From a virus: DNA of 24,027 nt. This document shows positions 1 through 24,027 of the stretch, piece after piece; positions within the stretch are counted from its first letter, which is position 1; every line of letters begins with the position of its first letter. The stretch is from IMG/VR virus record IMGVR_UViG_3300025133_000590, positions 1 to 24,027 of that record. One strand, 5' to 3'. The position numbers were made by a program, and so were the translations under genes. The notes under the pieces are model-generated. The model saw only the letters and a program-made list of their open reading frames with translations. It was not told the DNA's origin and did not search any database.

Positions 1-193
1 CTTCAAAAAACATATATGCTTCTGCCGTTCCTTCGGCTCTATCAATCATAGTATGCAATATAGCAGTTAGCATTCTAATTTCAATGATAATACGGGGGCT
101 TTCAAAATCCTCCCCTACATCACCATTCGCCGTTAGGTCAATCATTCCTTGTAACATATCCATGTATCTTTCTAATTCTTTTCTCTTATTCAT
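1..193 (-). CDS. hypothetical protein, C-terminus cut by window edge
   Basis: This is the first 64 residues of a protein that runs off the left edge. The start (MNKRKELERYMDM) has a strong Shine-Dalgarno AAAGGAGATG about 7 nt upstream, and the frame is open throughout. The visible part is charged and helical, with an amphipathic N-terminal helix, and no motif I recognise. It is the last visible member of the leftward gene string and lies 15 nt after the preceding gene. Function unknown. Confidence 0.6.
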   Translation of the reverse strand, partial: MNKRKELERYMDMLQGMIDLTANGDVGEDFESPRIIIEIRMLTAILHTMIDRAEGTAEAYMFFE

Positions 194-208
194 TTTAATT
201 CATCTCCT

Positions 209-454
209 TTACTTTAATTCACCTATTCCATATACCAACCATGTTTTTTCTTTATGTGGTAAGTTTAATGTGTGTGGTGATTCTTGATATACCATGTACT
301 TCCATTCATGTTCATGTTCACTAATGAACCTTGCCGTTTCTCGGAAAGTAAATGCCTTGTGTAACCATACGCCCCAAACCTTTAGCCCATTTGAAAGGGT
401 TAGCAATTCTCTATGTCTGTTATCTATAATGTATTTTTTAGTTCCTATTTTCAT
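209..454 (-). CDS. hypothetical protein (81 aa)
   Basis: An 81-residue protein rich in aromatic and basic residues (MKIGTKKYIIDNRHREL at the start), with no membrane segment and no Cys pairs. I do not recognise the family. The start codon overlaps the stop of the upstream gene as ATGA and is served by GGAGATGATTAA within that gene, a clear sign of translational coupling. Its alternating hydrophobic pattern suggests a small beta-rich fold, but this is inference. Confidence 0.6.
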   Translation of the reverse strand: MKIGTKKYIIDNRHRELLTLSNGLKVWGVWLHKAFTFRETARFISEHEHEWKYMVYQESPHTLNLPHKEKTWLVYGIGELK

Positions 455-687
455 TTAATCATCTCCTTCAACACCTCTCGTAAGTGTGAACCATCCTGTT
501 GTTGAACAATGTCGCTCACTAATTTCTTCCATGCTTGTAGTTCCTTGACTTCTGCTAAGAGAAGTGGTGCGTCATCCATTAAGAGTGCATTAGCAATCAT
601 TACTTCTTCGGGGGTATCGGGAGGATGCCACCTTTCTATGTGCATTCGCTCATATTCATGTCCTTTGTATTTGTCTGTGTCAATCAT
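451..687 (-). CDS. hypothetical protein (78 aa)
   Basis: A 78-residue acidic protein. The N-terminal third is charged (MIDTDKYKGHEYERMHIERW); the rest looks like two amphipathic helices ending REVLKEMIK. A GGTGATAGA Shine-Dalgarno precedes the ATG. The stop overlaps the next start by 4 nt. No family recognised; it belongs to the run of small accessory genes at the left end of the window. Confidence 0.6.
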   Translation of the reverse strand: MIDTDKYKGHEYERMHIERWHPPDTPEEVMIANALLMDDAPLLLAEVKELQAWKKLVSDIVQQQDGSHLREVLKEMIK

Positions 688-701
688 TCTATCACCAACA
701 A

Positions 702-845
702 TTACAAGAAGCCATAATGTGAATCATAATCCATCATATCCTTTATCTCTTGCATACATGCACCACAAATACACGCACCATTATTCTCAATCCATTGTTT
801 CGCTTGTGTGCATTCACACATATCACATTTCTTTTCGTCAATCAT
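702..845 (-). CDS. small Cys-rich (zinc-finger-like) protein, 47 aa
   Basis: A 47-residue ORF starting MIDEKKCDMCECTQ. It has a CxxCxC group at residues 7-12 and a second CxCxxC group around 25-30, so it probably binds one zinc ion. The start overlaps the stop of the upstream gene as ATGA (842-845), and the next gene begins 14 nt downstream with its own GGTGAT. The paired cysteines and the coupled junctions argue for a real gene despite its length. Its partner and role are unknown; small zinc proteins like this often bind nucleic acid or another protein. Confidence 0.6.
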   Translation of the reverse strand: MIDEKKCDMCECTQAKQWIENNGACICGACMQEIKDMMDYDSHYGFL

Positions 846-1135
846 TCTTCTTCACCTTTGAGTATAGTTTCAATGCGGTTTCTCATTTCATACATATCAG
901 TTTTCTTCGTTTGAAAATCGCTAAGTATAAGCAGTAATTCATGGCGAAAACGCTTGACTTCTTTTTTCAAATCTTCAATAATTGAAATAGGTTGTCCGAA
1001 CCAACCACAGTTACATTGAAAATATCCTTCTTCAACATGAGAAGTTTCACCGCCACACCCCTCTTGAGGGCAATCGTATTCTGTTTCATCCCATTCTTCC
1101 CATGTTTTTCCATTGTATTTTCTTGTTCCTATCAT
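842..1135 (-). CDS. zinc-ribbon-like protein with C-terminal coiled coil
   Basis: A 97-residue protein. A short N-terminal arm (MIGTRKYNGKTWEEW) is followed by a probable zinc ribbon: a CPQEGCGG motif near residues 22-29 and CNCGW near 41-45. Residues from about 50 on form a long charged helix (LKKEVKRFRHELL...) with coiled-coil character, so it may dimerise. Shine-Dalgarno GGAGGCGATTG lies just upstream, and both junctions are 4-nt overlaps. Function unknown; a DNA- or RNA-binding accessory protein is possible. Confidence 0.6.
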   Translation of the reverse strand: MIGTRKYNGKTWEEWDETEYDCPQEGCGGETSHVEEGYFQCNCGWFGQPISIIEDLKKEVKRFRHELLLILSDFQTKKTDMYEMRNRIETILKGEEE

Positions 1136-1365
1136 TCAATCGCCTCCTCGTTCCATACCTCTTTTACTTTTTTCAAATGTCGGGTTATTTCATCCATACA
1201 ATGTTCCCCTATGAGGTTCACTACATTATCCCTAAAACTCGCATCCTTATTATATTCGGGATGTTTCATTAAATATTCATCAATTGCTATAACATCTATT
1301 CCGAGCATTCTCCAACCCAAAGCCTTCCCCGCTTCTAATGTAGCGTATGTGGTATATGAGGTCAT
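1132..1365 (-). CDS. hypothetical protein (77 aa)
   Basis: A 77-residue, mostly helical, acidic protein starting MTSYTTYATLEAGKALGW. It has one Cys and no recognised motif. The ATG overlaps the upstream stop (1362-1365), with GGGGGTAGAAGA as a weaker ribosome site. The coupling in a string of small genes supports expression; no function can be given. Confidence 0.55.
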   Translation of the reverse strand: MTSYTTYATLEAGKALGWRMLGIDVIAIDEYLMKHPEYNKDASFRDNVVNLIGEHCMDEITRHLKKVKEVWNEEAIE

Positions 1366-1634
1366 TCTTCTACCCCCAACACTATTTTTCCTTCTTTTTG
1401 TAAAGTAAGAAATACTTCTCTACTTCTTTTAAGAGAAAAAGCCAATTGCATTACATTTACTATCGCATCACATATATGTTGCTCTTTTAGTAAGATTCTA
1501 CTTGCAGTTACAAAATCATTACAATCTATACAGACTCTATCATCAAAGTTTTCTAAAAGAGGTTGAGGGTTATTACCTTCATATTCCTTCATCTCTTTAT
1601 CGCATATTTTACATCCTATTATTTTATCATTCAT
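1362..1634 (-). CDS. zinc-finger-like protein (90 aa)
   Basis: A 90-residue protein with two CxxC pairs, at residues 8-11 (CKIC) and about 35-38 (CIDC), separated by 23 residues, as expected for a treble-clef or zinc-ribbon knuckle. The C-terminal half is a helical region (IVNVMQLAFSLKRSREVF). The start has GGTGAAATGGA upstream. It is followed directly by another small gene through a 4-nt overlap. No family name can be assigned. Confidence 0.6.
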   Translation of the reverse strand: MNDKIIGCKICDKEMKEYEGNNPQPLLENFDDRVCIDCNDFVTASRILLKEQHICDAIVNVMQLAFSLKRSREVFLTLQKEGKIVLGVEE

Positions 1635-1647
1635 TCCATTTCACCTT

Positions 1648-1848
1648 CTATTCTAATGGATGAGAAACATTACTATCTCCCAAAACCCACTTCAATGCTT
1701 TAATCACACCCTCAAGTGCTTTATAATTACGCATATGATATATGCGGTTATCTTTACCCTTCATCAATTCAAAATGCTTCTTTTGCAAATCAATTGCTTT
1801 CTCAAGCATTTCCTCAATTTCAACCCATGTTCTATCATATGTTCTCAT
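1648..1848 (-). CDS. hypothetical helical protein (66 aa)
   Basis: A 66-residue protein starting MRTYDRTWVEIEEML, helical and charged throughout, with no motif recognised. I chose the ATG at 1848 rather than an in-frame ATG at 1869. The clear Shine-Dalgarno AGGTGAG lies between the upstream stop (1859) and 1848, while the longer form would start inside the upstream gene with no ribosome site. It follows the clamp-like gene at the end of the replication block. Confidence 0.6.
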   Translation of the reverse strand: MRTYDRTWVEIEEMLEKAIDLQKKHFELMKGKDNRIYHMRNYKALEGVIKALKWVLGDSNVSHPLE

Positions 1849-1858
1849 CTTCTCACCT

Positions 1859-2656
1859 CTAGTTCCCATCTAAATAAGACGCTCTTAATAAAAGCGTATG
1901 GGGGGATAATGCAATAAATGGGGTAGTGTCATTACTATTAAACAAAATATTTACTTCCTCACTATCTCTAAATGCTGAATGGATTGGTGCGGTTATACAT
2001 ATTTCACTTTTACCCGTAGAAGATATGAAGGCAACATCTACCTTTTGACTAAACCTCTCAACCATATCATTAGATGATATTATAACCCCTCCACTATCAA
2101 TAGTAAAGGAATATTTACCCGACCCTACTACTTCACAAGAAGTCATAACACTCCTTAATTGAGAACCCCTAATATTAAAACCACTAATAACATCCACTCC
2201 CTTAAACTGTTGTTTAACACTTAACTCAGCAAAGAACATACCCTTAACCCCATTATACACATTAGCAATTTCTTGTGAATGGGGGTGCAAAAACATTGTT
2301 GGTAAAACCACTTCTTTTACACCATCCTCAATTTTACAAGTATCGCCAATATCAATGTTTAACTCACCTTCCATATTCTTAAGGTGTTTTAACACCCTAT
2401 CAATATCTAAAATAACATCTTCCTGTTCGGTAGGTAGCCCATCAACCCAATGATGAATATACATTTCATTAGTTCCATTACTAAACAACCATCCACTTCT
2501 TGAAGTTTGGTCTGTATGTCCCAAAGGGTATGATTTAATCTTTACACAATTACCCAAACTTTCACTCTTTAACCCATTAGGGGTTAGATATTTACCTCGC
2601 CCTCTAACGGTTTCTAACGCCTGAACCAATCTTTGTTTCTCTATGGTTAAACGCAT
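1859..2656 (-). CDS. probable PCNA-like sliding clamp (divergent)
   Basis: 265 residues, near the 245-250 usual for archaeal PCNA. The proposed role is a ring that tethers polymerase and ligase to DNA. The pattern fits two PCNA-type repeats. The first half has VLKHLKNMEGELNIDIGD near 88-105. The second opens with FKGVDVISGFNIRGSQLRSV near 152 and YSFTIDSGGVIISSND near 182-197, and the C-terminal strands (VNILFNSNDTTPFIAL) match the last clamp strand. No single diagnostic motif is present, so this rests on size, strand pattern and neighbours. It lies immediately downstream of the Sak4-like ATPase (TAATG overlap) and in the same operon as the clamp loader, SSB and ligase. It could be another beta-rich replication protein. 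Confidence 0.5.
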   Translation of the reverse strand: MRLTIEKQRLVQALETVRGRGKYLTPNGLKSESLGNCVKIKSYPLGHTDQTSRSGWLFSNGTNEMYIHHWVDGLPTEQEDVILDIDRVLKHLKNMEGELNIDIGDTCKIEDGVKEVVLPTMFLHPHSQEIANVYNGVKGMFFAELSVKQQFKGVDVISGFNIRGSQLRSVMTSCEVVGSGKYSFTIDSGGVIISSNDMVERFSQKVDVAFISSTGKSEICITAPIHSAFRDSEEVNILFNSNDTTPFIALSPHTLLLRASYLDGN

Positions 2657-3492
2657 TATAAACTACCATCCTGTAATTCGGACATAGAAACCCAAGTTAC
2701 ATTACCGTTTTCAACAGTTAGGATAGTATATTGTTTCCCTGTAATAGAGGGATTAGTTTTACTTGATTTAACCTTAGCATAGAAAGTAGTTTTATTAGGC
2801 AACATGGCTTTACTTACTTCTATTTCTTGGTTAATAGCCGCAAAGGTATTCCTTCCAACATCGGCCTTTCTTCCCGTAGGATTAGGGTTATTGATATTTT
2901 CATAAACATCTTTCATATGGGTAATAACATAAACATCACAATCTAAAGACAAAACCTTATCCATCAAATCATCATACACTTTATTTCTCTTACCCCAAAG
3001 TAAGGGGAGAAACTTAGTGTTAGTAGAACGCTTATCTTCATTAACTGCTAAAAAGCATATATCCTTCCATCTATCTGCACCATCAAAAATAAACTTTATT
3101 TTCTTCCCTTCATTTAGGGCTTCTTTGACTATTGATATGTAGGCTTCTGCTATGAGAATAGTTTCATCTAAATCGGGGTAGCCTTCTGTATCTCTAAAAA
3201 TAGGATTTAGTATTTTAATAGTAGGGTCTGAATCCCAATTGGCTCTCCAAGTAGGTTCGCAACCATTATCAAAATCCAAAATATAAAGTTCTGTATCTTT
3301 TAATTCTTCTTCTGTTCTACAATCCATAGCAATTCCCGATTTGCCCACTTTAGGTTCACCGTACAATAATACTCTTTGGTATGCTCTTGTTCTTTCTTCT
3401 AAGGCTTTCAGTCTTTTCACTACTAATTGTTTAGCAACAGTTAGTGCCGTTCCTTTAGTTATCGCTTCTTTATTATTATTTATTAAACTCAT
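2656..3492 (-). CDS. RecA/RadA-family ATPase, Sak4-like (AAA_24)
   Basis: A 278-residue P-loop ATPase likely to act in single-strand annealing or recombination during virus replication. Walker A is GEPKVGKS (45-52), Walker B is KFIFDGAD (133-140) and a sensor-type strand DVYVITHMKD spans 186-195. The short RecA core without the RadA N-terminal HhH domain, and the text around Walker A (RVLLYGEPKVGKSGIAMD), fit phage Sak4/AAA_24 proteins rather than host RadA. It follows the OB-fold protein with an 88-nt gap, a common pairing because Sak4 proteins work with SSBs. Start ATG has GAGGAATTAAA upstream and is overlapped as ATGA by a possible micro-ORF. Confidence 0.85.
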   Translation of the reverse strand: MSLINNNKEAITKGTALTVAKQLVVKRLKALEERTRAYQRVLLYGEPKVGKSGIAMDCRTEEELKDTELYILDFDNGCEPTWRANWDSDPTIKILNPIFRDTEGYPDLDETILIAEAYISIVKEALNEGKKIKFIFDGADRWKDICFLAVNEDKRSTNTKFLPLLWGKRNKVYDDLMDKVLSLDCDVYVITHMKDVYENINNPNPTGRKADVGRNTFAAINQEIEVSKAMLPNKTTFYAKVKSSKTNPSITGKQYTILTVENGNVTWVSMSELQDGSL

Positions 3493-3557
3493 TTTAATTC
3501 CTCTAAGGGCTTCGCACCCACTTGAGCGTCATTCAATGCGTAAACGCCTACACGCAT
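3489..3557 (-). CDS. possible micro-ORF (22 aa) between SSB and ATPase genes
   Basis: A 22-codon ORF (starts MRVGVYALNDAQ) fills most of the only sizeable gap inside the replication block. Its TGA overlaps the ATPase start as ATGA, exactly like the other gene junctions here. GGAG is present upstream but unusually close to the ATG. The start codon also lies inside an inverted repeat, AATGCGT...ACGCATT, with a 10-nt loop, so the stretch may instead be an RNA hairpin that controls the ATPase. Low confidence as a gene. Confidence 0.3.
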   Translation of the reverse strand: MRVGVYALNDAQVGAKPLEELK

Positions 3558-3580
3558 TACTCCTGTATTGTTTGGTTTAG

Positions 3581-4792
3581 TTAGAACCAATCGCTGAAGG
3601 TTTCACCGGAGTCGGTGTATTCTACTGCGTTTCCTCTTTTATCTTGTACAAAAATGCCGGAAACATTTATGCTTGCTTGTCTTAGGTTTCCATCTTGGTC
3701 TTTACTTTGACTCGTTCTGCCGATAATAGCCACCTTACTACCAATTCCAAACTCCATTTTAATGTGGGGCGGAATCCAACATGGTGTTGAGGCAAAATTA
3801 CCATCTTCATAGGAATAATCTGCATCCAAATCTGCAATAAACAAAGTGCGATTACCTGTAACTTGACTTGCCGTTGTTTGCATATTAGTTACATTACCCT
3901 CGGTAATAATAATCTTCTCATCAAAGGGCACATTCATGTTTTGGTTATGTATGTGCTCAAGGCCAACAAGTGGGGCGACTGTAATGTGTTCACCCATTAA
4001 CTCAAACATTTTTTCTTTATCGGCTTCACTCGTTTCATCATCTTGGTATTCAACAGAAGTTAAAGAGTTATTTACAGTATATATTCTATTAGTATCGGGT
4101 TTCCAATTGCCTTGTAATTGGATATACTTGTAAGGTTCAATATCCCAATTTTCGGCGATTTCACCCTTAGCCTTAATAGACCACAAACGCACACCACTAT
4201 CTCCTTCTTCACCTATAAAATAAACATTTCTTTGTTTATCGTCAAGGGGTCTTGGATTTCCATATCTTTTATTAGGTTGCCCATCCCAATTATTAGTTTG
4301 TTGGGTTTCAAGGGGGATAATAGTTACACCATCAATTTCCATTACAGACTTTGGTGGCTCAAAAGTGTTACCTTTGGTTGATACTTTCTCTTTACCATCT
4401 CTAGGACAATACTTACTAAGAGTATATCCGCTATCGGTCTTTTCCATTTTAGCAAACTTACCGGCCATATACGCTTCATCTCTATTTCTAATAAACTCCG
4501 CTTGAAGGGTGATTCTCTTACTTTCTTCCCAATCTCTCACATTTTCTACGGCAACCACGAACCCAAATCCGGTCTTAACATATTTACCGGCGGTGCTTGT
4601 TGTTCCTGTGCTTTCTTTCTTTTGTAGACTTAGTAACCCTGCAAACCATGTTCTAAATAGAGCCAATTGCATTTTAGCATCATCGGGCCCAAAATTGTTT
4701 TCTTCACCGATGGCTTCCCACTTAGCCTCTACTTCTTCAATTGGTTTGCCCAATTTGCTACTTGCTTGTTCTAATTCATTTTTATAATTCAT
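3581..4792 (-). CDS. OB-fold single-stranded DNA-binding protein candidate (RPA/SSB-like)
   Basis: 403 residues. An N-terminal helical segment (MNYKNELEQASSKLG...) is followed by a beta-rich body with several OB-type stretches, such as YIQLQGNW, KIIITEGNV and SKVAIIGRTSQ. The acidic C-terminal tail ends DSGETFSDWF, like the acidic, aromatic-tipped tails of bacterial SSB and T7 gp2.5 that recruit partners. The expected role is coating single strands at the fork. The start is ATG 4792: AAAGGAG sits in the last codons of the clamp-loader gene 7-8 nt upstream, whereas the longer frame to 4840 would overlap that gene without a ribosome site. It lies between RFC and the Sak4-like ATPase. No CxxC zinc finger is visible. 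The OB assignment is inference from pattern and context. Confidence 0.6.
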   Translation of the reverse strand: MNYKNELEQASSKLGKPIEEVEAKWEAIGEENNFGPDDAKMQLALFRTWFAGLLSLQKKESTGTTSTAGKYVKTGFGFVVAVENVRDWEESKRITLQAEFIRNRDEAYMAGKFAKMEKTDSGYTLSKYCPRDGKEKVSTKGNTFEPPKSVMEIDGVTIIPLETQQTNNWDGQPNKRYGNPRPLDDKQRNVYFIGEEGDSGVRLWSIKAKGEIAENWDIEPYKYIQLQGNWKPDTNRIYTVNNSLTSVEYQDDETSEADKEKMFELMGEHITVAPLVGLEHIHNQNMNVPFDEKIIITEGNVTNMQTTASQVTGNRTLFIADLDADYSYEDGNFASTPCWIPPHIKMEFGIGSKVAIIGRTSQSKDQDGNLRQASINVSGIFVQDKRGNAVEYTDSGETFSDWF

Positions 4793-4794
4793 TT

Positions 4795-5721
4795 TTATTT
4801 CTCCTTTTGTTTCATTTGTTTTATTTGTGCTATCATCCAAGACGCTAATACTCTTGGGGTCATAGCCATTCCTCTATACTGTGTTTCACCTATAATTCTC
4901 AAATAATTATATTTTTTTGAGTTGTTAAACTTTCTTGATGAAATAATTTCATCGTGCATTGAATCGCACATTTCCTCTATGGTTGAGCCCCCTTTTAATA
5001 GAGCCAACACATCATCGTGCGCCGCATTTACATCACCGGAGTCAAGAGCATATAATAGTTCCGAATATTCTCTTTTGTTATCCATTATTGGTAATAATGC
5101 CCCCTTCTTAAAAAGGGTTTCCAAACCATTAAGTGCCTTTCTAATATCCCCACCATATGTTTCAAGATGTTGTATTAAAAATGTCGTATCTACTGTAAGC
5201 CCCTCCGCCATTAACACACCTTTAACCAAGTGCTCACCATCTTCAAGTGTAATGGGGTTGAACAATATACTTTTACACCTTGATGCTATCGGGTCAATTA
5301 TTTTACTCCTTTTGTTGCAAGTTAATATAAACCTAACATTATTGTGGTATTTTTCCATAATTCTTTTTAGTGCCTCTTGAGCCGATTTAGTCATACCATC
5401 TATCTCATCTAATAAACATATTTTATATGGTATATCACCTAAACTATTAGTGGAGGCAAACCCACCAATTGTCATTCTTACTGTTTCTAACCTACGGTCA
5501 TTACTAGCATTTAATTCTAAAAAATTACTATTAAAACCATCACCTAATATTTCCCTACTTAATGCTAAGGCCGCACTTGTTTTCCCTACTCCGGCTTGAC
5601 CGTAAAATAACAAATGGGGCATTGATTCGGGTTCTATAACCCATACCTTAGCAAGAGAAGTGAATGCTTCTTGTGAAACAATATTATCTATTTTCTCCGG
5701 TCTATATTTTTCTACCCACAT
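4795..5721 (-). CDS. rfcS: replication factor C small subunit (clamp loader)
   Basis: A 308-residue AAA+ clamp loader that opens the PCNA ring and places it on primed DNA. It begins with the classic MWVEKYRPEK (RFC box II). Walker A is GQAGVGKT (41-48), Walker B LLDEID (103-108), sensor 1 FILTCN (131-136), the SRC arginine-finger motif is at 147-149, and a sensor-2-like GGDIRKALN follows further on. The length is slightly below the usual 320. ATG 5721 was chosen because AAAGGAGAGG lies 7 nt upstream and the codon overlaps the upstream stop as TAATG; an in-frame ATG at 5754 lies inside the upstream gene. No large subunit is visible here, so the virus may use a small-subunit-only loader or borrow the host's large subunit. 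Confidence 0.95.
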   Translation of the reverse strand: MWVEKYRPEKIDNIVSQEAFTSLAKVWVIEPESMPHLLFYGQAGVGKTSAALALSREILGDGFNSNFLELNASNDRRLETVRMTIGGFASTNSLGDIPYKICLLDEIDGMTKSAQEALKRIMEKYHNNVRFILTCNKRSKIIDPIASRCKSILFNPITLEDGEHLVKGVLMAEGLTVDTTFLIQHLETYGGDIRKALNGLETLFKKGALLPIMDNKREYSELLYALDSGDVNAAHDDVLALLKGGSTIEEMCDSMHDEIISSRKFNNSKKYNYLRIIGETQYRGMAMTPRVLASWMIAQIKQMKQKEK

Positions 5722-5942
5722 TAATCTTCCTCTCCTTTTGTTCCCAAACCCCAAAGTGCTACCCTTCTTGGGCCTACTAATTTTATTTTTTTAACAGATG
5801 ATAAAGATGCACACGCTCTCGCTATTGCATTTCTTGTTGGGTATTGCCTTCCACACTTTGCTCTAATCTTATCGTAAATAGACTGTGTAGTGCAATCGCC
5901 CTCTGTTAATTCCTGTATTATTTTCTCATCGTATTTACCCAT
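5721..5942 (-). CDS. small winged-helix-type DNA-binding protein
   Basis: 73 residues with a winged-helix layout. Helix 1 is KYDEKIIQELTEGD, followed by TQSIYDKIRAK, a recognition-helix region TRNAIARACASL and a wing strand pair ending RRVALWGLG. It is clearly related to the protein at 17505-17768: both share I-DKxR, TRN and a terminal WGL. It probably binds DNA as a regulator or replication accessory. The ATG at 5942 has GGAGAG 6 nt upstream; an alternative GTG at 5945 is too close to that site. It is coupled to the clamp-loader gene by TAATG. Confidence 0.6.
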   Translation of the reverse strand: MGKYDEKIIQELTEGDCTTQSIYDKIRAKCGRQYPTRNAIARACASLSSVKKIKLVGPRRVALWGLGTKGEED

Positions 5943-5944
5943 CA

Positions 5945-6196
5945 CTATCTCTCCAATTTTATTATTTGGTTTTTACCACCATTATGTAAATAAGCCACCA
6001 TCTCATAAAAATATTCTTTATCCCATTTCCACTTTACTTTACTATCTATAAACATTAAATTATTGACACCATTAATATGTAACCATTCTAATAAATGTTG
6101 TTCATTAGGTTGTTGGTTTTTTAGTAGCGCAAGAACATACTCTCTATTAGGATTTGCTAAATACTGTTGAACAATATTATACATACTTAACTTCAT
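5945..6196 (-). CDS. hypothetical protein (83 aa)
   Basis: An 83-residue protein starting MKLSMYNIVQQYLANPNREY, with two probable helices, then a Trp/Lys-rich centre (KVKWKWDKEYFYEM) and a basic end. Family not recognised. ATG 6196 has GGTGA 6 nt upstream and forms a TGATG overlap with the upstream stop. It sits between the LAGLIDADG-like and winged-helix genes of the replication block. Confidence 0.55.
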   Translation of the reverse strand: MKLSMYNIVQQYLANPNREYVLALLKNQQPNEQHLLEWLHINGVNNLMFIDSKVKWKWDKEYFYEMVAYLHNGGKNQIIKLER

Positions 6197-6597
6197 CAAA
6201 TCTCACCCTTTATTCTTAAAATCTCATCTAAACCACCTTGAACCAAGTGGCGTTTATCATACCATACATCTAATATCGCCCTAAACTTATCCCACTTATC
6301 TTTAGCATCGGGTAAAGACGGAACAAGACTTTCTATCTTTTCTATATCAGCCCTACCACTTATTCTAAGCACAGGCCGTTGCCTTGCTTTAGTTTCTTTA
6401 CTGTAATACCTTGCTGATATTTGTTGTTGAAGAAGTGAACGCTGAACGCCCTTAAGAAAAGACTCTTGGCCTCTAATTATTACCCCTATTCGTATTTCAT
6501 AACCCACTAACTTTTTACTGTTCTTAAAAACTACTGCTTCGGGAACGGCACATGAAAGTAATATCCCTTGTAATTGTTCTTTACTATACACATTCAT
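6196..6597 (-). CDS. LAGLIDADG-fold-like protein without the catalytic helix
   Basis: 133 residues. The body resembles one LAGLIDADG homing-endonuclease half: strand pair GYEIRIGVIIRG, helix ESFLKGVQRSLLQQ, strands ARYYSKETKARQRPVLRISG, helix IEKIESLVPSL, then the typical ending KWDKFRAILDVWYDKRHL and GLDEILRIKG. The N-terminal helix (MNVYSKEQLQGILLSC) lacks the LAGLIDADG signature with its acidic residue, so nuclease activity is not expected. It may be a domesticated DNA-binding protein of the replication block. ATG 6597 is preceded by GGGAG 8 nt upstream, and the gene overlaps the upstream one by 14 nt. The family call is from memory of the fold pattern. Confidence 0.45.
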   Translation of the reverse strand: MNVYSKEQLQGILLSCAVPEAVVFKNSKKLVGYEIRIGVIIRGQESFLKGVQRSLLQQQISARYYSKETKARQRPVLRISGRADIEKIESLVPSLPDAKDKWDKFRAILDVWYDKRHLVQGGLDEILRIKGEI

Positions 6598-6949
6598 CAC
6601 CCACTCTCCCTATATAGTCAAATTGTAATTCTAAAAACTTCAACCCATCCTGTATTACTTGGGGCACAAACTCATAATCTATATTCCCTCCAAAGGCCCA
6701 TTGAATACTCCACCCTCGCCTTGTGCCGTAAATCCTAGCATCAGTAATATCCACTTCTTCTAATATATTACTATACCTCGCCCGTTCTAAACCATTGAGC
6801 ACTAAATGGTCTGTAACTGCAAAATTAAGGATGGCTACATCCTTTGGGCTTAGTGGGCCATACACCATAAAACAATAAGAAGTTACACCGCCATATTTTT
6901 CTACCCACTTCATCAACCATTTATTTTCCGCCAACATTACCACCCACAT
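6584..6949 (-). CDS. hypothetical protein (about 121 aa)
   Basis: A protein of about 121 residues with a mixed alpha/beta pattern (SYCFMVYGPLSPKDVAILNF, then RIYGTRRGWSIQWAFGG). No family recognised. The start is uncertain: ATG 6949 has little ribosome-site support, and ATG 6937 has GGTGG only a few bases upstream. Either way it overlaps the histone-fold gene by 17-29 nt and the LAGLIDADG-like gene by 14 nt. Its position suggests a replication accessory. Confidence 0.5.
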   Translation of the reverse strand: MWVVMLAENKWLMKWVEKYGGVTSYCFMVYGPLSPKDVAILNFAVTDHLVLNGLERARYSNILEEVDITDARIYGTRRGWSIQWAFGGNIDYEFVPQVIQDGLKFLELQFDYIGRVGDECV

Positions 6950-7379
6950 AATTATTATGTTCCGGCCAAAAGCCTTGACAAATCTCTTTATCTACATCTA
7001 TCCAACACCAATGAGAGGGTCTTATTTTTTTATGACCCTTAGTTTTAGCATTATCTTTAGCCACATCAAAGGCGTTTAGAATTATAGTTTCTATATTCTC
7101 ATGGATGAAAGCAACCAATTGTCTTGACATTTGTATTTTAGGGTTTTCACCCTTAATCACCTTAACAATATTTACTGTACTACCATACTTTTTACTTGGC
7201 TTTTGTTTACTTGGCTCTATCAATACACCACCTTCAAAGTATGGTGCAACACTAGCGGCCATTTTACGGGGTGGGCCTCTTGAAAGAGGTATTCTTAATT
7301 CTAAGAAACCATCTTTAATATTAGTAACAACATATATTTTACCATCTATTGGTACAAAATCACCCTTCTTATGGTTCAC
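6921..7379 (-). CDS. histone-fold protein with N-terminal small beta domain
   Basis: 152 residues. Residues 67-127 match the histone fold: alpha-1 STVNIVKVIKG (67-77), a long alpha-2 SRQLVAFIHENIETIILNAF (85-104) continuing as DVAKDNAKTKGH, loop 2 KKIR (117-120) and a short alpha-3 PSHWCWID. This follows the archaeal histone pattern, including the basic residue before loop 2. Residues 1-60 form a separate piece (KGDFVPIDGKIYVVTNIKDG), perhaps an SH3/KOW-like barrel. It may compact or mark viral DNA, or act as a histone-fold dimer partner in replication. The start is GTG 7379, overlapping the ligase stop as GTGA, with GGAT about 6 nt upstream. Confidence 0.5.
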   Translation of the reverse strand: MNHKKGDFVPIDGKIYVVTNIKDGFLELRIPLSRGPPRKMAASVAPYFEGGVLIEPSKQKPSKKYGSTVNIVKVIKGENPKIQMSRQLVAFIHENIETIILNAFDVAKDNAKTKGHKKIRPSHWCWIDVDKEICQGFWPEHNNYVGGNVGGK

Positions 7380-8923
7380 CCAATCATCCCCTTGACGCTA
7401 TCAATAGTATCAATTTCACTTGCTGGCTTATCTGTTCTTATTCTCATCATACGGGGGAATCTTAAACCATAATTCCCCTTCTCATTCATAGTAATCAAAT
7501 CACTTGTTACTTGTAATACTACTCTCGGAGAAAATAAATGTGTATCCTTTTCATGTGCGACTATTAGTGGGCGAAGTTGTTGAGTCAATTGAGTTAAATC
7601 ATTATCACTAAAGCCCGTTCCTATTGACCCCATTTTAATAAAATGACCCTCACCATCCGATACTGCAATATCATAAGAACCATAGACATTAGCCCTTTTG
7701 CCCTCACCAATTCTAGCCCCGATAATTACCACATCTAATTCAATTCTTGGTGGCTTATATTTAATCCAATCCAAAGACCTTTTGCCCGACTGATAAACGG
7801 CATCAAGGTTTTTTACCATAATTCCTTCAAAGCCTCGGTTTATCGCTTCGGAATAAAAAGCCTTCACTCTCTTTCCGTTTTTTTCTCTTATTGCTTGCTT
7901 AGGAAAACGCTCTAAATCGCTCATACGCACCTCTAACGGGCTATCAATAAACGGCTTACCGTCTAACATCAATACATCAAAAACAGCCAATTCAACGGGA
8001 CACCTTCGCATCGCCGCAACCATATCTTTAGAGTGAAACCTAACATTCATTGTTTGAAAAGCAACAGGTTCTCCTTCGGATGAAACAGGGTATATTTCTG
8101 TATCAATTATGAAGTTTGTTATATCCCATGAAAGAATGGTTTCTACTATATCAGTAAATCTTTCTGTTACAATTACGCCCTTGCGATTAAATATTAATAC
8201 AGTATCATTATCCCTATGGATTTGGTATCTTGCACCATCATACTTATACTCTAATATTCTCCTTGAAGGCTTGGGCCACTTTTTCCTTTCTGCGGCTTTA
8301 GCCAACATGGGTTTAACATAAACACCTGCAACCAATTCGGTTTCGGGTTCTTCACCCATAGAATAACACGCTTCAATATTAGAAAGCGAATTAAACATAG
8401 CATGGCGTTTAACTTCACCTTGTTTTTTACCATAGACCGAAGCCAACAATTTAACTAAATTACCCATGCCTTGAGAAGCAAAACCATTTCTTGGTTTTCT
8501 AACCATAAACCGAATGAACCATTTCTTTTCTAATGCGCTCATATTATTCAAAGCCTCCTTGAACAAAGAAAAAGAATTACCTGTTATTGTATTACAATCC
8601 AAAGATAATAAAGCATAAACTTGGGCAATAGTATAACTACTATCTACACCCGTATTATCAAAATAATAAACCGCTTCGCCTAAATCACCATAAACACCAA
8701 CATAAGTATCTAACTCATCTTCAAAAACTTCCAAAGCCTCAACAACCCACTTTAATGCCTTACGCTCGGCCATATGATTCATAGGGTATTCCATAGCAAA
8801 CAAACTAACTAATGTTTCAGTATTAGAAAAATCATCCCAAGACTGTTTGATTATGCGTATTGATTGCTTAGGGGTTAATTCCTCTATTGCTTGATTTAGT
8901 CTACAAAAATTAATCCAAGTCAT
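7376..8923 (-). CDS. lig: ATP-dependent DNA ligase
   Basis: A 515-residue enzyme that seals nicks by ATP-dependent adenylation. An N-terminal DNA-binding region (1-200) is followed by the nucleotidyltransferase core: motif I KYDGAR with the adenylated lysine K227, motif III FIIDTE (271-276), IIIa ELAVFDVLMLDG (311-322), motif IV EGIMVK (366-371) and motif V DWIKYKP (385-391). An OB domain follows. The length fits archaeal ligases (about 550-600), a little short at the N-terminus. The start ATG 8923 has GGAGG 9 nt upstream, within the upstream gene (14-nt overlap). It probably joins Okazaki fragments with the clamp and loader encoded downstream in the same operon. Confidence 0.95.
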   Translation of the reverse strand: MTWINFCRLNQAIEELTPKQSIRIIKQSWDDFSNTETLVSLFAMEYPMNHMAERKALKWVVEALEVFEDELDTYVGVYGDLGEAVYYFDNTGVDSSYTIAQVYALLSLDCNTITGNSFSLFKEALNNMSALEKKWFIRFMVRKPRNGFASQGMGNLVKLLASVYGKKQGEVKRHAMFNSLSNIEACYSMGEEPETELVAGVYVKPMLAKAAERKKWPKPSRRILEYKYDGARYQIHRDNDTVLIFNRKGVIVTERFTDIVETILSWDITNFIIDTEIYPVSSEGEPVAFQTMNVRFHSKDMVAAMRRCPVELAVFDVLMLDGKPFIDSPLEVRMSDLERFPKQAIREKNGKRVKAFYSEAINRGFEGIMVKNLDAVYQSGKRSLDWIKYKPPRIELDVVIIGARIGEGKRANVYGSYDIAVSDGEGHFIKMGSIGTGFSDNDLTQLTQQLRPLIVAHEKDTHLFSPRVVLQVTSDLITMNEKGNYGLRFPRMMRIRTDKPASEIDTIDSVKGMIG

Positions 8924-9116
8924 CTTGGCTCGCCTCCACTAATATCTTTGTTAGCATAGTCAAACAATCACGCATCCCAATGATGTGCCCTAAAGCAAAC
9001 GGTGTACTTTCATAACACTTACTGATGAGAACCTCTAAATCCTCACCCTCTCTTTCTACTAATTTCTTCTGTGCCTTTTCTATTTCTTTTGCTATTTCAA
9101 TTAAATTTTCCTTCAT
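8910..9116 (-). CDS. hypothetical helical protein (68 aa)
   Basis: 68 residues, almost entirely helical, starting MKENLIEIAKEIEKAQKK and ending in an acidic stretch. Coiled-coil character in the first 30 residues. GGAGGCGGCACA precedes the ATG, and the upstream junction is ATGA. No family recognised; it lies directly before the DNA ligase gene and overlaps it by 14 nt. Confidence 0.55.
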   Translation of the reverse strand: MKENLIEIAKEIEKAQKKLVEREGEDLEVLISKCYESTPFALGHIIGMRDCLTMLTKILVEASQDDLD

Positions 9117-9367
9117 TGTGCCGCCTCCATTTTCTTCTCTATCTCAGCCATTAACATTGTTGTTTTTCTCGTCAATCGTGCCTGTTTCATTAATAGGGCT
9201 TGAAGCCTTCTATATAATTCACCATCAAATCTTGAACAAGTCATACACCCATCGTCTATTAACTCAAAGGCATACACTCTTTCTTGACATGAAGGACACG
9301 ATACTTCAATATGTTCTTTAGCATAATCATCTGCATATCCATCTTCTATTACTTGCATTTCATCCAT
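9113..9367 (-). CDS. zinc-finger-like protein (84 aa)
   Basis: 84 residues. CPSC (about 24-27) and CMTC (about 41-44) form a two-knuckle zinc site, followed by a long basic helix LYRRLQALLMKQARLTRKTT with coiled-coil character. It may bind nucleic acid. ATG 9367 has GGAGG 9 nt upstream; the gene overlaps the upstream one by 8 nt and the downstream one as ATGA. Function unknown. Confidence 0.6.
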   Translation of the reverse strand: MDEMQVIEDGYADDYAKEHIEVSCPSCQERVYAFELIDDGCMTCSRFDGELYRRLQALLMKQARLTRKTTMLMAEIEKKMEAAQ

Positions 9368-9587
9368 CTTCTTCTACCTCCTTATACATTTGAGCAAAAG
9401 CCGCCTTTACATGACAACCTACTACTCTCCTTCTTGCTACATCCGAAACAACCTCTTTATCTGTATAGAGAATCATTTTCTTAATGAATAAACCAATAAA
9501 ATCTCGCATTTCTTCTTTGGCTACGACAGACCATTGGTATTCACTATATTCTTTAATCTTGTTCTCTATCTCTCTCTGACTTACCAT
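9360..9587 (-). CDS. hypothetical protein (75 aa)
   Basis: 75 residues, helical and charged, starting MVSQREIENKIKEYSEYQW, with a basic patch VARRRVVGCHVKAA. No motif recognised. GGAAGGAT lies upstream of the ATG. It overlaps the preceding gene by 35 nt and the next by 8 nt, among the longest overlaps in the window, so the start may lie further downstream. Confidence 0.5.
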   Translation of the reverse strand: MVSQREIENKIKEYSEYQWSVVAKEEMRDFIGLFIKKMILYTDKEVVSDVARRRVVGCHVKAAFAQMYKEVEEDG

Positions 9588-9789
9588 CTAATATCCTTCC
9601 TAATAAATTGTATATATGTTCCGCTTCTTGCATATTCATCCTTATTCCTTTCCTTGAAAGTTTTTCATTTAAGTTCCACCTAATATCTATAACTTCATTG
9701 TCCCACTTATCTCTCCCATACTGTATCACAATTTCATCCGTAGCATTTCTAGGCACTCTACCCCTTATTTCCATTTCTCCTCTTTTCAT
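9553..9789 (-). CDS. hypothetical protein (78 aa)
   Basis: A 78-residue basic protein (MKRGEMEIRGRVPRNATDE at the start), with a beta-like first half (VIDIRWNLNEKL) and a helical end (EAEHIYNLLGRIL). ATG 9789 was chosen because GGAGGT lies 7-8 nt upstream and because it makes the standard ATGA overlap with the upstream stop at 9786; a longer frame begins at 9810. No family recognised. Confidence 0.55.
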   Translation of the reverse strand: MKRGEMEIRGRVPRNATDEIVIQYGRDKWDNEVIDIRWNLNEKLSRKGIRMNMQEAEHIYNLLGRILDGKSERDREQD

Positions 9790-10175
9790 ACACTTTGACC
9801 TCCTTTCCACTTAGTTAATTTTTGATAATCAGTATAATACATAGGGGGTTCTAATTCTCTTGTATTCCAAACAATCCAACATACACCACCTACACTTGAT
9901 ACCTGCACTACTTCATACACACCATGTTCTGTATCTACTATTTCACTCGTTCCTATTTGTGGCGTTAAATTATACATTCTACTAATTTCTCTTGATATTG
10001 TAGAAAGGTTCTCAACAATATATTTAACAATATCAGCCCTTTGAATGGGCACTCTTGCATCCACCTTTAATTTAATCGCACCCGTTTTATCACATACTTT
10101 ACATTTATTACCATCGCAAATAGGACAAGTAATTTCAGCAGGTAGTGTGGCTGGCAACATGATTCTTTTACTCAT
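9786..10175 (-). CDS. protein with DnaJ-like zinc motif, next to GroEL
   Basis: 129 residues. Near the N-terminus is CPICDGNKCKVCDKTG (Cys 17, 20, 25, 28), close to the CxxCxGxG repeats of the DnaJ Cys-rich domain but with only one zinc site. There is no J-domain (no HPD). The rest is a helix (DIVKYIVENLSTISREI) and a beta-rich end (VYEVVQVSSVGGVCWIVW). It follows GroEL by an ATGA overlap, so it could be a substrate-binding helper of the chaperonin, but that is guilt by association. GAGGAATTAAT serves its start. Confidence 0.55.
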   Translation of the reverse strand: MSKRIMLPATLPAEITCPICDGNKCKVCDKTGAIKLKVDARVPIQRADIVKYIVENLSTISREISRMYNLTPQIGTSEIVDTEHGVYEVVQVSSVGGVCWIVWNTRELEPPMYYTDYQKLTKWKGGQSV

Positions 10176-11725
10176 ATTAATTCCTCACTAGGTTTGCCCA
10201 CTAATACTTCTGTGGTAATAATCAAACCTGCTACTGACACGGCGGTTCTTAAACTACTCTTTACTACTTTAACGGGGTCTATTACCCCTGCGGAAAGTAG
10301 GTCGGTATATTCCTCAGTATTAGCATCAAATCCTACATTATCAACCAACCTTAACTTATCTACTGTATGACCGGCATTAGCACCAATTTGATACATGGGT
10401 TCTTTAATAGCATCCAACAAAAGAAATAAACCATTACTTCTCTCAAGTTTACCACCCGACAATATAGAATCTGTGCATTTATATAATTCAAGACCCCCAC
10501 CTAAAATAACACCGCCTTGAATAGCGGCCTTTGTCGCATTCAAAGCATCATCTAACCTTTCCATCCTTTCGGTTACTTCAATCTCAGTCGCACCACCTAC
10601 TTTGATAACCGCTACTCCTCCTGTTAATTTACCCAATCTCGCTTGAAGTTTTTCTTCTAACCAAGCGTTCTTAGCGGCGGGAATCAATTGCCTCAATTCT
10701 TCGCACCTACTATCTAAACCAATATTAGTTTTACCATCTGTTACAAAAACAGTATTGGTTCTATCTACTTTTATTGATTTAACTGAACCTAAATCCTCCA
10801 ATGTTACAGAAGAAATATCATCACCTAATTCATCAACAAAAACCTTACCACCAATTACTGCTCTAATATCTCTTAATATCTCTATTTGGTCATCTCCAAA
10901 ATCAGGGGCTTTAACTGCACACCCATTAAATGTCTTTTGAACAATATTCATTAATAAATTAGGATAGGCATTACCTTCAATTTGTTTCGCCATAATAAGT
11001 AGTGGCCTTCCTTCTTTGAGGGATAATTCTACTGCCGGTATTAAATCCTTAAAATTAGTAATTGTATGGTTGCACATTAACACTAACGCATTCTCCATAG
11101 AACAATTCGCCTTCTCTTTATCATTAATCATAGAAAAGTGCATGAAACCACTATCAATACTCAAACCTGCATTGGTTTCCCATGTAGTTTTTAATTCTTC
11201 ACCCCTCTTTACAGAAATAATACCATCATAACCGATTTGTTCCATTATATAGGAAATTAATTTCCCCAAAACGGAATCGTTGTTTGCCGCTATCGTAGCA
11301 ACATACTCTAAATCTTCTCTTGAAGTAATGGGTTTGGCCTCTTGTTCTAATTGGGCCACTACTAATTTTAGTGCCTCATCCAATTCTTGTTTAAGTTTTA
11401 CACTATCATAATCTAAATATTTTTCTTGCCAACCCAAAAGAATAGCCTGTGTTAATACACTCGCCGTTGTTGTCCCATCACCTGCATTTTCTTGTGCCTG
11501 TGAAGCCACATTTTGTAATAACTCTACTCCCATTTGAATAAACTCATCATCGGAAGCCACCGCTTTAGCAATAGTTACCCCATCGTTAATAATAATAGGA
11601 GGCCCGTTTCTATTACCCAACACTACTGTTTTAGCCTTTGGCCCTAATGTATATTTGACTGTATCGGCTACTAAGTTTACCCCTGCTAACAATTTTTCCT
11701 GTGCTTCTTTACCATATAATATCAT
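10172..11725 (-). CDS. groEL: group I chaperonin GroEL (Cpn60)
   Basis: A 517-residue bacterial-type chaperonin subunit forming an ATP-driven folding chamber. Recognised by TLGPKAKTVVLG (26-37), NDGVTIAK (47-54), the nucleotide-binding AGDGTTTASVL (81-91; D83 matches the catalytic Asp of the first site), GGVAVIKVGGATEIEVTERM, the second ATP-site stretch RLDDALNATKAAIQGGV with GGG following, and the C-terminal SVAGLIITTEVLV. It is shorter than the 548 residues of the E. coli protein and has no GGM tail. GroES lies immediately upstream with an ATGA overlap. Archaea normally use thermosomes (group II), so a group I pair amid archaeal replication genes is notable. It probably folds virus proteins such as capsid. 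Confidence 0.95.
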   Translation of the reverse strand: MILYGKEAQEKLLAGVNLVADTVKYTLGPKAKTVVLGNRNGPPIIINDGVTIAKAVASDDEFIQMGVELLQNVASQAQENAGDGTTTASVLTQAILLGWQEKYLDYDSVKLKQELDEALKLVVAQLEQEAKPITSREDLEYVATIAANNDSVLGKLISYIMEQIGYDGIISVKRGEELKTTWETNAGLSIDSGFMHFSMINDKEKANCSMENALVLMCNHTITNFKDLIPAVELSLKEGRPLLIMAKQIEGNAYPNLLMNIVQKTFNGCAVKAPDFGDDQIEILRDIRAVIGGKVFVDELGDDISSVTLEDLGSVKSIKVDRTNTVFVTDGKTNIGLDSRCEELRQLIPAAKNAWLEEKLQARLGKLTGGVAVIKVGGATEIEVTERMERLDDALNATKAAIQGGVILGGGLELYKCTDSILSGGKLERSNGLFLLLDAIKEPMYQIGANAGHTVDKLRLVDNVGFDANTEEYTDLLSAGVIDPVKVVKSSLRTAVSVAGLIITTEVLVGKPSEELI

Positions 11726-11958
11726 TCTACCACCGCCATTATTTCATTAAATCTTACTGCTACTAAACCATCCCCCAATTCTGTTGGATATTTGTTAGCA
11801 TAATATACTGTTTGACCCCTAATCCTTAATTCCAATTGTTCGGGCACTTCCTCACCTGCTGAAATCACTAAAGCAATATTACGCTTTACTGTAATAATAC
11901 CACTCGCAGTAGTGGTATCTATTGGTTGGATAATAACATATTCACCTACTGCTTTCAT
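11722..11958 (-). CDS. groES: GroES-like co-chaperonin (short)
   Basis: 78 residues, below the usual 95-100. The GroES barrel is clear: MKAVGEYVIIQPID, a shortened mobile loop TTASGIIT in place of the usual GGIVL region, ALVISAGEEV, then VYYANKYPTE and the final strand VRFNEIMAVVE. It caps the GroEL chamber. The gene directly precedes groEL (ATGA overlap). ATG 11958 has GGAGG about 6 nt upstream and forms TGATG with the upstream stop. The shortened loop suggests co-adaptation with the viral GroEL. Confidence 0.88.
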   Translation of the reverse strand: MKAVGEYVIIQPIDTTTASGIITVKRNIALVISAGEEVPEQLELRIRGQTVYYANKYPTELGDGLVAVRFNEIMAVVE

Positions 11959-12155
11959 CAAACCCCTCCTATGATGCCATCTTCTATTAATTGTCTACGA
12001 TTTTTCACCCAAGAAATTACAATAGCATTCGCATCTCTATAAGTCAAACCATAGAAATCTAATAAATAGGAAACCGAGCCAAACATATTACACTTACCCG
12101 ATTCTCTAAGCCTCTCTAAATACTTGTATTCTTTTATCCACTTTTTATTATACAT
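11958..12155 (-). CDS. hypothetical basic protein (65 aa)
   Basis: 65 residues starting MYNKKWIKEYKYLERLRESG, helical and basic, ending RRQLIEDGIIGGV. Not recognised. ATG 12155 was preferred over in-frame ATGs at 12170 and 12182 because GGAGAGG lies 6 nt upstream in the last codons of the preceding gene. It is coupled to groES (TGATG). The terminal Gly-Gly-Val was considered as a ubiquitin-like tail, but the body is helical, so that is unlikely. Confidence 0.5.
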   Translation of the reverse strand: MYNKKWIKEYKYLERLRESGKCNMFGSVSYLLDFYGLTYRDANAIVISWVKNRRQLIEDGIIGGV

Positions 12156-12156
12156 A

Positions 12157-12675
12157 CTAATCCTCTCCATAGAATGAATCAACCATATCTCTAGTTATAA
12201 TACCCATGTCCGTAGCCTCAGTTAATTGTTCTAACTGTTGTTTTAACTCATGTAATATTTGCCCCTTTGTTTCTTCATCAAAAATAACATATGGGGGCAA
12301 CACTCCATTTTGTGTAAAATACTTATACCACTTTTCATAGGGTTCGCCATTACCATCCTCAATAGAAAACAAATCTTGTGCTATTTCAAACATATTTCTC
12401 TCCAATTGGGCAGTATTACTATTAGTAATCTCATCAACGATGATACTACACAATTTTTCCAAATATGGCCTATCACCCGTTTCATAAGAATCTATAATTA
12501 CCTGTAATAATCTTTTGTTTTCATCACTAGCCTGACCGATATAATCCGCCGCAGTTTCAACACAAGAATATAATTGATTTGTATTGGGGGGTTCACACTC
12601 GCTACATACGGTTTGCCCATAATAAACCAATTCGCCACAACCACATACTTTACCCATTAAGTTTTTACCCATCAT
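12157..12675 (-). CDS. hypothetical protein with N-terminal zinc knuckles
   Basis: 172 residues. The N-terminus has CGCG (about 11-14) and CSEC (about 24-27), a short zinc ribbon. The rest is acidic and helical (NKRLLQVIIDSYETG, LERNMFEIAQDLFSIEDG, ILHELKQQLEQL). Two adjacent ATGs (12675 and 12672) compete; GGTGA upstream fits the second slightly better. It lies between the JAB protease and groES in one coupled operon. Function unknown. Confidence 0.55.
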   Translation of the reverse strand: MMGKNLMGKVCGCGELVYYGQTVCSECEPPNTNQLYSCVETAADYIGQASDENKRLLQVIIDSYETGDRPYLEKLCSIIVDEITNSNTAQLERNMFEIAQDLFSIEDGNGEPYEKWYKYFTQNGVLPPYVIFDEETKGQILHELKQQLEQLTEATDMGIITRDMVDSFYGED

Positions 12676-13154
12676 TCTTCACCTTCCATATAATCAAAAA
12701 CGGTTCTTTGTTTCTTAGACCAATCGGGTATATCATAATTCTTAAAAAAGAGTGTGTGGGTTTTATTACCCCTCACCCACTTCATTCTTTCATTATCCCC
12801 TAAAACTATTGCACTCTCCATGTGTAATTCCCAACATCTAATAGTAGACCAATCGGTGCTACTAAAATAGGCTGAACCAAAGGGGTGTGTGTGAATCCAA
12901 CACTTAATAGGTAGAGTTAGAGGTAGGCCATTAGCCCCTTCTAATTCTTTTTCAACCCCGACAAAATCCACAAAACTACCTGTCCCGTAATTGATAAAAA
13001 GACTATCGTTCTTATCTACAACAACCTGCACTTCTCTATCTTTATCAAAAGCAGTTAGACTCATTTCCCATATAACATCTAAGAAAGAAGCATCTTCGGC
13101 TTCCCCATTAAACGCATTCATTATTTCTTTTTTCCATTCTTTATTTTCTATCAT
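12672..13154 (-). CDS. JAB/MPN-domain metalloprotease (JAMM)
   Basis: 160 residues. A complete JAMM zinc signature is present: H88-x-H90, seven residues, S98, two residues, D101 (text HTHPFGSAYFSSTD), which binds zinc and activates water; a Glu on an early strand would be the general base (VQVVVDKND region). JAMM enzymes cut ubiquitin-like proteins at the bond after Gly-Gly, in precursors or conjugates. With the E1-like gene at 13510-14067 and the ubiquitin-like gene at 17926-18126 this suggests a modifier pathway. ATG 13154 (TAATG overlap, GGAGG 8 nt upstream) was chosen over an upstream TTG. Other uses of JAB domains, such as tail assembly as in lambda, remain possible. Confidence 0.85.
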   Translation of the reverse strand: MIENKEWKKEIMNAFNGEAEDASFLDVIWEMSLTAFDKDREVQVVVDKNDSLFINYGTGSFVDFVGVEKELEGANGLPLTLPIKCWIHTHPFGSAYFSSTDWSTIRCWELHMESAIVLGDNERMKWVRGNKTHTLFFKNYDIPDWSKKQRTVFDYMEGEE

Positions 13155-13348
13155 TATTCTTGCCTCCAAAACATTATTCTTTGTAGTAGGGTCTTGGGTA
13201 TTTTAACCGCTTCCTCTACCACTTCTGTTACACTCATTCTTTTTTTAGACCATTCATCATAAACTTCTTTCTTAACAAAACGGACATTACCGTTATCGTC
13301 TTTAGTATAGTATCTACCATTCTTTGCCTTATGTATCATTTCTTCCAT
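13154..13348 (-). CDS. hypothetical protein (64 aa)
   Basis: 64 residues, basic, starting MEEMIHKAKNGRYYTKDDNG and ending in a helix with KTLLQRIMFWRQE. The opening KNGRYYTKDDNGNVRFV looks like a short beta hairpin. No family known to me. GGTGGTTTAG serves the ATG. It lies between the small membrane protein and the JAB gene, coupled to JAB by TAATG, so it may belong to that pathway. Confidence 0.55.
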   Translation of the reverse strand: MEEMIHKAKNGRYYTKDDNGNVRFVKKEVYDEWSKKRMSVTEVVEEAVKIPKTLLQRIMFWRQE

Positions 13349-13513
13349 CTAAACCACCAACACTAACATTAACACAACAATAGTCATAACATTAACTCCA
13401 TTAACCATCATCAATATCTTATTGCTCCTCTTTACATTAGACAACAAATCTCCCAATAAAATATTAGTTATCTGTTGCGTTTCTACTGCTAATTCCATTG
13501 TCGTTTTGCTCAT
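13349..13513 (-). CDS. small single-span membrane protein (54 aa)
   Basis: 54 residues. A soluble N-terminal part (MSKTTMELAVETQQITNILL, then a short basic stretch KRSNK) is followed by a C-terminal hydrophobic segment (about 34-54, MMVNGVNVMTIVVLMLVLVV) long enough to cross a membrane once. The basic residues just before it suggest the N-terminus stays inside. The start overlaps the E1-like stop as ATGA, with GGTGGTGTCAGT upstream. It could be a membrane anchor or a holin-like protein; nothing in the sequence decides. Confidence 0.6.
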   Translation of the reverse strand: MSKTTMELAVETQQITNILLGDLLSNVKRSNKILMMVNGVNVMTIVVLMLVLVV

Positions 13514-14067
13514 ACTGACACCACCTTAAACTCATCCACTTCATCATCAGCAAAGAACCTTAATATCCACTCAGCACCCATTCCTGCCGCAATAATATGT
13601 GAAAAATGTTGTGTTGATACTTCACCGTTCCACTCATTACCTTGACATGAAAAACTACCTTCGGGGCCAGCCAATAATGTATCATACATCTTAGCATCAG
13701 CCCGATGAGAAATATAAGCACAATTTCTTCCTTGTGCTCTTAAATCAAGCCAACAATCACCATCTCTGTATAGGAGTCTGCGAACATCTAAATTATCAGC
13801 ACAACATACTACTAAATCATAACCTACTAACTGACTCGCCGTTAAAATAGGGTAGGTTTCGGCCCTTGCTATTTGATTCCTCCTTTGTAGTACACTCACT
13901 TTATGTTCCGTTTCATCTCCCTTCTCAAAGTTTTGATAAGTTAGGTTTTTGGTTTCTACTTTGTCGGGGTCATATACTGTCAATTCAAACAATTCTAACT
14001 TGGATAATATAGGAATTAAATAACTCCCTATTCCTCCCGCACCTATAATTAATATTTTCTTTTTCAT
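13510..14067 (-). CDS. E1-like/ThiF-family adenylating enzyme
   Basis: A 185-residue Rossmann protein of the ThiF/MoeB/UbaA family, which adenylates the C-terminal Gly of ubiquitin-like proteins. Visible: GAGGIG (9-14), TVYDPDKVETKNLTYQNF with D33 and N41 (the ATP-binding D-D-N-L pattern), VVCCADNLDVRRLL with D91, and a C-terminal GSFSC followed by IIAAGMGAEWILRFF, matching the position of the usual catalytic Cys (C141) and last helix. It is shorter than MoeB (about 250) and lacks the paired CxxC zinc sites. ATG 14067 has AAAGGAGG 7 nt upstream; the TTG two codons earlier is unlikely. Three genes separate it from the JAB gene in the same coupled string. Confidence 0.85.
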   Translation of the reverse strand: MKKKILIIGAGGIGSYLIPILSKLELFELTVYDPDKVETKNLTYQNFEKGDETEHKVSVLQRRNQIARAETYPILTASQLVGYDLVVCCADNLDVRRLLYRDGDCWLDLRAQGRNCAYISHRADAKMYDTLLAGPEGSFSCQGNEWNGEVSTQHFSHIIAAGMGAEWILRFFADDEVDEFKVVSV

Positions 14068-14069
14068 TT

Positions 14070-14207
14070 TCAATCCTCCTTTGTGATTTGATAGCCGGTT
14101 GCCATCTCAATATGCCATATCGCTTCGGCTTTTGTTTTGAAATACTTTGCACATTCCTCACCATCATCCATATGATTAACCTTCCAACATTTGTTTTTAT
14201 TTTTCAT
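14070..14207 (-). CDS. hypothetical small protein (45 aa)
   Basis: A 45-residue ORF starting MKNKNKCWKVNHMDDG and ending MATGYQITKED, with the pattern of a short beta hairpin and one helix (KTKAEAIWHIEMATG). It overlaps the TFB stop as ATGA and its last codons carry the AAAGGAGG used by the E1-like gene. The tight fit supports a real gene. Function unknown. Confidence 0.55.
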   Translation of the reverse strand: MKNKNKCWKVNHMDDGEECAKYFKTKAEAIWHIEMATGYQITKED

Positions 14208-15103
14208 TTTTTATCCCTCATTCCATTTAATACTTTATCGGGGGTAGTATTAACCCATTCTTTCTTACTATAATTTAACATATCTATCACCTTATTAGAA
14301 TTAATTCTAACAGTCAAATCCGATACCATTACCGCCCTACCTACTGCCTTCTGTGAAGTGTTCTGTGTGGGGTTAAGTAATTGGGTAGCATAGATAATAC
14401 CTGCTATTAAACCACTTGTTAAAGTCAAGCACCTCTCTTTAGCCATATTATACAAGGGTATGCCCACATCAAGACTTATCTTTAGCGATTCTCTTGTTAA
14501 ACCCAATTTGTTACCATACCTCTCAATATCTTCAATAATATTAATTCTCCCCAATACAAAGGGGCGACCAAACATACACGCCACTCTTTTAGCAAGTTTA
14601 GACGATAAGCCCATATGAGCACCATTATGTTGAATAATTTCATACAATGTAATGGGTATATTATTATCCTTTAGAGTGAAAAAAACAGTCGCCGCCACTC
14701 TTGCATCTAAAGGGAAACCCGTAGTAATTCTGTTTCTAACCATAACTCTATAATTAAAAGCCATTTGTTCTCTCAAAGCCTTTGTAACACCTAATTCACC
14801 CCCTAACATATTGCACCCTATCACACCTCTTTGGATGATACCTTTACTTTTGTGAACGGTTCTATTGTGGTTCTTTCTAAGCAATCTACCCATTTTACTA
14901 AAATCCTTTTTGCCCCTACTATCGGTCAAGGATATAAAAGAACCCAACCCTCCTATTTCGCTATGTTTATCGTAGTTATCATTACCAAATACATATTCTT
15001 CTAAGGGGTTTTCGTCTATTACATACCCACAACCAAAACAATAGGTTTCACCACTCTTTTCATCTTGCCTAATATCATTACTCTTACAATCAATACATAT
15101 CAT
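14204..15103 (-). CDS. tfb: transcription initiation factor TFB (TFIIB-like)
   Basis: 299 residues, the normal TFB length. The N-terminal zinc ribbon has C3, C6, C22 and C25 (MICIDCKS, then YCFGCGYVID), followed by a B-reader/linker region and two cyclin-fold repeats, the first around NYRVMVRNRITTGFP and the second around TRESLKISLDVGIPLYN with SGLIAGIIYATQ. TFB bridges TBP on the TATA box and RNA polymerase. A virus copy could steer host polymerase to virus promoters such as the repeated TTTATATAGG boxes. ATG 15103 has GAGTGG 5 nt upstream; a GTG three codons earlier is less likely. The ribbon alone rules out a bacterial host. Confidence 0.9.
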   Translation of the reverse strand: MICIDCKSNDIRQDEKSGETYCFGCGYVIDENPLEEYVFGNDNYDKHSEIGGLGSFISLTDSRGKKDFSKMGRLLRKNHNRTVHKSKGIIQRGVIGCNMLGGELGVTKALREQMAFNYRVMVRNRITTGFPLDARVAATVFFTLKDNNIPITLYEIIQHNGAHMGLSSKLAKRVACMFGRPFVLGRINIIEDIERYGNKLGLTRESLKISLDVGIPLYNMAKERCLTLTSGLIAGIIYATQLLNPTQNTSQKAVGRAVMVSDLTVRINSNKVIDMLNYSKKEWVNTTPDKVLNGMRDKK

Positions 15104-15245
15104 TTTTTCCACTCTCTATACTTATTATTTCTGCCCGTCTTTGTATTGTTCTCAACATTTCCATTATCTCTTTAATTTCCTTGAGAGTCAAAACCCAAAC
15201 TTCTTCACTTTCACACCATACTTGTATTTTAACCTCTTTGAACAT
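15090..15245 (-). CDS. hypothetical small protein (51 aa)
   Basis: A 51-residue ORF starting MFKEVKIQVWCESEEVWVLT, then a charged helix LKEIKEIMEMLRTIQRRAEI. Its ATG overlaps the upstream stop as TAATG, and its end overlaps the TFB start by 14 nt. The same overlap pattern is seen across the operon. Function unknown. Confidence 0.5.
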   Translation of the reverse strand: MFKEVKIQVWCESEEVWVLTLKEIKEIMEMLRTIQRRAEIISIESGKNDMY

Positions 15246-16345
15246 TAATTAGACCCCCAATATTCTAAGTTATCCCAATCCAACCTAAGTTCTTTCTGCC
15301 CATCAACATTTTTAGATGTTAAATGGTGTTTGATAGTGTTAACTATTTTAACTGTAAATACATCATTCAATAGAGCCAATGCCCTAGTAGCGAATTGGTC
15401 GCCCAATGATGAGTCTTTAGCCATGTTATCTATACAAATTGGCCCTCTCATACCGATTTCTTCTCCGGCATAAACAAAGGTAGATACTGCTTGAATGTTG
15501 GTTTTCATTTCAGCATCAGTTAATACCCAATCGGCCAACCTACCTCTCACATACATAGTCATGTTTTCTCCCTTTTTGGTTATTTTAATTCTGTCGGGAT
15601 ATTGCTTCTCCAAATCTAACATCAATTGTTTTGCTCTATCTTCTATAATATCACTCGTTCTATTTTGTTCAAGGAAAGCCAACATAACCTGCAATTGACT
15701 TTCAGTCGGTGGCGTTTCAAACAATTTAAGCCATAGATTCTTAGGGCTTAAAAACTTCCAAGAACCTCTTTTCTTCCCTTCCCAATAAAAAGACATGAAA
15801 GTTTCCATTTGTTTTATAGGAATATTAGCCCAAACACCATCACTCAATTCTAAAGCACACTCATCGGAAGAAATTAACCTTAGATTTAACCTAACATCTA
15901 TTCTTTTTCCTTCCTTGTAATAATGAAAGGGGGCTCTATTCTCCAAAGCATAGGATATAGACTCACTAACATTTAGATGATTCCACATATTTTTAGCCAA
16001 TATTGCCCCATCACTAACAAAACAAGATTTATAGACCACTCTCGCAAGAGCAAAGGCAAGATTATTCTTTGTTCCTGTTATACCATTAATTGAATATCTA
16101 TTTCCCTTTCTCCCTATTACAATACTATATTGGCTCTCTTTACCCAAAAAAACGACATTTTGCCCCATCTTCAAGTGCCCCATATGATAACTCATTGTGT
16201 TTTTAAGAGCCGCTAATACAGGATTATGGTTGGTTCTATCGGGAAAAACCGTTACTGACTCTGCCCAAAAGTTGGAGTTTTCCGCAACCATTTTTGTTGA
16301 GTAAGTTTTTCCTCCATCATCGGGCGACTTTATATTTATTTCCAT
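15245..16345 (-). CDS. conserved-looking hypothetical protein (366 aa)
   Basis: 366 residues, one of the largest unassigned proteins here. It is a mixed alpha/beta protein with conserved-looking stretches: NNLAFALARVVYKSCF, ENRAPFHYY, ALELSDGVWANIP, FLEQNRTSD, MYVRGRLADWVL, GPICIDN and GDQFATRALALL. It resembles in my memory unannotated proteins of marine viruses, but I can name no family. No membrane segment or signal peptide. GGAGGAAGATAA lies before the ATG. I looked for an E2-like active-site pattern, given the modifier genes nearby, and found none convincing. Confidence 0.7.
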   Translation of the reverse strand: MEINIKSPDDGGKTYSTKMVAENSNFWAESVTVFPDRTNHNPVLAALKNTMSYHMGHLKMGQNVVFLGKESQYSIVIGRKGNRYSINGITGTKNNLAFALARVVYKSCFVSDGAILAKNMWNHLNVSESISYALENRAPFHYYKEGKRIDVRLNLRLISSDECALELSDGVWANIPIKQMETFMSFYWEGKKRGSWKFLSPKNLWLKLFETPPTESQLQVMLAFLEQNRTSDIIEDRAKQLMLDLEKQYPDRIKITKKGENMTMYVRGRLADWVLTDAEMKTNIQAVSTFVYAGEEIGMRGPICIDNMAKDSSLGDQFATRALALLNDVFTVKIVNTIKHHLTSKNVDGQKELRLDWDNLEYWGSN

Positions 16346-16516
16346 TTATCTTCCTCCGTATATTTTTTTCTTATAACTAGCCACGCAATTATCGTGCACT
16401 TCCTTTCTTGCTTCAAGCGGGTGTAACAATTGACCCCCGCATATTCTACATCTAGTGGCTATTCTCTTTGAATAAGAATGGCGACTTTCAACATAATCGG
16501 GGTCTTTATCACTCAT
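16346..16516 (-). CDS. small zinc-finger-like protein (56 aa)
   Basis: 56 residues, basic, with CRICGG at 23-28 and H32...H41, C44 as likely partner ligands, so a one-zinc treble-clef-like motif is plausible. It starts MSDKDPDYVESRHSYSKR. GGGTGAAACCG precedes the ATG, and the end carries the GGAGG of the next gene. A nuclease-like HNH remnant was considered but the active-site histidines are not evident. Confidence 0.55.
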   Translation of the reverse strand: MSDKDPDYVESRHSYSKRIATRCRICGGQLLHPLEARKEVHDNCVASYKKKIYGGR

Positions 16517-16682
16517 CGGTTTCACCCTTCACAAAAAACTTTTGTTTTGAAATAACTATATGAGGGTATTGTTCAGTAAACTTAGTTACATTTTCTAATA
16601 CTTGCTCAATAGAAGTATAATCTTCAACCCATACACTACCATTAGACCTAAGTAGGGTTATGCGAAACTTAGTTTGTTCCAT
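16509..16682 (-). CDS. hypothetical small protein (57 aa)
   Basis: 57 residues with a beta-alpha-beta pattern (KFRITLLRSNGSVWVEDY, IEQVLENVTKF, HIVISKQKFFVKG). The family is unknown. AAAAAGGAGG about 7 nt upstream of the ATG is among the best ribosome sites in the window. It overlaps neighbours by 14 nt and 8 nt. Confidence 0.55.
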   Translation of the reverse strand: MEQTKFRITLLRSNGSVWVEDYTSIEQVLENVTKFTEQYPHIVISKQKFFVKGETDE

Positions 16683-16932
16683 TTTCAAACCTCCTTTTTA
16701 CCATATTCACAAACTCTCTATTACACCCTTCACATATTGGCGTACAATCATCGGGCCAAACTGCTTCGGTTAAGGAGGTTGAAACATCATGAATACTTTC
16801 CATATCCCAAAGACATTCACGGCAATAACCGCAGTTTTCTAACAAGTCTTGGGCATCATTTAGTTTTGCCTTTAGGTTTGTTATTTCTTCCTGTTCTTCT
16901 AATTGTTCTACTGCTTTACATATATGACACAT
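16669..16932 (-). CDS. Cys-rich zinc-finger-like protein (87 aa)
   Basis: 87 residues with CHIC at 2-5, CGYCREC at about 34-40 and CTPICEGC at about 63-70, enough for two zinc sites. A coiled-coil helix (VEQLEEQEEITNLKAKL) separates the first and second groups. It probably works as a protein- or nucleic-acid-binding adapter. The start overlaps the upstream stop by one base. Function unknown. Confidence 0.6.
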   Translation of the reverse strand: MCHICKAVEQLEEQEEITNLKAKLNDAQDLLENCGYCRECLWDMESIHDVSTSLTEAVWPDDCTPICEGCNREFVNMVKRRFENGTN

Positions 16933-17228
16933 TATTCTTCCTCTCCTAAATCCGACAATAGTGTTTGATAAATACCAAACACCTCATCCACACTCATTCT
17001 TCTCAAAGAAGCCCAAGATACTATTTTATTATTTACTCTAATTCTTTTAGCCATTTTACCTTGAACCGGCTTGGCGACCCTATTAGTTAAAACATAGGGG
17101 GCAAAACCATAACCGTCTTTTCTTTGCACTACTATTTTAGTAACAGTAGTTTTATATCCGCCCTTAACTCTATTGGGGCTTTGTTTTTCTCTCATCTCTC
17201 TTATCATTTCTGTCTTTGTTTTATCCAT
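16932..17228 (-). CDS. hypothetical basic protein (98 aa)
   Basis: 98 residues, strongly basic in the middle (GGYKTTVTKIVVQRKDG, then KMAKRIRVNNK) with an acidic C-terminus (LLSDLGEEE). The charge suggests nucleic-acid binding, but no domain is recognised. AAGGAGGAATAGAA just upstream, formed by the end of the preceding gene, serves the ATG. Confidence 0.55.
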   Translation of the reverse strand: MDKTKTEMIREMREKQSPNRVKGGYKTTVTKIVVQRKDGYGFAPYVLTNRVAKPVQGKMAKRIRVNNKIVSWASLRRMSVDEVFGIYQTLLSDLGEEE

Positions 17229-17230
17229 TT

Positions 17231-17527
17231 CTATTCCTCCTTGTTTGCTACATAGTATTCTAACTTATGTCTTGTTTCCTTAATGTATTCAATCAACCAC
17301 TTACGGGGTGAAACATTAACAGGTAATCTAACATTATCAAGTAAATATTGCACTATATGATTAATCTCACGCACAATATGGTTAGAATCATGCCGGTGCA
17401 TCATTTCTAATATGTTCTCCCACACATTAGTTCCATCTATTTCTCGTCTTTCGCTCTCTATCTCTAACATAATTAATTTGAAATCATCCCATCCTTCAAA
17501 ATAACTATTCATCTTTTTGTAAGTCAT
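17231..17527 (-). CDS. hypothetical helical protein (about 98 aa)
   Basis: About 98 residues, mainly helical (FKLIMLEIESERREI, HIVREINHIVQYLL, WLIEYIKETRHKLEYY). Not recognised. Two ATGs are possible, at 17527 and 17512; neither has a strong ribosome site. It overlaps the winged-helix gene upstream by 8-23 nt. Confidence 0.5.
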   Translation of the reverse strand: MTYKKMNSYFEGWDDFKLIMLEIESERREIDGTNVWENILEMMHRHDSNHIVREINHIVQYLLDNVRLPVNVSPRKWLIEYIKETRHKLEYYVANKEE

Positions 17528-17768
17528 CTCTTAACCCCCAAACACAAGCATTGTGGCCCTTTGCCCTAACGGTGCGTTCTCTTTTAACAAAAACTTTATT
17601 TTTACTCATAATATTCACCAATGAGTTCATTGTAGGGTTCCTTGTGTATGGTTTATTACACCGTTTTTTCTTTTGATACCTTAGTTTATCCCAAAGAGAA
17701 TAAGTATCTAAATCCCCTTGTTCTTTTAACAAACGCACAATGCGTTCTACTGTGTTTTTTGTTCCCAT
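17505..17768 (-). CDS. winged-helix-type protein, paralogue of the 5721-5942 product
   Basis: 87 residues from ATG 17768. It matches the small protein at 5721-5942 in order: VERIVRLLKEQGD, YSLWDKLR, YTRNP, then basic strands and a terminal VWGLRDD. The layout is that of a winged helix, with an insertion of basic residues (KKKRCNK) before the recognition helix. GGTGG lies 9 nt before ATG 17768; in-frame ATGs at 17774 and 17804 are alternatives. It is the first gene after the structured gap at 17769-17925, a typical place for a regulator. Confidence 0.6.
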   Translation of the reverse strand: MGTKNTVERIVRLLKEQGDLDTYSLWDKLRYQKKKRCNKPYTRNPTMNSLVNIMSKNKVFVKRERTVRAKGHNACVWGLRDDLQKDE

Positions 17769-17925
17769 TATCATTTCCCACCTTATATTATTACCCATAA
17801 CCACCGCTAGATAATCACCTAAAAGGCTTCTCTTGCCCTCTTAAGGGGGAATAAACACATTACATCTATAATGCCTACTCCCCCTTTTAGCGATTAATCA
17901 CTAAATGATTATTAGGTATCTAAAC
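17769..17925 (-). promoter_or_regulatory. structured intergenic gap, probable terminator/promoter
   Basis: This is the only clear gap inside the 17-kb leftward gene string between 1 and 18126 besides the one at 3493-3580. It contains an 8-bp perfect stem AAGGGGGA (17843-17850) with TCCCCCTT (17879-17886), a short palindrome AATCA-TTTAG-TGATT read on the minus strand, and an outer 7-bp pair ATAATCA (17811-17817) with TGATTAT (17906-17912). It may end the upstream transcript and start the next; no TATA box stands out. Confidence 0.4.
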
Positions 17926-18126
17926 TCAAATACCACCAACAATCGCCGGAGTCAAATCTACCATTTCAACCGAATCCCAATCAAATGTATTGATGTGTTC
18001 TCTTGAAACCATCTCTCCATCTGCGAAAATCCAATGTGTAGGATGGTCGTTGATTTGCTCAATTACTTCTGCTTTCATTAATTCTAGTTCTGTATGTCCT
18101 GTATCGTTTAATATTCTTAGTTTCAT
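17926..18126 (-). CDS. ubiquitin-like beta-grasp protein ending Gly-Gly-Ile
   Basis: 66 residues. It opens with a hairpin MKLRILNDTGHTELEL, as in ubiquitin and bacterial ubiquitin-like proteins (hydrophobic strand, turn with TG, second strand). A helix AEVIEQINDH follows, then strand HWIFADGEMV (compare ubiquitin RLIFAGKQL), then DSVEMVDLTPAIVGGI, which matches the last strand and the ThiS/MoaD-type P-x-x-x-GG tail. The Gly-Gly is followed by one Ile, so removal of that residue would be needed before activation. GGAGGAAAAAAT precedes the ATG, in the last codons of the upstream coiled-coil gene. Partners are likely the E1-like protein (13510-14067) and the JAMM protease (12672-13154). Use in sulfur transfer rather than conjugation is also possible. 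Confidence 0.72.
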   Translation of the reverse strand: MKLRILNDTGHTELELMKAEVIEQINDHPTHWIFADGEMVSREHINTFDWDSVEMVDLTPAIVGGI

Positions 18127-18416
18127 ATTTTTTCCTCCTGTTCTCCGGTCATGTTTTCACCATTGTCCGTAGTATCCTTTGTAACGCTCGCCCTATATAA
18201 AGGGGGTTGGGTCTTTAAGATGATGCGACCCAATGCGGTATAAAGGCTCTTTTCGTAGGTTTCTACCATTGTGCCTAGAGTTGTATTTTCTTCTTCAAGT
18301 TGGGTGATTCTATTTTCAACCGCATGAATTAGATTATTATGCTTCTCTTTCAATTTTATATATTGTAAATTGGTTTTATTCAATCTCTCTTGTAATTGTT
18401 CTTTAGTTTCTCTCAT
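18123..18416 (-). CDS. coiled-coil protein (97 aa)
   Basis: 97 residues. Residues 1-50 are an almost continuous coiled coil (KEQLQERLNKTNLQYIKLKE, then heptads through ENRITQLEEENTTL), followed by a disordered acidic tail. It should dimerise. Its coding sequence carries a TTTATATAGG box at 18192-18201, about 66 nt before the ubiquitin-like gene start. AAAGGAGG precedes its own ATG, and ATGA overlaps link both neighbours. Confidence 0.6.
   Translation of the reverse strand: MRETKEQLQERLNKTNLQYIKLKEKHNNLIHAVENRITQLEEENTTLGTMVETYEKSLYTALGRIILKTQPPLYRASVTKDTTDNGENMTGEQEEKI
18192..18201 (-). promoter_or_regulatory. TATA-like box TTTATATAGG, possible promoter of the ubiquitin-like gene
   Basis: The decamer TTTATATAGG on the minus strand is identical to the boxes at 23357-23366 (minus) and 23755-23764 (plus). 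An archaeal start site about 25-27 nt downstream would fall near 18166, leaving a 40-nt leader before the ubiquitin-like ATG. It lies inside the coiled-coil gene, so chance occurrence cannot be excluded. Confidence 0.35.
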
Positions 18417-19675
18417 TCTGCCCCCTCCTTTAATTGGGTTATTATTTTGCTCGCTTGAATAGATGTTGTGTTTGCGGGTATAATATACTCATTGTTACTT
18501 AATATACCTATATACCATGCTTGTTTACTTGTTATTGGTCTTGGTTTTTCACAAGTCTTTTTCACCAATAGTTTCAATTGCTTAGGGCTTAATTCTTTAC
18601 CCGCACTTAACATCCTCACCATATCAGTCAAAAAAACCCTATCATAGTTAGTTTCTCCCATATTTTCCGAAAATGGTTTAATGTCATAAAACTCACACAT
18701 TCTCTCAAACACTTCATTTGTTTCGTCTACCCTCAACCTTTCAGCGATTAGACACTCAATTCTTTTTTGGTCTACATCACCGGCACTTTCAGCCGACTTT
18801 TTATCCTGTTCTATTCTCATTAACTCATTTTGTCTTTTTTGCTCATCACGGGCAATTCTTTGTATGCGCCAAAGTTCAGCCCTTTTTTCATCCTGTATTT
18901 TCTTATCTTCTGCGGCCTGTCTAATCCTTTCCTGTTCTTCTGTAATCATATCCCGATACTTCTGCTGAGTCAAATAAAACAATTGAAGGTCAGCCCATAG
19001 TCTTTCATTAGGATAACCCCTTGTATCTATTTGCCTATGCTTATTGTCGGGGTGATTCCAACGCCATACAATAGAAGCCATTTTGTAACCATATTGATTC
19101 ATTTTACCTTCACTTCTTTTGCGAATAACAGTAGTATTTTCATAATGGCTAGTGTGGTAATTATATCTCCTATTTTTCACCCTAACATTGAACCTCAAAT
19201 CCAATTCTCTAACTTCCTCAAACCATTCAGTAAATTGTTCACCGTGTAAATCCCACCACCAAGCGGCCTTCAAGGATTTAACCTGTTCTGTTATCCACTC
19301 GTCTATCATTTCTTCGGTGATATTTTCTTCCTTCCAGCCCTTTTCTTCTACTAAGTGCCTCAAGACCATGTATGAATTGATATGGTCGCTCCCTACTATC
19401 TCTAACACATTGGTTACAGTATTCTCTATCTCAAAATGCCACACTATATTATGCCCACACAAACAAGCATGGGGGTGAGTATTGTGTTCAGCAGGTAATG
19501 TTTCCATAGCATCATCACTAAAGGGAATATACCATGTATTGCCCGTTACAACCCACTCATCCTTAGCATCATTATAGTTATCAGCCTCGGACAATGCAAC
19601 CATTTTGGCCTTCAATATTTTGTCCCAACGGCCATTCCTTAGTGCTCGTCTTGGTAATACTTCTTCAAAATCCAT
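18413..19675 (-). CDS. CGH-motif protein with long coiled coil (420 aa)
   Basis: 420 residues. Near 71-105 is CLCGHNIVWHFEIENT followed by LEIVGSDHI, a zinc-ribbon-like pattern known from phage and plasmid proteins of unknown role (Cys-x-Cys-Gly-His then V-G-S/N). Residues about 245-310 form a charged coiled coil (QKYRDMITEEQERIRQAAED and on). The C-terminus has two short repeats of the SPKQLKLL and TSKQAWYIGIL type, seen at the ends of many phage proteins that bind DNA. It is the largest gene of the early block, with GGAGGAATAAAA before the ATG. A role in DNA handling is plausible, unproven. Confidence 0.6.
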   Translation of the reverse strand: MDFEEVLPRRALRNGRWDKILKAKMVALSEADNYNDAKDEWVVTGNTWYIPFSDDAMETLPAEHNTHPHACLCGHNIVWHFEIENTVTNVLEIVGSDHINSYMVLRHLVEEKGWKEENITEEMIDEWITEQVKSLKAAWWWDLHGEQFTEWFEEVRELDLRFNVRVKNRRYNYHTSHYENTTVIRKRSEGKMNQYGYKMASIVWRWNHPDNKHRQIDTRGYPNERLWADLQLFYLTQQKYRDMITEEQERIRQAAEDKKIQDEKRAELWRIQRIARDEQKRQNELMRIEQDKKSAESAGDVDQKRIECLIAERLRVDETNEVFERMCEFYDIKPFSENMGETNYDRVFLTDMVRMLSAGKELSPKQLKLLVKKTCEKPRPITSKQAWYIGILSNNEYIIPANTTSIQASKIITQLKEGAE

Positions 19676-19677
19676 TT

Positions 19678-19935
19678 TTATTCCTCCATAGTAAAATCTA
19701 AAAATATTACTACTCCTGTTGATACTAAAGGATTTATTAAAACAACATCATTTATATCAAAATATGCAAATGTATCGTTATCTCGCAATACTCTATATTG
19801 TACATTTTGACTATCATTTACTTCTAATGTTCCTCTCAAACTAATTTGAGAAACAAAATGCCTTCTTACTATACCAGCACTACTTATTGCTAATGTTACA
19901 GTTTCACCTACTAATTCATTTAATTCTTCTTTCAT
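19678..19935 (-). CDS. hypothetical small beta-barrel-like protein (85 aa)
   Basis: 85 residues starting MKEELNELVGETVTLAISS, then alternating strands (VRRHFVSQISLRGTLEV, VQYRVLRDNDTFAYFDI), resembling an SH3- or Sm-like barrel. No family known. ATG 19935 was chosen because GGAGAG lies 6 nt upstream; the frame opens to 19968 without a site. It ends 2 nt before the 420-residue gene. Confidence 0.55.
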   Translation of the reverse strand: MKEELNELVGETVTLAISSAGIVRRHFVSQISLRGTLEVNDSQNVQYRVLRDNDTFAYFDINDVVLINPLVSTGVVIFLDFTMEE

Positions 19936-19936
19936 T

Positions 19937-20182
19937 TTAATCTCTCCTTCCAGCATGGGGTAAATCAATATCTTTAATTCCCCAAACTCTATTTCCTAAT
20001 GATTCTATTTCCTGTTGTGAAAAATAGCCCCACTCATCATAATGTCCTTGCACAAAACCAAAGTGCACTCCATCATCATTTAATTCTGTCGCAAACCAAT
20101 ACCAACCACTAAAAGATTCCCAACCTTTGAGAACCTCTTTATCGTTAATATATAATTTACCATCTTTAGTTTCTAATGTCAT
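19937..20182 (-). CDS. DUF2958-like protein (81 aa)
   Basis: 81 residues. The stretch WYWFATELNDDGVHFGFVQG, then DEWGYFSQQEIESLGN and a final KDIDLPH, matches what I recall of DUF2958 (GWV-GH, GYFSL-EL, ERDL), small proteins of phages and plasmids with no assigned reaction. GGAGATGAAGAAAT precedes the ATG. Linked to the upstream gene by an ATGA overlap. The match is from memory and moderate. Confidence 0.5.
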   Translation of the reverse strand: MTLETKDGKLYINDKEVLKGWESFSGWYWFATELNDDGVHFGFVQGHYDEWGYFSQQEIESLGNRVWGIKDIDLPHAGRRD

Positions 20183-20541
20183 ATTTCTTCATCTCCATTT
20201 GGGTATAGCGTATCGCATAATTTCTTAGCGGCCTTCTCAATCTCGGCCTCTAATTCGGGTTCAAAATCCCAATAATCATCCGGTAAATCCTTCTCATCGG
20301 GCATATTTTCCTTCATTTTTAATAACAAACCTATGACTTCATTTCTTTTTATCAATTCATCTCTTTTTGCTAATAAAGCATTCAATTCTATTTGTTCTTC
20401 TACGCTCAATGTGGGTTCGCAAGTGCAATCATCACAATGCTTACACAAACCACACACATTACAAACGCTTGGTGTGCAATACTTCGCCGTGTATTCTTGA
20501 AACTCTCTTTCTTCTTTTTCTGCTTGTGTTTCTTCTCTCAT
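20179..20541 (-). CDS. Cys-rich acidic protein (120 aa)
   Basis: 120 residues with a dense cysteine cluster near the N-terminus (YCTPSVCNVCGLCKHCDDCT, about 22-41, plus one more Cys), which could hold two zinc ions or an iron-sulfur cluster; the CxxC-x2-C spacing fits either. The rest is acidic and helical (EEQIELNALLAKRDELIK). ATG 20541 was chosen for AAAGGAAGA upstream and the ATGA overlap; the tract to 20562 opens with TTG. Role unknown. Confidence 0.55.
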   Translation of the reverse strand: MREETQAEKEEREFQEYTAKYCTPSVCNVCGLCKHCDDCTCEPTLSVEEQIELNALLAKRDELIKRNEVIGLLLKMKENMPDEKDLPDDYWDFEPELEAEIEKAAKKLCDTLYPNGDEEI

Positions 20542-20672
20542 TTTGATTCTTCCTTTAACCAACCTTCGTTAATGGTATTATCCAATTCATCCCAATCCCT
20601 TTCCATATTCTCTATCATATCTTTCATTATTTTATATCTCATATACATATTAATTATTTCTCTATCCATCAT
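20538..20672 (-). CDS. hypothetical small helical protein (43-44 aa)
   Basis: A 44-residue ORF (MMDREIINMYMRYKIMKDMI...) that is Met-rich and helical, ending GWLKEESK. Two adjacent ATGs start it; GAGGTGA favours the second (20669). ATGA overlaps at both ends and the ribosome site argue that it is expressed. Function unknown. Confidence 0.5.
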   Translation of the reverse strand: MMDREIINMYMRYKIMKDMIENMERDWDELDNTINEGWLKEESK

Positions 20673-20896
20673 TCCTCACCTCGTCTTAAATCACTTAAGC
20701 AGGGTTCACATCTTTGCAAGTGCCTTCCCCCCACTTCATTAAGGAATAGTGCGTTACCCTTTGCACCTCCAAACATACTCCCCGTATTCCATATATCGCC
20801 GCATTGAAAGCCAATCAAGAAGCCACTACAATTAAGGGAAATGTGAACAATAGGATATTCAAGGCCCACTTGTTTTGCGACTTCTTCATCATTCAT
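20669..20896 (-). CDS. hypothetical protein (75 aa)
   Basis: 75 residues starting MNDEEVAKQVGLEYPIVH, with a beta-rich centre (HISLNCSGFLIGFQCGDIW) and a final CEPC that may bind metal. ATG 20896 has AAAGGAG upstream; the frame to 20914 has no separate site. It overlaps the preceding gene by 8 nt. Not recognised. Confidence 0.5.
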   Translation of the reverse strand: MNDEEVAKQVGLEYPIVHISLNCSGFLIGFQCGDIWNTGSMFGGAKGNALFLNEVGGRHLQRCEPCLSDLRRGEE

Positions 20897-21077
20897 TATT
20901 CTCACTCCTTTCATTCCATTCTATGTTACAAGGAATAATATATTTCTTAACTCCTTTAGCACCACAATGTACACATGAATAATGCTGGGTGTAAAGCAAA
21001 TCATTATCTTCTATAATATCTACCATTTCTACCATCAATTCTGCATCATCATGCTGACAATCCGTATAATTAAGCAC
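20889..21077 (-). CDS. zinc-knuckle-like protein, probable GTG start (62 aa)
   Basis: 62 residues from GTG 21077. A CVHCGAKG motif sits in the second half with one more Cys after it (IIPCNIEW) and a Cys/His pair near the N-terminus (DCQHDD). GGTGA lies 5 nt before the GTG, whereas ATG 21089 and TTG 21119 have no ribosome site, so I prefer the GTG. The zinc pattern resembles a single treble-clef knuckle. Function unknown. Confidence 0.45.
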   Translation of the reverse strand: MLNYTDCQHDDAELMVEMVDIIEDNDLLYTQHYSCVHCGAKGVKKYIIPCNIEWNERSENNE

Positions 21078-21315
21078 CGTATTCACCATCCATTTGTTCA
21101 ATAGCAAAAACTTCCTCAAGATGAGCAGTTAATAATTTATCTATTTGGTCAAATAAACCCTGTGCCCCACCTGCAATTACTTTTCTGTGCAAAGACAACC
21201 ATATCTTATGATGTTGGTTAAGCACTATCTTGGGCAAGTTATCCCCATTCATTGAAATTACTATTGGGGGTAATTCTTCATCATTTACTATTCTATATTC
21301 TATTGTTTGTTCCAT
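21070..21315 (-). CDS. hypothetical protein (81 aa)
   Basis: 81 residues, MEQTIEYRIVNDEELPPIVI at the start, alpha/beta pattern with a central helix LFDQIDKLLTAHLEEVF. No motif recognised. GAGGAATTAAT precedes the ATG. It overlaps the neighbour upstream by 16 nt and the next by 8 nt. Confidence 0.5.
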   Translation of the reverse strand: MEQTIEYRIVNDEELPPIVISMNGDNLPKIVLNQHHKIWLSLHRKVIAGGAQGLFDQIDKLLTAHLEEVFAIEQMDGEYGA

Positions 21316-21671
21316 ATTAATTCCTCATATACATCTTCATACTTTTCTTTTATTATTGCTACCAAATCTTCATAGCGTTCTTCCATCACTCTCATCCTTC
21401 GTTCAGCCATTTGCAATCTTTCATTAAGATTACTCCGTTGTTCTCTTTTCGTTAGATTCTTTTTTGGCTTATCTCTCAAATCTATATTATACTCTTTGAA
21501 TATCCAATCTTTGGCCGGTGCAATACCTTTGGCCGACACATGAAAAGTGTAGAATGGTTGCCCATCCTTACCAATTTTAATTACACCATTTCTTGACATC
21601 GTGGTAACAAAACCATTCCGGCGCAACAGTTTCAAAAACTTCTTTACTGTCCCATCTAAATGTCTTGACAT
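21300..21671 (-). CDS. hypothetical protein, HicA-like N-terminal pattern (123 aa)
   Basis: 123 residues. Residues 1-65 (FLKLLRRNGFVTT, IKIGKDGQPFYTFHVSAKG, DWIFKEYNI) follow the helix-strand-strand-strand-helix pattern of HicA-type double-stranded-RNA-binding folds, but the usual catalytic His context is not clear. The rest is a charged coiled coil (LNERLQMAERRMRVMEERYE). ATG 21671 is preferred; upstream GTG is possible. No HicB antitoxin is next to it, so a toxin role is not supported. Confidence 0.45.
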   Translation of the reverse strand: MSRHLDGTVKKFLKLLRRNGFVTTMSRNGVIKIGKDGQPFYTFHVSAKGIAPAKDWIFKEYNIDLRDKPKKNLTKREQRSNLNERLQMAERRMRVMEERYEDLVAIIKEKYEDVYEELIWNKQ

Positions 21672-21698
21672 TATAACCACATCCTATTCTGTTTCTCT

Positions 21699-21857
21699 TT
21701 ATACATCTTTCTCATACTCCTTTAGCCAACAATATTGACATACTTTTTTACTCTTAGTTTTACTCTTAGAAAGAAACTCTCCTTCTAAAGTTATTAATTC
21801 CCTCACTCTATTTATTTTATAGGTGGCCTTTAGACCACACACTTCGCATTTTTGCAT
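21699..21857 (-). CDS. small zinc-finger protein (about 52 aa)
   Basis: 52 residues from ATG 21857: CEVCG at 4-8 and CQYC at about 40-43, with a basic strand region (KSKTKSKKV) between. This is a compact two-knuckle zinc ribbon. GAGGG lies 8 nt before this ATG. The frame is open to 21905-21914 (ATG/GTG), giving about 68-71 residues, but that form has a poorer site. It may bind nucleic acid. Confidence 0.55.
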   Translation of the reverse strand: MQKCEVCGLKATYKINRVRELITLEGEFLSKSKTKSKKVCQYCWLKEYEKDV

Positions 21858-21983
21858 TTGTTCTGCCCTCTTTTTATTAAAGAGGAAGGTTGGAAAACGG
21901 GTCATGGATACCACGCCACTATTGCATCCCCCAAAAGGGTTAAATGAAAATTCCCGTCTTTACTGCAAAAACCAACCATTAAA

Positions 21984-22346
21984 TCACTTCTTTAACATTC
22001 TTTGAATATACCAAAGGGCTTTTTCTAAATCTTCTCTCCCGCCCTTATGTTCTGCTCTAACAACATACTTAATTACATTACCGGCACAAAAATCTAAGTC
22101 CCAATCATCTATTGCATCTATTACTTCTATTTTACCCATATTATAATGTTTAGGGTGATTAACTGTTTCTTTAACTTCTTTCCTACCTTTATCCTTCATA
22201 TAATCTTCAACCCCTTGTTTGTTAAAACGGATTTCTGCCCCTTCAAGGCCATTGTTTGGCAATTCAATATAAAACTTATCCATTAATAGTGGAACGCTTA
22301 TGTTGAGTTCAAATGCTACATCTTCTTTTGTCATATTATATTTCAT
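21984..22346 (-). CDS. DUF3310 protein with N-terminal helix-turn-helix-like part
   Basis: 120 residues. The C-terminal half (VNHPKHYNMGKIEVIDAI, then FCAGNVIKYVVRAEHKGG, then EDLEKALWYIQRML) is the DUF3310 pattern, common in tailed viruses next to nucleotide-metabolism genes; its activity is not established. Residues 1-55 (KEDVAFELNISVPLLMDKFY) look like an excisionase-type helix-turn-helix, which is unusual for the family. GGAG lies about 11 nt before the ATG. The gene is the first downstream of the repeat-rich region. Confidence 0.8.
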   Translation of the reverse strand: MKYNMTKEDVAFELNISVPLLMDKFYIELPNNGLEGAEIRFNKQGVEDYMKDKGRKEVKETVNHPKHYNMGKIEVIDAIDDWDLDFCAGNVIKYVVRAEHKGGREDLEKALWYIQRMLKK

Positions 22347-22462
22347 AATAACCTAATCTCCTATTTGTTTTATTATTAATGTTTTTTATTCTTTTAGTGA
22401 ATAAATGGGCAAATCTCCATTATTCTCATCATTATATTGCCGAGAATAACATTTTGCCCCCG

Positions 22463-22485
22463 AACAGAGGCCGTTTGACCCCATT
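22463..22485 (+). repeat. 23-bp direct repeat, copy 1
   Basis: AACAGAGGCCGTTTGACCCC followed by ATT. It matches copy 2 at 22631-22653 at 21 of 23 positions and in the same orientation. The copies flank the G-run and A/T tract. Confidence 0.75.
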
Positions 22486-22537
22486 TTGTTGATGATTATT
22501 AATTATCATTATTCTCATGATTCTCACCCCCAATATA

Positions 22538-22617
22538 GGGGGGGGGGAGGGGGGTTCTCTCTCTAATATATATATATATTATATATATATATAATAATAT
22601 AATATTATAATAATAAA
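22538..22617. repeat. G-run followed by 54-bp A/T-only tract
   Basis: Ten G, one A and six G occupy 22538-22554 on the plus strand. After a short pyrimidine spacer, 22564-22617 is purely A and T, mostly alternating TA. The first could fold as a G-quadruplex and the second melts easily or forms cruciforms. Such tracts are also prone to assembly errors. Confidence 0.8.
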
Positions 22618-22630
22618 CATAATACTACTA

Positions 22631-22653
22631 AACAGAGGCAGTTTGAACCCATT
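22631..22653 (+). repeat. 23-bp direct repeat, copy 2
   Basis: AACAGAGGCAGTTTGAACCC followed by ATT. Two mismatches to copy 1. It is followed, as copy 1 is, by a TTATTCTCAT element a short distance downstream. Confidence 0.75.
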
Positions 22654-22796
22654 ATTTATTCTCATACTGATAATAATGATAATAACACACAACGGAGCAC
22701 ATTTTTTAGTGCCTTCACACTATATACCCCAAAGGGGTTATAAAGAGATTCATTTGATGGAATGTTATGTTTTGTTATCTATAAATAACATTTTAT

Positions 22797-23306
22797 TTAA
22801 TCTACTAACTCTAAAAGAATCTCTTGTTCTCCCAAAAGATTTTCCATAGAACCATCCCACTCTCTATACATTAATTCTCCCGCCTTATTCAATTTCCTAC
22901 TATACATATCCCTTAATAATAATCTAGCCTTTTCAGCCTTACCTTTAGCATACTCCTTACCATTAAGATAACGACCCCCTCCACTCTTACCATGCTTCAA
23001 ACAAACTGCCCTTAATATTTTACTACTTTCCCACAAATTATAATGTCCCTTATACACTTCTTCATAAACCGTATCAATAACAACATTCACTTCAGCAGGG
23101 AATCCACTACTGCGCCCCCTACGAACAGGGCTACCTGCTAACCCTCTAATCATTTCCTTAATGCTACCATACACCTTAGCCCTATTACTTACCGACCCTT
23201 GCCCATAAGTAATTTGATACTCTATTACACCACGCAACCCCGTATCAAAACCTTCCGTATTAATAAACTCGCTCACTTCTCTAATTTTCTCGTTCCAATT
23301 TTCCAC
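22797..23306 (-). CDS. hypothetical protein (169 aa), first gene of the leftward transcript
   Basis: About 169 residues, mixed helix and loop with many basic residues (RRGRSSGFPAEVNVVIDTVY, then KHGKSGGGRYLNGKEYAKGK). No domain recognised. The start is probably GTG 23306, 5 nt after GGTGA; a GTG at 23315 lies within that site. A TTTATATAGG box at 23357-23366 would start transcription about 25 nt before the gene. Being first and isolated from the rest by the repeat region, it could be a regulator or an origin-binding protein. Confidence 0.6.
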   Translation of the reverse strand: MENWNEKIREVSEFINTEGFDTGLRGVIEYQITYGQGSVSNRAKVYGSIKEMIRGLAGSPVRRGRSSGFPAEVNVVIDTVYEEVYKGHYNLWESSKILRAVCLKHGKSGGGRYLNGKEYAKGKAEKARLLLRDMYSRKLNKAGELMYREWDGSMENLLGEQEILLELVD

Positions 23307-23356
23307 ATCTATCACCTTTTATAGGCCATTCCGCCCATTAATAAACTATTATCACT

Positions 23357-23366
23357 CCTATATAAA
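23357..23366 (-). promoter_or_regulatory. TATA box TTTATATAGG of the leftward promoter
   Basis: On the minus strand, 50-60 nt before the start of the 169-residue gene. An archaeal start about 25 nt downstream gives a leader of roughly 20-25 nt carrying the GGTGA ribosome site. Confidence 0.5.
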
Positions 23367-23593
23367 CTCAATCATTAAAAAGATACAAACCAACCAATAG
23401 ACACCATGCCCCTTTTTTCGCCCCAATTTTGACCCTAAACCGACCCTCAATTCTTGTCAAAATGCCCCCGAATAAATTGCACCCTTTATAGGGGGTGGGG
23501 AGTAGCGGTTTCGCATAAGACAATAAAAAACAAAAGAATCAATTACTTACCTACGCCAATTCTGTTTTGTCAAAATCCTGAGCCCTCCTTAAA

Positions 23594-23609
23594 GTGTAAT
23601 TAATTACAC
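23594..23609. promoter_or_regulatory. perfect 16-bp palindrome, operator candidate
   Basis: GTGTAATTAATTACAC reads the same on both strands. It lies in the middle of the divergent promoter region, where a dimeric repressor could control both arms. Confidence 0.45.
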
Positions 23610-23754
23610 CCCTTCCCTAAATCCTAATATTCTATACTAATATCATATAATCTACATATATCTATATTAATATACTTAAGGCCAATTGAAAGAGAGTATT
23701 TGAAATTAGAGGAAATATTACTACCAATTTATTATTATGTTGTTAGTAGTTTTA

Positions 23755-23764
23755 TTTATATAGG
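23755..23764 (+). promoter_or_regulatory. TATA box TTTATATAGG of the rightward promoter
   Basis: Same decamer as the leftward box. A start site about 25-27 nt downstream falls near 23788, at the palindrome ACCATATGGT (23790-23799). The leader would be about 68 nt. Confidence 0.45.
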
Positions 23765-23855
23765 GGAGTTTCAAAAACCCAAACATAAGACCATATGGTT
23801 GTGCTTTGTCAACCTCAGTTATATGGGGATTATATGGTATATATTGGTGAACAAT

Positions 23856-24027
23856 ATGATGGAAGGATTAACACGATTAGTAGGATATGCGAGAAGGAGT
23901 GATGCAGGAGCAAAAGTTAGAATAAGCATTAACCTTCAAGCACTTAAAGACTGTAATACATACACAACCGCAGATGGGCAAACATATGTCCCTCTTGTTA
24001 TGTCAAGACACGCACTCCAAAAAGTAT
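23856..24027 (+). CDS. hypothetical protein, C-terminus cut by window edge
   Basis: The only rightward gene, 57 codons visible, starting with two ATGs (23856, 23859) after GGTGA at 23846-23850. The product is basic at first (LTRLVGYARRSDAGAKVRIS) and then has strand-like text (NTYTTADGQTYVPLVMS). I do not recognise the family. Divergent from the replication arm, it may open the late or structural arm. Confidence 0.65.
   Translation, partial: MMEGLTRLVGYARRSDAGAKVRISINLQALKDCNTYTTADGQTYVPLVMSRHALQKV

Follow-up and report, generated by a model that had tools for sequence, protein, structure and literature searches.

A probable SAMPylation-like protein modification module in the core gene set of magroviruses

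Analysis of a magrovirus genome fragment revealed three genes, encoding a predicted ubiquitin-like protein (the modifier), a minimal ThiF/E1-like enzyme (E1), and a JAMM protease, which likely form a core module for reversible, E2-independent protein modification resembling archaeal SAMPylation. Conjugation is inferred, and no conjugate has been observed.

RESULTS

Genomic localization of the modifier, E1, and JAMM genes

The window (the whole stretch of DNA analyzed, 24,027 nucleotides) was assigned to a magrovirus on the basis of its RFC, ligase, Cpn60, and TFB genes and of a synteny common to its relatives. These relatives include many contigs of 85 to 100 kb with the same synteny (about 90 to 100 kb is expected). 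Magroviruses, including their reported GroEL/ES genes, are described in PMC10768690, and the literature names Poseidoniales as their hosts.

An initial annotation, made without database searches, had proposed a ubiquitin-like modifier, an E1-like enzyme, and a JAMM protease. The three open reading frames (ORFs) were confirmed as real with respect to strand, positions, motifs, and conservation. All of them lie on the minus strand. The 66-aa modifier (positions 17926 to 18126) has a C-terminal VGG followed by one residue (Ile), and a Shine-Dalgarno sequence, AGGAGG, is located immediately upstream of its ATG. The 187-aa E1 (13510 to 14073) starts at TTG 14073 or ATG 14067, and the 165-aa JAMM/MPN+ metalloprotease (12672 to 13169) starts at TTG 13169 or ATG 13154; the initially assigned extents, 13510 to 14067 and 12672 to 13154, hold for the ATG starts. 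Two minus-strand ORFs lie between E1 and JAMM, one of 54 aa (13349 to 13513) with a C-terminal hydrophobic stretch and a 4-nt overlap with the E1 stop and one of 64 aa (13154 to 13348) overlapping the JAMM start. Neither has a Pfam match, and their conservation was not shown.

The neighboring genes described here are also on the minus strand. A TFB-like transcription factor with a TFIIB zinc ribbon (14204 to 15112; Pfam Zn_Ribbon_TF, 2.4e-7) is positioned directly upstream of E1, and 72 of 93 relatives have such a gene between E1 and the modifier. A 366-aa protein without an assigned function (15245 to 16345) occupies the interval between the modifier and E1 here and in 93/93 relatives. Pfam, PHROG, and NCBIfam scans revealed no family above the cutoff for this protein, and it is a possible partner of the trio. 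The stop of a 97-aa coiled-coil-like ORF (18123 to 18416) overlaps the modifier start (ATGA). Upstream of the modifier is a 420-aa protein of unassigned function (18413 to 19675), which is present in 65 of 93 relatives and gave no family above the cutoff in Pfam and NCBIfam scans. A GroES/GroEL-like chaperonin pair (10172 to 11961), a magrovirus hallmark, follows downstream of JAMM. The GroEL ORF matches Pfam Cpn60 (1.8e-39); the GroES ORF (11722 to 11961) has no Pfam match, and its name rests on position and size.

The modifier is predicted to adopt a beta-grasp fold

Single-sequence searches of Pfam, PHROG, NCBIfam, and PDB sequences with the modifier alone gave no convincing match; its fold was therefore predicted from an alignment of 70 relatives. 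The AF2 model (pLDDT 81.5) shows the element order E-E-H-E-E-E. Nearly all top Foldseek matches to this model were ubiquitin, NEDD8, SUMO, ISG15, or MoaD, with modest scores (E-values of only 5e-3 and TM of about 0.4 to 0.5). ThiS matches were obtained for 7 of the 70 relatives (best E = 8.4e-4), and the TIGR01683 ThiS and NF041918 SAMP1 models matched a few relatives, the recognition of SAMP being marginal. The C termini align in register with those of ThiS and MoaD at Gly-Gly, with weak scores. On the basis of the AF2 model, the Foldseek result, and the ThiS and SAMP1 matches to some relatives, the 66-aa protein is predicted to be a ubiquitin-like beta-grasp, as had been proposed initially for the protein with the TPAIVGGI tail. 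Matches of 23 modifiers to Inhibitor_I24 (PinA; best E about 1e-3) were judged to result from chance or composition.

The window modifier ends in ...DLTPAIVGGI. Gly-Gly closes the conserved part of 93/93 modifiers and is followed by 0, 1, or 2 variable residues, rarely by 7 or 9; 11 of the 93 end exactly at Gly-Gly. The single residue after Gly-Gly that the initial annotation had described is thus not a fixed feature. A fixed Gly-Gly followed by residues variable in length and sequence is what a modifier precursor that undergoes processing would show. When 84,980 cellular genomes were scanned with the alignment of modifiers, the only matches were three contigs from one "Altibacter" MAG, and these are apparently mis-binned magrovirus sequences.

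The E1-like enzyme retains an intact adenylation site

The 187-aa protein is a minimal ThiF/E1 enzyme with an intact ATP/adenylation site, as shown by sequence and structure prediction. It matches Pfam ThiF with E = 2.5e-14 (53.4 bits, with the cutoff at 28.1), as well as MoeB and the E1 domains of anti-phage E1-E2/Cap2 families. The AF2 model has a pLDDT of 90.2, and its top Foldseek matches are UBA5, ThiF, MccB, and Cap2. GxGGxG and residues D35, D37, N43, Q47, K58, D93, and C143 are kept in 93/93 homologs. The invariant Cys143 is located in a low-confidence flexible loop before the last long helix and may be the catalytic cysteine; catalysis is inferred from conservation and has not been shown. 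At the arginine position of the NLxRQ motif the enzyme has Tyr46, and it is too short for the N-terminal extension of MoeB/UbaA. It is not a UbaA equivalog (NF047750, 27.8 bits, with the cutoff at 450).

The JAMM protease carries all catalytic residues

Sequence and structure prediction identify the 165-aa protein as a JAMM protease in which every catalytic residue is present; its cleavage activity is inferred. It carries HTHPFGSAYFSSTD, that is, H-x-H-x7-S-x2-D, plus the upstream Glu46. Residues E46, H93, H95, S103, and D106 are invariant across 92 alignable homologs. Profile searches matched AMSH-LP (E = 8e-5) and the Caldiarchaeum Rpn11 homolog (E = 0.0016), and Prok-JAB matched 50 of 54 relatives. 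The full motif, noted initially in the window, is complete in 93/93 triples, including the 11 whose modifier has a ready-made Gly-Gly end. The role assigned initially to the protease, to mature the modifier and to reverse its conjugation, is thereby partly refined: because the motif is retained where no maturation is needed, the protease must have a function beyond precursor maturation, and a role in deconjugation is favored.

The trio is conserved among magroviruses

The retrieved marine contigs contain 93 distinct modifier-E1-JAMM triples, with the same strand and order in 93/93. Co-occurrence was determined in contigs chosen only by their terminase gene, which lies tens of kilobases from the trio. 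Terminase was chosen as the marker because no usable set of magroviruses was obtained with the sliding-clamp ORF (predicted, 1859 to 2656) or RFC, the other independent virus markers considered. In the terminase-selected magrovirus contigs, the modifier was found in 24/26, E1 in 25/26, and JAMM in 25/26; in a second terminase group, the modifier and E1 were each found in 10/13. For contigs G013 and G014, the contig end, which lies about 3.6 kb from E1, accounts for the apparent lack of the modifier, and neither the modifier nor E1 was found by these searches in fragments G051, G057, and G062. The gaps are consistent with truncated contigs or fragments, and true loss is not excluded in the latter three.

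Of six genes compared, the modifier and E1 show the strongest conservation, with median pairwise identities of 0.62 and 0.56, respectively (0.25 to 0.42 for the other compared genes), and median dN/dS values of 0.20 and 0.23 (0.39 to 0.62 for the others). Chance is excluded because Gly-Gly, the JAMM motif, and the E1 ATP-site residues are each kept in 93/93 viral homologs. Since the synteny of the whole region is conserved, co-occurrence alone is weak evidence for joint function. Taken together, the trio is likely a near-universal core gene set of magroviruses. Two outcomes had been named beforehand as refuting the pathway, namely, a 66-mer that does not model as a beta-grasp and independent carriage of the three genes by related viruses; neither was observed.

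DISCUSSION

The proposed pathway

In the proposed pathway, JAMM would remove the 0 to 2 (rarely more) residues after the modifier Gly-Gly, where present. E1 would adenylate the terminal glycine and may hold the modifier as a thioester on Cys143. By analogy with archaeal SAMPylation, direct transfer of the modifier to lysine residues in host or viral proteins would follow, and JAMM would reverse the conjugation. In the archaeal pathway, attachment of SAMPs to lysines requires UbaA, and HvJAMM1 detaches them (PMC4443979). Targets of the viral modifier may include host regulatory proteins as well as virion proteins. The initial reading as a three-part modification pathway is supported, whereas its independence of E2 and E3, conjugate formation, and the targets are inferred.

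The E2 family PF14461, the sole Pfam family tested in this way, was absent from 22 contigs, but no control genome matched it either. Among the scanned neighbor genes, none matched an E2 family of Pfam or NCBIfam. As the test comprised one Pfam family without a working control, an unusual E2/E3, e.g., the 366-aa protein, is not excluded. The bolder reading, that the modifier, E1, and deconjugase form a self-sufficient, E2-free pathway for reversible tagging that is core to magrovirus infection, is favored only by a narrow margin.

Alternative explanations

An unlikely alternative is that the modifier is a ThiS/MoaD/CysO-like sulfur carrier, converted by E1 to a thiocarboxylate for tRNA thiolation or for cofactor or cysteine synthesis, with JAMM releasing the product. 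Such a release is known for Mec, which acts on CysO-Cys. In its favor, ThiS ranks near the top of the weak family matches obtained for the modifier, E1 matches ThiF and MoeB, and SAMP1 of archaea functions in molybdopterin synthesis as well (PMC4443979). The sulfur delivery raised in the initial annotation is weakened because rhodanese (0/26), PAPS reductase (0/26), and PALP cysteine synthase (0/22) were not found in the viral contigs, while the controls were detected; host sulfur enzymes could serve and are not excluded. JAMM is moreover kept in all triples, even where the modifier already ends in Gly-Gly.

A role in virion morphogenesis, in which the ubiquitin-like protein and JAB domain serve to assemble or process proteins of the tail or capsid as in lambda TAPI/TAPK and do not tag host proteins, is very unlikely. 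It is suggested by the Ubl-JAB pairs in the tail gene clusters of lambda and T1 (PMC1779556). However, the neighbors of the trio are genes for replication, transcription, and chaperonins (ligase, RFC, TFB, and GroEL), terminase lies tens of kilobases away, the E1 of the trio has no counterpart in the tail system, and no NlpC/P60 domain was seen. Also very unlikely is interference with a host Ubl or defense system, with viral E1 and JAMM acting on host modifiers or conjugates and the viral Ubl serving as a decoy. Viruses commonly exploit host ubiquitin systems, and the E1 domains of anti-phage E1-E2/Cap2 families are among the matches of the viral E1. Strong purifying selection on the full set, with a modifier ending in Gly-Gly, is more in keeping with an active modifier than with a decoy.

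Implications of a virus-encoded tagging pathway

The trio suggests that magroviruses probably tag proteins of the infected cell with their own modifier, although no conjugate has been observed. If confirmed, this would be the first case of a virus encoding a complete pathway for E2-free reversible ubiquitin-like tagging, and the pathway could redirect host transcription or proteolysis or modify virions. The former is suggested because the module usually adjoins a viral TFB and because an archaeal TBP is known to be directed to the proteasome by SAMP tagging. In surface ocean waters, Poseidoniales, the magrovirus hosts, rank among the most abundant archaea. If the Ubl-E1-JAMM module is near-universal, protein tagging would be central to archaeal virus infection, beyond host defense. 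With only three genes and no E2, the trio would also offer a minimal conjugation system that could readily be reconstituted and would test how early ubiquitin-like signaling entered virus-host conflict.

Comparison with known systems

ThiF/MoeB was already known as a common archaeal-virus gene (RaFAH 2021). The initial annotation knew of no such pathway in an archaeal virus, and no earlier report of the complete trio was found in the literature searched, which did not include key magrovirus papers.

The PRTRC cassette combines a ThiF-like E1 (TIGR03736), the JAB protein A (TIGR03735), and a small Ubl, protein C. As in the viral trio, E1 and JAB are borne by a mobile element, and PRTRC_ThiF is the best-matching model for E1 among relatives (4.2e-18). 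However, the window E1 scores 39 against the TIGR03736 cutoff of 144.75, JAMM has one marginal PRTRC_A match, and the modifier matches no PRTRC model. No further PRTRC genes were found in the scanned neighbors of the trio. Membership in this cassette is not supported, given the E1 score below the cutoff and the lack of a PRTRC match for the modifier.

The bacterial anti-phage Ubl systems (Bil, Bub, 6A, and CBASS Cap2/Cap3) have a JAB protease, as does the trio, and the viral E1 has its fold in common with Cap2 and BubCD. These systems couple E1 with E2, often as a fusion, and reside in host defense islands, whereas the trio is carried by a virus and its E1 is minimal and stands alone. Assignment to the CBASS Cap2/Bil/Bub type was rejected on the basis of the 187-aa stand-alone ThiF domain and of scanned neighbors without an E2 family match.

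Adjacent ThiF-like E1 and JAMM genes were found in the bacterial phages crAss001 (gp76/gp77), DAC15, Flavobacterium FpV4, and Dulem virus 41, where JAMM carries HSHxxMxxFFSGxD (crAss001 E1, hhalign 98.3%). These pairs differ from the trio by extra regions on E1 or JAMM, and no small Ubl ending in Gly-Gly was recognized within about 4 kb (DAC15, FpV4, and Dulem) or 12 kb (crAss001). A possible modifier fused to crAss001 gp76 (...IIIQTAIVGGSTY...) was set aside because the roughly 27 preceding residues are too few for a beta-grasp. These phage pairs suggest related chemistry in further viruses. The lambda/T1 tail assembly proteins I and K (PMC1779556) likewise represent a virus-encoded Ubl and JAB domain; this system differs in having no E1, a role in tail assembly, and a fused NlpC/P60 domain.

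The closest archaeal precedent is SAMPylation in Haloferax volcanii (SAMP1-3, UbaA, and HvJAMM1; PMC4443979, PMC4895103). The viral genes differ in being virus encoded and clustered, and their conjugation is unproven. The viral E1 has 187 aa, compared with a 270-position model for UbaA, and Tyr in place of the NLxRQ arginine; the viral modifier matches the SAMP model only marginally and has a variable tail of 0 to 9 residues, so that maturation is needed in most members. No E2 or E3 has been found for either, in the viral case within the limited search described above. Both systems share an archaeal setting, a small beta-grasp protein with a Gly-Gly end, a single E1 of the ThiF/MoeB/UbaA superfamily, and a JAMM protease.

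Identification of the virus and conservation of the module

All clearly identifiable genes of the 24,027-base virus record lie on the minus strand. They include genes encoding an RFC small subunit, an ATP-dependent DNA ligase, Cpn60/GroEL, and a TFB-like factor. These genes and its relatives, among which are many contigs of ~85 to 100 kb, identify the window as a magrovirus fragment. This agrees with how the ICTV describes Aoguangviridae and other Magrovirales (PMC10768690). The assignment of Poseidoniales as hosts comes from the same literature (PMC10768690).

In all 93 distinct triples from related viral contigs, the modifier, E1, and JAMM genes shared one strand and a fixed order. A 366-aa protein was encoded between modifier and E1 in every triple, and TFB in 72. 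The terminase gene, tens of kilobases away, was taken as a marker so that viruses were not chosen by the trio itself. Of 26 terminase-selected contigs, 24 carried the modifier, 25 the E1, and 25 the JAMM gene; in another terminase group, which was more diverged, modifier and E1 were each present in 10 of 13. The contig end accounts for the missing modifier in contigs G013 and G014. In the incomplete record G056, the modifier was present and E1 was not found, and neither was found in the fragments G051, G057, and G062. Among six neighboring genes compared, modifier and E1 were the most conserved and most constrained. These results show that the trio is a core module of these viruses and speak against independent carriage of the three genes, which the initial annotation had named as refuting its proposal. 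Co-occurrence alone does not establish joint function, because synteny is conserved across the whole region.

The 366-aa protein (window positions 15245 to 16345) is fast evolving, belongs to no recognized family, and could be an adaptor or target-selecting factor. A 54-aa open reading frame (13349 to 13513), which overlaps the E1 stop and has a C-terminal hydrophobic stretch, might tether the module to a membrane. In the 184,733-base record IMGVR_UViG_3300021958_000021 the whole module occurs twice, ~90 kb apart, probably reflecting two joined magrovirus genomes or a concatemer.

Analysis of the three proteins

The modifier (17926 to 18126, minus strand; 66 aa) is preceded by a good ribosome-binding site, AGGAGG, and ends in TPAIVGGI. 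Alone, it was not convincingly recognized by any sequence library searched. An AF2 model built from 70 viral relatives (pLDDT 81.5) revealed the order E2-5, E12-15, H18-27, E31-35, E38-40, and E55-60, followed by a disordered tail. Nearly all of its best 50 PDB matches were ubiquitin, NEDD8, SUMO, ISG15, MoaD, or Caldiarchaeum ubiquitin, with modest scores (best E value, 5e-3; TM, 0.4 to 0.5). Some relatives matched ThiS (Pfam, best 8.4e-4; also TIGR01683) or SAMP1 (E=0.03), and the modifier profile aligned only weakly with E. coli ThiS and MoaD, yet ended in register at GG. A ubiquitin-like fold is thus predicted for the modifier.

GG was present in all 93 modifiers. It closed the protein in 11; one further residue followed in 27, two in 53, seven in 1, and nine in 1, and these residues varied (Y, C, SL, NY, NL, and others). 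An invariant GG with a short drifting extension is the pattern of a processed modifier precursor. Since 85 of 93 modifiers contain zero or one lysine, long poly-chains are inferred to be unlikely.

The E1-like protein (13510 to 14073, minus strand) matched ThiF well over the cutoff. The GxGGxG loop, D35, D37, N43, Q47, K58, D93/N94, D110, R112, and R116 were invariant in 93/93, as was the SCQ motif around Cys143. The AF2 model (pLDDT 90) gave UBA5, ThiF, MccB, and Cap2 as best Foldseek matches and placed Cys143 in a low-confidence loop (blocks 131 to 150) preceding the last long helix. ThiF-family enzymes have a loop over the bound Ubl tail at this position.

The JAMM protein (12672 to 13169, minus strand; motif HTHPFGSAYFSSTD) alone fell under the Prok-JAB cutoff (E=0.002); 50 of 54 relatives matched this family. 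Searching the PDB with the JAMM profile retrieved AMSH-like protease, STAMBP, and the Caldiarchaeum Rpn11 homologue via the metal-binding segment. The Glu, both His, Ser, and Asp were invariant across viral homologues. An intact motif is also kept in the 11 triples in which GG already closes the modifier, so maturation cannot be the only task of JAMM.

The initial annotation's beta-grasp modifier (on the AF2 model and modest fold matches), ThiF/E1-like enzyme (on the ThiF and Foldseek matches and retained ATP-site residues), and complete JAMM motif therefore held. Its single residue after Gly-Gly is true of the window; relatives have zero to two, rarely seven or nine. Of its two proposed protease roles, maturation and reversal of conjugation, the GG-ended triples support a role beyond maturation, and reversal remains inferred.

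Relatives in cells and other viruses

The modifier family had no match in cellular genomes except three contigs (L239, L240, and L241) of one bacterial MAG, 'Altibacter sp.' EAC109. The magrovirus modifier is encoded on all three, which are probably magrovirus sequence assigned to the wrong bin. Neither the modifier nor the JAMM protein of the window matched any annotated phage, and its E1 matched crAss-like phages only. In those and other bacterial phages the E1 gene adjoins a JAMM gene; no GG-ended small Ubl was recognized near these pairs. BFVD also contained E1-like proteins from a PRTRC-annotated Caudovirales phage and Acinetobacter phage ME3.

The pairs occur in crAss-like and Flavobacterium phages (crAss001 gp77-gp76, L238:10220-12618; phage records L454, L455, and L457) and are annotated as 'thiamine biosynthesis protein', 'metalloprotease domain', or hypothetical. 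Residues 28 to 40 of crAss001 gp76 (L238:11467-12618), at the E1 N terminus, read IIIQTAIVGGSTY and closely resemble the magrovirus modifier tail VVLTQAIVGGSxY. This is likely a coincidence; a pseudosubstrate is conceivable.

Possible functions of the module

Sulfur delivery by modifier and E1, an option raised in the initial annotation, is weakened, because neither rhodanese nor PAPS reductase was present in the 26 contigs searched, nor PALP in 22. It is not excluded, and host enzymes could supply the missing steps. A tail-assembly role like that of lambda TAPI/TAPK (PMC1779556) is disfavored, as it leaves E1 and the gene location unexplained. Interference with host Ubl systems is possible and cannot be excluded.

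A conjugation pathway is the most likely function. Competent, co-conserved parts are shown for it, and conjugation, thioester, and targets are inferred. JAMM would trim the modifier tail where needed. E1 would adenylate the terminal glycine and possibly then hold it on Cys143. By analogy to UbaA and SAMPs (PMC4443979), the modifier would be passed to lysines without an E2, and JAMM would undo conjugation. The transcription apparatus is one tentative guess for targets, because the module usually lies beside the viral TFB and, in Haloferax, TBP2 is directed to the proteasome once modified by SAMP2 (PMC4895103).

Comparison with known systems

RaFAH reported a MoeB/ThiF protein among the most prevalent archaeal-virus auxiliary genes and tied it to ubiquitination (PMC8276007). 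This anticipates E1; its relevant sections do not cover the modifier or protease. ThiF, ubiquitin, and JAB were unmentioned in the magrovirus literature searched, which did not include Philosof 2017 and Prabhu 2025. Within that literature, no description of the complete trio was found, in line with the initial annotation; only E1 had been reported. In contrast to UbaA/MoeB, the viral E1 lacks the N-terminal extension and the pair of CxxC zinc motifs and carries Tyr46 where NLxRQ has arginine.
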